From an uncultured Pelagibacteraceae bacterium (lineage in GTDB: Bacteria > Pseudomonadota > Alphaproteobacteria > Pelagibacterales > Pelagibacteraceae), in assembly GCA_902623735.1 (NCBI GenBank), contig CACNUU010000002.1, forward strand, positions 98,761-162,760: a stretch of DNA of 64,000 bases. Reading direction: 5' to 3'. The notes beneath the pieces were generated by a model. That model did no database searches and had not been told where the DNA came from. It saw only the letters and a list, made by a program, of their open reading frames with translations. Both the position numbers and the translations under genes were made by a program. Positions 1-64,000 of the stretch are shown one piece after another (the stretch's first letter is position 1; every line of letters begins with the position of its first letter).

Positions 1-1143
1 CAAAATTGGGAAGTTTACATTGCTCCAAAGGACGAGGTACTTATAGGTGGTTTAATTTTTTTAGAAAATTGGATTATTAGAGCTGAAAAATCTAATGCTT
101 TAGAAAAATTATTTGTTAAAAATATCAAAACTGAAGTAGAAGAAGAGTTATTATTTTCTGATGAAAAGATAATAGTGCCTGGTATTTCTTTAACTCAAAG
201 AGATAAAAATACCGATCTTGTATATTTATCCTACTCATCACCAAAGACTCCGGGTAAAACCTATTTATATAATTTAAAAACTAAAGAAAGAAAATTGGTT
301 AAAGAACAAGAAATTCCCTCAGGCCATAACTCGGATGATTATATAGTTGAAAGATTAGATTGCCCTTCTCACGATGGTAGAAGCGTGCCAATAACAATAA
401 CTAGACACAAAAAAACTAAAGTTGATGGGTCCGCAAATTTATTGCTTTACGGATATGGGTCTTACGGAGCTTCAATGTCTCCAGATTTTTCCTCAACAAG
501 ACTTAGTTTAATTAATAGAGATATAATTTGGGTCACTGCTCACATCAGAGGAGGTATGGAGAGAGGTATGAAGTGGTGGAAAGAGGGAAAACTTTTGAAA
601 AAAAAGAATACGTTTGAGGATTACATTGCTGTAGCAAAATTTTTAATTGAAAAAAAATACACTTCTGAAAAAAGAATAATAGGTATGGGTGGATCAGCTG
701 GTGGATTATTGATGGGTGCAGTTGTAAATCAATCACCCGAATTATTTCTTGGAATTATAATGGCAGTACCGTTTGTTGACTCTTTAACAACTAATTTAGA
801 TCATTCACTTCCTTTAACGATTGGAGAATTTGATGAATTTGGCAATGCTAAAGATAATAAAGAACATTTTAATTATATATTTTCATATGCTCCATATAAT
901 AATATTAAAAAAATGGATTATCCAAACATATTGATTACTACAAGCTTAAGTGACAATAGGGTTTTATTTGACGAACCTGCAAAATTTACAGCTAAACTTC
1001 GAGATTATAAAACTGATAATAATCTTCTTTTACTTAAGACTGAAATGAATGCCGGTCATGGTGGAAAATCGGGAAGAGATGGTGCAATAGAGGAAATTGC
1101 ATTCGATTATGCATTTATTTTAAAAATTTCCAAAAAAATTTAA
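1..1143 (+). CDS. ptrB: Oligopeptidase B-like serine peptidase (S9 family), 5' end missing
   Basis: C-terminal part of a prolyl-oligopeptidase family (S9) enzyme, which cleaves peptides after basic residues in the oligopeptidase B branch. The frame is open from base 1 (QNWEVYIAPK...), so the GTG at 175 used by the ORF track is internal and the gene begins outside the window. About 380 residues are visible: the end of the beta-propeller followed by the alpha/beta-hydrolase domain. The nucleophile motif GGSAGG, an aspartate in the LSDNRV segment and the histidine in NAGHGG make a plausible Ser-Asp-His triad. No signal peptide can be judged. The assignment to oligopeptidase B rather than prolyl oligopeptidase rests on the overall pattern (YGYGSYG, RGG) and is fairly sure. 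Confidence 0.88.
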   Translation, partial: QNWEVYIAPKDEVLIGGLIFLENWIIRAEKSNALEKLFVKNIKTEVEEELLFSDEKIIVPGISLTQRDKNTDLVYLSYSSPKTPGKTYLYNLKTKERKLVKEQEIPSGHNSDDYIVERLDCPSHDGRSVPITITRHKKTKVDGSANLLLYGYGSYGASMSPDFSSTRLSLINRDIIWVTAHIRGGMERGMKWWKEGKLLKKKNTFEDYIAVAKFLIEKKYTSEKRIIGMGGSAGGLLMGAVVNQSPELFLGIIMAVPFVDSLTTNLDHSLPLTIGEFDEFGNAKDNKEHFNYIFSYAPYNNIKKMDYPNILITTSLSDNRVLFDEPAKFTAKLRDYKTDNNLLLLKTEMNAGHGGKSGRDGAIEEIAFDYAFILKISKKI

Positions 1144-1154
1144 ATAAATTTACA

Positions 1155-1184
1155 CTTGAAAATTTAAATTTAATTACCACATAT
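1155..1184 (+). promoter_or_regulatory. Candidate sigma32 (RpoH) heat-shock promoter of hsp20
   Basis: CTTGAA at 1155-1160 and CCACATAT at 1177-1184, separated by 16 bases, resemble the heat-shock sigma factor consensus (CTTGAA, then CCCCATnT). It sits just after the stop of the upstream peptidase gene and would start transcription near 1190, exactly where a folded leader begins. Inference from motif match and gene identity only. Confidence 0.45.
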
Positions 1185-1189
1185 ATTCA

Positions 1190-1245
1190 GTAGGTCGCCT
1201 AATGGGGCTTACATATAATAAACTTGCTTAACAAGGAGGATTAAA
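1190..1245 (+). promoter_or_regulatory. ROSE-like RNA thermometer in the hsp20 leader
   Basis: The 56-base leader has two elements. First, a hairpin at 1190-1212 in which GUAGGUC pairs with GGGCUUAC (7 pairs including two G-U). Second, the 3' element CTTGCTTAACAAGGAGGAT, in which TTGCT (1224-1228) lies five bases before AGGAGG (1234-1239), the Shine-Dalgarno sequence six bases from the ATG. A UYGCU motif facing the AGGA of the ribosome site is the hallmark of ROSE thermometers, which control small heat-shock genes in alphaproteobacteria. CUUG and CAAG can also pair here. Classical ROSE elements are longer, so this would be a reduced version. Confidence 0.5.
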
Positions 1246-1692
1246 ATGACAAGTAAGGACTTATCTATATTCAACTCTCTCAGACCTTTTTCAATTGGTT
1301 TTGACGATATGTTTGATCAATTTGAAAATATGTTGGGAAATGGAAATTTGACTATGCAATCAAATTATCCACCTTATAATATAAGGAAGACAGGCAAAGA
1401 TAACTACTCGATAGAAGTTGCTCTTGCTGGCTTTAACAAGAAAGATGTTGAGGTTGAATTTGAAGATAATTTATTAACAGTAAGAACTAAACAAGTTAAT
1501 AAATCTGACGAAAAAAATGAGGATGGTGAAATTTTACATAAAGGTATTTCACAGAGGCAGTTTGCCAGATCATTTACAATAGCAGACGATGTAAAAGTAA
1601 ATGGTGCAGAGCTCAAAGATGGCCTTTTAACAATAGCATGTGAAAGAATTTTACCTGACCATAAAAAGAAAAGACTTATAGAAATAAAATAA
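1246..1692 (+). CDS. ibpA: Small heat-shock protein, Hsp20 family
   Basis: ATP-independent cytoplasmic chaperone that holds unfolding proteins for refolding by DnaK or ClpB. The 148 residues match the family: a short N-terminal arm, an alpha-crystallin domain from about 36 to 135 (VEVALAGFNKKDVEV near the start, NGAELKDGLLTI near the end), and a C-terminal IEI motif of the I-x-I type used in oligomer assembly. Strong Shine-Dalgarno AGGAGG. It is a single-gene unit with its own heat-shock-like promoter, structured leader and a strong terminator. The symbol ibpA is by family; hspA would be equally fair. Confidence 0.93.
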   Translation: MTSKDLSIFNSLRPFSIGFDDMFDQFENMLGNGNLTMQSNYPPYNIRKTGKDNYSIEVALAGFNKKDVEVEFEDNLLTVRTKQVNKSDEKNEDGEILHKGISQRQFARSFTIADDVKVNGAELKDGLLTIACERILPDHKKKRLIEIK

Positions 1693-1701
1693 GTTTTACC
1701 T

Positions 1702-1734
1702 TACTTGCGGAGATTTTTCTCCGCAAGTATTTTT
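1702..1734 (+). terminator. Rho-independent terminator of hsp20
   Basis: A 12-pair perfect stem (TACTTGCGGAGA, 1702-1713, with TCTCCGCAAGTA, 1718-1729), a TTTT loop and a run of T at 1730-1734. It is one of the strongest hairpins in this AT-rich window and lies ten bases after the hsp20 stop. It ends inside the stop codon of the opposing lipoprotein gene. Confidence 0.9.
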
Positions 1735-2038
1735 AAAAACATCCATTTGAAACAAAACCTATTACAATAGAGTTGGAATCTATCTCAAATCTTCTCTCAC
1801 AAGAAATTCCATACTTTTTTGTCCTGTAAATAATCTCTAAATTTCCTTTTTCATTTTTATAATCTTCATCTGGGTTTCCTAAGTCAATTTTAAGCTTAGT
1901 AGATTTTTTTCCAATATATTTACTTAATCTTTTATTTTCTTTTTCTACAATTGCATCAGTTTTTTCTTTTACAGTTTGACAACTAAATAAAAAAAAGATG
2001 ATTGGAATAATAATTAATTTTGATTTAATCTTTTGCAC
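1733..2038 (-). CDS. Small lipoprotein of unknown function
   Basis: 101 residues with a lipoprotein signal peptide: positively charged start (MQKIKSK), hydrophobic stretch and lipobox LFSC with the cysteine at residue 20. The mature part is charged at first, then has a compact region (LKIDLGNPDEDY ... ISCERRFEID) that loosely recalls the BamE/SmpA fold, which uses a similar G-x-P signature, but this is weak. The start is a GTG (2036-2038); an ATG two bases further upstream is in another frame. Single gene, convergent with hsp20 and divergent from the purine permease. Confidence 0.72.
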   Translation of the reverse strand: MQKIKSKLIIIPIIFFLFSCQTVKEKTDAIVEKENKRLSKYIGKKSTKLKIDLGNPDEDYKNEKGNLEIIYRTKKYGISCERRFEIDSNSIVIGFVSNGCF

Positions 2039-2164
2039 ATTCTTAGATTAACACCATAATTGTGGCATAAATATAAACTTACTAGTTGTATTATGTGAAT
2101 AAAATTAGAATTATCAAAGTAATTTTTCCAAGAATCAAATACTTAAGTTCTATTAGGAGGAAAA
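2039..2164. other. Intergenic region between lipoprotein and purine permease genes
   Basis: 126 bases between divergent genes. It has an imperfect palindrome CCATAATTGTGG near 2053 and several AT-rich promoter-like hexamers (for example TTGTAT, 17 bases, AATTAT on the plus strand), none convincing. I see no riboswitch and no RNA gene. A strong Shine-Dalgarno AGGAGG ends it. Confidence 0.5.
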
Positions 2165-3475
2165 ATGTTTGATAAATATTTTAATTATAAAAAACACAAT
2201 ACAGATTTTAAAACTGAAGTAATAGCTGGAACGACAACGTTTTTAACTATGGCTTATATAATGTTTTTAAATCCTTTTATTTTATCCGGAGAATTTGCGG
2301 GTCCTGATAAAGGTTTTTTTGATTTTGGAGCAGTTTACACTGCAACAATTTTGGCTACCGCACTTGCATGTTTTATTATGGCATTTTATGGAAAAACTTG
2401 GCCAATAGGACTTGCGCCTGGAATGGGAATAAATGCATTTGTGGCTTTTGGTGTTTGCGCTGGCATGGGTTACACTCCTCAAGAAGCATTAGGTGCTGTT
2501 TTAGTGGCTGGAGTATTGTTTTTAATAATTTCTCTAACTCCAATAAGAGCATGGTTAATAAATTCAATTCCAAAAAGTTTAAAATTGGGTATTGGAGCTG
2601 GAATAGGATTATTTTTAGCAATTATTGGTTTACAAATAATGGAAGTTGTTGTCGATAATCCAGTAACATTAGTTCAATTAGGTAACTTAAGTGATCCTTT
2701 GGTGCTACTTGGATGTGCAACATTTATTGCCATAATTGTTTTAGAGAAAATGAATGTAAAAGGAAATATCATTATAGGAATACTGGTATTTAGTATTATA
2801 GCATGGGCCACTGGTCTTGCTAAGTTCAATGGTATTGCAAGTTCACCACCACCTATGACATACCTTTTTGAATTTGATCTATCTGCAGCAATGACAGCTG
2901 GAATGTCTACGGTAATTTTTACTTTATTATTTATTGATTTCTTTGATACCGCAGGAACTTTAACTTCAGTAGCAAACGTTGCTGGCAAAGTTGGAAAGGA
3001 TGGAAAAGTTCAAGACATAAATAAAGCTATGTTGTCCGATAGTGTAAGTACTGTTGCAGGTGCAATGATGGGAACTACCACAGTCACAAGTTATGTTGAG
3101 TCTGGGGCTGGTGTGAAAGCTGGTGGAAAAACTGGAATGACATCGCTAGTAATAGGATTGTTGTTTTTAGCATGTATATTTTTTGCACCTCTTGCAACTA
3201 GTCTTCCAAAACAAATTGATGGTGCAGCTTTACTATTTGTGTCAGTTCTTTTCATAAGAAACATTACTGACATTGAATGGAATGATATCTCAGAGTCTGC
3301 TCCAGCAATACTTGCAATGATTTCAATGCCTTTGACATATAGTATTAGCAACGGAATTGCTTTAGCATTTGTGTCTTATGCTTTGATAAAGATATTTACT
3401 GGTAAATTTTCTACTACTTCACCAGCAATTTGGGTTGTTGCAATATTGAGTGTTGTCAGTTTTGCAGTTGCATAA
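2165..3475 (+). CDS. Purine permease, AzgA / NCS2 family
   Basis: Inner-membrane proton symporter for purine bases (adenine, guanine or hypoxanthine). At 436 residues it has the length of AzgA/GhxP/PbuG proteins, and its start (FDKYFNYKKHNTDFKTEVIAG) and the segment with TTFLTMAYIMFLNP are typical of this subfamily rather than of uracil carriers. About twelve or more hydrophobic segments cover the length. The conserved FDTAGTL and TTTVTSYVESGAG stretches form the substrate region. Strong Shine-Dalgarno AGGAGG at -6. The 126-base upstream gap holds no recognisable purine riboswitch. Facing it across a terminator is a phosphoribosyltransferase, which fits import and salvage of purines. Confidence 0.9.
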   Translation: MFDKYFNYKKHNTDFKTEVIAGTTTFLTMAYIMFLNPFILSGEFAGPDKGFFDFGAVYTATILATALACFIMAFYGKTWPIGLAPGMGINAFVAFGVCAGMGYTPQEALGAVLVAGVLFLIISLTPIRAWLINSIPKSLKLGIGAGIGLFLAIIGLQIMEVVVDNPVTLVQLGNLSDPLVLLGCATFIAIIVLEKMNVKGNIIIGILVFSIIAWATGLAKFNGIASSPPPMTYLFEFDLSAAMTAGMSTVIFTLLFIDFFDTAGTLTSVANVAGKVGKDGKVQDINKAMLSDSVSTVAGAMMGTTTVTSYVESGAGVKAGGKTGMTSLVIGLLFLACIFFAPLATSLPKQIDGAALLFVSVLFIRNITDIEWNDISESAPAILAMISMPLTYSISNGIALAFVSYALIKIFTGKFSTTSPAIWVVAILSVVSFAVA

Positions 3476-3487
3476 ATAACTTTTTAT

Positions 3488-3517
3488 ATAGGGCTAGTTA
3501 CATTACTAGCCCTATTT
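3488..3517 (+). terminator. Terminator hairpin between the purine permease and the phosphoribosyltransferase
   Basis: ATAGGGCTAGT (3488-3498) pairs perfectly with ACTAGCCCTAT (3505-3515), an 11-pair stem with a six-base loop, followed by TT and then a T-rich stretch on the plus strand. It lies in the 36-base gap between convergent genes, so it may stop transcription from both sides, though the minus-strand side lacks a T run. Confidence 0.8.
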
Positions 3518-4048
3518 ACTTTTCTTTATAATTTCCTCTATCGACAATTCTTCGTAATGCTCTGTAGGTTGAACGATCCACGGATCTGAACTTAACTTTA
3601 CTGAACAAAAATCTGGCTCAAATTTTGATGATTTTTTTTTCCACAAACATGCTGTTTTTACCTCTTTAATATAATCTTTTGTTGGACCATAATTTTTTAA
3701 CCATTCGATACTTTTATTAAGCGTTAAGCCAGTATCAGAAAGGTCATCAATTAAAAGTACTTTACTGAAGTCCTCATTGGTTGCTAAAGAGCTTATCTCT
3801 CTTGCAAACATTAATTGTCCTTGTTTATCCTCCATACCCTTTCCTGAGTAACTTTGAATAACTATGTAAGCGATTGGAAGTTTTAAAATTCTTGATAAAA
3901 TATCAATAATTGGAGCAGCGCCTCTCATGATGCCTACCAAAACTGTTGGTTTATAACTTTCATGAATTTGTATTGCCAATTTTTCAACAATTTTTGTATA
4001 TTCGTTAAAATTGATGATTAATTTCTCTGCCATGAAATTTATTATCAT
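3512..4048 (-). CDS. Purine phosphoribosyltransferase (type I PRTase)
   Basis: Cytoplasmic type I phosphoribosyltransferase that would join a purine base to PRPP. The PRPP-binding signature VLLIDDLSDTGLT lies at about 97-109 and the VGIMRGAAPI loop at about 38-47. The 178-residue length matches the xanthine/hypoxanthine-guanine group; the exact base is not decidable by eye. A second methionine at residue 6 (MAEKLIIN, ATG at 4031-4033) is an equally good start, as neither has a clear ribosome site. It faces the purine permease, which supports a salvage role. Divergent from the DUF1330 gene with only 28 bases between. Confidence 0.82.
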   Translation of the reverse strand: MIINFMAEKLIINFNEYTKIVEKLAIQIHESYKPTVLVGIMRGAAPIIDILSRILKLPIAYIVIQSYSGKGMEDKQGQLMFAREISSLATNEDFSKVLLIDDLSDTGLTLNKSIEWLKNYGPTKDYIKEVKTACLWKKKSSKFEPDFCSVKLSSDPWIVQPTEHYEELSIEEIIKKSK

Positions 4049-4076
4049 AATTAAAATTATTTAAAAAGGAGAAATG

Positions 4077-4364
4077 ATGAAAGCTTATTGGGTATGTATA
4101 TTCGAAAAAATTAATAATAGTGAAAAATTAAAGGAGTATGCAGGTAAAGCTAAACCTGCTGTGGAAAAATTTTCTGGTAGGTTTCTTGCTAGAGGTGGAA
4201 AGAGTAGAACTAATGAGGGGATAGACTCACCTAGGGTTGTCGTAGTTGAATTCCCTAACTATGACACAGCTATTAAATGCTATGACTCACAGGAATATCA
4301 AGAAGCACATAATATTCTTGAAGGCCAGGTTGTAAGACATCATCAAATTGTAGAGGGAACTTAG
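4077..4364 (+). CDS. DUF1330 domain protein
   Basis: Small ferredoxin-like-fold protein of the DUF1330 family (dimeric alpha/beta barrel type); function unknown. It shows the family pattern: AYWVCIFEK at the start, a central GRFLARGG, then RVVVVEFPNYDTA and the C-terminal YQEAHNIL with HHQIVEG. There are two adjacent ATG codons (4074 and 4077); the Shine-Dalgarno AAGGAG at 4066-4071 is best spaced for the second, so I chose MKAYW. The stop interlocks with that of the opposing alkA-like gene in the tetranucleotide TTAG. Confidence 0.82.
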   Translation: MKAYWVCIFEKINNSEKLKEYAGKAKPAVEKFSGRFLARGGKSRTNEGIDSPRVVVVEFPNYDTAIKCYDSQEYQEAHNILEGQVVRHHQIVEGT

Positions 4365-4996
4365 TATTGAATAGGCTCAGGATCAATGCTTCTCCATAAA
4401 TACCAAGTTGCAACTGAACAATAAGGAGAAAATCTTTTTTTTAATAAATAAACAAATTTGTCAGGCGGGAGATATTTCTTTTTATAATTTTTAGAAATTG
4501 CTCTTAAAAGCCCAATATCTTGTATAGGCCAAATATCAGATCTGTTATATGTAAATAATAATATCATCTCTGCTGACCATCTTCCTATCTGCTTTAAACT
4601 AGAAAGATATTGTATAGCCTCCTCATCATTCATTGTATTAATTAATTTTGGCTTGAAAGTTTTGTTAAGTATTTGCTTAGCTAAACTTTGAATTCCCAAA
4701 ACTTTTTGACGACTTAAACCGCAACTTTTTAATTGTGAAAATGATAATTTTGAAACTCTCTTTACGCTAATTCTATTGTCACATTTTTTTTTAAATCTTA
4801 AAAAAACAGAATTTGCTGCTGAAACACTTATTTGTTGACCAATAATACTTTTACATAAAGAAAAAAAAATATCTTTTCTTGATGTCAAAATAGTTTCTGA
4901 AGGACTCTTGTAGTTTTGAATCAGTCTAGAAATTACTTTATCTCTTTTAGATAAATATCTTTTTGCTTTGGACCAATACGCAGGGGCTTTAGTCAT
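4361..4996 (-). CDS. alkA: DNA-3-methyladenine glycosylase II, AlkA type
   Basis: Base-excision repair enzyme that removes alkylated purines from DNA. The 211 residues belong to the HhH-GPD superfamily: SIIGQQISVSAA near 50-60, the helix-hairpin-helix LKQIGRWSAEMILL at about 134-147, and the catalytic aspartate in WPIQDIGLLRA (D160). It lacks the iron-sulfur cysteine cluster of Nth/MutY and the N-terminal domain of E. coli AlkA, as in many short AlkA proteins. Its start overlaps the end of the transporter gene upstream by eight bases, so they are probably co-transcribed. Confidence 0.88.
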   Translation of the reverse strand: MTKAPAYWSKAKRYLSKRDKVISRLIQNYKSPSETILTSRKDIFFSLCKSIIGQQISVSAANSVFLRFKKKCDNRISVKRVSKLSFSQLKSCGLSRQKVLGIQSLAKQILNKTFKPKLINTMNDEEAIQYLSSLKQIGRWSAEMILLFTYNRSDIWPIQDIGLLRAISKNYKKKYLPPDKFVYLLKKRFSPYCSVATWYLWRSIDPEPIQY

Positions 4997-5873
4997 TAAG
5001 AGTTTTGGCTGTAATTGTCTTTTTATTATAAATTTCTCTTCTAAAGATAATTAATGTGGAAATAATCACTAAAATAGCACCAAAAAGTGTTTTGATTGTT
5101 GGTACTTCATCCCAAATAAAATATCCAAAAATTATTGCGAAAATCAAAGCTAAATACTTTAACGGAGTTACTAAAGAGACCTCTGAATACTTATATGACT
5201 GACTTAACCATAAATTTGCAACTCCACCAAAAATTCCTACAAAAGATAATAATATTAAATGATTTAAACTTGGCATAACCCAACCTTGAGGAATTGTAAA
5301 AAAACTTAAGATAGTAATCGAAAGTGAGAAATAAAAAGAAATCAACCATACTGGTTCAGTTGTTGAAAGCTGTCTTATAGAAATTGCAACGTAAGAAAGG
5401 CCTAAACAAAAAATTATTGGAAAGATGTAATATATATTTAATTCGCTTATGCCAGGCTCAGTTATTATAAGTATACCCAAGAAACCAATAAGCACAGCTA
5501 ACCATCTAAAAATTCCAACTTTTTCATTTAATAAAAATATTGAAAAAATTGTTGTAAATATTGGTGCGGCAAAAGATATGCTCACAACTGTAGCTAACGG
5601 CAATTCTCTTAAGGCAATAAAAATTGCAACTAAAGCAATTAATCCTGAAATACATCTTAATGAATGTAAACCAGGTCTTTTTGTTTGATAAAAATTATGC
5701 AAACGGTCTTTTGGTATAACAAAAAAATAAAAAATTATACCAAAAAAACCCCTAAAAAATAAAACTTGTCCTATAGGATAATCAACAGACCATTTGACAA
5801 TAACATCCATTAAAGAAAATGCACAAATGGACATAAACATGTACAAAAAACCTAATTGATTTTTACTTAGCAT
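4989..5873 (-). CDS. EamA-family (DMT) transporter
   Basis: Inner-membrane drug/metabolite-type transporter with ten predicted hydrophobic segments in two EamA repeats (about 8-135 and 150-280). Residues such as RGFFGIIFY, LRCISGLIALVAIFIAL in the first half and VTPLKYLALIFAIIFGYFIWDE in the second are typical of the RhaT/YdcZ-like group. Substrate unknown. Divergent from msrA with 35 bases between. First gene of a two-gene unit with the glycosylase. Confidence 0.88.
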   Translation of the reverse strand: MLSKNQLGFLYMFMSICAFSLMDVIVKWSVDYPIGQVLFFRGFFGIIFYFFVIPKDRLHNFYQTKRPGLHSLRCISGLIALVAIFIALRELPLATVVSISFAAPIFTTIFSIFLLNEKVGIFRWLAVLIGFLGILIITEPGISELNIYYIFPIIFCLGLSYVAISIRQLSTTEPVWLISFYFSLSITILSFFTIPQGWVMPSLNHLILLSFVGIFGGVANLWLSQSYKYSEVSLVTPLKYLALIFAIIFGYFIWDEVPTIKTLFGAILVIISTLIIFRREIYNKKTITAKTLND

Positions 5874-5908
5874 AAGAATAATTTGTAAATTAATTTAAAT
5901 CTTTATCA

Positions 5909-6352
5909 ATGGAAATTGCAGTTTTAGCACTTGGATGTTTTTGGGGACCGGAAATCAAATTTAGTAAAATTGATGGTATTATTAAAACGGAGGTTGGTTA
6001 TTGTGGTGGTAACAGTCCAAAAACAACATACAAAGAAGTATGTACTGGGAACACTAATCATGCTGAGGTGGTAAAATTAGATTTCGATGAAAAAATAATT
6101 TCTTATGAAAAAATTTTAAAGATTTTTTTTCAAATTCATGATCCAACCACTTTAAATTCTCAAGGACCAGATTTTGGAACACAATATAGAAGTGAAATTT
6201 TTTATCTAAATAATAAACAGAAATTGATAGCTGAAAAGGTATTACAAGATGTAGATGATAGATTAACGAGAAAAGTAGTTACTAAAATATCATTACTTAA
6301 AAATTATTGTCCAGCTGAGGAATACCACCAAAAATATCTAGAAAAAAGATAA
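5909..6352 (+). CDS. msrA: Peptide-methionine (S)-S-oxide reductase MsrA
   Basis: Reduces the S-form of oxidised methionine in proteins and free methionine. The catalytic motif GCFWG follows the start, and GTQYRSEIFY plus the C-terminal CPAEEYHQKYL are the usual family blocks. At 147 residues it is at the short end of the family, with no N-terminal extension. Additional cysteines (GYCGG, EVCTG, YCPAEE) could serve as resolving residues. No clear Shine-Dalgarno. The stop TAA shares its last base with the ATG of the next gene (TAATG), so it is the first gene of a four-gene operon. Confidence 0.93.
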   Translation: MEIAVLALGCFWGPEIKFSKIDGIIKTEVGYCGGNSPKTTYKEVCTGNTNHAEVVKLDFDEKIISYEKILKIFFQIHDPTTLNSQGPDFGTQYRSEIFYLNNKQKLIAEKVLQDVDDRLTRKVVTKISLLKNYCPAEEYHQKYLEKR

Positions 6353-7167
6353 TGTCTTTAGTGGAAACAGATTGGCTGGAAAAAAATTTACAAAAAGTAA
6401 AAATAATTGATTGTTCGTGGCACATGCCTCAGACTAAAAGAAACGGTTATGAGGAATATAAAAATCAACACATTCCGAATGCTATTTTTTTTGATTTAGA
6501 TAACAACTCAAAGAAAAATATCAGCCTTCCACATATGTTGGTTGATTCAACCGCCTGGAATAAAATAGTTTCAAAAATGGGGATTAAAAACGACGATAAA
6601 ATTATCATTTATGACAATTCAGATGTAATTAGCTCCTGCCGATGTTGGTTTAATTTTATTTACTTTGGCCATAATCCTGAATTAGTTCATGTATTGAATG
6701 GTGGATTTAATAAGTGGACAAAAGAAAATAGAAAAGTTTCCAAAGATTTTACATCTTTAGAGATATCAGATTATAAAAGTTCTGAACTAGAGGAATTAGT
6801 TAAATCTAAAGAAACAATTGATCAAAACATAGAAAAAAAATTATTCAAAGTGATTGATGCTAGAAGCAAAGAAAGATTCGAAGGAAAAATTCCTGAACCA
6901 AGAAAAGGTTTGAGAAGTGGAAATATTAAAAATTCTTTATGTATACCTTTTAATTTTTGTATAAATGAGGATAAAACTTTTAAAAATATTAATGAATTAA
7001 AAAATATTTTTGAAAATTGCTTAGGTAATATAAAAGAAAAAAATATAGTCTTTTCTTGTGGTTCTGGAGTTACAGCCTGTGTTTTAGCCTTGGCATATTC
7101 ATTAATTAATGACAATTATCAACCTTGTATTTATGATGGTTCCTGGGCAGAATACGGCATAATTTAA
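6352..7167 (+). CDS. sseA: Thiosulfate / 3-mercaptopyruvate sulfurtransferase (two rhodanese domains)
   Basis: Transfers sulfane sulfur from 3-mercaptopyruvate or thiosulfate to an acceptor such as cyanide or a thiol. The 271 residues hold two rhodanese domains: an inactive one (about 5-125) and a catalytic one (about 160-270). The active loop CGSGVTA at about 236-242 matches the mercaptopyruvate sulfurtransferase type (CGSGVTA) rather than the thiosulfate type (CRxGxR/T). Overlaps msrA by one base and is followed five bases later by the membrane-fusion protein gene. Confidence 0.9.
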   Translation: MSLVETDWLEKNLQKVKIIDCSWHMPQTKRNGYEEYKNQHIPNAIFFDLDNNSKKNISLPHMLVDSTAWNKIVSKMGIKNDDKIIIYDNSDVISSCRCWFNFIYFGHNPELVHVLNGGFNKWTKENRKVSKDFTSLEISDYKSSELEELVKSKETIDQNIEKKLFKVIDARSKERFEGKIPEPRKGLRSGNIKNSLCIPFNFCINEDKTFKNINELKNIFENCLGNIKEKNIVFSCGSGVTACVLALAYSLINDNYQPCIYDGSWAEYGII

Positions 7168-7172
7168 ATTTA

Positions 7173-8042
7173 ATGAAAAGATCTAAAAAAATTATATACA
7201 CAATATTAGTTTTTTTTCTAATAATAACAATTGTAATTATCGGAAGAGCTTTAATTGGAAACCATTTCAAGAAAAAATTTAGTAAAGTTCCTCCTCCTGG
7301 AATAATTGTCACTAAAGTTTTTAAAAAAGAATTTTCGGATGAAATTGAAACTTTTGGCACAGCTGTTTCAAAAAAATCTAAAACTTTTAAAATTAAAAAA
7401 GATGACCTTACTGAAGATCTAAAATTAAAAAATTTTGTTAAAAAAGGTGAAATACTTCTTAAATTAAAAACAGAAAATATAATTGCACCTTTTAACGGAG
7501 TTTTAGGATACACTGGTCTAACAGAGGATATACTTGTATCAAACAATATATTTATCGTAACACTTGATGACAATTCAACTATTTATTCTGATATTAAAAT
7601 TCCAGAAAATTTTTCAGCTTTTGTAAAAAAAGGATTGCCAGTAGAAGTAAAATTATCAAGTTATAAGAATAAAATTTTCTATGGAGAAGTTGATTTTGTA
7701 TCTAGTAGAATTAGTGCTGATACAAGGAGTTTACTATCAAGAATTAAAATACAAAATAAAAATTTAGAATTAATTTCGGGATCCCTTTTAGAAGTGAGTT
7801 TAAAATTCAATTTGAGGGAGTCAATTAGTGCTCCAAACACAAGTGTTATGGTTGAAGGTGATAAATCCTATGTTTACAAAATTGATAATGAAAATATTGC
7901 CATTAAAACTGAGGTAGAGACAGGTTTAAGAAGTGAAAAAAATATTGAAATAATTGCAGGACTTATTGAAGGAGATATTATAGCTGCCGAAGGCCTAAAA
8001 AAAGTGAAACCTCAAGGAAAAATTCAACCAATTTTTAAATAA
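7173..8042 (+). CDS. RND efflux membrane-fusion (periplasmic adaptor) protein
   Basis: Periplasmic adaptor that would connect the inner-membrane pump encoded next to an outer-membrane channel. An N-terminal membrane anchor (about 8-28) is followed by a lipoyl/biotinyl-like half motif (KNFVKKGEILLKLKTENIIAPFNGVLGY), a beta-barrel region and a membrane-proximal domain. At 289 residues it is shorter than AcrA/MexA (about 380-400): the coiled-coil hairpin is essentially absent, as in the short adaptors of the HlyD/RND branch common in marine bacteria. The next gene starts directly after its stop. Confidence 0.86.
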   Translation: MKRSKKIIYTILVFFLIITIVIIGRALIGNHFKKKFSKVPPPGIIVTKVFKKEFSDEIETFGTAVSKKSKTFKIKKDDLTEDLKLKNFVKKGEILLKLKTENIIAPFNGVLGYTGLTEDILVSNNIFIVTLDDNSTIYSDIKIPENFSAFVKKGLPVEVKLSSYKNKIFYGEVDFVSSRISADTRSLLSRIKIQNKNLELISGSLLEVSLKFNLRESISAPNTSVMVEGDKSYVYKIDNENIAIKTEVETGLRSEKNIEIIAGLIEGDIIAAEGLKKVKPQGKIQPIFK

Positions 8043-11000
8043 ATGTTCATAACCGAATTAAGCATAAAAAGACCAACTGTATCTTGGGTAATGTCTCTCA
8101 TTTTAATTATTTTTGGTCTATTTGTTTTTTGGAAACTACCAGTAAGGGAGTTACCAAATGGTATTCAGCCTCCTGTAGTCCAAGTTCAAGTCGACTACAA
8201 ATCTGCGTCTGCTTCAATAGTAGATCAAGAAATAACTCAGGTTGTTGAAGATGTAATTGGGGGTGCAGAGGGCATAAAGAATATCGACTCAAAGTCTGAA
8301 AATGGCAGAAGTACAATTAATATTGAATTTGATACAAGTATAGACTTAGATAACGCTGCGAACGATATTAGAGAAAGAGTAGCAAGAGTAGTTGATAATT
8401 TACCATCTGAGGCTGACGCTCCACAAATTTTAAAAAGAGCAGCAGGTTTTACAACGACAATGTGGTTATCATTATCGTCATCATCATGGAGTGATCTTGA
8501 ATTAGGAGATTATGCCGAAAGATACTTGGTTGATCAATTTTCAAGTATAAAAAATGTTGGAAGAATAAGAGTAGGAGGATTAAGAGAATTAAGTATTAGA
8601 GTTTGGGTTGATCCAATTAGACTCGCTGCAAATGATTTAACTATAAAGGAAGTTGAAACTGCTATGCGAGGAGAAAATATAAGTCTTCCTGCTGGTACTT
8701 TAGAAGCAAATAATATTGATCTAACTCTTAATTTGGAGAAATCATATAATGATATTAATTCAATAAAACAGTTACCAATAAAAAAAACAGGAAATAAGGT
8801 AATCTTATTATCTGATGTTGCCAACGTCGAATTTGGACCTGTTTCAGAAAAAACATTATTTAAAGCTCAAACAAAAGATCAAATTAATTTAAAAACTGTT
8901 GGAATAGGAATTTATGCGAGAAGTGGAGCTTCAACAGTTGAGCTCTCAAACGACATAAAGAAAAAATTAAAGATAGTCAAAAAGTCTTTACCACAAGAAT
9001 TAAGTTTAAGGGTTTCTTTTGATAGAGCAAACTATGTCGAAGCAGCTATAGAAGAAGTCTATAAAACATTAATAATAGCATTCATTTTAGTTGTATTAAT
9101 CATCTATCTATTCTTAGGAAATTTAAAGGCCGTTATTGTGCCGGCTATAGCTCTACCTGTAAGTTTAATAGCTTCATTTTTGGGTCTCTATTTATTCGGA
9201 CTTTCAATAAATATTTTTGTCCTATTAAGTTTTATTTTAGCAATCGGAATAATCACTGATGACTCGGTTATTATGACTGATGCAATTTACAGAAGAATAG
9301 AAAACGGAGAAACACCATTAGTTGCAGCTTATAAAGGTTCAAAACAAATCTCATTCGCGATAGTAGCAACCACATTAATTTTAGTTGCAGTTTTTTTACC
9401 ATTAATTTTTATTGAAGGAATTTCTGGAACATTATTTAGAGAAACTGCAATAGCATTATCTTTTTCTATAGTGGTATCATCTTTTGTTGCATTGACCTTA
9501 TCTCCAATGCTAGCGAGTAAATTTTTACAAAAAAAAATATCAAAAAAAAATTTCTTACAAAAATTTGAAAAAGTTTTTTTAAGTTTTGCAAACCTCTACA
9601 AAGAGACATTAGAAAGTATTATTCACAAAAAAAAATTTGTTGGATCTTTTATAGTCTTTATAATAATTGCCTCAATATTGTTATTTAGTTTTTCAAAGAA
9701 AGAACTTTTACCAATGGAAGATAGAGGTGCATATTTAATAATTGGTGCAACTGATGAAGGTAGTTCTTTTGAGTATACTCAAGAACAAGCTCAAAAAGTT
9801 GAGGATAGATTAATTCCTCTTCTGCAATCCGAAAATAGTCCCTACTCTAGATTTATTATGAGAGTGCCAGGTTTTGGTAGTTCTGCTAATTCTTATAATA
9901 GTTTTATAATAATTGCCTTACTTGATGATTGGAAAAATAGGAAGAAAGGACAACAAGTGATTTTAAGAGAGGCAATTGGAAAAATTGTTTCTCTACCCCA
10001 GGCTTTAGCTTTTCCAATCTCTCCCCAATCTATAAGAGTGTCCAATTACAACAAGCCTGTACAAATGGTAATTTACGGAAATACTTATGAGGAGCTTGAG
10101 GAAATTCAAAAAAAAGTGATAAAAAAACTTAGATTAAACAACAACCTTTCGAGAATTGAGTCTGATTACAATAGGAACAAGCCTGAAGTAAAACTAGTTA
10201 TAAATCAAAATAAGTCTAAGGATTTAGGTGTTTCGACTAAATCTATAGGTGAAACTCTTGAGACTCTTTATGGAGGGAAGAAGATCACCACTTTCAATAA
10301 ACTTGGTAAAGAATACCCTATTATTGTTCAACAATATTTGTCTGACAGAAGAAATAAAGAGGGAATTTCTAAAATATTTGTAAGATCTGAAACGAATGGA
10401 AAATTAATTTCTTTAGCAAATTTAGTTAGTTTTAAAGAGGAAGGTTCTGCTAAAAAGCTAGCCAGATATAACAGACAACGAGCTGTTACTATTTCTGCTA
10501 ATATCAATGATAATTATACTCTCTTTGAGGCAATAAAATTTTTTGAAGAAGTAATGTCAGATTTAGCTCCAAAAAATCAAATAACATGGAAAGGAAAATC
10601 TGAGGAGATTAAAGAAACTAGTAATGAAATATTCATTATTTTTGTTTTAGCTTTATTGACAGCATACTTAGTGATGGCAGCAACTTTTAATTCTTTTATT
10701 CATCCATTTATAATAATATTAACAGTACCTTTGGCAATTTTTGGGGGACTAGTTTTTATTTTATTTTTGAATAGTTCAATAAATATCTTCTCACAAATTG
10801 CACTGATCATTCTTATCGGAATTTCCACTAAAAATAGTATCCTAATCGTGGATTATGCCAATCAAATTAGAAGGGCGGGCAAAACAATTGAAAAAGCAGT
10901 TACAGAGGCATGTAGTGTAAGATTTAGACCAATAATTATGACATCATTAAGCACGATGATTGCAATGTTGCCTCTCGTAATTGGAAATATTGGACCCGGA

Positions 11001-11171
11001 GCTGGAGAAGGTTCAAGATTGGCGGTAGGATCAACAATATTGGGTGGAATGATTATTTCTACTTTTTTCACTCTTTACATAACACCATCAATGTATTTAG
11101 CACTTGCTAAAAATACAAAGAGAATAGATGTTGTTGATTTAGAGTTAAAAAAAGAACTAATTAAAAAATAA
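8043..11171 (+). CDS. RND-family efflux transporter (AcrB/MexF-like)
   Basis: Inner-membrane proton-driven exporter of the hydrophobe/amphiphile efflux (HAE1) family. The 1042 residues match the usual length. Signs are the start FITELSIKRPTVSWV, twelve membrane segments with two large periplasmic loops, the proton-relay pair in IITDDSVIMTDA of segment 4, and the segment-10 lysine in STKNSILIVDYANQ. Substrates cannot be read from sequence. No outer-membrane factor lies nearby, so a TolC-like partner must be elsewhere. Its 3' end overlaps the opposing lipoprotein gene by 11 bases. Confidence 0.94.
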   Translation: MFITELSIKRPTVSWVMSLILIIFGLFVFWKLPVRELPNGIQPPVVQVQVDYKSASASIVDQEITQVVEDVIGGAEGIKNIDSKSENGRSTINIEFDTSIDLDNAANDIRERVARVVDNLPSEADAPQILKRAAGFTTTMWLSLSSSSWSDLELGDYAERYLVDQFSSIKNVGRIRVGGLRELSIRVWVDPIRLAANDLTIKEVETAMRGENISLPAGTLEANNIDLTLNLEKSYNDINSIKQLPIKKTGNKVILLSDVANVEFGPVSEKTLFKAQTKDQINLKTVGIGIYARSGASTVELSNDIKKKLKIVKKSLPQELSLRVSFDRANYVEAAIEEVYKTLIIAFILVVLIIYLFLGNLKAVIVPAIALPVSLIASFLGLYLFGLSINIFVLLSFILAIGIITDDSVIMTDAIYRRIENGETPLVAAYKGSKQISFAIVATTLILVAVFLPLIFIEGISGTLFRETAIALSFSIVVSSFVALTLSPMLASKFLQKKISKKNFLQKFEKVFLSFANLYKETLESIIHKKKFVGSFIVFIIIASILLFSFSKKELLPMEDRGAYLIIGATDEGSSFEYTQEQAQKVEDRLIPLLQSENSPYSRFIMRVPGFGSSANSYNSFIIIALLDDWKNRKKGQQVILREAIGKIVSLPQALAFPISPQSIRVSNYNKPVQMVIYGNTYEELEEIQKKVIKKLRLNNNLSRIESDYNRNKPEVKLVINQNKSKDLGVSTKSIGETLETLYGGKKITTFNKLGKEYPIIVQQYLSDRRNKEGISKIFVRSETNGKLISLANLVSFKEEGSAKKLARYNRQRAVTISANINDNYTLFEAIKFFEEVMSDLAPKNQITWKGKSEEIKETSNEIFIIFVLALLTAYLVMAATFNSFIHPFIIILTVPLAIFGGLVFILFLNSSINIFSQIALIILIGISTKNSILIVDYANQIRRAGKTIEKAVTEACSVRFRPIIMTSLSTMIAMLPLVIGNIGPGAGEGSRLAVGSTILGGMIISTFFTLYITPSMYLALAKNTKRIDVVDLELKKELIKK

Positions 11172-11760
11172 TATATCTATTCTTATTAAGTGAATTAATA
11201 CAATTAGATAATTGTTTTTTATATATTTTAGATTGCTTATCTACTTTTTTGGCTAATTTGATTACTTTTTTATTTTTTTTATAATTTTTATAATTTCCCC
11301 AACCTTCATGATATGCCAAGTATTGCCTAAATGCATCTTTTTTTGAAATTTTTAGAATTGTTTCAGTTTTATTTGTATACCAACCAATAAAATCAACACT
11401 GTCTTTGAATCTCATTCTTGTTGCTAAATTATTTCCTGTTTCTTTTTTATATTGCTCCCAAGTACTATTAATTGCCTGAGAATATCCAAAGGAGCTTGAA
11501 GGACGTTTATAGGGTATTACTTTAAAAATTTTCCCTCTAGCAGGTTTTGCTAACCAATCAAAATCTGACTCCATTTTTATTATAGCTAATTGAATATAAA
11601 TAGGTGTTCCCCATTTTTGTTCAGCTTTCTTAGCATGTTTATACCATAAGTATCTTTCATCAAAAATCAAACAACTGTTGGAAGTATTTGAGGGAATAGA
11701 TGAACATGCGCAAAAAAGCAAAAAAAATAAAATTAAAAATTTATTTTTTAATAATTCCAT
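11161..11760 (-). CDS. Lysozyme-like (lytic transglycosylase type) lipoprotein
   Basis: 199-residue lipoprotein with signal peptide and a lipobox LFCACSS around residue 18. The mature part resembles the SLT/lysozyme-like superfamily: AIIKMESDFDW carries a candidate catalytic glutamate, SSFGYSQAINSTWEQYK matches the conserved G-Y-x-Q block, and the last third has AYHEGWGNYK. It would cut peptidoglycan glycan strands in the periplasm while anchored in a membrane. The family link is by motif pattern and reasonably firm; the exact activity is not. Overlaps the start of the VanZ-like gene's end by 20 bases, so the two are probably one unit. Confidence 0.75.
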   Translation of the reverse strand: MELLKNKFLILFFLLFCACSSIPSNTSNSCLIFDERYLWYKHAKKAEQKWGTPIYIQLAIIKMESDFDWLAKPARGKIFKVIPYKRPSSSFGYSQAINSTWEQYKKETGNNLATRMRFKDSVDFIGWYTNKTETILKISKKDAFRQYLAYHEGWGNYKNYKKNKKVIKLAKKVDKQSKIYKKQLSNCINSLNKNRYIIF

Positions 11761-12136
11761 AATTTTTTATAATAACATAAATTAAAATTACAATTATAAC
11801 TCCAATTAAATTTCCAAAAAGATCTGACCATTGAAAACTTCTGTTTGGAATCAATAAATGTATCATCTCAAGAAAAATTGATAAAAAAACCAAATAAATC
11901 AAAGTTAAATTTAATTTGCTTGAATTAAGATAAGTCAATAAACCAATAATTGTTACAAATCCAAAAGCATAAAGATGATTTGAGGAAATTAAAAAATTAG
12001 ATGTAATTTGAGGTTGAATTCTACAATCATCGTAAATAAAACATCCTAATAAGCTTCCAGGGAACGAACATAGTACAATTAAAGATAAATTAATTAAATA
12101 AAATATGATTTTATATTTTGAAAAAAAATTTATCAT
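11741..12136 (-). CDS. VanZ-like family membrane protein
   Basis: 131-residue membrane protein with four hydrophobic segments. The pattern SIFLEMIHLLIPNRSFQWSDLFGNLIGV near the C-terminus is the VanZ-like signature (E-x-x-Q/H ... R ... D-x-x-x-N-x-x-G). VanZ gives low-level teicoplanin resistance in enterococci, but the role of the many proteobacterial homologues is unknown. It precedes the lysozyme-like lipoprotein with overlapping ends, hinting at a cell-envelope role. Divergent from gpmA. Confidence 0.78.
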   Translation of the reverse strand: MINFFSKYKIIFYLINLSLIVLCSFPGSLLGCFIYDDCRIQPQITSNFLISSNHLYAFGFVTIIGLLTYLNSSKLNLTLIYLVFLSIFLEMIHLLIPNRSFQWSDLFGNLIGVIIVILIYVIIKNYGIIKK

Positions 12137-12181
12137 TAAATTTAATAGTTTTATTTATAAATTTAATTTAGAAATAACAAC

Positions 12182-12895
12182 ATGAGTTTTTTAATTCTAG
12201 TAAGACATGGACAAAGTATTTGGAATCTGGACAATAGATTCACAGGATGGGTAGACGTTGATTTAACTGAAAATGGTAAATTAGAGGCTGAAAAAGCAGG
12301 GAATTTGATCAAAACTGCCAATATAAACATTGATATTTATTATTCTTCCTTACAGTTAAGAGCAAACAATACTTTAAAGATAATTCAAAAAATTTTAAAT
12401 GATCAAAAAAATTTTGTAAGAGCTTGGCAACTTAATGAAAGACACTATGGGGCACTAACTGGTCTAAATAAAGTTGAAACTGCAAAAAAACTTGGTGAGC
12501 AAAAAGTTCATGAGTTTCGAAGATCTTGGGATATTAGACCTGAACCACTCAGCAAGGAAAGTCCGTTACATCCTGCAAATATTGACATATATAATGATTT
12601 ACCTAGAGAAATTATTCCAGATACAGAATCTTTAAAGGATACATATGAAAGAGTTATCAAATTTTATGAAAATGAGATTAAAAATTTTTTAACAGATAAA
12701 AATATTCTTATTTCTGCCCATGGTAATTCAATAAGAGCTATGTGTAAATATTTGCTTAATCTTGATAATAATCAAATCTCAAGCTTAGAGATACCAACCG
12801 GAAATCCTCTAATTTTAGAAATAGATGAAAAATTTAATGTAAAAAGTTGTAAATACCTTGATCAAGAAAGAGCTAAAAATCTCTTAGTTTTTTAA
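12182..12895 (+). CDS. gpmA: 2,3-bisphosphoglycerate-dependent phosphoglycerate mutase
   Basis: Interconverts 3- and 2-phosphoglycerate in glycolysis and gluconeogenesis. The 237 residues carry the histidine phosphatase motif LVRHGQSIWN (catalytic His at 9), NRFTGWVDVDLTE, the acid in ERHYGALTGLNK, and the second histidine in SAHGNSIRA. These are the full dPGM signatures. Single gene, divergent from the VanZ-like gene and overlapping the end of the opposing nucleotidyltransferase gene by 23 bases. A weak stem with six T lies inside its last codons. Confidence 0.95.
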   Translation: MSFLILVRHGQSIWNLDNRFTGWVDVDLTENGKLEAEKAGNLIKTANINIDIYYSSLQLRANNTLKIIQKILNDQKNFVRAWQLNERHYGALTGLNKVETAKKLGEQKVHEFRRSWDIRPEPLSKESPLHPANIDIYNDLPREIIPDTESLKDTYERVIKFYENEIKNFLTDKNILISAHGNSIRAMCKYLLNLDNNQISSLEIPTGNPLILEIDEKFNVKSCKYLDQERAKNLLVF

Positions 12896-13559
12896 AAATT
12901 TCTAAATTGGTTAAATGATAAAATTGATTGTCAGTTTCAAAACCATAAAGTTTCTTATTCAAAATGAGATTTTCCCATATTTTAGAAATTGAAAAATTAT
13001 CAACTTTGTAATCTGTAAATAAACTCTTATTTAAAATCTGACAGCCAATGAAAATAAAATTTTTTTTTTCATTTGTAATTAAATGATTTTTTAATTCAAA
13101 GTCCCCACTTAAGTCTTTATCGTAACTTCTAATTTTTTTTGTAAGTAAAAGAATATTGTTTAAACTTTTTGAAAAATAAAACTGTTCCATCTTTTTAATA
13201 TCGCTAATATATGAATTGTTCCAATACGTATCTGGATTAAAAATCAAAAAATTATCATCTGAAGATGAATTAATCATTTTTAAAATTCCTCCACCAGTAT
13301 TCAAAATTTTTTTTCCATCACTAATAATTTTTACTTTAATCGGAAATTTTTTTTTTTTTATAAATTTAACAATTTCATTTTCTAAATGAAAAGTGTTTAA
13401 TATGATATTTTTAATTCCTAACTTGATGATTAAATTTACACAATGCTCTAGCATTGATAAATTATTAAATTTAAGCAGGGGTTTTGGTGTTTTTAACGTT
13501 AAAGGATTTAATCTTTTACCAAAACCTGCACATAAAATTAATGCTGTATTTATTTTCAT
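12873..13559 (-). CDS. murU: Sugar-phosphate nucleotidyltransferase, MurU-like
   Basis: Nucleotidyltransferase of the NTP-transferase family; with the kinase next to it, it best fits N-acetylmuramate-1-phosphate uridylyltransferase of the anabolic peptidoglycan recycling route. The nucleotide-binding start LILCAGFGKRLNPLTLKTPKPLLKF and the NTGGGI block are characteristic, and there is no C-terminal acyltransferase repeat (228 residues). A mannose-1-phosphate guanylyltransferase cannot be excluded by eye. The coding strand contains a run of 13 A (plus-strand T at 13347-13359). Overlaps the kinase gene by four bases. Confidence 0.78.
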   Translation of the reverse strand: MKINTALILCAGFGKRLNPLTLKTPKPLLKFNNLSMLEHCVNLIIKLGIKNIILNTFHLENEIVKFIKKKKFPIKVKIISDGKKILNTGGGILKMINSSSDDNFLIFNPDTYWNNSYISDIKKMEQFYFSKSLNNILLLTKKIRSYDKDLSGDFELKNHLITNEKKNFIFIGCQILNKSLFTDYKVDNFSISKIWENLILNKKLYGFETDNQFYHLTNLEIFKKLRDF

Positions 13560-14503
13560 TTTATTTGTTCAGCCAAATGTTTATTTAGTAAAATTTTAAG
13601 ATCATCAAAAATTTTGTTTTCTTTGATTCTTTTATTCAATAAAACCCAAGTGTAAGGAATTAATTTTAGATAATTATTTTTTTTATCCCTTATTGATAGT
13701 CGAGTAAAAATTCCAATTATTTTTAAATTTCTTAAAACTGAAAGTATTTGAAAATCATTCTGAAATTTTTTTATATCCATTTTAACTTGTGTTTTAATAT
13801 AATATTTAAATATTTTTACTTTAAATAAATTAGATGTTTTCAATCTTACATCATCAATCAGTGATGCTAGATCGTATGCTTTATTACCTATCAAAGCATC
13901 TTGACTATCAATAACCCCTATTTTATTTTTTTTTAACATTAGATTTGAGACATGAAAATCTCTATGAACAAAAGTGTTATTCTTTAATCTAAGATTTGAA
14001 ATTAACTTTTTTATTATTTTTTCAAATTGTTTTCTAAATTTAATTTCATTTTTTTTTAATAGTTTGCTTTTAATGTACCAATTACAAAATAAATTAGCCT
14101 CATCAAATAAGATTTTTTTATTATAGGTCGGGACTTTGTAATTCTTATTTTTAAAATTTTTTATATTTACGTCTTTTATTAATTGAATTTGATTTAATAA
14201 TTTAATTATTTTCTTAAAATATTTGAGTCTATTTATATTTTTATTTTTTAGAATTTTATAGATTGTGTTGTTACCAAAATCCTCAACTTCGATAAAACCC
14301 TCACTATATTTCTCATTAAATAACTTAGGGGCAAGAATTCTATTTTTTATTAAAATCTTGTTTATTGCATCATATTGAAGAAGATTTTTCTCTTTTTCTT
14401 TTTCAGCAAAAATAATAATAGATGAAAAGTTATTTTTTTTTTTTCTAAAAAATTTTCTAAATGAAGCATCACCTTTTATTTCTTTTAAATTATATGTTTT
14501 CAT
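13556..14503 (-). CDS. amgK: Aminoglycoside-phosphotransferase-fold sugar kinase, AmgK-like
   Basis: Predicted kinase of N-acetylmuramate / N-acetylglucosamine at the anomeric position, giving the substrate for the MurU-like enzyme encoded next to it. The APH-family catalytic loop FVHRDFHVSNLML (Asp about residue 190) and the magnesium site GVIDSQDALIGNKAYDLASL closely follow the AmgK pattern. The N-terminal lobe is divergent and lysine-rich. In many alphaproteobacteria tsaE, this kinase and the nucleotidyltransferase stand in this order, as here. A run of 12 A lies in the coding strand near the start (plus-strand T at 14433-14444). Confidence 0.8.
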   Translation of the reverse strand: MKTYNLKEIKGDASFRKFFRKKKNNFSSIIIFAEKEKEKNLLQYDAINKILIKNRILAPKLFNEKYSEGFIEVEDFGNNTIYKILKNKNINRLKYFKKIIKLLNQIQLIKDVNIKNFKNKNYKVPTYNKKILFDEANLFCNWYIKSKLLKKNEIKFRKQFEKIIKKLISNLRLKNNTFVHRDFHVSNLMLKKNKIGVIDSQDALIGNKAYDLASLIDDVRLKTSNLFKVKIFKYYIKTQVKMDIKKFQNDFQILSVLRNLKIIGIFTRLSIRDKKNNYLKLIPYTWVLLNKRIKENKIFDDLKILLNKHLAEQIK

Positions 14504-14518
14504 TAATCGTCTTAAAGC

Positions 14519-14965
14519 TTAGCTTTGAATTTGTAAAAATCTCTTTGAGTAATCGTCGTTGTATTTAAAAAAAATTTCAATTAAATTTTTTGGTTTCGCT
14601 TTTATAATTTCTGGCCATTCTATTACTGTAATTAAATTTTGGTTATTACCAAATAAATTTAAATCTGCTAATTCCCTTAAATCTTTAAGTCTATAAAGAT
14701 CATAATGATTTATCCTGATGTCATTAATCTTATATTCATTCAAAATGTTAAATGTTGGACTAGTTACCTCTGTTAATTCAAGATTATTTATTTTTTGATA
14801 GTGATTTATTAAGTATCTTACAAAAGTTGTCTTACCAACTCCAATTTCGCCATGTAAAAAAATTACATCTCCAAGTTTAATTTTTTCTTGAAACTTTTTC
14901 GCTAATTCTTCTGTTTTTTTTTCTGAAGATATATCTGTATAGTCACTACTAGTAGCGATACGCAT
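14519..14965 (-). CDS. tsaE: tRNA threonylcarbamoyladenosine biosynthesis ATPase TsaE
   Basis: ATPase that works with TsaB and TsaD to add threonylcarbamoyl to A37 of ANN-decoding tRNAs. The Walker A motif [12 protein letters not shown], the SPTFNI segment, the YDLYRL block and VIEWPE are all diagnostic. The ORF track begins at a TTG (14986); I prefer the ATG at 14963-14965 (MRIATSS), which still overlaps the end of ahcY by 17 bases and gives the usual family length (about 148 residues). Sits between ahcY and the AmgK-like kinase on one transcript. Confidence 0.92.
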
Positions 14966-16235
14966 TAGGCTTATATGGACCCTCAACTTTTACACTTATG
15001 TAGTCAGCTTGATCTTTTGATAGTTTTGTTAATTTTGCCCCAACTTTTTTTAAATGAAGAGTTGCAACTTTTTCATCTAAATGTTTAGGCAAAACATAAA
15101 CTTTTTTATCGTAGTTTTTATAATTATTCCAAAGTTCTATTTGAGCAATAACTTGGTTTGTAAATGAAGCGCTCATAACAAAACTAGGATGTCCAGTGGC
15201 ACAGCCCAAATTTACCAGCCTTCCTTCAGCTAATAGAATTATTCTTTTTCCACTTGGTAGCTCAATCTCATGTACTTGAGGTTTAACTTCAGTCCATTTG
15301 TAATTTTTTAAAGCCTCGACTTGAATTTCATTATCGAAATGACCAATATTACATAGTATGGCTCTATCCTTCATATTTCTCATATGATCTGCTGTCACTA
15401 TATCTTTATTACCTGTAGCTGTTACTACAATATCAGCTTTACCAATCACCTCATCCATGAGAACAACTTCGTAACCTTCCATCGCGGCTTGTAAAGCACA
15501 AATTGGGTCTGCCTCTGTCACTAGAACTCTTGCTCCACTTTGTCTTAAAGATGCTGCGCTTCCTTTTCCCACATCACCAAAGCCAGCTACCACAGCAACT
15601 TTTCCTGACATCATAACATCAGTTGCTCTTCTTATACCATCAACCAAACTTTCTCTGCATCCATAGAGATTATCAAATTTAGATTTTGTGACCGAGTCAT
15701 TAACATTGATTGCAGGTATCATTAGTGAATTATTTTTTTCCATCTTGTTGAGAGCCTTGATCCCGGTAGTAGTTTCTTCTGATACTCCTCTTACATCTTT
15801 CAATAAATCTTTATACTCATTATGCATTATGGCTGTTAGATCTCCACCATCATCCAATAACATATTAGGTTTCCAGTCTTTTTTTCCAATTATTGTTTGT
15901 TTAATACACCAAAGATATTCTTCTTCTGTTTCTCCTTTCCAGGCATAAACAGGTATTCCAGCTTTAGCAATTGCAGCAGCCGCATGATCCTGTGTTGAAA
16001 AAATATTGCATGAAGACCATCTTACATCTGCTCCTAAATTAACCAAAGTTTCAATTAGAACCGCTGTTTGGATTGTCATGTGCAAACATCCTATTATTTT
16101 GGCACCTTTTAGAGGTTGTTTGCCTTTGTATTCTTCTCTTAAAGCCATTAATCCTGGCATTTCACTTTCAGCAATTGAAATTTCTTTTCGTCCAAATTCT
16201 GATTGAGTAATATCTTTAACTTTGAAATCTTTCAT
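14949..16235 (-). CDS. ahcY: Adenosylhomocysteinase
   Basis: Reversibly cleaves S-adenosylhomocysteine to adenosine and homocysteine, removing the inhibitor of methyltransferases and closing the methyl cycle. The 428 residues show the substrate-binding start ([16 protein letters not shown]), the [15 protein letters not shown] block, the NAD-binding [14 protein letters not shown] and the C-terminal [10 protein letters not shown], all standard. It lacks the roughly 40-residue insertion found in some bacterial and plant enzymes. The gap to the sensor kinase gene upstream is 44 bases and holds no recognisable SAH or SAM riboswitch. Confidence 0.97.
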
Positions 16236-16279
16236 AACTTGGAACTTCTAACAAAAAAAATCAATTAATCAATAGAACT

Positions 16280-17821
16280 TTATACCATAGGGAAAATGAC
16301 TTCCATTCTTGCGCCTTTTTTATCAGTCCTATTTGATGCTGTAATTGAGCCATTATGTAATTCAACTAAATTTTTAACAATATTGAGACCTAAACCAGAG
16401 TGCTGACCGAATTTATCAGGTCTATTACTGTAAAATCTTCTAAAAATTTTATTTGTATCTTTTTCTTTAAAACCATGTCCTTCATCCAAAATATCGATAA
16501 TAATTTTTTTTTTATCTATTTTTGAAACTTTGACAATTATATCTTTATTTTTTTCACTGAATGAAATTGCATTATCTAGAAGATTTGCAATTATTTGTTC
16601 AATTCTATTTTCTATACCATTTATAAAATATCTATTTTTTCCGTCATTTCTGTATGAGATATTAATTCCACTCTTTACCTTGTGAATACTATTATAATCC
16701 TCTACAACAGATTTAATTATTGGTTCGATATCAATTCTTTTAGTTTTTTCTTTGCTTAATGCCACTTCGTCTTTTAACATTTGAGAATAATCTGTGATTA
16801 ATCTTTCAATTCTTTGTACATCGTGACTTAAAATATCAATTAATTTAATTCTTTGATTAAAATCAGTAGTGTCATGTAAAATCTCAGATGCACTCTTTAG
16901 AGAGGCTAATGGATTTCTTATTTCATGAACAAGATCAGTAGAAAAATTTTCAGCATGTGAAATTCTTTTTTGTAATTCTAAGGTCATATCATCTAGTGAA
17001 TTCGATAGTAATCCAAGCTCATCATTTCTTAACTTCAAAGTTTCAATATTAGTTCCCTTTATATTTTTTTCTTTTATAGTTTTTGTGTAACTAACTAAAT
17101 TTTTTATTGGCTTTAAAAAATACCTATTTAATACAAACGAAAAAATTAATATTACAATTCCTACAGCGATAGCTGTTCTTATAATAAATGTTTTTCTCTC
17201 ATTTATTGCCGCTTTAACATCATTTGCATTTTCACTTATAGCTAAATATCCAATATTTTTATCTTTCTTCATTACATTTTTAATAGTTGTTAATTTGAAA
17301 TTATTGAACTCATCCTGAGTGAAAGTAAAAGGAATACCATAATTTTTGGAACCAACATAATTAAACAAAATATCCTTAAGAGAAACAGTATTATTATTTC
17401 CAAAATCTATATTTTTTGTTTCAGTAATTTCTTTTGTTTTTTTCTCGTCTAATATTTCCAATTCTACTAAATCCAATCTTGATGAAAAAGATCTTGGATC
17501 AAGATCTAATGTATCGGTATCACCAACTAAATTTAATTCATTATCAAAAAAAATTACTCTATCTAAATTTTGAAAAAGAAATCTTGTTGAAAATAAAAAT
17601 TTTCTAATATCTTCCTCAACAAATTTTACCTCTAGTCTATTTAGATTATCAATTGTATTATTTATTATTTCAATGTGATTTGATGATTTTTTTTTAATTA
17701 AATTCGGTTGAATATTTTTTAAATAAACAAAAGTAAATAGACCAATAATCGTAAAAAAAATCATATTAATAAATAAAAACTTTTTTAAAATAGATAAATT
17801 TTTAAGAAAATTGCTAAACAT
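16280..17821 (-). CDS. chvG: Sensor histidine kinase, ChvG-like
   Basis: Inner-membrane histidine kinase paired with the regulator encoded just upstream. The 513 residues have two membrane segments (about 10-30 and 213-233) around a periplasmic sensor domain, a HAMP linker, the phospho-acceptor box VHEIRNPLASLKSASE, and an ATPase domain with NLLDNAI and HSGLGLNIVKN. Its place between a ChvI-type regulator and ahcY matches the chvIG region of other alphaproteobacteria, where the system senses acid and envelope stress. The assignment rests on domain layout plus neighbourhood. Confidence 0.85.
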   Translation of the reverse strand: MFSNFLKNLSILKKFLFINMIFFTIIGLFTFVYLKNIQPNLIKKKSSNHIEIINNTIDNLNRLEVKFVEEDIRKFLFSTRFLFQNLDRVIFFDNELNLVGDTDTLDLDPRSFSSRLDLVELEILDEKKTKEITETKNIDFGNNNTVSLKDILFNYVGSKNYGIPFTFTQDEFNNFKLTTIKNVMKKDKNIGYLAISENANDVKAAINERKTFIIRTAIAVGIVILIFSFVLNRYFLKPIKNLVSYTKTIKEKNIKGTNIETLKLRNDELGLLSNSLDDMTLELQKRISHAENFSTDLVHEIRNPLASLKSASEILHDTTDFNQRIKLIDILSHDVQRIERLITDYSQMLKDEVALSKEKTKRIDIEPIIKSVVEDYNSIHKVKSGINISYRNDGKNRYFINGIENRIEQIIANLLDNAISFSEKNKDIIVKVSKIDKKKIIIDILDEGHGFKEKDTNKIFRRFYSNRPDKFGQHSGLGLNIVKNLVELHNGSITASNRTDKKGARMEVIFPMV

Positions 17822-18534
17822 TAACTAACATTCCATCTATATCCACTTCCATATCTTGTTTCTATAGCTGAAAAATTTGGATCAACTTTTTTAAATTTTT
17901 TCCTAATTCTTTTAACATGGCTGTCAATTGTCCGATCTTCAATGTCTGTATCTTCTCTATAAGCTATATCCATTAACTGAGCTCTTTCTTTAATAATTCC
18001 GGGTCTTTTAGCTAATTCTTTAACTAGCAAAAACTCTGTAGTTGTTAATTTATCTGGTAATTGTTTTCCATCCCACTCACATTCAAGTTGAGAAGGATCT
18101 AGCTTTAATTTTCCGTGAGATATGATGCTTTTGTTATCTTCAATTGCATCTTTTGAATCTTTTTTTCTAAGCTGAACTCTAATTCTCTCGATTAAAACTT
18201 TTATTGAAAATCCACCAGATTTTTTAACAAAGTCATCTGCTCCTAACTTTAGTCCCAACAATTCATCTATCTCATCATCTTTTGAAGTTAAGAATATAAC
18301 TGGCAAAGAGGTTTTTTTTCTCAATTTTTTCAATAACTCCTCACCGTCCATTTTTGGCATCTTTATATCAATTATTGCAAGATCAGGGGGTGTTCTTGTG
18401 AGACCAATCAATGCGCTCTCACCATCTATATAAGTTTGAACTTTGAATCCTTCCTTCTCAAGAGCAATACTTAAACTTGTAAGAATATTTCTATCATCAT
18501 CAATTAATGCAATGGTTTGTTTGTGCATATGCAA
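17821..18534 (-). CDS. chvI: Response regulator, ChvI-like (OmpR family)
   Basis: DNA-binding response regulator of the OmpR/PhoB type, 237 residues. Receiver domain with acid pocket IALIDDDRN, phospho-accepting aspartate in LAIIDIKMPKMDG, and the conserved lysine in LGADDFVKKS. A winged helix follows with TTTEFLLVKELAKRPG and the DNA-reading end TIDSHVKRIRKKFK and YGSGYRW. The final GSGYRW is typical. Its stop overlaps the kinase start (one shared base), so both are translated from one message. A second regulator in this window (at 22 kb) is of a different class. Confidence 0.9.
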   Translation of the reverse strand: MHMHKQTIALIDDDRNILTSLSIALEKEGFKVQTYIDGESALIGLTRTPPDLAIIDIKMPKMDGEELLKKLRKKTSLPVIFLTSKDDEIDELLGLKLGADDFVKKSGGFSIKVLIERIRVQLRKKDSKDAIEDNKSIISHGKLKLDPSQLECEWDGKQLPDKLTTTEFLLVKELAKRPGIIKERAQLMDIAYREDTDIEDRTIDSHVKRIRKKFKKVDPNFSAIETRYGSGYRWNVS

Positions 18535-18579
18535 CTATAAAAATACTAAATTGTTCTAATTTGGGCAACGAAATAAAAA

Positions 18580-21354
18580 TTAGTGAAGTGCTCCCCAGTT
18601 ATTACCTATATTTACATCTACTGTTAAAGGTATTGAAAAGGCGTGGTGTTCACTATTAGCAACACCTGTCATTTCTTCGATAATAAGTTTTTTGATTTTT
18701 TTTGACTCCTCTGTTGGACTCTCAAATATAAGCTCATCATGGATTTGTAATAACATTTTAGTTTTATTAAATTTTTGTTCATTTAGTCTTCTCGACAATC
18801 TAATCATTGCCAATCTCATAATTTCAGATGCAGAACCTTGGATAGGAGCATTAATTGCTGCTCGTTCTTGAAAGTTTCTCACATTATAATTCTTATCATT
18901 TATATTGAAAAAATGTGATCTTCTTCCAAAAATGTTATTTACATAACCACTTTTTCTACAAAACTTAATTGTTTTATCCATGTAAACTTTTATTTCTGGA
19001 AACTTAGCAAAATACGAATTTAAAAACTCTTCGGCATCATGATTGCTTACATTAATTTGTTTTGCCAAACCATATTGGGATATTCCATAAATTATTCCAA
19101 AATTTATTGCTTTTGCTTTTCTTCTTTGGTCCTCACTTACTTTTTTAATATCAATATTAAAAATTTGACTAGCTGTAAGCGAGTGAATATCTTCGTTGTT
19201 TTTGAAAGCTTTTTTAAGCTCCTTTACATCTGCTAGATCTGCTAAAATTCTCATTTCAATCTGATTATAATCTGCTGAGATTAAGGTAAAATTATTCTCT
19301 GCAATAAAAGATTTTCTAATATCTTTACCATCTTCAGATTTAATTGGAATATTTTGTAGATTGGGGTCGCTTGATGCTAATCTTCCAGTAGTCGTTGCTG
19401 CAAGTAAAAAAGATGTATGAACTCTTTTTGTATTAGGGTTAATATGCTCGGGCAAGGTGTCAGAATAAGTATTTTTTAATTTCGAAAGCTGTCTCCAATC
19501 TAGAACTAATTGAGGGAATCTGTGACCCTTAAAGGCTAAATCCTCCAAGACAGATGCACTAGTAGCAAAACTGCCTTTTTTAGTTTTTTTAAGATTTGCA
19601 ATTTTTAAATCATTGTAGATTACTTCTCCTAATTGTTTTGGTGATGCAATATTAAACTCTTTTTTTGATAATTTAAAAACTTCATTTTGAATTTTCTCAA
19701 TTTTTTTTTCAAATTTTGCTGACAAAACTTTAAGAAATTTACTATCAATCTTAATTCCCTCTATTTCCATAAATGCTAAAATTTTCAGCATTGGTTTTTC
19801 AAAAATTTCATAAATTTTATAGATTTTTTCTGTCTTTAATCTTTTTTTAAACATTTTATATAATCTTAAGGTAATATCTGCGTCTTCAGCTGCATAATCT
19901 TTTGCTTTTTCTACATCTACTTGACTAAAATTTATTTCTTTTTTACCTGATCCAACTAAATCTTTAAAAGCAATAGTTTTATGTTCCAAATGAATTTCTG
20001 AAAGCGTATCCATATTGTGTCTATTTTTTCCCGCATCTAAGACATAGGACATTAACATGGTATCCTCCATTGATTTTAATTCAATTCCATTTTTAAAAAA
20101 AACTATAAAATCAAATTTTATATTTTGACCTATTTTTTTTATACTTGGATCTTCTAATAAAGGTTTTATCTTTTGCAAAACAAGATTTTTATTGATGCAT
20201 TTTTTTGATTTATGTCCAATTGGAATATAACAAGCTTTTCCAATTTTTGAACTTAATGAAATTCCAATTAGCTCAGCTTGATGTGGGTCTAGAGAATTTG
20301 TTTCTGTGTCTACAGCAACTTCACCAACCTCCTCAGCTTCTTTAATCCAAATATCTAACTCTTCAACTTTTGTTATTAAATAATAACGATTTTTATTAAT
20401 TGGACTCTGTTTTTCTTTATAATCTTTTTTCTCCTCATTATCTGTAAAATCAGGTTCACCATAAGCTGAAATTGCTGAGCTTAAGAGTCTATTGAACTCC
20501 ATTTCTCTCAAAAATTTGTACAGTTTATCTTTATCAATTTTTTTAAGCTCAAATTCACTCAGATTCCTATCTATTGGCGCATCGTTTTTCAGAGTTACCA
20601 ATTGTTTACTAATTATAGCTTTGTCTTTATTTTCTATTAAGGTTTCTCTTCTTTTATTTTGTTTTATCTCAGTTGCAGAATTAAGAAGTTTTTCTAATGT
20701 TCCATATTTATTTATTAATTCTGCTGCTGTCTTTACTCCAATACCTGGAACACCGGGGACGTTATCACTACTATCTCCTGCTAAAGCCTGCACATCAATA
20801 ACTTTACCAGAATCTACTCCAAACTTTTTCTGAATATCTTCCTCTGTAATAAATTTATTTTTCATCGGATCATAAATGCGAACATTTTTCTTAAAAAGTT
20901 GCATTAAATCCTTGTCTGATGATACTATTGTAACTTTCCCTCCTCCTTTCAAAATTTTATCTACGTAAGTAGCAATTAAATCATCTGCTTCATAATTGAC
21001 AAGCTCAACTGATGGTAAATTAAATGCTAAAACAGATTTCCTTATATATTCAAATTGAGGAGCCAAATCATCAGGAGCCTCAGCTCTATTCGCCTTGTAT
21101 TCACTGTAAATATCATTTCTAAAAGTTTTTCTAGCAGAGTCAAAAATTACAGCAAAGTGAGTGGGCTTCTGAAGATTTCTATCAGATTTAGAATCCTCAA
21201 GAAGTTTAAATAGCATGCTACAAAAACCACTCACAGCTCCTGTAGGCAAACCATCAATTTTTCGTGTTAACGGGGGTAAAGCATAGTATGCTCTAAATAT
21301 ATATCCTGATCCATCAATTAGATAATAGTGATCTGTTTTTTGAATTTTATTCAT
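18580..21354 (-). CDS. polA: DNA polymerase I
   Basis: Repair and Okazaki-fragment polymerase, 924 residues. Three domains are visible: the 5'-3' exonuclease (about 1-290; IDGSGYIFRAYYAL, SDKDLMQL, GDSSDNVPGVPGIGVKTA), the 3'-5' exonuclease (about 325-520) and the polymerase (about 540-924; SADYNQIEMRILA, RRKAKAINFGIIYG, LLQIHDELIFE). The proofreading residues appear intact (VDTETNSLDP, NIKFDFIVF, YAAEDADI), unlike some bacterial PolA proteins that have lost them. First gene of a long minus-strand run into chvI, chvG and ahcY. Confidence 0.97.
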   Translation of the reverse strand: MNKIQKTDHYYLIDGSGYIFRAYYALPPLTRKIDGLPTGAVSGFCSMLFKLLEDSKSDRNLQKPTHFAVIFDSARKTFRNDIYSEYKANRAEAPDDLAPQFEYIRKSVLAFNLPSVELVNYEADDLIATYVDKILKGGGKVTIVSSDKDLMQLFKKNVRIYDPMKNKFITEEDIQKKFGVDSGKVIDVQALAGDSSDNVPGVPGIGVKTAAELINKYGTLEKLLNSATEIKQNKRRETLIENKDKAIISKQLVTLKNDAPIDRNLSEFELKKIDKDKLYKFLREMEFNRLLSSAISAYGEPDFTDNEEKKDYKEKQSPINKNRYYLITKVEELDIWIKEAEEVGEVAVDTETNSLDPHQAELIGISLSSKIGKACYIPIGHKSKKCINKNLVLQKIKPLLEDPSIKKIGQNIKFDFIVFFKNGIELKSMEDTMLMSYVLDAGKNRHNMDTLSEIHLEHKTIAFKDLVGSGKKEINFSQVDVEKAKDYAAEDADITLRLYKMFKKRLKTEKIYKIYEIFEKPMLKILAFMEIEGIKIDSKFLKVLSAKFEKKIEKIQNEVFKLSKKEFNIASPKQLGEVIYNDLKIANLKKTKKGSFATSASVLEDLAFKGHRFPQLVLDWRQLSKLKNTYSDTLPEHINPNTKRVHTSFLLAATTTGRLASSDPNLQNIPIKSEDGKDIRKSFIAENNFTLISADYNQIEMRILADLADVKELKKAFKNNEDIHSLTASQIFNIDIKKVSEDQRRKAKAINFGIIYGISQYGLAKQINVSNHDAEEFLNSYFAKFPEIKVYMDKTIKFCRKSGYVNNIFGRRSHFFNINDKNYNVRNFQERAAINAPIQGSASEIMRLAMIRLSRRLNEQKFNKTKMLLQIHDELIFESPTEESKKIKKLIIEEMTGVANSEHHAFSIPLTVDVNIGNNWGALH

Positions 21355-21454
21355 TGAAATTAAATATTACAATGCCAATAAAATCTGTACATAAAAAAAT
21401 ATATGTTATTAAATAATATCTAGATTATTAAAAAAATAAGAGTATTATTATTTC

Positions 21455-22006
21455 ATGGAACTAACAAAAAATATTATCAACAATTCAAAACTAATAAAAT
21501 CAGCTCTATTTGTGTTAATTGGAACGGCTTTGCTAGCTATTTCCTCTAAAATACAAACTCCATTTACTCTAGTGCCTGCAACAATGCAAACTTTTGTAGT
21601 TATGTTTATTGGAATAACTTTAGGACATAAATTAGCGACATTGACTGTTCTTTTGTATTTAATAGAAGGATCATTTGGCTTACCTGTCTTTGCAAAAGGC
21701 AGTGGAGTAGGATATTTGCTAGGTCCTACTGGAGGATACTTAATTGGTTTTATTTTTACCGCATTTTTTGCTGGCCATATTAATGATAAGAAAGATCCAT
21801 TAGTAATATTTATCTATTTATTATTTTCTGTAAGTATAATTTACATACTTGGATTATTAGGTCTATGGAATTATATGGGATTTGATAAAAATTTTACTGA
21901 AGTTTTTTCATTAGGGGCTAAACCGTTTTTATTAATAGAAATCTATAAAATATTAATACTTACAGTATTATCAAAACAAATTTTAAAATTTAGAAAATTT
22001 ATTTAG
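21455..22006 (+). CDS. bioY: Biotin transporter BioY (S component)
   Basis: Membrane protein that binds and imports biotin. The 183 residues have six hydrophobic segments; QTPFTLVPATMQTFVVMFIGI in segment 1-2, the LLGPTGGYLIGFI motif and FVLLYLIEGSFGLPVFA pattern are BioY signatures. No bioM/bioN energising genes are adjacent, so it would act alone or use a shared ECF module elsewhere. Divergent from polA across 100 bases in which I see no clear regulatory element. The 3' end overlaps the opposing regulator by eight bases. Confidence 0.9.
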   Translation: MELTKNIINNSKLIKSALFVLIGTALLAISSKIQTPFTLVPATMQTFVVMFIGITLGHKLATLTVLLYLIEGSFGLPVFAKGSGVGYLLGPTGGYLIGFIFTAFFAGHINDKKDPLVIFIYLLFSVSIIYILGLLGLWNYMGFDKNFTEVFSLGAKPFLLIEIYKILILTVLSKQILKFRKFI

Positions 22007-22580
22007 GAGATCTTTTAGACAAAATTCTTTGTAAAGTTCTTCTATGCATTTTCAATCGTCTAGCAGTTTCAGACACATTTCTGTTACATAATTCAAAAAC
22101 TCGATGTATATGTTCCCATTTTACTCTGTCTGCTGACATTGGATTTTCTGGTGGTGCAGCTTTTTTTGATGGATCTGCTAATAATGCTTTTTCCACATCA
22201 TCGGCGTCAGCTGGCTTAGCTAAATAATCAATTGCGCCCTCTTTAATAGCTGCTACAGCGGTAGGGATATTTCCATATCCTGTGAGCATAATTATTCTAC
22301 TTGATGAATTACTAGACTGAATTTCTTTTACTACCTCTAATCCATTGCCATCATTTAATCTCAAATCTACTACAGCAAAACCTGGTTTTTTGGCTTTGAC
22401 TGATTCGATACCTTTTCGTACACCCTCAGCTTGAATAACTTCAAATCCCTTTTTTTCCATTGCTCTTGCTAATCTCTCCCTAAATGGATTATCATCATCA
22501 ACGATTAGAAGGGATTTGTTATCAAAATCACTCAAATTTTGTAGTGTTGCTTCGTTTTTCATCAATAAATATATGGTCAT
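21999..22580 (-). CDS. regA: Response regulator of the RegA/ActR/PrrA type
   Basis: Redox-linked global regulator family of alphaproteobacteria: receiver domain (LLIVDDDNPFRERLARAM, aspartate in FAVVDLRLNDGNG, lysine in YLAKPAD), a proline-rich linker (KKAAPPENPMSADRV) and a Fis-type helix-turn-helix (NRNVSETARRLKMHRRTLQRIL). The ORF track begins at a TTG (22592). I chose the ATG at 22578-22580, which has GGA spaced six bases upstream; an ATG at 22562 (MKNEATL) is the alternative. No RegB-type kinase lies beside it. Divergent from the polyamine operon over a region holding a large inverted repeat. Confidence 0.88.
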   Translation of the reverse strand: MTIYLLMKNEATLQNLSDFDNKSLLIVDDDNPFRERLARAMEKKGFEVIQAEGVRKGIESVKAKKPGFAVVDLRLNDGNGLEVVKEIQSSNSSSRIIMLTGYGNIPTAVAAIKEGAIDYLAKPADADDVEKALLADPSKKAAPPENPMSADRVKWEHIHRVFELCNRNVSETARRLKMHRRTLQRILSKRSPK

Positions 22581-22590
22581 TTTTTTCCAC

Positions 22591-22636
22591 AATTCAATAG
22601 GTTATTATTTTCTTTACATTGAATAACTATTGAATT
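22591..22636. repeat. Imperfect inverted repeat between regA-like and odc genes
   Basis: AATTCAATAGGTTATT (22591-22606) and AATAACTATTGAATT (22622-22636) are reverse complements except for one extra G in the left arm, with a 15-base spacer. It starts 11 bases before the chosen start of the regulator gene and about 78 bases before the decarboxylase gene. It could be a paired operator or, if transcribed, a long hairpin in a leader. No T run follows, so it is not a standard terminator. Confidence 0.6.
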
Positions 22637-22713
22637 AATTGCTCGAAATATTAAAGTTTTTTCTTAAATAAAAAGCTTTTTTTTTGTTAAATTTTTTTTG
22701 GGGGGCATATTAG

Positions 22714-23898
22714 ATGCAAAAATTTAAGTCAGTTGAAGACTTAGTTAATCAACTGAGACCAGATAAACCTGTTTATTGTATCAGAAAGAAATCAATTCTT
22801 TCTGCATCAAGCTTTTTTCAAAAAAAGTTTCCCGGCAAAATTTTATATGCGGTGAAAACCAATCCAAATTCTGAGGTAATTAAAACTCTAGTTAAAAGTG
22901 GTATAAACCAATTTGATGTCGCTTCAATTGAAGAAATTAAATCTGTAAGAAAATTCAGTCAATCTGCAAAGTGTTCTTTTATGCACACTGTCAAAAGTAG
23001 AGAAAGTATTAAAGATGCATATTTCAAATATGATATTAAAACTTATGCACTTGATACAAAAGATGAATTAATAAAAATTATAGAAAGCACAAGTGGTGCA
23101 AAAGATCTTGAACTTTTTGTAAGAGTTTCTGTTTCAAATGAACATGCTGAAATTGATTTATCAAAAAAATTTGGGGCACTCAATTCTGAAGCTGCAGGAT
23201 TACTGAGATTAGTTAAACAATATGCAAAAAAAATTGGATTAAGTTTTCATGTGGGTTCTCAATGTATGCACCCAATTTCCTACAGCAAAGGAATAACTGA
23301 AATAGGTAATTTGATAAAAAAAACAAAAATCATTCCAAATTACATTAATGTTGGTGGTGGTTTTCCAACCATATACCCTGATCTTATTCCACAATCATTA
23401 GATAATTATTTTAATGAAATTAATAAAAGTTTAGAAAGTCTAAAATTATCAAATTTGACTGAAATTATTTGTGAACCAGGTAGAGCTTTAGTTGCTGAAA
23501 GCGGGTCAACTATTGTGAGGGTAAATTTAAGAAAAAAACAAAAACTTTATATTAATGATGGTACTTATGGTACACTCTTTGATGGAGGTACTCCAAACAT
23601 TGTTTTTCCATCGAAAATGATTAAAGATACTTCAAATAAAATTATTTCAAAAAAATTAACAGCCTTTGATTTTTATGGTCCTACTTGTGATAGTATGGAT
23701 TATATGAAAGGTCCTTTTCTGTTACCAAATAATATAAAAGAAAATGATTATATAGAGCTTGGTCAATTAGGTGCATACGGATTAACATTTAGAACACAGT
23801 TTAATGGTTTTTATTCTGACGAAATATATGAAGTAGAGGACAGTCCGATAATGAGCCTTTACAACAAAGATATCGGTAAAGCCACATTAGTTGCTTAA
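22714..23898 (+). CDS. Ornithine (or lysine/ornithine) decarboxylase, alanine-racemase fold
   Basis: PLP enzyme making putrescine from ornithine (some relatives also use lysine or diaminopimelate). The 394 residues show fold type III: PLP lysine in LYAVKTNPN (K48), the histidine in FHVGSQC, GGGFPT, the phosphate-binding EPGRALVAESG, and the opposite-subunit cysteine block GPTCDSMD, which is typical of ornithine decarboxylases. No strong Shine-Dalgarno; a G6 stretch follows a T8 run about 13 bases before the ATG. The stop and the next start overlap as TAATG, so the product is made with the deoxyhypusine-synthase-like enzyme. Confidence 0.9.
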   Translation: MQKFKSVEDLVNQLRPDKPVYCIRKKSILSASSFFQKKFPGKILYAVKTNPNSEVIKTLVKSGINQFDVASIEEIKSVRKFSQSAKCSFMHTVKSRESIKDAYFKYDIKTYALDTKDELIKIIESTSGAKDLELFVRVSVSNEHAEIDLSKKFGALNSEAAGLLRLVKQYAKKIGLSFHVGSQCMHPISYSKGITEIGNLIKKTKIIPNYINVGGGFPTIYPDLIPQSLDNYFNEINKSLESLKLSNLTEIICEPGRALVAESGSTIVRVNLRKKQKLYINDGTYGTLFDGGTPNIVFPSKMIKDTSNKIISKKLTAFDFYGPTCDSMDYMKGPFLLPNNIKENDYIELGQLGAYGLTFRTQFNGFYSDEIYEVEDSPIMSLYNKDIGKATLVA

Positions 23899-24941
23899 TG
23901 TCTCAAAAAAAAAATTTAGGCCATAATAGCAAAAAAGATTTTCTTAAAAATCCAGTTGAACATATAGATATAACTTCATTTGACTCAAGAAAAATAATTT
24001 CTTCAATGGAAAAAATGTCATTTGTATCAAGAGAAACTGCAAACGCTGCAAATATTTATAATGAAATGCTTGCAGATAAAGATTGCACAATATTTTTAAC
24101 ATTGGCTGGATCAACATCTGCGGCTGGATGTATGAATATTTACAGAGATTTAGTAAAATACAATATGGTTGATGCAATCATAGCCACTGGAGCTTCAATT
24201 ATTGATATGGATTTTTTTGAAGCACTTGGATTTAAACACTATCAAGGCTCCCAATTCCAAGATGATAAGGAATTGAGAAAAAATTATATAGATAGAATTT
24301 ATGATACGTATATTGATGAAGATGAGCTTCAAATATGTGACAAAAAAATTTGCGAAATTGCAGATAATTTAGAACCTAGAAGTTATACTTCTAGAGAGTT
24401 TATCAATGAAATGGGTAAATATTTGAAAAAAAATTCAGTTAAAAAAGACTCATTAATAGAAACCGCTTTTGACAATAATGTTCCAATATTCTGCCCAGCT
24501 TTTACCGACTCCAGCGCTGGTTTTGGATTAGTTATACATCAAGAAAAAAATCCAAAACAACATATGACGATAGACTCAATCAGAGAATTCCGTGAATTGA
24601 CCGAGATTAAAATTCAATCAAAAGGATCAGGTCTTTTTATGATTGGGGGTGGGGTACCGAAAAATTTTATACAAGATACAATTATATGTGCAGAATTATT
24701 AGGAAAAGAAGTTGATATGCATAAATATGCTATTCAAATCACGGTTGCCGACTCAAGGGATGGTGCTTGCAGTAGTTCAACTTTGAAAGAGGCAAGCTCG
24801 TGGGGTAAGGTAGATGTAACAAAAGAACAAATGGTTTTCGCGGAGGCAACAAGTGTACTGCCACTAATAGCAAGTGATGCTTACCATAAAGGAAAATGGA
24901 AAAATAGGGATAGAAAAAATTTTTCTAAAATTTTTGGATAA
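23898..24941 (+). CDS. Deoxyhypusine synthase-like protein (probable homospermidine synthase)
   Basis: 347-residue NAD-dependent aminobutyl transferase of the deoxyhypusine synthase family. Bacteria have no eIF5A to modify; related bacterial enzymes are known to make homospermidine from putrescine. The catalytic lysine is conserved in EASSWGKV (K304), with family blocks TLAGSTSAAG, DAIIATGAS, ITVADSRDGACSSS and GGGVPKN. Flanked by ornithine decarboxylase (one-base overlap) and a ureohydrolase (five bases later), which makes a polyamine product very likely. Which polyamine is inference. Confidence 0.87.
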   Translation: MSQKKNLGHNSKKDFLKNPVEHIDITSFDSRKIISSMEKMSFVSRETANAANIYNEMLADKDCTIFLTLAGSTSAAGCMNIYRDLVKYNMVDAIIATGASIIDMDFFEALGFKHYQGSQFQDDKELRKNYIDRIYDTYIDEDELQICDKKICEIADNLEPRSYTSREFINEMGKYLKKNSVKKDSLIETAFDNNVPIFCPAFTDSSAGFGLVIHQEKNPKQHMTIDSIREFRELTEIKIQSKGSGLFMIGGGVPKNFIQDTIICAELLGKEVDMHKYAIQITVADSRDGACSSSTLKEASSWGKVDVTKEQMVFAEATSVLPLIASDAYHKGKWKNRDRKNFSKIFG

Positions 24942-24946
24942 ATAAA

Positions 24947-25828
24947 TTGGAATATCTTTCAAATAAAAAAGGATTTCTTGGAATTGATAATAAATTCAAT
25001 TTTAAAGAAAAGGTTATAATAATTCCATTTGGCTTGGAAAAAACTGTTAGTTATGGCAGTGGAACTAGAAATGGACCAAAAGAGATAATTAGAGCGTCTC
25101 ACCAAGTTGAACTTTATGATGAAGAAATGAAGTGTGAACCCTACAAAAAAATAGGTATCAAAACTTTAAAACCTTTCAAAATTAATAAAAATTTAGATTC
25201 ATCTCTAAAAAAAATAGCAAGCATTAATAAGAAAATTTTAGATAAAAAACTTTTTCCAATGACATTTGGGGGTGAACATTCAATAACTCCAGGATGTATA
25301 AAACCTTTTGTCAAGAGATTTAAAAAAATTTGTTTGTTACACTTTGATGCTCATGCAGATTTAAGAAATAGTTATAATGGTGAAAAATATTCTCATGCAT
25401 CTGCCATCAGAAGATGTTTAGATCATAAAAATGTATCTATAATTTCATTTGGAATAAGAAATATTTCAAAAAGTGAAATACCTTTTTTAAAGAAAAATAA
25501 ATCAAGAATAAATATTTTTTGGGCTAAAGATAAAGCTAAATGGAGTATGAAAAGTTTTAAACAATTGATAAAAAATAAAACTGTATACTTAACTTTTGAT
25601 GTAGATGGATTAGATTCTAGCATTATGCCAGCAACTGGAACTCCTGAGCCTGGCGGATTACTTTGGGATGAAACTTTAAATATAATAAGAATAGCTGCCA
25701 AAAATTCAAACATAGTAGGTGCAGATATTAATGAGCTATCTCCAATAAAAGGTTTTAACTCATATAATTTCTTGGTTGCTAAATTAGCTTATAAGATTTT
25801 GTCTTACAAATATCTTTATAAAATCTAA
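24947..25828 (+). CDS. speB: Agmatinase / arginase family ureohydrolase
   Basis: Manganese ureohydrolase, probably removing urea from agmatine to give putrescine, though guanidino-acid or aminopropylagmatine substrates are possible. All metal ligands are visible: GGEHSITPG, HFDAHADLR, and TFDVDGLDSSIMPATGTPEPGG. The 293 residues fit the agmatinase subgroup. The start is TTG (24947), with no upstream ATG in frame. Last gene of the polyamine operon. No arginine decarboxylase is in the window, so the source of agmatine is unseen. The stop interlocks with the stop of the opposing gene in CTAA. Confidence 0.87.
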   Translation: MEYLSNKKGFLGIDNKFNFKEKVIIIPFGLEKTVSYGSGTRNGPKEIIRASHQVELYDEEMKCEPYKKIGIKTLKPFKINKNLDSSLKKIASINKKILDKKLFPMTFGGEHSITPGCIKPFVKRFKKICLLHFDAHADLRNSYNGEKYSHASAIRRCLDHKNVSIISFGIRNISKSEIPFLKKNKSRINIFWAKDKAKWSMKSFKQLIKNKTVYLTFDVDGLDSSIMPATGTPEPGGLLWDETLNIIRIAAKNSNIVGADINELSPIKGFNSYNFLVAKLAYKILSYKYLYKI

Positions 25829-26373
25829 ATAGGTTTGAATGTTTTTAACAATAGCCTAAATGGAATTAACATCATTAATGCCACAAATATCTTTACTACA
25901 AGATCTCCAAAAGCCAATGTAAACCATGGTATGCTCGTTCCATAAAAAGAAATGGAAAAAAATAAGTAAGTATCAACTGTTGAGCCTATTATTGAGGAAG
26001 TTAATGGAGCTATAAACCATTTTTTTTTTCTCAAGTTATCAAATATTTGAACATCTATAAGTTGAGCCATCAAAAAAGCAGTTCCAGATCCAATTGCAAT
26101 TCTGATCGATATATAATCTGCAAAATCTGTAGAAAATAAAATAGTAAATCCAATTCCTATTAAGAAACCTAGATAAACTATTTTTCTTGCTACGAATTTT
26201 CCATATGATCTATTTGCAAGATCTGTAATTAAAAATGCTATTGGATAACTAAAGGCTCCATAAGTTAATAATTCGTTTAATCCATAAAAATTTACGGGAA
26301 ATTGAACAAGATAGTTTGAAGATAAAACAACTGCTCCCATCAAAAATGATAGGAGAATAAAGGATTTTTTCAT
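25825..26373 (-). CDS. Queuosine precursor transporter, YhhQ/VUT family
   Basis: Inner-membrane carrier of the DUF165/YhhQ family, known to import the queuosine precursors preQ0 or preQ1. The 182 residues have about six hydrophobic segments; the signature is FLITDLANRSYGKFVARKIVYLGF and the MAQLIDVQIFDNLRKKKWFIAPLTSSIIGSTVD stretch. The start codon overlaps the stop of rpmB by one base, so the carrier is translated from the L28 message. This links a tRNA-modification nutrient to ribosome synthesis. Confidence 0.87.
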   Translation of the reverse strand: MKKSFILLSFLMGAVVLSSNYLVQFPVNFYGLNELLTYGAFSYPIAFLITDLANRSYGKFVARKIVYLGFLIGIGFTILFSTDFADYISIRIAIGSGTAFLMAQLIDVQIFDNLRKKKWFIAPLTSSIIGSTVDTYLFFSISFYGTSIPWFTLAFGDLVVKIFVALMMLIPFRLLLKTFKPI

Positions 26374-26687
26374 TAGGCTTGTTTAGATTGAACTAGTTTT
26401 TTTTGATATGGTGATTTTAATAATAAACTTTTTTTTAATTTTTTTAATCTTGGAGATAAATTTTTATTTTTTACACTTTTTAAAAAACCATCAAAACTTC
26501 CTTTTTTATCAACAGATCTTACACCGGCATTACTTACAGTGAGTTTTAGACTTCTTTTAAGTAGCTCACTTGTAAATTTCACTTTTTTTAAATTTGGCAA
26601 AAATCTTCTCTTTGTCTTGTTGTTAGCATGACTAACATTATGACCCTTCAGTGGTATTTTTCCAGTTAATTCACATTTTTTTGACAT
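26373..26687 (-). CDS. rpmB: 50S ribosomal protein L28
   Basis: Large-subunit ribosomal protein, 104 residues, in the usual alphaproteobacterial long form. The start [30 protein letters not shown] and [26 protein letters not shown] are diagnostic. It has no Shine-Dalgarno sequence and a perfectly spaced promoter ends only 11 bases before the ATG, so its message should be nearly leaderless. Followed by the queuosine-precursor carrier with overlapping codons. Confidence 0.97.
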
Positions 26688-26698
26688 AAAACAGGGTC

Positions 26699-26727
26699 TA
26701 TATAAAAGGAGATATTGATGACGTCAA
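26699..26727 (-). promoter_or_regulatory. Sigma70-type promoter of rpmB
   Basis: On the minus strand TTGACG (26727-26722), a 17-base spacer and TATATA (26704-26699). It lies wholly in the 51-base gap between the pyrD stop and the rpmB start. The expected transcription start is near 26692, about five bases before the ATG. Confidence 0.65.
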
Positions 26728-26738
26728 GTTTAATACAA

Positions 26739-27791
26739 TTAAGTATTTGTTTTTTTTCCAATTATTTCACTAAAATTTTTGACATCATCTTTTAATAACA
26801 ATTCTCTTAGTTCTTTTTTGATCATACTCACAATATTAGGGCCTCTGTAAACCATACCGGTATATAACTGTATATAGTTTGCTCCAGCAAGAAATTTTTC
26901 GTAAGCACTTGCGCCAGAGTCTACTCCACCCACTCCTATAATCTTTATTTTGCCTTGAAGAGATTTAAAGAATTTATTTATCAAAATAGTTGATTTACTT
27001 TTGATAGGTTTTCCAGATAATCCACCTTTTTGATGTTTCTGAATATTGTTTAAACTTTCTCGTGTAGAATCTGATGTATTGGATACTATCACTCCTTTAA
27101 CGTTATTACTTAAAAGAACATTTGATATTTCATCTATTTCACTGTTTTTGATATCCGGAGAGACTTTGACAACAATAGGAATTTTTGAGTCGAGATTTTT
27201 TTTTTCTTTTTCTATATTCTTTAAAAGATCGTCTAATTGTTTTTGATCGTGGAATTTTCTTAAATTTTCAGTATTTGGAGATGAAATATTGATTGTTATG
27301 TAATCTGCTACTTGATAAAAAATATTTAGACACTTCAAATAATCTTCAGTTCTGTTTTCTGTATCTTTATTAGGTCCAATATTAATTCCTAGGATTCCAA
27401 TTTTTCTATTTGAATTAATCCTATTAATCACATTTTCAGCACCAAGATTATTAAAACCAAGTCTATTAATCAATGCTTCATCCTCGACTAGTCTAAATAC
27501 TCTAGGTTTTGGATTTCCGTATTGTTTTAATGGCGTGATAGTTCCAACTTCAACAAAGCCAAAGCCTAATTTAAATAAAGAATTATATACCTCGGCATTT
27601 TTATCAAATCCAGCAGCCATACCGATAGGGTTTTCTATTTTTTTACCAAATAATTCTGTTTTAAACAAAGGATCATCTTTGTTTTCATCTGGCATGTTCG
27701 GAATAAAATTAAATTTCAAAGACTTGATGGCTAAATTGTGTGCAGTCTCTGGATCAAGTTTAAATATTAATGATCTTATATTTGAAAACAT
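26739..27791 (-). CDS. pyrD: Dihydroorotate dehydrogenase (quinone), class 2
   Basis: FMN enzyme of pyrimidine synthesis that oxidises dihydroorotate to orotate and passes electrons to the quinone pool at the inner membrane. The 350 residues show the class 2 N-terminal helix region (RSLIFKLDPETAHNLAIKSLKF), the NPIGMAAGFDKNAEVYN block, NISSPNTENLR with the catalytic serine region, and GVGGVDSG for FMN phosphate. The start overlaps the stop of lysS by one base. Confidence 0.96.
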   Translation of the reverse strand: MFSNIRSLIFKLDPETAHNLAIKSLKFNFIPNMPDENKDDPLFKTELFGKKIENPIGMAAGFDKNAEVYNSLFKLGFGFVEVGTITPLKQYGNPKPRVFRLVEDEALINRLGFNNLGAENVINRINSNRKIGILGINIGPNKDTENRTEDYLKCLNIFYQVADYITINISSPNTENLRKFHDQKQLDDLLKNIEKEKKNLDSKIPIVVKVSPDIKNSEIDEISNVLLSNNVKGVIVSNTSDSTRESLNNIQKHQKGGLSGKPIKSKSTILINKFFKSLQGKIKIIGVGGVDSGASAYEKFLAGANYIQLYTGMVYRGPNIVSMIKKELRELLLKDDVKNFSEIIGKKTNT

Positions 27792-29353
27792 TATTTAATT
27801 TTATTTTTTATAAGTTCTTTTGTTTCTTTAACACCAAAAAAACTTATAAAAAATCCCATCCTTGGTCCATTTTCATCACCAAATACAACTTCATAAATTA
27901 GCCTGAACCAATCTCTCAAATTTTTTGAGTAACCATTTTCCTTTCCAGTTGAGTAAATTAATGTTTGAATATCCTCGGGTGTCATCTGATCATTACAATC
28001 ATCAAGTTTTTTAATAAGAGCCTCTAAAGCTATTTTTTCTTCACTACTTGGTTTTTTGTATTTTTTATTTTTTTTAATAACATCATTAAAATATCTAATA
28101 GCATATCCAACTAATTTATCAAAAATTGGATAATCTTTTTCTGAAATATCTTTTTTATATTTTTTAACAAATTTCCAAAGAAGATCTTTGTTTTCAGCAT
28201 TGCTTGATTCAACTAAATTAAGAAGCATAGAAAATGACATTATAGTTTGCTCTTTTGGTGTTTTACTATTATGAACATGCCAAACAGGGTTCATTAAAAG
28301 CTGAAATTCATCTTGGTTATTTGTTTTTTCTAATAATTCTAAATACTCATCTACAGTTTTTGAAACTATTTCTTTATATAATTTTTTTGCTCTTTTAGGA
28401 TTTTGATACATATATAAAGATAAGCTTTCTGGTGATGCATATTCAAGCCATTGATCTATCGTAATTCCATTTCCTTTTGATTTGGAAATTTTTTCACCTT
28501 TCTCATCCAAAAATAATTCATATGCAAATCCTGATGGATTAGTTTTACCAATTAATTTAATTATTTTTGTTGATAGAATAGCACTTTCAATTAAATCTTT
28601 TCCATACATTTCAAAATCTACATCTAGAGCATACCACCTCATCGCCCAATCAACTTTCCATTGAAGTTTGCAATCTCCGTCTAAAATACTTTTTTCTAAA
28701 TCTTTACCATTATTATCAAAAACAATTTTTAAGTCTTTTTTATTTATCTCTTTAATAGGAATTTCTAAAACATGGCCTGTCTCAGGACAAATAGGCAAAA
28801 AAGGACTATACGTTTTTTGACGATCCTTTCCTAAGGTAGGTAAAATTATATTCATGATTCCATCATAATTATCTAAAATAACTTGAAGAGTTGGATTAAA
28901 AAAACCAGATTTATAAAGTTCAGTTGAACTTTTAAAACTATATTTAAAACTAAATTTATCTAAAAAATTTTTTAACATTTGATTATTATGTTCACCAAAA
29001 CTGCTAAATTTGTTAAACGGATCAGGAACTTGGGTGAGCGGTTTATGTAAATTCTTTTCAAGCAATTCTTTTTTAGGCACATTATCTGGAACTTTTCTCA
29101 AACCATCCATGTCATCAGAAAAAGTTATAATTTCTGAAGGAAGATCTGTTAAATGCTTTAATGCATTTACAATCATACTTGTTCTAGCGACTTCACCGAA
29201 TGTTCCAATGTGAGGTAATCCACTAGGACCATAACCTGTTTGAAGTATAATTTTTCCTTTTTTTTCAATAATTGATTTTCGTTCTCGAAGCATTTTTTTT
29301 GCTTCTACAAAAGGCCAAGCATTTGTTTTGTCTAAATTTTCCTTTTTAACCAT
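27791..29353 (-). CDS. lysS: Lysyl-tRNA synthetase, class I
   Basis: Charges tRNA-Lys using the class I fold (LysRS1, also called LysK), which most alphaproteobacteria and archaea carry in place of the class II enzyme. The 520 residues show the HIGH-type motif in PSGLPHIGTFGEV and the KMSKS-type motif in KISKSKGNG, with the class I helical anticodon-binding domain at the C-terminus (PEDIQTLIYSTGKENG, FRLIYEVVFGDENGPRMG). Its ATG follows no strong ribosome site. Divergent from trkH by 88 bases. Confidence 0.96.
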   Translation of the reverse strand: MVKKENLDKTNAWPFVEAKKMLRERKSIIEKKGKIILQTGYGPSGLPHIGTFGEVARTSMIVNALKHLTDLPSEIITFSDDMDGLRKVPDNVPKKELLEKNLHKPLTQVPDPFNKFSSFGEHNNQMLKNFLDKFSFKYSFKSSTELYKSGFFNPTLQVILDNYDGIMNIILPTLGKDRQKTYSPFLPICPETGHVLEIPIKEINKKDLKIVFDNNGKDLEKSILDGDCKLQWKVDWAMRWYALDVDFEMYGKDLIESAILSTKIIKLIGKTNPSGFAYELFLDEKGEKISKSKGNGITIDQWLEYASPESLSLYMYQNPKRAKKLYKEIVSKTVDEYLELLEKTNNQDEFQLLMNPVWHVHNSKTPKEQTIMSFSMLLNLVESSNAENKDLLWKFVKKYKKDISEKDYPIFDKLVGYAIRYFNDVIKKNKKYKKPSSEEKIALEALIKKLDDCNDQMTPEDIQTLIYSTGKENGYSKNLRDWFRLIYEVVFGDENGPRMGFFISFFGVKETKELIKNKIK

Positions 29354-29441
29354 TATTTTCTCAAATTTAATCTTAATTTTAAGACTAAACTAATTCTTAT
29401 AGAGTTGAAATTTATTTACCATAAAATAATGTTCTTTCAAA

Positions 29442-30881
29442 ATGCCTAATTACAAAACTGTTTTTTTTACCTTGGGAATACTTCAAATAATTCTAGGGAT
29501 TTTTATGTTGATTCCAATAATTGTACAATTTATTTATAACGAAACTGACTCATCTTTTTTTGGAGCTTCAATAATTACAATTATATTTGGAACTCTATTT
29601 TTTTTATCAAATTTAGATCATCAAAAGAAATTAAATTTACAACAAGCCTTTTTATTAACAGCTTTATCTTGGATTAGTATTGCAATTTTTGGTTCTCTTC
29701 CTTTTGTTTTTTCGAGCACTAATTTTTCTTTTACTAACGCTTTTTTTGAAAGTATGTCAGGTATAACAACTACGGGCTCTACTATTATATCTAATTTAGA
29801 GGTAATGCCCAAGGGTATTTTATTTTGGAGAGCAATACTCCAATGGTTGGGTGGAATCGGTATAATAGTAATGGCAATAACCTTGATGCCAATAATGAAC
29901 GTTGGAGGAATGCAATTATTTAAAATTTCAAGCAATGATTCATCAGAAAAAATTCTTCCAAAATCAAAAGAAATTGCGCTTAGACTAATTTGTATTTATT
30001 TATTCTTAACTATTTTATGCGCCACATCATATTATATTTTTGGTATGAATTTTTTTGATAGCTTAACTCATTCGATGACAACAATCGCAACAGGTGGTTT
30101 TTCAAACTATAATGAATCAATTGGATATTTTAATGATATTTCAATAGAAATTTCATCAATAATATTTATTATATCAGGTAGTTTACCTTTTATAGCATAT
30201 ATCAAATTTTTAAATGGGGACAAGTCTATCTTTACCTCAGATATTCAAATAAGAACTTTTTTTAAAATTATTATTATTAGTGTGATCATACTTTCGTTAT
30301 ATCTAATTAGTAATAATGACATTCAATTTAATTTAAGATCTATTTTTTTTAATGTAATTTCGATATTAACAGGAACTGGTTATGTGAATGCTCAATTTGA
30401 TAATTGGGGAAGTTTTTCTTTAGCGATATTTTTGATCTTAATGTTTATAGGAGGTTGTGCAGGATCTACAACCTGTGGGATTAAGATATTCAGAGTTCAA
30501 ATTTTATTTTTATTCATTTCTACTCAATTAAAAAAAATAATTTACCCTAGGGGAATTTTTTTAATGAAATATGATCAAAACCCAATTGATAATAAATTTA
30601 TTTCATCAATTATTTCTTTCATTTTCATGTATTTGATAATATTTTTTATCTTAGCCGCGCTTCTATCATTGACTGGCTTAGATTTTATTACCTCTATATC
30701 TGGAGCAGCAACATCAATATCAAATGTTGGACCTGGATTAGGCTCTATAATTGGTCCTAATGGAAACTTTTCTACATTGCCTGATATTTCAAAATGGATA
30801 TTAACTATAGGTATGATTTTGGGTAGATTAGAACTATTTGCAATTCTCGTTTTATTTTTACCCTCTTTTTGGAGAAACTAA
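29442..30881 (+). CDS. trkH: Potassium uptake protein TrkH
   Basis: Membrane subunit of the Trk/Ktr potassium uptake system, 479 residues. Four pore loops with selectivity-filter glycines can be seen: ITTTGSTII, TIATGGFSN, LTGTGYVNA and TSISNVGPGLG. About ten or more membrane segments. The regulatory subunit TrkA is not in this window. The next gene starts three bases after its stop, so it is co-transcribed with the MFS transporter. Confidence 0.93.
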   Translation: MPNYKTVFFTLGILQIILGIFMLIPIIVQFIYNETDSSFFGASIITIIFGTLFFLSNLDHQKKLNLQQAFLLTALSWISIAIFGSLPFVFSSTNFSFTNAFFESMSGITTTGSTIISNLEVMPKGILFWRAILQWLGGIGIIVMAITLMPIMNVGGMQLFKISSNDSSEKILPKSKEIALRLICIYLFLTILCATSYYIFGMNFFDSLTHSMTTIATGGFSNYNESIGYFNDISIEISSIIFIISGSLPFIAYIKFLNGDKSIFTSDIQIRTFFKIIIISVIILSLYLISNNDIQFNLRSIFFNVISILTGTGYVNAQFDNWGSFSLAIFLILMFIGGCAGSTTCGIKIFRVQILFLFISTQLKKIIYPRGIFLMKYDQNPIDNKFISSIISFIFMYLIIFFILAALLSLTGLDFITSISGAATSISNVGPGLGSIIGPNGNFSTLPDISKWILTIGMILGRLELFAILVLFLPSFWRN

Positions 30882-30884
30882 TTA

Positions 30885-32345
30885 ATGAAAAAAATTGATA
30901 TTTTTTTTGAAAAAAAACCTTTAAAGATGATTTGTTTGGGATTTTCATCGGGTCTTCCGATTTTATTAGTTTTTTCAACACTATCTGTTTGGCTTGTAAA
31001 AGCAGGAATTAGTCGAAGTACAGTGACATTATTTAGTTGGGCAGGATTTGCCTATGCATTTAAATATTTATGGTCACCACTTGTTGATAATTATAGATTG
31101 CCAATACTTAAAAAATTTGGTCATAGGAGAAGTTGGCTTTTACTATCTCAGCTCTTGATTATAATAGCATTAATTTTTACTGCATTTACGGATCCGAAAG
31201 AAAGTTTATTCTTAACTGCTTTATTTATTACAATCCTAGCTTTCTTTAGTGCAACTCAAGATATTTTAATTGATGCCTTCAGAATAGAATCGGCTCCACA
31301 ATCTTTACAAGGACCTTTATCATCAATGTATATTGCTGGATACAGAATTGCGATGCTTGTTGCTGGTGCAGGAAGTCTATGGCTTGCATCTTTTTTTGGA
31401 ACAGAGATTTATGATCAAAATGTATGGAAAAAAGTATATTTAATAATGTCCTTATTTATGTTGATTGGTGTTTTTGCAACAATCATCTCAGATGAGCCAA
31501 AGTTTAAAAGAAATTTTAATACTAATAATCATATAAAATTTTTGATCACTATACTAATTGCAGTTATTAGCTTTATCTTTTTATATTCTATAATTGATAA
31601 TCCTTTTAAGAAAGACGAAATTTTATCTAGTTTTCTTTTTTCAACGATGAGATTAATAATTTGTTTTATTTTTTCTTATTTAATGATTTCCTTATTAATA
31701 TTAATTAAATTTGCTCCAAAAAATAAAATTTCAAAAAGTTACATGGGTCCAATTTTAAATTTTATTAAAAGATATGGAAAATTTGCTTTTTTAATACTCC
31801 TTTTAATTTCTCTCTACAGAATTGCTGATATCGTAATGGGCGTTATGGCAAATATATTCTATTTAGAAAAAGGATATAAAATTTCAGAAATTGCAACTTA
31901 TTCCAAATTTTTTGGTGTTTTTGCGACAATACTTGGTGGGTTTATTGGTGGTTATTGCTCTTACAAATTTGGAACAATGAAATCTTTGTTTTTTGGTGCT
32001 TTGATTGCAGCCTCAAGTAACTTATTATTTGCTTGGTTAGCTATTTCACCTATTAGTGTAAATTTTCTAGTTACTGTAATAACTGCAGATAACATATCTA
32101 GCGGATTTGCAGGTGCTGCATTTGTAATTTATTTATCTGGATTAACTTCAATTAAATTTACAGCAACACAATATGCATTGTTCAGTTCAATCATGCTTTT
32201 TATACCAAAACTGATTGCAGGGTATGCTGGAGGCTGGGTGGATTTTATGGGATATTATTATTTTTTCTCTTTAACTGCTTTTTTAGGTTTACCAGTGCTT
32301 TTCTTAATATTTTGGATCAGCAAAGTAGCACCGGTTAAAAATTAG
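30885..32345 (+). CDS. ampG: AmpG-like MFS transporter
   Basis: Major-facilitator carrier of 486 residues and about 14 hydrophobic segments. The start (KMICLGFSSGLPILLVFSTLSVWLVKAGISRSTVTLFSWAGF) and the RRSWLLLSQL and SATQDILIDAFRIE blocks are those of AmpG, which imports anhydro-muropeptides for peptidoglycan recycling. Located between trkH and an NlpC/P60 hydrolase gene whose start immediately follows its stop. The nearby hydrolase supports a muropeptide role. Confidence 0.88.
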   Translation: MKKIDIFFEKKPLKMICLGFSSGLPILLVFSTLSVWLVKAGISRSTVTLFSWAGFAYAFKYLWSPLVDNYRLPILKKFGHRRSWLLLSQLLIIIALIFTAFTDPKESLFLTALFITILAFFSATQDILIDAFRIESAPQSLQGPLSSMYIAGYRIAMLVAGAGSLWLASFFGTEIYDQNVWKKVYLIMSLFMLIGVFATIISDEPKFKRNFNTNNHIKFLITILIAVISFIFLYSIIDNPFKKDEILSSFLFSTMRLIICFIFSYLMISLLILIKFAPKNKISKSYMGPILNFIKRYGKFAFLILLLISLYRIADIVMGVMANIFYLEKGYKISEIATYSKFFGVFATILGGFIGGYCSYKFGTMKSLFFGALIAASSNLLFAWLAISPISVNFLVTVITADNISSGFAGAAFVIYLSGLTSIKFTATQYALFSSIMLFIPKLIAGYAGGWVDFMGYYYFFSLTAFLGLPVLFLIFWISKVAPVKN

Positions 32346-33098
32346 ATGAAAAATAATTTTTTTAATATTGCTGTAAATAACATTTATACTAAACCTAACA
32401 TTAGATCAGAAGTAGGTACACAAATTTTATATGGAGAAAAATTTAAGATACTGAGTGAAAAAAAAAATTGGTTAAAAATTAAAACTGATTTTGATAATTA
32501 TACAGGATTCATAAAAAAACAAAAATTTTTAAACCAGTTCAAACCGCTATTTAAAATTTTTAAACCGAAATCGAGAATTTTTATAAAAAAAAAAAATAAA
32601 ATTTCTCCTTCCAAAAACTTTCTTTATTTTGCATCAGGAATATCAGTATTAAATAAAAATAAAGATTACATAGAATTTGAGAAAAATAAATGGATTAAAA
32701 AAAAAGACACAAAAGTAATTGATCATTATGAAAAGAATTATTCAAAAATATTCAAGTTGTTTTTAGATAGTAAATATCTATGGGGTGGCAAAACAAAAAA
32801 TGGTATTGATTGTTCCGCTTTAATTCAAATCTATTTTTATTATAACAGAATTTTTTTTCCAAGGGACTCTAAAGATCAAATCAAATATTGTAAGAGAACA
32901 AAAAAAAAGAGCTTTTGTAAAGGTGATATAATTTTTTGGAAAGGTCATGTTGGTATATGTTTAAATAAATCAAAATTTATTCACGCTTATGGCCCAAGAA
33001 AAAAAGTGATAATTATGCCTACAAAAGCAACGATCAAACTAATTAAAAAAACAGCAAATCTTAAAATTAAAAAAGTAAGTAATATGAAAAAATATTAA
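32346..33098 (+). CDS. NlpC/P60 family cysteine peptidase with SH3-like domain
   Basis: 250-residue predicted D-glutamyl/diaminopimelate endopeptidase. An N-terminal bacterial SH3-like region (INTIYTKPNIRSEVGTQILYGE, IKTDFDNYTGFIKK) is followed by the NlpC/P60 domain with catalytic cysteine in WGGKTKNGIDCSALIQ, GDIIFWKGHVGICL with the catalytic histidine, and KFIHAYGP. No signal peptide is visible, so it may act in the cytoplasm on imported muropeptides like the YkfC group. This fits the AmpG-like gene directly upstream. Its stop interlocks with that of tyrA in TTAA. Confidence 0.87.
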   Translation: MKNNFFNIAVNNIYTKPNIRSEVGTQILYGEKFKILSEKKNWLKIKTDFDNYTGFIKKQKFLNQFKPLFKIFKPKSRIFIKKKNKISPSKNFLYFASGISVLNKNKDYIEFEKNKWIKKKDTKVIDHYEKNYSKIFKLFLDSKYLWGGKTKNGIDCSALIQIYFYYNRIFFPRDSKDQIKYCKRTKKKSFCKGDIIFWKGHVGICLNKSKFIHAYGPRKKVIIMPTKATIKLIKKTANLKIKKVSNMKKY

Positions 33099-33991
33099 TT
33101 TCTTCCAAAATCAGGTTTGTTTGTATCCTGTTTTAATTTTATGATTCTAGATCTCACTTTTTTTGTTTGGATCAGTTTCTTTAAAATTGACATACTATTT
33201 TTTGAGTTGATATCTTTTTTAAAGGAATTAAGATTTTTAATAAACATATCAATAGCTTTTGAGACGTTTATTTTATTATCAAAAAAAATATCTCTCCACA
33301 TTATTTCGTTAGATGCTGCTATACGTGAAAAATCTCGTAAACCTCCTGCACTATATTTAATTAAATCATATTTTTGTTTTTTTTCAAAATCTTGAGCAGA
33401 TTTTACCAAATTGTAGGCGACTAGGTGAGGTAGGTGACTTGTGATCGAAAAAATTTTATCATGTTTTTCAACATTCATAATAACTGTTTTAGAACCAACT
33501 TTTTTCCAAAAAGAATTTAGAAATTTCAAATTTTTTAAATTAGTTTTTTTTTCTTTGATTAATATACACCACTTATCTTTAAACATATTTTCTTTACCAT
33601 ATTCTGGTCCACTTACTTCTGATCCTGTTATAGGATGGCTTTGAATCCAATGAATACCTTTCTTCAAAAATTTTTTAATAATTTTCGAAGACTCATTTTT
33701 TGAAGAACCAATATCCGTAATAATTGTATTTGATGAAATGAATTTATTAATTTTAATAATAAGATTTTTATATTCACTCATAGGTGTACAAAAAATAATT
33801 AGATCTGAATTGATCACAGCATCTTCTAACGAATTAACTATTTTTCCAGGTAATTTTAATTTTTTAATCTTAGAAATATTTAATTTTGATTTTTCATAAA
33901 TAAATATTTTTTTTGCTATTTTTTTTTTGGAAATTCTCCTTACCAAAGATGATCCTAATAATCCACATCCAATAATTAATACATTTTTCAT
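33095..33991 (-). CDS. tyrA: Prephenate/arogenate (cyclohexadienyl) dehydrogenase
   Basis: NAD(P)-dependent oxidative decarboxylation step of tyrosine synthesis. The 298 residues have the dinucleotide fold GCGLLGSSLVRRI, the conserved SHPITGSEVSGPEYG block, and the ITSHLPHLVAYNLV and YSAGGLRDFSRIAAS blocks. No chorismate mutase or ACT domain is fused. The start overlaps the stop of hisC by four bases (ATGA), the usual hisC-tyrA order in alphaproteobacteria. Confidence 0.94.
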   Translation of the reverse strand: MKNVLIIGCGLLGSSLVRRISKKKIAKKIFIYEKSKLNISKIKKLKLPGKIVNSLEDAVINSDLIIFCTPMSEYKNLIIKINKFISSNTIITDIGSSKNESSKIIKKFLKKGIHWIQSHPITGSEVSGPEYGKENMFKDKWCILIKEKKTNLKNLKFLNSFWKKVGSKTVIMNVEKHDKIFSITSHLPHLVAYNLVKSAQDFEKKQKYDLIKYSAGGLRDFSRIAASNEIMWRDIFFDNKINVSKAIDMFIKNLNSFKKDINSKNSMSILKKLIQTKKVRSRIIKLKQDTNKPDFGRN

Positions 33992-35073
33992 TTATTTAAA
34001 ATACTTTTTGCTTCTCTCATAAATTTAATATTTTCTTTTTTAGATCCAATTGTTAATCGCAACATATTTTTGATTTTATAACCATCTTCAGTAGATCTTA
34101 AAATAATACCTTTTAATTTCAATTTTTCGTAAAAGTATCTTGCCTTTAATTTACATTTCGTAAAGTTTAATAATAAAAAATTAGCAGAAACTTTATTTGA
34201 GCTAATGTTATACTTATTTAAAAAATTTTTTAATTTGGTTGCATATCTAATATTGTGTTTTATTGATCGAGAAATAAATTTATTATCTTTGAGAGACTCA
34301 ATCGCAGCTTTTTGTGCAACCTCATTAACATTAAATGGTGGTTTAATAATATTGAGTGCATCAATAATTTTCTTTGATCCGTGGCCCCATCCAATTCGTA
34401 AGGACGATAAACCATAAATTTTTGAAAATGTTCTCAATATAAAAACATTATATTTATTTTTAAATAAATCTAACCCTGATTTGTAATCATTATTTTTCAT
34501 ATATTCTGCATAAGCATCGTCCACAACCAACAGAATATTTTTTCTTAATTTTTTTCTCAACTCAATTAATTCAAGCTTAGTAAGGTATGTGCCTGTTGGA
34601 TTGTTTGGATTAGCTATAAAAACGATCTTAGTTTTTTTTGTAACCTTTTTAATTATTTCTGGTACAGATACTTTAAATTTTATTTCTTTGGCAAAAATAA
34701 CATTAGCACCAACTATGCTAGCATAAATTCTATACATCAAAAAACTAAATTGTGGAACAATCACTTCATCTTTTGGTTTTAAAAATAATTGGCACAACAT
34801 TTGAATTACTTCATCGGAGCCTGCTCCACAAATAATCCTATCCATATTACAATTAAATTTTTTTGCAATTTGATTTCTAAGTAATTTTGATTTTCCATCT
34901 GGGTATTTAGAAAAATTTAATTTTTTATTAGACATAACTTTCTTAACTCTCAAACTCATACCTAAAGCAGATTCGTTTGCAGAAAGTTTAATAATTTTTC
35001 TAAATCTCTTTAAATTTGATTTTCCTGGTTTATAGGCTTCAATATTCAGTTTTTTAAATGTAATGACACTCAT
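33988..35073 (-). CDS. hisC: Histidinol-phosphate aminotransferase
   Basis: PLP aminotransferase of histidine synthesis; with tyrA beside it, it probably also works on aromatic precursors. The 361 residues show KLSANESALGMS at the start, GAGSDEVIQMLCQL, ANPNNPTGTYL, VDDAYAEYM and the PLP lysine in RTFSKIYGLSSLRIGW. Divergent from metX across 192 bases that hold the metX promoter and a SAM-II riboswitch. Confidence 0.94.
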   Translation of the reverse strand: MSVITFKKLNIEAYKPGKSNLKRFRKIIKLSANESALGMSLRVKKVMSNKKLNFSKYPDGKSKLLRNQIAKKFNCNMDRIICGAGSDEVIQMLCQLFLKPKDEVIVPQFSFLMYRIYASIVGANVIFAKEIKFKVSVPEIIKKVTKKTKIVFIANPNNPTGTYLTKLELIELRKKLRKNILLVVDDAYAEYMKNNDYKSGLDLFKNKYNVFILRTFSKIYGLSSLRIGWGHGSKKIIDALNIIKPPFNVNEVAQKAAIESLKDNKFISRSIKHNIRYATKLKNFLNKYNISSNKVSANFLLLNFTKCKLKARYFYEKLKLKGIILRSTEDGYKIKNMLRLTIGSKKENIKFMREAKSILNK

Positions 35074-35147
35074 CTTTTTAATATTTATGACCTTTATAAT
35101 TAAAATAAGAATTTTTCATATAGTTATAAGTATAAATATTTTTAAAA

Positions 35148-35176
35148 TTGACATACTAAATAACTTCTTGTACAAA
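35148..35176 (+). promoter_or_regulatory. Promoter of the metX operon
   Basis: TTGACA (35148-35153), a perfect -35 box, 17 bases, then TACAAA (35171-35176) as the -10 box. The expected start seven bases later is G35183, the first base of the first stem of the SAM-II aptamer, which supports both calls. Confidence 0.65.
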
Positions 35177-35182
35177 ATTTAT

Positions 35183-35231
35183 GCGCTGATTTACCTGAAT
35201 TGCGAGCGCTCTAAAAAAACCGCTAAAAAAG
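35183..35231 (+). promoter_or_regulatory. SAM-II riboswitch aptamer upstream of metX
   Basis: The sequence follows the SAM-II consensus: GCGCTGATTTA, then ATTGC, AGCGC and GCTAAAAA. Stem P1 is GCGCU (35183-35187) with AGCGC (35205-35209). The pseudoknot pairs UUGC (35200-35203) with GCUA (35222-35225), and C35195/U35196 with G35231/A35230. The uridines that contact the ligand in the known structure (U10, U11, U21, U44) correspond to 35190, 35191, 35201 and 35224, all U here. SAM-II elements control met genes in alphaproteobacteria including SAR11. It would turn metX-metW down when SAM is plentiful. Confidence 0.9.
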
Positions 35232-35244
35232 TTTTTTCTCGCAA
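35200..35244 (+). promoter_or_regulatory. Alternative hairpin overlapping the SAM-II aptamer
   Basis: TTGCGAG (35200-35206) pairs perfectly with CTCGCAA (35238-35244), and inside it AAAAAAC (35214-35220) pairs with GTTTTTT (35231-35237), leaving a six-base bulge and a ten-base loop: 14 pairs in all. It uses UUGC, part of AGCGC and G35231, which the aptamer also needs, so the two folds exclude each other. This is the probable expression platform. Confidence 0.6.
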
Positions 35245-35265
35245 AATTCACTAATCGGCTCTGTT

Positions 35266-36396
35266 ATGAATATAAAAAAGAATATAAAAACATTGATTAT
35301 TGAAAAACCGCTAAAATTAGACTGCGGTCAAACTATCAGTAATTTTCCTTTAGCCTATGAAACTTATGGAACTCTTAACAAAAATAAAGACAATGCAATT
35401 TTAGTTTGTCATGCCTTAACTGGGGATCAATTTGTCACTGGTATAAATCCAATTACCAATAAAGATGGGTGGTGGGCATATGCCGTTGGCCCAAATAAGT
35501 CTATTGATACAAATAAATATTTTGTTATTTGTGCAAATGTAATTGGTGGATGTATGGGATCTTTTGGACCTAGCCATGAAAATCCTAAAACAAAAAAAAT
35601 TTATGGAACAGACTTTCCAATTATTACAATTAATGACATGGTCAACGCCCAAGTAAATTTATTAGATTTCTTTGGTATTGAAAAACTTTTTTCAGTTATA
35701 GGAGGTTCAATGGGTGGTATGCAGGTTTTACAATTTGTTAGTAATTTTCCTGACAAGGCCAGAACAGCAATACCAATCGCCTGTACATCCAATCATTCTG
35801 CTCAGAATATTGCTTTCAATGAACTGGGTAGACAAGCTATTGCAGCTGATCACAATTGGCTAGATGGAAATTATGCTTCAAAAAATACTGTCCCGAATAA
35901 AGGATTGTCTGTTGCTCGAATGGCTGCACATATAACCTATTTGTCAAAAAAGGGACTTCAGGAAAAGTTTGGGAGAAAATTACAAGAAAGAGATGATCTT
36001 AAATTTGGTTTTGATGCTGACTTTCAAATAGAAAGTTATTTACGATATCAAGGCTCAGTTTTCGTAGATAGATTCGATGCAAATAGTTATCTTTATATAA
36101 CTAGAGCAATGGATTATTTTGATTTGGTAAAACAATTTAATGGTAATTTGTCTAATGCCTTTAAAAATACAAAAACTAAATTTTTTATAATATCTTTTAC
36201 TTCTGACTGGCTTTACCCAACCCAAGAAAATAAAGAGATTGTAATTGCTCTAAATGCAGTAAATGCAAATGTAGGTTTTGTAGAAATAGAATCTGATAAA
36301 GGTCATGACTCTTTTTTACTAGATGTGCCGGATTTTTTAAAAGCACTTAAAAATTTTTTAGATAAATCTTTTATAGAAAATCATGATGAAAACTGA
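35266..36396 (+). CDS. metX: Homoserine O-acetyltransferase
   Basis: Activates homoserine with acetyl- (or succinyl-) CoA for methionine synthesis. Alpha/beta-hydrolase fold of 376 residues: oxyanion and nucleophile block SVIGGSMGGMQVLQF (Ser148), the ACTSNHSAQN block, the aspartate in FTSDWLYP and the histidine in SDKGHDSFLLD. No Shine-Dalgarno is visible before the ATG. Expression is most likely governed by the SAM-II riboswitch directly upstream. Overlaps metW by 14 bases. True acyl donor (acetyl versus succinyl) cannot be told by eye. Confidence 0.95.
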   Translation: MNIKKNIKTLIIEKPLKLDCGQTISNFPLAYETYGTLNKNKDNAILVCHALTGDQFVTGINPITNKDGWWAYAVGPNKSIDTNKYFVICANVIGGCMGSFGPSHENPKTKKIYGTDFPIITINDMVNAQVNLLDFFGIEKLFSVIGGSMGGMQVLQFVSNFPDKARTAIPIACTSNHSAQNIAFNELGRQAIAADHNWLDGNYASKNTVPNKGLSVARMAAHITYLSKKGLQEKFGRKLQERDDLKFGFDADFQIESYLRYQGSVFVDRFDANSYLYITRAMDYFDLVKQFNGNLSNAFKNTKTKFFIISFTSDWLYPTQENKEIVIALNAVNANVGFVEIESDKGHDSFLLDVPDFLKALKNFLDKSFIENHDEN

Positions 36397-36982
36397 GTAT
36401 AAAATTATTGCTGATATTATTGAAAATAATTCGAGTGTATTAGATGTGGGATGTGATGATGGAACTTTGATGGAATTTTTAAAAACTAATAAAAATACTA
36501 ATATAAGAGGAATTGAAATTTCTAAAGAGAAAGTTCAAATTTGTATCGCTAAAGGATTAACTGTTATTGAAGGAAATGCAGAATTTGATCTAAAACAATT
36601 TCCTAATGACTCATTTGATTATGTCGTTTTAGGACAAACTTTACAAGCTTTTGTTAATCCAGAGTTGGTTATTAGAGAGCTTTTAAGAGTTGGTAAAAAA
36701 GCTGTTGTAACTATTCCTAATTTTGGACATTGGAAGGTTAGACTTAATTTGTTAATTAAAGGAACAATGCCAATTACAAATTCATTACCAAATGATTGGT
36801 ACAACACACCTAATATTCATATGTGCACGATAAAAGATTTTGTAAAATTCTCTAAAATAATTGGTTTCAAAATTTTTAAATCTTTAGCCTTAGAAAATAA
36901 AAATATATCTAATATAAATCGCTCAAATTTATTTTTCAAAAATTTATTTGGTGAACTTGGAATATTCTTAATAGAAAAATAA
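36383..36982 (+). CDS. metW: Methionine biosynthesis protein MetW
   Basis: Methyltransferase-fold partner of MetX, needed for full homoserine acyltransferase activity in several proteobacteria. The 199 residues show the SAM-binding-like block SSVLDVGCDDGTLMEFL, IRGIEISKEKVQICIAKGL, and FDYVVLGQTLQAF, all typical of MetW. No methylation substrate is known. Always next to metX in this clade; it overlaps metX by 14 bases and abuts gloB with no gap. Confidence 0.93.
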   Translation: MMKTEYKIIADIIENNSSVLDVGCDDGTLMEFLKTNKNTNIRGIEISKEKVQICIAKGLTVIEGNAEFDLKQFPNDSFDYVVLGQTLQAFVNPELVIRELLRVGKKAVVTIPNFGHWKVRLNLLIKGTMPITNSLPNDWYNTPNIHMCTIKDFVKFSKIIGFKIFKSLALENKNISNINRSNLFFKNLFGELGIFLIEK

Positions 36983-37702
36983 ATGAAAATTGAAATCATA
37001 AAATGTCTGCAAGATAATTTCACTTATTTGATTATTGATAAAAAAACTCAAATTGCATGTGTTGTTGATCCTAGTGAGGCAGCACCTATTATTAAATTTT
37101 TACAAAATAAAAAAATAAATCTTAAGTATATACTTAATACTCATCATCATCACGATCATGTTGGTGGAAATATTGAATTAAAAAAAAAATATGATTGTAG
37201 CGTCATAGGCTTTAAAGGAGATAAAGATCGTATTCCAGAAATTGATATTCTATTAGAGGATAATCAAATATGGAAAAAAGATAACTTTGAAGCGAAAATT
37301 TATCATATTCCTGGTCATACAACAGGTCATATTGCTTTCCATTTTTTTAAAGAAAAAAAAATTTTTACTGGTGACACTTTATTTTCTCTTGGTTGTGGTA
37401 GATTATTTGAAGGCACCTATGAACAAATGTTTAACTCTTTAAAAAAAATTAAACAACTTCCTAAAGATACAGAAATCTACTGTGGTCATGAGTATACTTT
37501 GCAAAATTCTAATTTTTGTCAGGCTAATGATCCTGAGAATTTAAAACTTAAAGAAAAAATTGTAAGAATCAAAGACCATCTTAAAAAAAATTTACCTACT
37601 ATTCCGACTATTTTAGAAGATGAACTTGAATGTAATATATTTCTAAAAGCAAAAGATTTAAAAACTTTTTCAAAACTGAGAGATTTGAAGGATAATTTTT
37701 AG
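36983..37702 (+). CDS. gloB: Hydroxyacylglutathione hydrolase (glyoxalase II)
   Basis: Dizinc metallo-beta-lactamase-fold enzyme that hydrolyses S-lactoylglutathione in methylglyoxal detoxification. The 239 residues carry THHHHDHVGG, IPGHTTGHIAFHF, GDTLFSLGCGRLFEGT and GHEYTLQN, and the C-terminal glutathione-binding domain. The start follows the metW stop directly, so it is the last gene of the riboswitch-controlled operon as far as can be seen. No terminator hairpin follows it. Confidence 0.95.
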   Translation: MKIEIIKCLQDNFTYLIIDKKTQIACVVDPSEAAPIIKFLQNKKINLKYILNTHHHHDHVGGNIELKKKYDCSVIGFKGDKDRIPEIDILLEDNQIWKKDNFEAKIYHIPGHTTGHIAFHFFKEKKIFTGDTLFSLGCGRLFEGTYEQMFNSLKKIKQLPKDTEIYCGHEYTLQNSNFCQANDPENLKLKEKIVRIKDHLKKNLPTIPTILEDELECNIFLKAKDLKTFSKLRDLKDNF

Positions 37703-37712
37703 TTTATAGAGC

Positions 37713-37740
37713 TTGACTATGGTTTAGCTAAGATTATATT
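37713..37740 (+). promoter_or_regulatory. Promoter of the rplU operon
   Basis: TTGACT (37713-37718), 16 bases, TATATT (37735-37740). It lies in the 65-base gap after gloB and predicts a start near 37747, giving a leader of about 21 bases without a Shine-Dalgarno sequence. Confidence 0.5.
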
Positions 37741-37767
37741 GCGTTAATTAAAAATTAAATATTCTAT

Positions 37768-38166
37768 ATGTCTTACGCAGTAATACAAACAGGTGGAAAA
37801 CAATACAAAGTTAAGTCAGGTGAGATCTTGAAAATTGAAAAACTTCCAAATTCTAAGCCTGATACTAAAATAGAATTTAAGGAAGTTATTGCTTATGGTG
37901 ATGAAAAAGCTATAGAGATTGGTGCTCCTACCATACAAGGTGCTAAAGTTGAAGCAAATTTAATTAAGAACAGTAAAAATAGAACTATTTTAATTTTTAA
38001 GAAAAGAAGAAGACAAAATTCAAGGCGAAAGAATGGACACAGACAAGAATATTCAATGATTAAAATAAACAAAATTTTTTCAAAAGATGGTAAGATTTTA
38101 TCAGAAGCTGAGAAAGTTTCAAAAACTTCGAATAAAGAAGTTGCAGAAAAAAAAACAAGTAAGTAA
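37768..38166 (+). CDS. rplU: 50S ribosomal protein L21
   Basis: Large-subunit protein. The first 100 residues are standard L21 (YAVIQTGGKQYKVKSGEILKIEKL, FKKRRRQNSRRKNGHRQEYSMIKI). A tail of about 30 residues rich in Lys, Ser and Glu (total 132) extends beyond the E. coli length of 103, as is common in alphaproteobacteria. Followed 12 bases later by rpmA, the conserved pair. Confidence 0.97.
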   Translation: MSYAVIQTGGKQYKVKSGEILKIEKLPNSKPDTKIEFKEVIAYGDEKAIEIGAPTIQGAKVEANLIKNSKNRTILIFKKRRRQNSRRKNGHRQEYSMIKINKIFSKDGKILSEAEKVSKTSNKEVAEKKTSK

Positions 38167-38178
38167 CTAGGGAAAGTT

Positions 38179-38433
38179 ATGGCAACAAAAAAAGCAGGTG
38201 GATCATCAAGAAACGGACGAGATAGTGCCGGAAGAAGACTCGGGGTTAAAAAGTATGGTGGTGAAACTGTAATTCCTGGAAATATAATTGTTAGACAAAG
38301 AGGAACAAAGATATTTCCTGGTGAAAATGTTGGAATGGGTAAGGATCATTCAATATTTTCAGTTATAAAAGGCAAAGTAGTTTTTAAAAAAACTAAATCA
38401 GATAGAACTTTTGTTTCAGTAAAACCCAATTAA
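38179..38433 (+). CDS. rpmA: 50S ribosomal protein L27
   Basis: Large-subunit protein whose N-terminal tail reaches the peptidyl-transferase centre. The 84 residues match L27: [20 protein letters not shown], then [25 protein letters not shown] and KGKVVFKKT. The N-terminus has no cleavable extension of the kind seen in Firmicutes. Located between rplU and obgE in the standard order. Confidence 0.97.
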
Positions 38434-38434
38434 T

Positions 38435-40536
<2,102 letters not shown>

Positions 40537-40540
<4 letters not shown>

Positions 40541-41790
40541 TGATAAATGAATTAATTAAAATTGGAAATCAATCTAAAAAAGCTATTTCTTCCCAGTTAA
40601 ATTATAAAAAGAAGAATAAGGTTTTAAAAGATTACTGTGATTTAATTAACAAGAATAAAAAATTAATTATTAATCAAAATAAAAAAGATATTTTTCAAGC
40701 ACAAAAAAAAAGACTCCAATTAAATCTAATTGATCGTCTTATTTTAGATGAGCAAAAAATTTTAGATATTACTAATTCAATAAAATCCATAATAAAACTT
40801 AAAGACCCAACAAACATTATTATGGAAAAATGGAAGAGACCTAATGGTTTAAATATTTCAAAAATTTCAATTCCGATAGGAGTTATCGGTGTTATTTACG
40901 AAAGTAGACCCAATGTTACCTCTGATGTTGCATCTCTATGCTTTAAATCTGGAAATGCAGTAATTCTAAAAGGTGGAAAGGAAGCTTTTTATACAAATAA
41001 AATTTTGTCAAAATTATTTAGAAATTCCCTAAAAAAAAATAATATTGATGAAAACTTTGTTCAATTTATTGATAACAAAAATAGAAAAGTTGTTGATTTT
41101 TTATTAACAAAAATGAGTAAATATATTGATGTGATAATTCCGCGGGGAGGAAAACAACTAGTTAAAAAGGTTCAAGCTTTATCTAATTTACCAATAATTG
41201 GTCACTTAGAGGGGATTTGTCATACATTTGTTGATAAAGATGCGAATCTTAAGATTGCTAAGAAAATTATCTATAATGCAAAATTAAGGAATACTGCAAT
41301 TTGTGGTGCAACGGAAACAGTCTTAATTCACCAAAAAATTTTAAATAAATCATGTAACTACGTATTAGAAGATTTAGAAAAAAATGGTTGTAAAATAATT
41401 GGAGATAATAATATTAGAAAATTTTATAAAGGAAAAATATCTAAAGCTACTAATAAAGACTGGTCTAAAGAATATTTATCGCCTACTGTATCTGTAAAAA
41501 CGGTGAATGATTTAAATGAGGCTATTAAACACATAAATATATATGGTACGATGCATACAGATTCTATTATTACAAAAAATAAAATAACTGCAAAAAAATT
41601 TTTGTCTGGTGTTAAAAGTTCCATAGCTATGCACAACACGTCAACTCAATTCGCGGATGGTGGTGAGTTTGGTTTTGGTGGAGAAGTTGGAATTTCAACT
41701 AATACACTTCCTCCAAGAGGTCCTGTTGGTTTAAATCAGTTAGTCTCATATAAATATATAATTACAAGCAATGGAAAGATTAGAAAGTAA
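40537..41790 (+). CDS. proA: Gamma-glutamyl phosphate reductase
   Basis: Second step of proline synthesis: reduces glutamyl-5-phosphate to glutamate semialdehyde with NADPH. Aldehyde-dehydrogenase fold, 417 residues; IPIGVIGVIYESRPNVTSDVA, the catalytic cysteine in NTAICGATETVL, and the end FGFGGEVGISTNTLPPRGPVGL are diagnostic. Overlaps proB by four bases (ATGA type) and nadD by 20 bases. The third enzyme, proC, is not in the window. Confidence 0.96.
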
Positions 41791-42310
41791 TTTAAACAAA
41801 AAAAGTAGAATTGGAATACTTGGTGGAACTTTTGATCCAGCTCATAAAGGTCATTTAGTAATTTCTAAAAAAGCTATTAAAAAGTTTAAATTAAAAAAAG
41901 TAATATGGGCTATAACAGCTAAAAACCCTTTTAAGAAAAAAAGTCAAACAAGTATTTCTGATAGAATTATGGGATGTAAAAAAATTATTAGATCTTATAA
42001 TTTAATAAAAGTTAAATTTTACGAAAGAACTATTAAATCAAACAAAACTATAGATTTAATAAATCATCTTAAAAAAAATACAAAGTCTCAGATTTTTTTT
42101 TTAATGGGTGCTGATAATTTAATTAATTTTCATAAATGGCATAAGTGGAAATTGATTTCTCAAAAATGTAAAATTTTAGTTTTTGATCGGCATGGGTATA
42201 AAAAAAAATCCCTAAATTCTGTGTCATTTAAAAGATTAAATGGTAAAAATTTTAACTTTATTAAATTTAATAAAGTCAATATTTCTTCTTCTCAATTGAG
42301 AAAAATTTGA
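41771..42310 (+). CDS. nadD: Nicotinate-nucleotide adenylyltransferase
   Basis: Makes deamido-NAD from nicotinate mononucleotide and ATP. The 179 residues have the nucleotidyltransferase motif GILGGTFDPAHKGHLVISK, WAITAKNPFKKK, and FLMGADNLINFHKWHKWK. The C-terminal ISSSQLRK is the usual ISSTxIR motif in variant form. Shorter than E. coli NadD (213) but typical of this group. Overlaps proA by 20 bases and is followed by rsfS. Confidence 0.93.
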   Translation: MERLESNLNKKSRIGILGGTFDPAHKGHLVISKKAIKKFKLKKVIWAITAKNPFKKKSQTSISDRIMGCKKIIRSYNLIKVKFYERTIKSNKTIDLINHLKKNTKSQIFFLMGADNLINFHKWHKWKLISQKCKILVFDRHGYKKKSLNSVSFKRLNGKNFNFIKFNKVNISSSQLRKI

Positions 42311-42327
42311 TAAGGTTTACTCAATTA

Positions 42328-42678
42328 ATGGATAAAATCTTAGACCTAAAGCAAATCGTTATAACAACATTAAACAATAACAAAGCCTTGAACATAGTAA
42401 GTATTGACCTTAGGGATAAAAGTTCAATGGCAGATTATATGATTATAGCAAGTGGAACTTCTTCGAGACATATTCAGTCTTTATCTGAACAGGTCTTAGA
42501 AGAATTGAAAAATAATGGTATTAAAAACTCAAAAATTGAAGGTAAGGATAGTGGTGAATGGAAATTAGTTGATGGCATAGATCTAATTATTCATATTTTT
42601 CATCCAGAAAAAAGGAAGTTTTATGAATTAGAAAAAATGTGGTCTGAATTAATTCCAAAGGAAAAATTAATTATATGA
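42328..42678 (+). CDS. rsfS: Ribosomal silencing factor RsfS
   Basis: Binds L14 and blocks joining of the ribosomal subunits when nutrients are short. The family pattern is clear: KALNIVSIDLRDKSSMADYMIIASGTSSRHIQSLSEQV and WKLVDGIDLIIHIFHPEKRKFYELEKMW. The ORF track starts at a TTG (42307) overlapping nadD; I prefer the ATG at 42328, which gives about 116 residues, the normal size. Its stop overlaps the start of ctpA by four bases. Confidence 0.93.
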   Translation: MDKILDLKQIVITTLNNNKALNIVSIDLRDKSSMADYMIIASGTSSRHIQSLSEQVLEELKNNGIKNSKIEGKDSGEWKLVDGIDLIIHIFHPEKRKFYELEKMWSELIPKEKLII

Positions 42679-43808
42679 AAAAAGTATTTTTTCTTTCAGT
42701 TATAATTTATTATTTTACTTTATTTGGATCATTATCTTCTGAGACAGAAATATATAAAAAAATTGATCTATTTGGTGAAGTTCTTGAAAAAATTAATAGT
42801 GAATATGTAGATGAGGTAAATCCATCTGAAAGTATGGACTCTGCTATCAACGGTTTATTACAATCTCTTGATCCATATTCTGCATATATGTCTCCAGAAA
42901 ATTTTGATGAAATGCAAACTGAAACAAGTGGAAAGTTTGGTGGTTTAGGAATAGAGGTCAGTATGGAGTCAGGAGTGGTTAAAGTTATCTCTCCCATTGA
43001 CGACACACCTGCATCAAAAGCTGGTATTAAGGCAGGTGACTACATTATCAAAATTGATAATACTCAAGTTCAAGGAAAAAGTTTAAGTGAGGCTGTGGAT
43101 TTAATGAGGGGGGAAGTAGGTTCACCAATAGAATTAACTATTAGAAGAAGAGGAGAAAAAAAAGCTCTCACTTTTAATATAATCAGAGAAATAATTCAAA
43201 TTAGATCTGTTAAAGCAGATCTTTTAGAAAAAAATATAGGATACATTAGGTTAACTTCATTCAATGAAAATAGTAGTAAACAAATAAAAAAAGAGATCAA
43301 AAAATTAGAAAAAAATAACAATGTTAAATCTTACATCTTAGATTTGAGAAATAATCCTGGTGGGCTTCTCTCACAAGCAATAAAAATTTCAGATTTTTTT
43401 TTAGATAATGGAGAAATAGTATCAACAAAAAGTAGAAAAAATTCAGAGAATCAAAAATGGTTTGCGAGCAAAGGTGATATTACAAATGGAAAGACTTTAA
43501 TTGTCATGATAAATTATGGATCAGCATCAGCTTCTGAAATAGTCGCTGGAGCATTAAAAGATCATAAAAGGGCAATTATAGTTGGTGAAAATAGTTTTGG
43601 TAAAGGATCAGTGCAATCTATAATTCCACTCAAAAATAAAGGTGCAATCAGATTAACAGTTGCAAAATATTATTTACCCTCTGGTAAATCAATTTCTGAA
43701 GTAGGTGTATTACCAGATATTGAAATTGAAGAGGATTCTGATGAATTTAGAATTAAAACTGAAACTGATAACCAATTAAATTACGCTATCAAATTACTCA
43801 ACGGTTAA
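42675..43808 (+). CDS. ctpA: Carboxyl-terminal processing protease (S41 family)
   Basis: Periplasmic serine protease of 377 residues with an N-terminal signal peptide (KKVFFLSVIIYYFTLFGSLSS). A PDZ domain (about 85-165; GGLGIEVSMESG, PASKAGIKAGDYIIKIDNT) precedes the S41 domain with the nucleophile in NYGSASASEIVAGALKDH and the general-base lysine in FGKGSVQ, the Ser-Lys dyad. It probably processes or degrades envelope proteins. Usually separated from rsfS by rlmH and an EnvC-like gene in alphaproteobacteria; here it follows rsfS directly. Confidence 0.94.
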   Translation: MKKVFFLSVIIYYFTLFGSLSSETEIYKKIDLFGEVLEKINSEYVDEVNPSESMDSAINGLLQSLDPYSAYMSPENFDEMQTETSGKFGGLGIEVSMESGVVKVISPIDDTPASKAGIKAGDYIIKIDNTQVQGKSLSEAVDLMRGEVGSPIELTIRRRGEKKALTFNIIREIIQIRSVKADLLEKNIGYIRLTSFNENSSKQIKKEIKKLEKNNNVKSYILDLRNNPGGLLSQAIKISDFFLDNGEIVSTKSRKNSENQKWFASKGDITNGKTLIVMINYGSASASEIVAGALKDHKRAIIVGENSFGKGSVQSIIPLKNKGAIRLTVAKYYLPSGKSISEVGVLPDIEIEEDSDEFRIKTETDNQLNYAIKLLNG

Positions 43809-43809
43809 A

Positions 43810-44289
43810 ATGGAAGAAAAATTTAAAAGTTTACCACTGAGGATTGGTGTAGGTGTAATTCTTTTAAATAAAAGTAATAAAGTTTTTGTAGCAAAAAGAA
43901 TAGATAATCCTAAAGATTTTTGGCAAATGCCACAGGGGGGAGTTGATGATGGAGAAGATTATTTAGCTGCCGCATTAAGAGAACTTTACGAAGAGACGAG
44001 CATAAAAGAGGTTGAATTAATTAAAGAAATTGACGAAACATTAACCTACGAACTGCCAGAAAACTTATTGGGTATAATTTGGAAAGGAAAATATAGAGGT
44101 CAAAAACAAAGGTGGTTCTTAATGAGATATTTGGGCAATGAGAAAGAAATAAATTTAAAAACAAATAACCCAGAATTTTTAGAATGGAAATGGATTGATA
44201 TTGATATGATAACAGAGGTGGTAGTGGATTTTAAATTAAATGTATACAGACAATTAAAACAAAAGATAAATCAAATACTAATTGATTGA
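43810..44289 (+). CDS. rppH: RNA pyrophosphohydrolase RppH (Nudix)
   Basis: Removes pyrophosphate from the 5' end of transcripts and so opens them to RNase E decay. The 159 residues have the start LPLRIGVGVILLN and WQMPQGGVDDGED, with the Nudix box GGVDDGEDYLAAALRELYEETSI. The residue before the final hydrophobic position, normally glycine (EE-x-G-U), is serine here. Metal-binding glutamates are intact, so activity is expected. One base after the ctpA stop, and overlapping the opposing atpC end by 12 bases. Confidence 0.92.
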   Translation: MEEKFKSLPLRIGVGVILLNKSNKVFVAKRIDNPKDFWQMPQGGVDDGEDYLAAALRELYEETSIKEVELIKEIDETLTYELPENLLGIIWKGKYRGQKQRWFLMRYLGNEKEINLKTNNPEFLEWKWIDIDMITEVVVDFKLNVYRQLKQKINQILID

Positions 44290-44669
44290 TTTTAAAACTT
44301 CTAATTTTTGATCAATTAAATATTGAGACTGATCACTTAAATCTTTTTTAGTTGACTCTTCTTCTGCATTCTTGAGAAGTTCCAGAATTTTATTTTTATC
44401 TTTATTTTGAAGACTAATTATAGAACTTGTAAGAATTGAGAGAGTATTATCCTTAAACTCTACAATTCCATCCTCAACATAATATTCCTCAGTATTAGAA
44501 TTAGACAAAATTTTTAAAATTCCAGGTTTTAAAAATGAAATAATAGAGATATGTTCCTTAAGTATTCCCATTTCTCCCTCAAAAGCTGGAATTACTACCT
44601 CCGTAACATCTTTTCTTTGTAAAAAAGATTTGTCTGGATTAATAATTTCTATACTAAATTCCTCATTCA

Positions 44670-44670
<1 letters not shown>
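44278..44670 (-). CDS. atpC: ATP synthase epsilon chain (F1)
   Basis: Part of the F1 central stalk and an inhibitor of ATP hydrolysis. The 130 residues have the N-terminal beta-sandwich (EEFSIEIINPDKSFLQRKDVTEVVIPAFEGEMGILKEHISIISFLKPG) and a C-terminal helical hairpin. Overlaps atpD by one base and is the last gene of the operon. Confidence 0.95.
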
Positions 44671-46963
<2,293 letters not shown>

Positions 46964-46970
46964 AAAATAA

Positions 46971-48506
46971 TTAAGATTTAAAGTTTTTTTTAAGATTGTT
47001 AATTACTTCAATTAAATTTTTTTCTGAGTCTTCTTCAAGTTTACCTGAACTTAAGATTGCTTCTATAATTTGAGGTTTATCAGACTTACATCTTTCAATA
47101 ATTTTATTTTCAAATTCAGAAATATCTTTTAGATCAATATCATCCAAATATCCTTTTACGCCACAGAAAACAGATATCACCTGTTCTGCAACTGTCATTG
47201 GGGTGTACTGTTTCTGTTTAAGGAGTTCAGTTAATTTGGACCCTCTGTTCAAAAGCTGTTGGGTTGATGCATCTAAATCTGATCCAAATTGAGCAAAAGC
47301 CGCCATTTCTCTATATTGAGCTAATTCCAGTTTCATTGAACCAGACACTTTTTTCATAGCTTTTGTTTGCGCTGCAGATCCCACACGAGAAACAGATAAT
47401 CCAACATTTATTGCTGGCCTAATACCTTGATTGAATAATTCTGTTTCTAAAAAAATTTGACCATCTGTTATTGAAATTACGTTTGTTGGAATATAAGCAG
47501 ATACATCGCCACCTTGTGTTTCAATTATTGGTAAGGCTGTTAAAGATCCACCACCATGCTCATCACTTAATTTTGCTGCTCTCTCAAGTAGTCTGCTATG
47601 TAAGTAAAATACATCTCCCGGATAAGCCTCTCTACCTGGAGGTCTTCTTAATATTAAAGACATTTGTCTATATGCTACAGCTTGTTTTGAAAGATCATCA
47701 TAAATAATCAATGCATGCATTCCATTATCTCTGAAAAATTCTCCCATAGTACATCCTGTATATGGTGCCAAAAATTGTAAAGGAGCTGAGTCTGATGCTG
47801 TTGCAGCGACGATTGTAGTATATTCCATCGCACCAGCCTCCTCTAAAGTTTTCTGGATTTGTCTTACGGTTGATCTTTTTTGTCCAACAGCGACATAGAT
47901 ACAATACAGTTTTTGTTTCTCATCACCTGACTCATTGATTTTTTTTTGATTTATAATAGCGTCAATTGCTACAGCTGTTTTCCCTGTTTGTCTATCACCG
48001 ATAATTAATTCACGTTGACCCCTTCCAATTGGAACAAGACTATCAATTGATTTTAATCCTGTTTGCATTGGCTCACTAACTGATTGTCTTGGTATAATTC
48101 CTGGGGCCTTAACTTCAACTCTACTTTTTTTAATTCCTTTATCTAATGGACCTTTTCCATCAATTGGATTTCCTAAACCATCTACTACTCTTCCTAATAA
48201 TTCTTTTCCTACAGGTGTATCAACAATGCTTCCTGTTCTTTTAACAACATCTCCTTCTTTAATATTTCGATCATCACCAAAAATTACAACACCTACATTT
48301 TCACTTTCTAAATTCAATGCCATACCTTTAGAACCATCTGAAAATTCAACCATTTCTCCTGCTTGAACGTTGTCTAAACCGTAAATTCTAGCGATTCCAT
48401 CTCCCACGGACAATACTTGTCCTACCTCAGAGACTTCAGCTTTTTCTCCAAAGTTTTTAATTTGTTCTTTTAAAATTTTTGTAACTTCTGAAGGATTTAT
48501 TTCCAT
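46971..48506 (-). CDS. atpA: ATP synthase subunit alpha (F1)
   Basis: Non-catalytic nucleotide-binding subunit of F1. The 511 residues carry the P-loop [15 protein letters not shown], the [10 protein letters not shown] block, [35 protein letters not shown] and the arginine-finger region [14 protein letters not shown]. One base after atpH. Confidence 0.98.
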
Positions 48507-48507
48507 A

Positions 48508-49065
48508 TTATGCCTTTATCATTCTATTTTCAATTTGTTGCAATTTATTTTTTATAGAATTATTAATCATCGTACTTCCTACTTGCACTACTAAGCCTCC
48601 TATTAAACTTTTATCAAAAATGTATTTTAATTTTATTTTTGACTTAAAACTATTTGATAATTCTTCTGTGATCTTGCTTATTTCTTCTGGAGATAATTCT
48701 TTTGCTGATTTTATTTCTGCTTTTAATTCTCCTCTTTTTTCGGAACAAATTTCATTAAAATTTTTAAGTATTTGCTCTACGTAAAAAAATCTTCTTTTTG
48801 ATATTAAAAAACTCAAAAAATTCTTGAACAAATTTTCTAAATTAAATTTATCTGATATTTCTTTGGTTACATTGATTAAAACATCACGGTTTATTGTTGG
48901 ATCTTTTATTAGTTCACTAAATTGTTTGTTATTTAAAATCAAATTTAAAAACGAAGTGGAATTTTCTTCAATCTGAGTGAGTAAGTTTGACTCCTCGGCT
49001 AGCTCAAACAAAGCTAAAGAATATCTATTTGCTGAAGTATCAGAAAATTCTTTATTTTGACTCAA
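48508..49065 (-). CDS. atpH: ATP synthase subunit delta (F1)
   Basis: Links the top of F1 to the peripheral stalk. The 185 residues show the N-terminal helical domain ([15 protein letters not shown]) and the conserved C-terminal [20 protein letters not shown]. First gene of the F1 operon atpH-A-G-D-C; the F0 genes (atpB, E, F) are not here, as usual in alphaproteobacteria. Preceded by a promoter in a 111-base gap after priA. Confidence 0.95.
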
Positions 49066-49127
49066 TTTTAAACCTTTTAAATGTTTATGATTAATTTTTT
49101 AAAATCACGATTTAATTAACATATGCC

Positions 49128-49156
49128 TATATAGTCTTCAAGTAACACATTTGCAA
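49128..49156 (-). promoter_or_regulatory. Promoter of the atpHAGDC operon
   Basis: On the minus strand TTGCAA (49156-49151), a 17-base spacer and TATATA (49133-49128). It is placed in the only sizeable gap (111 bases) of the 20 kb minus-strand block and predicts a leader of about 55 bases for atpH. Confidence 0.55.
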
Positions 49157-49176
49157 AAAATCATTTTTTTTCACCC

Positions 49177-51132
49177 TTAATTGAAGCTTATTGGATCAAC
49201 ATCAACTGAAAGTTTTATTCCCGATAAAAACTTATACTTGGGAATTATTTGTGCCAAAGAGTTCTGTAATCGTAAAGTTTTTGGGCCTCTAATTAGAAGT
49301 CTGACACGGTATTTCCCTTTTAATTTGAAAATAGGTGCACTCACTGGACCTAAAATTTTTCCATAAATTTTATTTTGAATAGATAACTTGAATTTGATTG
49401 CCTCTTTTTCTAATTTTTTTTCATTTTTTCCCGTTAAAATTAAAGAGATAAATCTTTGAAAGGGAGGAAGATTATTTTTTTTTCTGATTTCGATCTCTTT
49501 ATCTAAAAAAATTTCTGGATTCTTATTTGTAATATCTGAGATCATTTTTAAATTAGGGTTATACGTTTGAAAATATACTTTTGAAGATTGACCAGTACGT
49601 CCAGCTCTTCCAGACAATTGATGGTAAAGTTGTAAATTTTTTTCTGCAGATCTTAAATCATGTCCTTGTGAAGATAAGTCGATATCAACTACAACAATAC
49701 AATTTAAATTTGGAAAATGAAAACCTTTAGAAATCAATTGTGTTCCAATTAAAATATCAATTTCATTATTTATTATTTTGTCTAATTTGAATTTTGAACT
49801 TTTTTTATTCATTGTATCACTTGAAAAAATTTCAACTTTTTTTGATGAAAAAATTTTTTTAACTTCCTCTGAAACTCTTTCCACGCCTGGGCCACTAAAT
49901 ATAAAATCACATTTCTCTTTATCATGACAATTTCTTTTTAATGAAGTTTTAAATCCACAATAATGACATAAAAGATAATCTTTATTTTTATGAAAAACTA
50001 AGTTGATTGAACAATTCGGACATGAAAAGCTTTTGAAACATTTTCTACACAAAGCATTAGGTGCAAATCCTCTTCTATTTAAAAAAAATAAAATTTGATC
50101 ATTTTTTTTTAAATGAAAATAGACTTTATTTATTACTTCTTTAGAAATCCATGATTGTCGTTCAAGTTTAACATTGTTGAGATTTATTATTTCATAATCG
50201 GGTAAAGATGCATTTTTATATCTTTGTTCAAGCTTTGACATACTATATTTTTTTTTTCTAATATTTTCAAAAGTCTCAATTGATGGTACAGCGGTAATTA
50301 AATTGATAGGAATATTTTCGAATGATGCTCTCGAAATTGCCATGTCTCTAGCATTATATATAACTCCTTCATCTTGCTTGTAAGATTGATCATGTTCCTC
50401 ATCAACTATGATCAATCCTAATTTTGAAAACGGTAAAAATAATGAGGATCGCGCTCCGATAACAACTTTTATTTCACCTGTAATTACGCCACTCCAAATA
50501 ATTTCTTTATTCTTTTTTGTAATACTTGAATGCCATACAGCTGGGGTGAAACCAAAAAATTCAAAAAATGTCTTCTCAAATTGGTTAGTAAGACCGATTT
50601 CGGGTAACATTATCAAGCCTTGATATCCTTTAGTTAAAATATTTTTTAGTGCCTCAAAATAAACTATAGTTTTTCCAGATCCAGTTGTACCTTGTAAAAC
50701 ATGAACATTAAATTTTTTATTAAAATTATTTATTTCGTTAAGAGTTTTTTTTTGTTCTAAGTTTAGTTTAATTAAATTTTCTTTTATTTTAGAATTAAAA
50801 TTATCGTAATATTTTTTGTCAATTTTTTTTTCAGGATTACCACTAGTTAAAACTAATTTAAGAGCCATCCCTTTTGGAACAATATTATACTCTGAAAACC
50901 AGTTTAAAAAGTTTATTGTACTTTTTTTTAAGCTTGGAATTTCTATTTTATTTAAAATTTTTTTTACTTTAAATTTCTTAAATTTTTCTCTCTCAAATTC
51001 ATTCCATACAACTCCAATTATTTTGGCTTTTCCAAATGGAACCTCAACAAAATCACCAATATTTAATTTTAAATCGCTTTCGTAAGTAAATGGATGATTA
51101 AATATGTTGGGTAAAAGAATCGGAAACTTCAT
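49177..51132 (-). CDS. priA: Primosomal protein N' (replication restart helicase PriA)
   Basis: Restarts collapsed replication forks by loading the replicative helicase. The 651 residues have the N-terminal DNA-binding domain, helicase motifs VLQGTTGSGKTIVYFE and IIVDEEHDQSYKQDE, LGIGTQL-like IDILIGTQLISKGFHFPN, and QLSGRAGRTGQ. Eight zinc-binding cysteines lie in CRKCFKSFSCPNC, CHYCGF and CHDKEKC. Shorter than E. coli PriA (732). It sits between lpdA and atpH, as in many alphaproteobacteria. Confidence 0.95.
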   Translation of the reverse strand: MKFPILLPNIFNHPFTYESDLKLNIGDFVEVPFGKAKIIGVVWNEFEREKFKKFKVKKILNKIEIPSLKKSTINFLNWFSEYNIVPKGMALKLVLTSGNPEKKIDKKYYDNFNSKIKENLIKLNLEQKKTLNEINNFNKKFNVHVLQGTTGSGKTIVYFEALKNILTKGYQGLIMLPEIGLTNQFEKTFFEFFGFTPAVWHSSITKKNKEIIWSGVITGEIKVVIGARSSLFLPFSKLGLIIVDEEHDQSYKQDEGVIYNARDMAISRASFENIPINLITAVPSIETFENIRKKKYSMSKLEQRYKNASLPDYEIINLNNVKLERQSWISKEVINKVYFHLKKNDQILFFLNRRGFAPNALCRKCFKSFSCPNCSINLVFHKNKDYLLCHYCGFKTSLKRNCHDKEKCDFIFSGPGVERVSEEVKKIFSSKKVEIFSSDTMNKKSSKFKLDKIINNEIDILIGTQLISKGFHFPNLNCIVVVDIDLSSQGHDLRSAEKNLQLYHQLSGRAGRTGQSSKVYFQTYNPNLKMISDITNKNPEIFLDKEIEIRKKNNLPPFQRFISLILTGKNEKKLEKEAIKFKLSIQNKIYGKILGPVSAPIFKLKGKYRVRLLIRGPKTLRLQNSLAQIIPKYKFLSGIKLSVDVDPISFN

Positions 51133-51154
51133 ATTTAGATAATATGAAAAATTC

Positions 51155-52555
51155 TTAAGAGTGTATTGCTCTTTTATCTACAGATAAAGCAGCCTCTTTT
51201 ACTGCCTCTGAGAAAGTTGGGTGGGCATGACATGTTCTAGCAATATCCTCAGAACTGGCTCCAAATTCCATGGCAATACCTATTTCTGCAATTAATTCAC
51301 CTGCATGAGGTCCGATCAAATGTGCTCCCAAAACTTTATCTGACTTTTCATCTGCTAGAATTTTTACAAATCCCTCTACATCATCAATCGCTTTTGCTCT
51401 GGAATTTGCCATAAAAGAAAATTTACCAATCTTATATTTTATATTCTGATTATTTAATTGTTCCTCAGTTTTACCGATAGATGCAACTTCCGGTGTTGTA
51501 TAAATAACTCCTGGAATCGTATCATAATTAACATGCCCAGATTGACCAGCAATATTTTCAGCGACAGCTACACCTTCATCCTCAGCTTTATGGGCTAGCA
51601 TTGGCCCAGCAATCACATCTCCAAGGGCATAAATATTATTTATGTTTGTTTGAAAATTTTTATTTGTCTTAATTCTACTTTTTTTATCAAGTTCAACTCC
51701 TACATTTTCCAGATTTAATCCTTTAGTGTTGGGCTTTCTTCCTACTGAAATTAAAACTACATCACAATCAAATTCTTTTTTATTTCCATCTTTATCTGTA
51801 GTTAAAACAATCGCTCCTGAAGAATTTTTTTTAATATTTTCCACTTTATGCTGCATATGAAAATTAATTCCTTGCTTCTTCAAAATTTTCATAAATTCAT
51901 TTGAAATTTCTTTATCCATACCTGGGGTGATATGATCTAAGAATTCAACAACATGCACATCTGCTCCTAGTCTAGACCATACGGAGCCCATTTCTAAACC
52001 AATATATCCACCACCAACAACTACCATTTTTTTTGGTACTTCATTTAATTTTAAAGCTCCTGTTGAAGAAACGATTGTTTTTTCATCAAATTCAATTCCT
52101 GGCAAAGGTACAGGTACTGATCCAGTTGCAATTATAATTTTTTCTGATTGAATTAATATTTCTTTATTATTTTCATCCTTTATTAAGATTTCATTTTTAG
52201 ATTTAAAACTTCCAGTCCCCTTAAAATAAGTGACTTTGTTTTTCTTTAATAAAAATTCAACACCTTTTGTAAGAACTGTCACAGCCTTATCTTTACTTTT
52301 CATCATCTTACCCAGATTTAGTTTTACATTTTCGACTTCAATACCTTTATTTGATAAATTTTTAATTTTATGAAACTCTTCTGATAAGTTTAATAGACTC
52401 TTTGATGGAATACAGCCAATATTCAAACAAGTTCCACCTAATGAGCCCCTTGACTCTATACAAGCTGTTTTTAAACCAAGCTGTGCAAGTCGAATTGCAC
52501 ACACATAGCCCCCCGGACCACCACCAATTACTATTGCTTGAAATTTTTCTGTCAT
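51155..52555 (-). CDS. lpdA: Dihydrolipoyl dehydrogenase (E3)
   Basis: FAD enzyme that reoxidises the lipoyl groups of 2-oxoacid dehydrogenase complexes and reduces NAD. The 466 residues have GGGPGGYVCAIRLAQLG, the redox disulfide in GGTCLNIGCIPSKSLL, the NAD site VVVGGGYIGLEMG, and the C-terminal HAHPTFSEAVKEAAL. Follows sucB with no gap, so it serves the 2-oxoglutarate dehydrogenase complex; it may be shared with others. Confidence 0.97.
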   Translation of the reverse strand: MTEKFQAIVIGGGPGGYVCAIRLAQLGLKTACIESRGSLGGTCLNIGCIPSKSLLNLSEEFHKIKNLSNKGIEVENVKLNLGKMMKSKDKAVTVLTKGVEFLLKKNKVTYFKGTGSFKSKNEILIKDENNKEILIQSEKIIIATGSVPVPLPGIEFDEKTIVSSTGALKLNEVPKKMVVVGGGYIGLEMGSVWSRLGADVHVVEFLDHITPGMDKEISNEFMKILKKQGINFHMQHKVENIKKNSSGAIVLTTDKDGNKKEFDCDVVLISVGRKPNTKGLNLENVGVELDKKSRIKTNKNFQTNINNIYALGDVIAGPMLAHKAEDEGVAVAENIAGQSGHVNYDTIPGVIYTTPEVASIGKTEEQLNNQNIKYKIGKFSFMANSRAKAIDDVEGFVKILADEKSDKVLGAHLIGPHAGELIAEIGIAMEFGASSEDIARTCHAHPTFSEAVKEAALSVDKRAIHS

Positions 52556-53854
52556 CTAAATGTTTAAAAATAACCTTCTTGGATCTTCTAAATTTTCTTT
52601 TATCATTTTCAAAAAAGAGACCGACTCTTTTCCGTCAATTATTCTATGATCATATGAAAGAGCTAAAAACATTATTGGCCTGATTTTTATTTCACCATTT
52701 ATAGCAGTTGGTCTATCTACAATATTATGCATTCCCAATACACCTGATTGAGGTAAGTTTAAAATTGGTGTTGAAAGCATGGAACCATAAACACCACCAT
52801 TACTTATTGTAAATGTTCCACCTTGAAGATCCTCGATTGTGAGTTTTCCCTCTTTTGCTTTATCAGAAATCTGTTTAATATTTTTTTCAATATCAGCAAA
52901 TGACAATTCATCCGCATTTTTTAAAACAGGAACCACAAGCCCTTTATCTGTGCCGACGGCAAAACTTATATTATAATAATTTTTATAAACAATCTGGTCG
53001 CCTTCAATTTCAGCGTTAACAGCAGGAAAATTTTTCAATCCTAGTACGCAAGCTTTCACAAAAAATGACATCAAACCAAGCTTTACTCCATATCGATTTT
53101 GAAAATCTTCCTGATTTTCATTTTTCATTTCCATAATATTTGTCATATCCACTTCATTGAATGTAGTCAGTAATGCCGCGTTTTCTTGAGCTTGCTTTAA
53201 TCTTTTTGCAATAGTTTGTCTCAGTCTAGTCATTTTAATTCTCTCTTCTTCACCATATTGGATTTTTCTCTCAGAGGGTGCTGGGTTAAGACCCATTAGA
53301 TTGATTAAATCACCTTTCAAAACTCTTCCATCTTTTCCAGTTCCTTTTACAGACTCTAAATTAATTTTATTCTCTGATACGATTTTCCTGACTGCAGGAG
53401 ATAAAGTTTGATCTATTTTCTTGGTTTTTGCTGATTTGGGTTTCTTTTTAATCTCATTAGTTAAGATCAATGGTTGATCTTCTTTATCAAGTTCGTCCTC
53501 TGCTTCCGTCTCAAAAATTTGTGGCTCCTTTTTTTGAGTTTCTAAATTGACAACATTGTCTTCATTTTTAATCGGCTTAATTTTTTCAATTTTTTCTTCT
53601 TTTTTGGAAATTGATCCACTCTCAGTAACTGATCCCAAAAGTGCACCTACCTCTACAACTGACCCATCTTTTGAATTTATTTCTTTTAATGTTCCAGAAA
53701 TTGGGGAAGGGACTTCTAAATTAACTTTATCCGTCTCCAATTCAACAATAGGTTCATCAGCTTCAACAGTATCTCCCTCATTTTTTAACCATTTAGAAAC
53801 TGTTGCTTCTGTTATACTTTCGCCTAAAATAGGAACTACAATTTTTTCACTCAT
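52556..53854 (-). CDS. sucB: 2-oxoglutarate dehydrogenase E2 (dihydrolipoyl succinyltransferase)
   Basis: Core of the 2-oxoglutarate dehydrogenase complex. The 432 residues hold one lipoyl domain (lipoyl lysine in [15 protein letters not shown], about K43), a charged linker, the E1/E3-binding domain ([32 protein letters not shown]) and the catalytic domain ending with [12 protein letters not shown]. The linker is rich in Glu and Lys rather than Ala and Pro, in keeping with the AT-rich genome. Confidence 0.97.
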
Positions 53855-53860
53855 TATTTT

Positions 53861-56734
53861 TTAACTAAAAACTTTTTTAATAATTTCTTGTTGTTGAGAA
53901 ATGTGCCGTTTTACATATCCTGTTGCTGGAGATGCATCAGGGCTTCTTCCTATATAAGAAATCTTATTATTATTAGCCTTAATACTATCTAATGTCCATT
54001 GGATATAATCTCTAACTGAAAACCATGCACCCATATTTTTAGGTTCCTCTTGACACCAGTAAAATTTAGCATTTTTAGCGTAAGGTTTGATTTCTCTTAC
54101 TAAACTTTTTGCAGGAAATGGGTAAAGTTGTTCTATTCTATATATAATTATATCATTAATATTTAACTTTTCTCTAGCCTCAATTAAATCAAAATATATT
54201 TTCCCGGAACAAAGAATTACTTTCCTAATTTTATCAGCTTTTTTTAATTTTATAAAACCTTTACTTTCAGGATCAATTGCATGGTCCCATAGTACTCTGT
54301 GAAAAGAATTTTTTTTACTAAAATCCTCTAAATTAGACACACAATGTTTATGTCTAAGTAATGATTTTGGTGTCATCATAATCAGAGGTTTTCTAAAGTC
54401 TCTATGCATTTGTCTTCTTAGCGCGTGAAAGTAATTTGCGGGTGTTGTGCAATTCATAACTTGCATATTATCATTTGAGCATAGTTGTAAGAATCTTTCC
54501 AATCTTGCTGAAGAGTGCTCCGGACCTTGTCCCTCATAACCATGAGGCAAAAGCATCACCAAACCTGATGCTCTAGACCATTTTCTTTCTCCAGATGCAA
54601 CAAATTGATCTATTACTACTTGAGCACCATTTGCAAAATCTCCAAATTGTGCCTCCCATATAGTAAGAGTATTGGGCTCAACTAAACTATAACCATACTC
54701 AAACCCCAAAACAGCTAACTCAGATAAAAAACTATCTACCACTTCAAAATTTTTTTGTTTTTTTGAAATATTATTTAATGGAATATATCTTGAATTGTCT
54801 TGTTGATTTCTCAAAACTGAGTGTCGTTGACTAAATGTTCCCCTTCCTGAATCTTGACCAACAAGTCTTACTGGATAACCTTCCTCAAGTAATGATCCAA
54901 ATGCCAGTGACTCAGCTGTAGACCAATCAATTCCTTTCTCTGATAAGACAGACAGCTTCCTAATATTAAAAATTTTTGAAATAGTTTTATGAACATTCAA
55001 ATCTTGTGGAAGTGAATTAATTTTTTCCGATATTTCAATTAATTTTTTTTTGTCATATCCAGTAACACCTCGTCTATCCTTTCCTCTCTCAGGTTTATAT
55101 CTTGACCAAGTGCCTTCAAACCATTCAATTTTTGGCTTATAATTTTTTGCATTCTTGAACTGTTCATTTAAGAGATCTTTGAATTTATTTACAGAACTCT
55201 CTAAATAATCTTTGGAAATAGACCTTTCTTCAACTAATTTTTTACCATATACTATTACCGGTGAAGGGTGAGATCTTATCTTTTTATACATTAGTGGTTG
55301 AGTAAATGAGGGCTCATCGCCTTCATTATGACCAAACCTTCTATAACAAATTAAATCAATTAATACATCCCTATTGAATTTTAATCTAAAATCTGTGGCT
55401 ATTCTTGCTGCGTAAACCACTGCTTCAGGGTCGTCACCATTTACATGTATGATTGGTGCCTCAACCATTTTTGCAACATCAGATGGATATGGAGATGACC
55501 TTGCAAATCTTGGGCTGGTTGTAAATCCTATTTGGTTATTGACTATTATATGGATTGTGCCTCCTGTATTATGTCCTGGCAGACCAGACATTGCAAAACA
55601 CTCTGCAACTACTCCTTGGCCAGCAAACGCGGCATCTCCATGTATCAAAATTGGTATAACTTTTTTTCTTTCTTTGTCTTGATGAAAAAATTGTTTAGCC
55701 CTTGTTTGTCCTAACACAACAGGATTTACTGCTTCTAAATGAGATGGATTGTCAGTTAAGCTTACGTGAACTGAATTCCCATCAAATTCTCTATTCGATG
55801 AGGCTCCTAAATGATATTTAACATCACCAGTGTCATCTTTTGAAGTTGAGCTTATTTCTCCTGTGAACTCATTAAAAATTCTTTTGTAAGATTTCTGTAA
55901 AACGTTTGCTAAGACATTTAATCTACCTCTGTGTGACATTCCAATTTTAACCTCTTTAACTTGAGATTGACCACCAATCTTAATTATTTGCTCTAAAGCA
56001 GGAATTAGGCTCTCGCCTCCATCAAGACCAAATCTTTTAGTACCAACATATTTAGTGTGTAAGAACTTTTCAAAACCTTCGGCTTGAATCAATTTATTTA
56101 AAATTGCCTCTTTTCCATTTTGGGTAAATTTAAAATCATCAGCTTTTTCTACTCTATCTCTAAACCATTTTCTCTCCGTAGGATTTGAGATATGCATATA
56201 TTCATATCCTATTGTGCTACAATATTTTTCTCTTAAAAAATTCAATATCTCTTTAATATTTGAGTGTTCTTTATTAATTACTCCATCAAGAAATATTTTA
56301 TTTTCATAGTCCTCTTTTTTAAAACCGTAAGACTCTGGATGAAGTTCATCAAGATATTCGGCTTTTAGTAATCCCAAAGGGTCTAATTTTGCTATTAAAT
56401 GACCTCTTTGTCTATAAGATCTTATCATTGCCACAGCTTTAATCGAATTAGCATTTGATTTGATCATATCTTTTTCATTAGAAAATCTATTTTTAATATT
56501 TCGATTAATAGTTTTATTTATTGAAACTTTCCTAGATGGGCTCCATGAAGGTCCATTGATTTCTTTTACAACATCATTAACTTCATCACCAATCTCATTA
56601 AAATATTCTCTCCAACTATCGGGTAAAGTTGGATCGTTGTTTATAAACTTCATATACATATCTTCAATGAATGTATTATTAGATTTATTTAAAAAGGCTG
56701 TTTTGGCGTATTCTAAATTTTTAGGAGATGACAT
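53861..56734 (-). CDS. sucA: 2-oxoglutarate dehydrogenase E1
   Basis: Thiamine-diphosphate enzyme that decarboxylates 2-oxoglutarate, the entry to the second half of the TCA cycle. The 957 residues match the homodimeric E1 family: N-terminal E2-binding segment (FIEDMYMKFINNDPTLPDSWREYF), KVGMSHRGRLNVL, the HGDAAFAGQGVVAE cofactor region, DLICYRRFGHNEGDEPSFTQP, and PHGYEGQGPEHSSARLERFL. Six bases from sucB and 35 bases after sucD. Confidence 0.97.
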   Translation of the reverse strand: MSSPKNLEYAKTAFLNKSNNTFIEDMYMKFINNDPTLPDSWREYFNEIGDEVNDVVKEINGPSWSPSRKVSINKTINRNIKNRFSNEKDMIKSNANSIKAVAMIRSYRQRGHLIAKLDPLGLLKAEYLDELHPESYGFKKEDYENKIFLDGVINKEHSNIKEILNFLREKYCSTIGYEYMHISNPTERKWFRDRVEKADDFKFTQNGKEAILNKLIQAEGFEKFLHTKYVGTKRFGLDGGESLIPALEQIIKIGGQSQVKEVKIGMSHRGRLNVLANVLQKSYKRIFNEFTGEISSTSKDDTGDVKYHLGASSNREFDGNSVHVSLTDNPSHLEAVNPVVLGQTRAKQFFHQDKERKKVIPILIHGDAAFAGQGVVAECFAMSGLPGHNTGGTIHIIVNNQIGFTTSPRFARSSPYPSDVAKMVEAPIIHVNGDDPEAVVYAARIATDFRLKFNRDVLIDLICYRRFGHNEGDEPSFTQPLMYKKIRSHPSPVIVYGKKLVEERSISKDYLESSVNKFKDLLNEQFKNAKNYKPKIEWFEGTWSRYKPERGKDRRGVTGYDKKKLIEISEKINSLPQDLNVHKTISKIFNIRKLSVLSEKGIDWSTAESLAFGSLLEEGYPVRLVGQDSGRGTFSQRHSVLRNQQDNSRYIPLNNISKKQKNFEVVDSFLSELAVLGFEYGYSLVEPNTLTIWEAQFGDFANGAQVVIDQFVASGERKWSRASGLVMLLPHGYEGQGPEHSSARLERFLQLCSNDNMQVMNCTTPANYFHALRRQMHRDFRKPLIMMTPKSLLRHKHCVSNLEDFSKKNSFHRVLWDHAIDPESKGFIKLKKADKIRKVILCSGKIYFDLIEAREKLNINDIIIYRIEQLYPFPAKSLVREIKPYAKNAKFYWCQEEPKNMGAWFSVRDYIQWTLDSIKANNNKISYIGRSPDASPATGYVKRHISQQQEIIKKVFS

Positions 56735-56769
56735 TATTTAATATTAATATAGACCCACTATAAAATTTT

Positions 56770-57645
56770 TCAATTAGACAATTTATTTAATAGTGTTTTT
56801 CCAATATTTGATGGTGAGTTAGCAATTATTATTCCACATTCTTCCATTTTTTTGATTTTATCTTCTGCCCCGCCTTTGCCTCCAGAAATAATTGCACCAG
56901 CATGGCCCATTCTTCGTCCCTTTGGAGCTGTTATTCCAGCTATAAATCCAACAATTGGTTTCTTAATTTTATGATTTTTAACAAATTCTGCAGCCTCTTC
57001 TTCGGCAGTACCACCGATTTCACCAATCATTAAAATTGATTGAGTTTCTTCATCGTTTAAAAATAATTCTAAACAATCAATAAAATTTGTTCCGTTTACT
57101 GGATCTCCTCCTATGCCTATGCATGTAGATTGCCCTAAACCATTCTCTGTAGTTTGTGCAACCGCTTCATAAGTAAGAGTGCCTGATCTAGATACGATTC
57201 CAACTGAACCTTTTTTATGAATATTTCCAGGCATAATTCCAATTTTACATTCATCAGGAGTAATTATTCCAGGACAATTAGGGCCTATCAATCTACTTTT
57301 TGATCCGTTTAATTTTTTTTTAACTCTTAGCATGTCTTGAATAGGGATTCCTTCAGTAATACAAACTATAAGTTCTACGTTGGCATCTATTGCCTCAATA
57401 ATAGCCTCCGCAGCAAACTTAGCAGGCACATAGATCATGGTTGCGTCTGCTCCAACTTTTGCTTTAGCCTCCTCAACAGTGTTAAAAACAGGTTTATCCA
57501 GATGAATTTGGCCTCCCTTTTTTGGTGTTACTCCGCCTACTAAATTAGTTCCATATTTTATTGCTTGTTCTGAATGAAATGTACCATGTCCTCCAGTAAA
57601 GCCTTGGCAAATAACTTTAGTATTTTTATTCACTAAAACAGACAT
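56770..57645 (-). CDS. sucD: Succinyl-CoA ligase, alpha subunit
   Basis: Substrate-level phosphorylation step converting succinyl-CoA to succinate with formation of ATP or GTP. The 291 residues show CoA-binding [27 protein letters not shown], and the phosphorylated histidine in [17 protein letters not shown]. Shares one base with the sucC stop. Confidence 0.97.
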
Positions 57646-58805
57646 TATTCTACAGCCTTAACTATTTTTTGAGCGGCATCATCTAAGTTTTCTGCTGAAA
57701 TTAATTTTAAACCTGACTCGTTCAAAATTTTTCTTCCTTCAAAAAAATTTGTTCCTGCAAGTCTTACGACTAATGGGACATTAATTTTCATTTCTTTTGC
57801 TGCATCAACTACACCTTGTGCCAGAATATCACATCTCATGATTCCACCAAAAATATTAATCAAAATACCTTTAACATTTTTATCTGAAAGAATTATTTTT
57901 AATGCTGCAGAAACTTTTTCTTTAGATGCACCACCACCAACATCCAAAAAATTTGCCGGTTCTTTTCCGTATTGTTTGATTATATCCATTGTTGCCATTG
58001 CCAGACCTGCACCATTAACCATGCAGCCAATACTTCCATCTAGTTTAATATATGCAAGGTCATGTTTGCTTGCTTCTATTTCAGTTGCATTTTCCTCATT
58101 CAAATCTCTGAGTTTTAAAATTTCAGGATGTCTGAATAAAGCATTTGAATCAAAATTTACTTTTGCATCAAGACATACTAGTTTTTTTTCTTCTGTTAAG
58201 ATTAAAGGATTTATTTCAACCATACTAGAGTCTGTACAAGTAAACATTTTGAATATTGATTGTATTAAAGAAATAGCTTGATTTTTCACTTCATGATCTA
58301 AATTAAAAATTTCAATAATTTTTTCACAATTTTCTTCAGAAATTTCCTCACTTATATCAACCTTTGTAGTAATAATTTTTTCAGGAAAATTTTTTGCAAC
58401 TTCTTCAATATCTATTCCCCCCTCATCACTTGATATAAAAGCAATTTTTGAGCTTGCTCTGTCTATTAAACACGATAGATAAAATTCCTTTTTAATATTA
58501 GATAATTCTTCCACATAAAGTCTTTTTACTTTTCTTCCCTCTGGTCCTGTTTGATTTGTTATTAATACTTTACCTAATAATTCTTTTGCAGCAGTACTCA
58601 ACTCATCTATACTGTTTAAAATTTTTACCCCACCTGCTTTGCCTCTACCACCAGCGTGAATTTGTGCTTTTAGGACAAATTTTTCTGTTTTAAATAATTT
58701 CGCTTTCTCTAATAATTCTTCAACTGAAAATGCAAATACACCCTTGGGAACAAGTGCACCATATTTTTTCAAAATTTCTTTAGCTTGGTGTTCGTGAATA
58801 TTCAT
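57645..58805 (-). CDS. sucC: Succinyl-CoA ligase, beta subunit
   Basis: Partner of SucD, 386 residues, ATP-grasp fold. Blocks [46 protein letters not shown] and [18 protein letters not shown], and [17 protein letters not shown] are the standard signatures. Two bases after mdh. Confidence 0.97.
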
Positions 58806-58807
58806 TA

Positions 58808-61268
<2,461 letters not shown>

Positions 61269-61310
61269 GAATAAAATCTTTTAGATTAAAAATACTTATT
61301 AGTCTATTGT

Positions 61311-62090
61311 TTAAATATTAGCGGTTGCTAACATTTTTTTTATTTCAGCAATAGCCTTAGCTGGGTTTAAACCCTTTGGACAAGCACTAGTGCAGTTCAA
61401 AATTGTATGGCAACGATATAACTTTAATTCATCAGCAACTTTTTTTAATCTCGCTTGTCTTTCGTCATCTCTACTATCAATAATCCATCTATAAGCTTGT
61501 AATAAAACTGCAGGTCCTAAGTATTTATCTCCATTCCACCAATAACTTGGGCATGAAGTTGAACAACAAGCGCACATTATACATTCATAAGCACCATCAA
61601 GTTTTTCTCTCTCTTTTTTTGATTGTCTAATTTCCGTATTATCAGATTTTGCATTTGATTTTAACCAAGGCTCAATAGATTGGTATTGTCTGTATAAACC
61701 ATCTAAATCACCTATAAGATCTTTTTTTACTTTTAAATGTGGTAAAGGATAGATATCAATATCTCCATCAATTTCTGCATGCGGTTTGGTACAAGCCAAA
61801 CCATTTTTTCCTCCCATATTCATTGCACATGAACCACAAACACCATGAGCGCATGATCTTCTATAAGCTAAGGTAGGATCTATTTCATTTTTAATCTTAT
61901 TTAGTATATCTAAAACTTTGGATGGACAATTATCCATATCAACTTCATATGTGTCGATTCTAGGGTTTTCATTTGTCGATGGATCCCATCTATAAACATT
62001 TATTTTTCTTAAATTTTTTGAACCAGTTTTGTCTTTAAAATATTTACCTTTTTTTACTTCAGAATTTTGAGGTAAACTTATTTGAACCAT
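61311..62090 (-). CDS. sdhB: Succinate dehydrogenase iron-sulfur subunit
   Basis: Electron-transfer subunit of complex II. The 259 residues hold the 2Fe-2S ligands ([16 protein letters not shown] and a later Cys), the 4Fe-4S ligands ([16 protein letters not shown]) and the 3Fe-4S and third-cluster ligands ([21 protein letters not shown]). The start overlaps the sdhA stop by one base. Forty-two bases separate it from mmsA. Confidence 0.98.
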
Positions 62091-63865
62091 TAATAAACTC
62101 TTTCTTGTGGTGGAAAATATTGAACATCATTCGTAAGAGTTGATTTGTGAACATCTCTATAAGTAATTTTTGTGTTTTTTCCATCACACCAAGCTAGAGT
62201 ATGCTGCATAAAATTTTTATCGTCTCTTTTTGGATAATCCTCTCTTGCATGTGCACCTCTACTTTCCTTTCTATGATATGCAGAATCAACTGTTGCGACT
62301 GCTTGCCTGATTAAATTATCAAATTCTAGAGTTTCAACTAAGTCAGTATTAAAAATAAGTGATTTGTCTTTTACTGATAAAGAATTTAGACCGTCATAAG
62401 TTTTTCTTATCTCCTCGACACCTTCTTTAAGTGTTTTTTCAGTTCTAAAAACTGCACATTTTGATTGCATTGTTTTTTGCATTGATAGTCTCAATTCTGC
62501 AGTACCTATATTACCTTCGGCATTTCTTATTTTATCAAATCTTTCGATACACTTCTGTGTTTCTGCTTCACCTAACTCTTCATGAGGTGTTCCAGGTTTT
62601 ATTAATTCAGAAGCTCTTTTTGCTGCAGCCCTTCCAAAAACGACTAGATCTATTAGAGAGTTAGATCCAAGTCTATTAGCGCCATGAACTGAAACACACG
62701 CTGCTTCACCAATAGCCATCAAACCAGGTACAGTTTTTTCGCTACCGTTTACAGTAAGAACTTCACCTTTGTAGTTTGTAGGGATGCCACCCATATTATA
62801 ATGAACTGTTGGTACTACAGGTATTGGTTCTTTTGTTACATCAACATTTGCAAATAATCTAGCAGCATCAGTGATACCTGGAAGTCTGCTTTCTATAATT
62901 TCTTTATCTAAATGGCTCAAATTCAAATGAACATGATCTTGATCCTTACCAACGCCTCTTCCTTCATTAATTTCAATTGACATTGATCTACTAACAACAT
63001 CTCTTGATGCTAGATCTTTTGCTTTTGGAGCATACCTTTCCATAAATCTTTCACCTTTAGAATTTGTAAGATATCCACCTTCTCCTCTTGCGCCTTCTGT
63101 AATTAATGTACCATGACCATAAATCCCTGTTGGATGAAATTGAACAAACTCCATATCTTGTAATGGTAAACCTGCTCTTAAAACCATTGCGTTACCATCC
63201 CCGGTACAAGTATGTGCAGAAGTTGCAGAATAATAAACTTTTCCATAACCACCTGTGGCTATAATTACAGTATGGGCTCTAAATCTATGGATTGTGCCAT
63301 CATTAAGATTCCAAGCAATCAAACCTTTACATTCACCATCTTTCATAAGTAAATCTAAAGCAAAGTATTCAATAAAAAATTCTGTTTTGTGTTTTAAAGC
63401 TTGGCCATACAGGGTGTGTAAAATTGCATGACCAGTTCTATCAGCAGCTGCACATGTTCTTTGCACAATACCATTTCCATAATTCTTTGTCATACCTCCA
63501 AATGGTCTTTGATAAATTTTACCATCGTCTGTCCTGCTAAAAGGCACACCATATTTTTCTAATTCTATTACTGCTTTTGGTGCTTCTTTACAAAGGTACT
63601 CTATACAATCTTGATCGCCTAGCCAGTCAGCTCCTTTAACTGTGTCATACATATGCCAACGCCAATCATCTTCACCCATATTTCCTAGGGCTGCTGATAT
63701 ACCTCCTTGAGCTGCTGAAGTATGACTTCTCGTAGGGAAAACTTTTGAAATACATGCAGTTTTTAATCCAGCCTCACTTAAACCAACTGCAGCTCTTAAA
63801 CCAGATCCCCCAGCACCAAGGACTACAACGTCGTATTCATGATTTATTATTTTATATGAACTCAT
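62090..63865 (-). CDS. sdhA: Succinate dehydrogenase flavoprotein subunit
   Basis: Catalytic subunit of complex II, oxidising succinate to fumarate. The 591 residues show the FAD site [17 protein letters not shown], the histidine for covalent FAD in [41 protein letters not shown], and [19 protein letters not shown]. The ATG overlaps the stop of sdhD (ATGA). Confidence 0.98.
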
Positions 63866-64000
63866 AAGTAAGATATTAATATAATTGTAATTACTGGAAT
63901 TACCACTGCAGAGATGTATAAAAGCCTATTTGCGACATTTTTTATTTTATCATTTGTAATATAATCCTCAAAAACCTCACTTATGCTTAATGCTGAAAAG
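63862..64000 (-). CDS. sdhD: Succinate dehydrogenase membrane anchor SdhD, 3' end only
   Basis: Too short for the ORF track. The minus strand reads open from the window edge for 45 codons, beginning [20 protein letters not shown] and ending in a hydrophobic segment ([20 protein letters not shown]) before a TGA that overlaps the sdhA start codon. The position before sdhA, the E-D-Y/H type motif and the last membrane helix fit the SdhD anchor of complex II. The 5' part and sdhC lie outside the window. Confidence 0.8.

Follow-up and report, generated by a model that had tools for sequence, protein, structure and literature searches.

In one genus of the Pelagibacteraceae, the marine SAR11 bacteria, the leader of the gene metX combines a SAM-II riboswitch aptamer with a long imperfect hairpin that takes up the core strand of that aptamer, and comparison of related leaders indicates that this competing hairpin is a real, strongly conserved and genus-specific expression platform. 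The leader from which the analysis proceeds lies on the forward strand of a 64,000-nucleotide stretch of DNA from an uncultured member of the family, referred to here as the window, and it is predicted to adopt two folds that exclude one another. The aptamer, its promoter, the hairpin, the conservation of the hairpin and a single conserved defect within it can be established by comparison of sequences. For the function of the platform, a genus-specific anti-aptamer hairpin acting as a post-transcriptional OFF switch is favored, with a probability of roughly one half, because such an output would account for the retention of the downstream block from which the hairpin is built.

Transcription of the leader is predicted to begin at G35183 or a neighboring base, downstream of a promoter composed of TTGACA (35148–35153), a 17-nucleotide spacer and TACAAA (35171–35176). 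Among 101 distinct metX leaders retained from the window's genus after a protein search, TTGACA is present in all and stands 35 nucleotides upstream of the GCGC of the aptamer in 99. The aptamer itself (SAM_alpha, 35183–35233) was assigned with cmscan, using the Rfam models RF00521 and RF01726, and from homologues in the family. Its P1 stem (35183–35186/35206–35209) closes a UGAUUU loop, L1; P2a pairs UUGC (35200–35203) with GCUAA (35222–35226), and P2b consists of C35195–G35231 and U35196–A35230. The P1 stem, the loop and the UUGC and GCUAA strands of the pseudoknot are present in the window and invariant in the 101 leaders. The replacement of a C–G pair by U–A at 35196/35230, pointed out in the preliminary description of this DNA, is likewise present and is the usual state in the genus, where most leaders have CU/AG in P2b and some have the C–G pair alone.

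Both the promoter and the riboswitch had been proposed in that description, and both identifications stand. The covariance models give a divided answer, in that both SAM-II models match, RF00521 at 35173–35247 (25.9 bits, E = 0.0083) and RF01726 at 35177–35236 (28.3 bits, E = 0.023), but both scores are under the respective gathering scores of 36 and 44. Matches to RF00521 occur in 119 of 197 genomes of the family and none of the 197 reaches the gathering score; G153, a genome whose aptamer is identical to the SAM-II RNA of laboratory studies, itself scores 34.1 bits. Because the lineage of the laboratory RNA also falls below the cut-off, a score of this size is no ground to deny membership of the SAM-II class, and by its conserved elements the metX leader carries a real SAM-II aptamer. 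The gene downstream (35266–36396) encodes a homoserine O-acetyltransferase of 376 amino acids, its open reading frame being named by homology and from the annotation in PMC2704228, and has homologues in 175 of the 197 family genomes. A position upstream of a methionine/SAM gene, with the promoter just 5′ of P1, fits the SAM-II class. The aptamer is not new, since SAM-II upstream of metX in "Ca. Pelagibacter ubique" is among the cases listed by Meyer et al. 2009 (PMC2704228).

Folded from 35183 onward, the window leader has as its minimum free energy structure a single long hairpin of 25 pairs, spanning 35185–35259 (−19.9 kcal/mol) and arranged in three tiers. The bottom helix joins GCUGAUU (35185–35191), which overlaps P1 and L1, to AAUCGGC (35253–35259), a strand 7–13 nucleotides upstream of the metX start codon. 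The middle, anti-aptamer helix joins UGAAUUGCGAG (35196–35206), which overlaps P2a, P2b and P1, to 35238–35243 and 35246–35250, a region containing the anti-aptamer block CUCGCAAAAUUC (35238–35249; genus consensus CUCWCAAUUC). The top helix pairs 35214–35220 with 35231–35237; its 5′ strand belongs to an A-run followed by C (35213–35220), and its 3′ strand includes a run of six U residues (35232–35237) that abuts P2b and is a candidate pausing or termination tract. A hairpin of 14 pairs had been described earlier, made of TTGCGAG/CTCGCAA (35200–35206/35238–35244) and AAAAAAC/GTTTTTT (35214–35220/35231–35237). These two inner parts are both real, but the size was underestimated, as the fold adds the pairing of UGAAU with AUUCA and of GCUGAUU with AAUCGGC. 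Since P1, P2 and the elements of the SAM pocket are all consumed or disrupted by the hairpin, it excludes the aptamer, as had been claimed, and its earlier assignment to the SAM-free state is supported as a proposed state.

The alignment of leaders from relatives had been named beforehand as the comparison on which the idea could fail, and the 35231–35244 segment is conserved in all 101. The aptamer, a U-run (U5–U9) and the 3′ block CUCNCAAUUC are present in every one of these leaders, with rare insertion or deletion variants of the block; the leaders are related and not independent of one another, a limit that applies to these counts of conservation and equally to those for the bottom helix given below. 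The block reads CUCACAAUUC in 74 leaders, CUCUCAAUUC in 22, CUCGCAUAAUUC in 2 and CUCCAAUUC in 2, the remaining variant being that of the window. Spacing around it is variable, with 0–3 nucleotides inserted 5′ of the block and 10–20 nucleotides separating it from the AUG. When the block alone is shuffled, mean pairing between block and aptamer strand falls from 0.68 to 0.07, and the mean folding energy changes from about −17.7 to −13.4 kcal/mol. The base immediately 3′ of the block is A or G, either of which can pair with U, in all unique spacers except one.

For the bottom helix, a full five-pair complement of GCUGA is found in 40 of 86 unique spacers, whereas 500 shuffles gave 3.9 on average and never more than 10, and GCUGA ranks first among 60 permutations when spacers are searched for complements. 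The variants UCAGC, UUAGC, UCGGC, UUGGC, UCAGU and UUAGU all keep the pairing, by G–U or Watson–Crick pairs, and the helix has been lost in some lineages, including one group with short A-rich spacers. For the top helix, the lengths of the U-run and the A-run are correlated (Spearman 0.37, p = 1e-4, uncorrected for relatedness). The aptamer leaves the hairpin's 5′ strand no freedom to vary, so that one-sided changes, and not full covariation, are all that such comparisons can show. Similarity over the full length of the leader ends at the border of the genus; other genera match the first 45–57 nucleotides together with short, chance-like pieces, and a search for the platform sequence in viral contigs found none. 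This genus-specific hairpin platform has apparently not been described so far.

The helix formed by the block is never perfect. Duplexes of block and aptamer strand range from −7.3 to −9.5 kcal/mol, compared with −13.6 kcal/mol for the perfect complement CUCGCAAUUC; the perfect ten-pair helix occurs in none of the 101 leaders, and exactly one defect is always kept. In a phylogeny of 81 metX genes, the mismatched base has undergone about 11 independent changes from A to U and never a change to the perfectly pairing G alone, the sole lineage with G (the window and L091) having a two-nucleotide bulge as well. Of the two, A to G is normally the easier mutation, and since G alone is nevertheless never seen, the constant defect suggests that selection disfavors a helix so stable that SAM could not compete with it. 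In a group that is among the most abundant bacteria of the ocean, a single fixed defect of this kind is a sign, and one open to test, that the RNA is tuned between two states.

In the proposed mechanism, when SAM is absent and the leader has been completed, the block (CUCNCAAUUCR) would take UGAAUUGCGAG, the A-run would take the U-run, and the UCAGC-like segment would take GCUGA; the resulting hairpin would dismantle P1, P2 and the SAM pocket and leave the metX start codon single-stranded, the ON state. Were SAM to bind while the polymerase still occupies the U-run or its vicinity, the pseudoknot would retain the aptamer strand and the hairpin would be blocked, and the freed 3′ segment, consisting of U-run and block, would lower metX expression after transcription, the OFF state. 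We infer the binding of SAM at this leader and the ON/OFF polarity, the lowering of metX by SAM being presumed by analogy with the family; SAM-II at metX in the sister genera follows a logic of OFF by terminator. The output step, too, is one that we infer, and the simplest OFF step would be the pairing of AUUCA in the block with UGAAU at the start codon.

Folding of the 3′ part alone predicts a weak start-codon hairpin of this type for the SAM-bound state, AUUCA.UAAU/GUUAUGAAU at 35246–35271 (−2.3 kcal/mol). Pairing of the AUG in the window leader is 0.17 in the SAM-free fold and 0.92 in the SAM-bound fold. The corresponding genus means are 0.30 and 0.60, 11% of leaders show the reverse, with clearly more AUG pairing in the SAM-free fold, and ordinary genes of the window have a mean AUG pairing of 0.54, near the SAM-bound metX mean. 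A search for selection on this hairpin, using spacer shuffles, start-region swaps and second-codon use, found native spacers and start regions no better than swapped ones, AUG pairing being 0.64 with start regions from other genera and 0.60 with the native ones. Complementarity of the start region to the block exceeds that of the block-shuffled control. Because swapped regions are equal to native ones and AUGAAU is found also in genera without the block, the start-codon hairpin gains no independent support, and the AUUCA:UGAAU pairing is a candidate, not a result.

No Shine-Dalgarno (SD) sequence precedes metX in the genus leaders, where P2b runs into U5–U9, so that an SD-masking platform is not encountered. 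From the missing SD, the preliminary description had concluded that translational control is unlikely. The observation is correct, but the conclusion is weak: a strict SD motif lies upstream of 7 of the 59 open reading frames in the window, and since most genes there are without one, its absence says little against control of translation. An intrinsic terminator was sought at 34800–37800 and none was found, nor is one visible in the 101 genus leaders; a terminator made by the complete hairpin was rejected, there being no U-tract 3′ of the hairpin.

A terminator of another kind had been suggested earlier, in which the SAM-bound pseudoknot abutting the U-run would itself be the intrinsic terminator and the hairpin would form solely in read-through transcripts, and this we regard as unlikely. 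The U-run does begin exactly where P2b ends, is at least seven residues long in 93 of the 101 leaders, and is longer than the mostly U4–U6 run at the equal place in sister genera with true terminators, whose platforms are moreover terminators themselves. The proposal nevertheless leaves unexplained the conservation of the block in all 101 leaders, as the block is downstream of the U-run, and since its CUCGCAA strand is transcribed after the U-run it cannot act there as an antiterminator. In addition, P2b is very weak, with one to four mostly A–U pairs, the U-runs are short in the window leader (U6) and its sisters (U5), their length follows that of the A-run, and relatives with a canonical terminator also have a U4–U8 run after P2. 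A form of the idea in which the pseudoknot on the U-tract would be a ligand-stabilized terminator, with the hairpin later locking the read-through RNA into a SAM-blind, translatable state, appears distinctly doubtful. Rather improbable, too, is control through the fate of the mRNA, by which the U/A-rich segment of the SAM-bound leader would be an RNase E-like or Rho entry site that is hidden when SAM is absent; the whole of 35232–35259 toggles between paired and exposed, and the leaders yielded no further conserved signal for an output, but Rho would find this segment short as a loading site.

A decaying riboswitch, having lost its terminator and leaving metX no longer regulated, would fit the scores beneath the Rfam gathering cut-off and the absence of metX from the displayed table of strongly changed genes in a study of sulfur limitation in P. 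ubique (PMC5069961). It is very improbable given that the aptamer core, the promoter spacing and the block are retained in 101 of 101 leaders, and the lineage of the laboratory SAM-II RNA is likewise below the cut-off. That the block is kept as a DNA or protein-binding site, an inverted repeat GAATTGCGAG ... CTCNCAATTC with conserved arms, and not for RNA pairing is extremely unlikely, because arm spacing varies (U-run of 5–9 nucleotides, 0–3 nucleotides inserted before the block) so that helical phase is not maintained, the 5′ arm is already accounted for by the aptamer, and a third helix with wobble-preserving changes indicates RNA.

Elsewhere in the family, the metX aptamer is coupled to other platforms. 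In genera g2, g3, g4, g6 and g8, it is followed by a hairpin of 7–8 base pairs and U8–U9 (20 clear cases, and more by eye), and this terminator includes a complement, 4–8 nucleotides long, of the aptamer's CAGCUAAA; by these features the platform is a classical terminator/antiterminator. In g7, g9 and g12 (L198–L200, L221–L232; 15 cases), P2 continues into AGGA or AGGGA, a hairpin comes next, and the AUG follows about 4–13 nucleotides later, with no U-tract. The sequence of that hairpin varies by genus while compensatory differences keep its pairing, and the arrangement looks like an SD within P2 for which a bridging hairpin closes the distance to the start codon. Genus g5 (L187, L188, L029) has SAM-II upstream of metW, and metX there is without a riboswitch. 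The window's genus has neither terminator nor SD at the metX leader; the usual "stop" hairpin is replaced by the long imperfect hairpin, so that a known switch is wired in a new way. Three read-outs for one aptamer and one gene (terminator, SD with bridging hairpin, and anti-aptamer hairpin) are found within one family, which for that reason provides a natural series for the evolution of expression platforms.

One of these platforms belongs to the 52-nucleotide SAM-II RNA of laboratory studies, UCGCGCUGAUUUAACCGUAUUGCAAGCGCGUGAUAAAUGUAGCUAAAAAGGG (methods of PMC8494917). Its sequence is present letter for letter in the metX leaders of two genomes of genus g4 (L008 and L009; G094 and G153), where GAUGCCCAGUUUAGCUGGGCUUUUUUUUUGG separates it from the metX AUG. 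The frame opened by an AUG directly after the aptamer runs for a mere 10 codons (ATGCCCAGTTTAGCTGGGCTTTTTTTTTGGATGA). Between aptamer and metX lies a canonical terminator (GCCCAGUUUAGCUGGGC-U9), complementary to AGCUAAA; a search for the laboratory sequence in viral contigs found none. We take the same RNA to be the crystallized Sargasso Sea RNA. The literature, as stated in PMC9373788, holds that the Sargasso Sea RNA probably controls translation and that its pseudoknot contains an SD. Because the terminator that follows contains a stretch complementary to the aptamer core, the native control of the laboratory RNA is probably transcriptional and not by SD masking, which bears on years of work treating this RNA as translational.

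Other SAM-II copies have settings of their own. A near-invariant SAM-II-like element in several genera (L171, L173, L174, L175, L177, L178, L180–L182) has a GUCC/GGAC P1, UGAUUU, CUUGC and CGCUAA, then GGAGG, and adjoins a short open reading frame of about 55–60 amino acids; the element probably lets SAM control the translation of a small protein. SAM-II also stands before betaine-homocysteine methyltransferase-like, MetY-like, MetF-like and other methionine genes (L172, L176, L183–L186, L190); a SAM-V-like element often stands in tandem with these copies, and most have a CCACC...GGUGG-U9 terminator, G078 (L172) being without a clear one.

Among known systems, the SAM-II case of Meyer et al. 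2009 (PMC2704228) concerns the same aptamer, the same gene and the same lineage as here, and the passages devoted to it report the aptamer alone, without the conserved anti-aptamer hairpin, the fixed defect or the limit to one genus. SAM-II with an intrinsic terminator (Corbino et al. 2005, PMC1273637, and the sister genera) shares with the window's genus the SAM-free capture of an aptamer strand by a downstream complement; there, however, the complement lies inside a terminator of 7–8 base pairs that is made before the U8–U9 tract, whereas the window's genus has no terminator and its complement is 3′ of the U-run. For the S. meliloti metA SAM-II (PMC9373788) and for g7, g9 and g12, a post-transcriptional output is proposed, as here, and no terminator decides, but their SD is in or beside P2 and the window's genus is without one. 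In the terminator-embedded HMP-PP (thiS) aptamer (PMC6478431), aptamer and platform share nucleotides, again as here; in that system the ligand-bound aptamer is part of the terminator stem, whereas in the metX leader the shared strand is part of the hairpin proposed for the ligand-free state.
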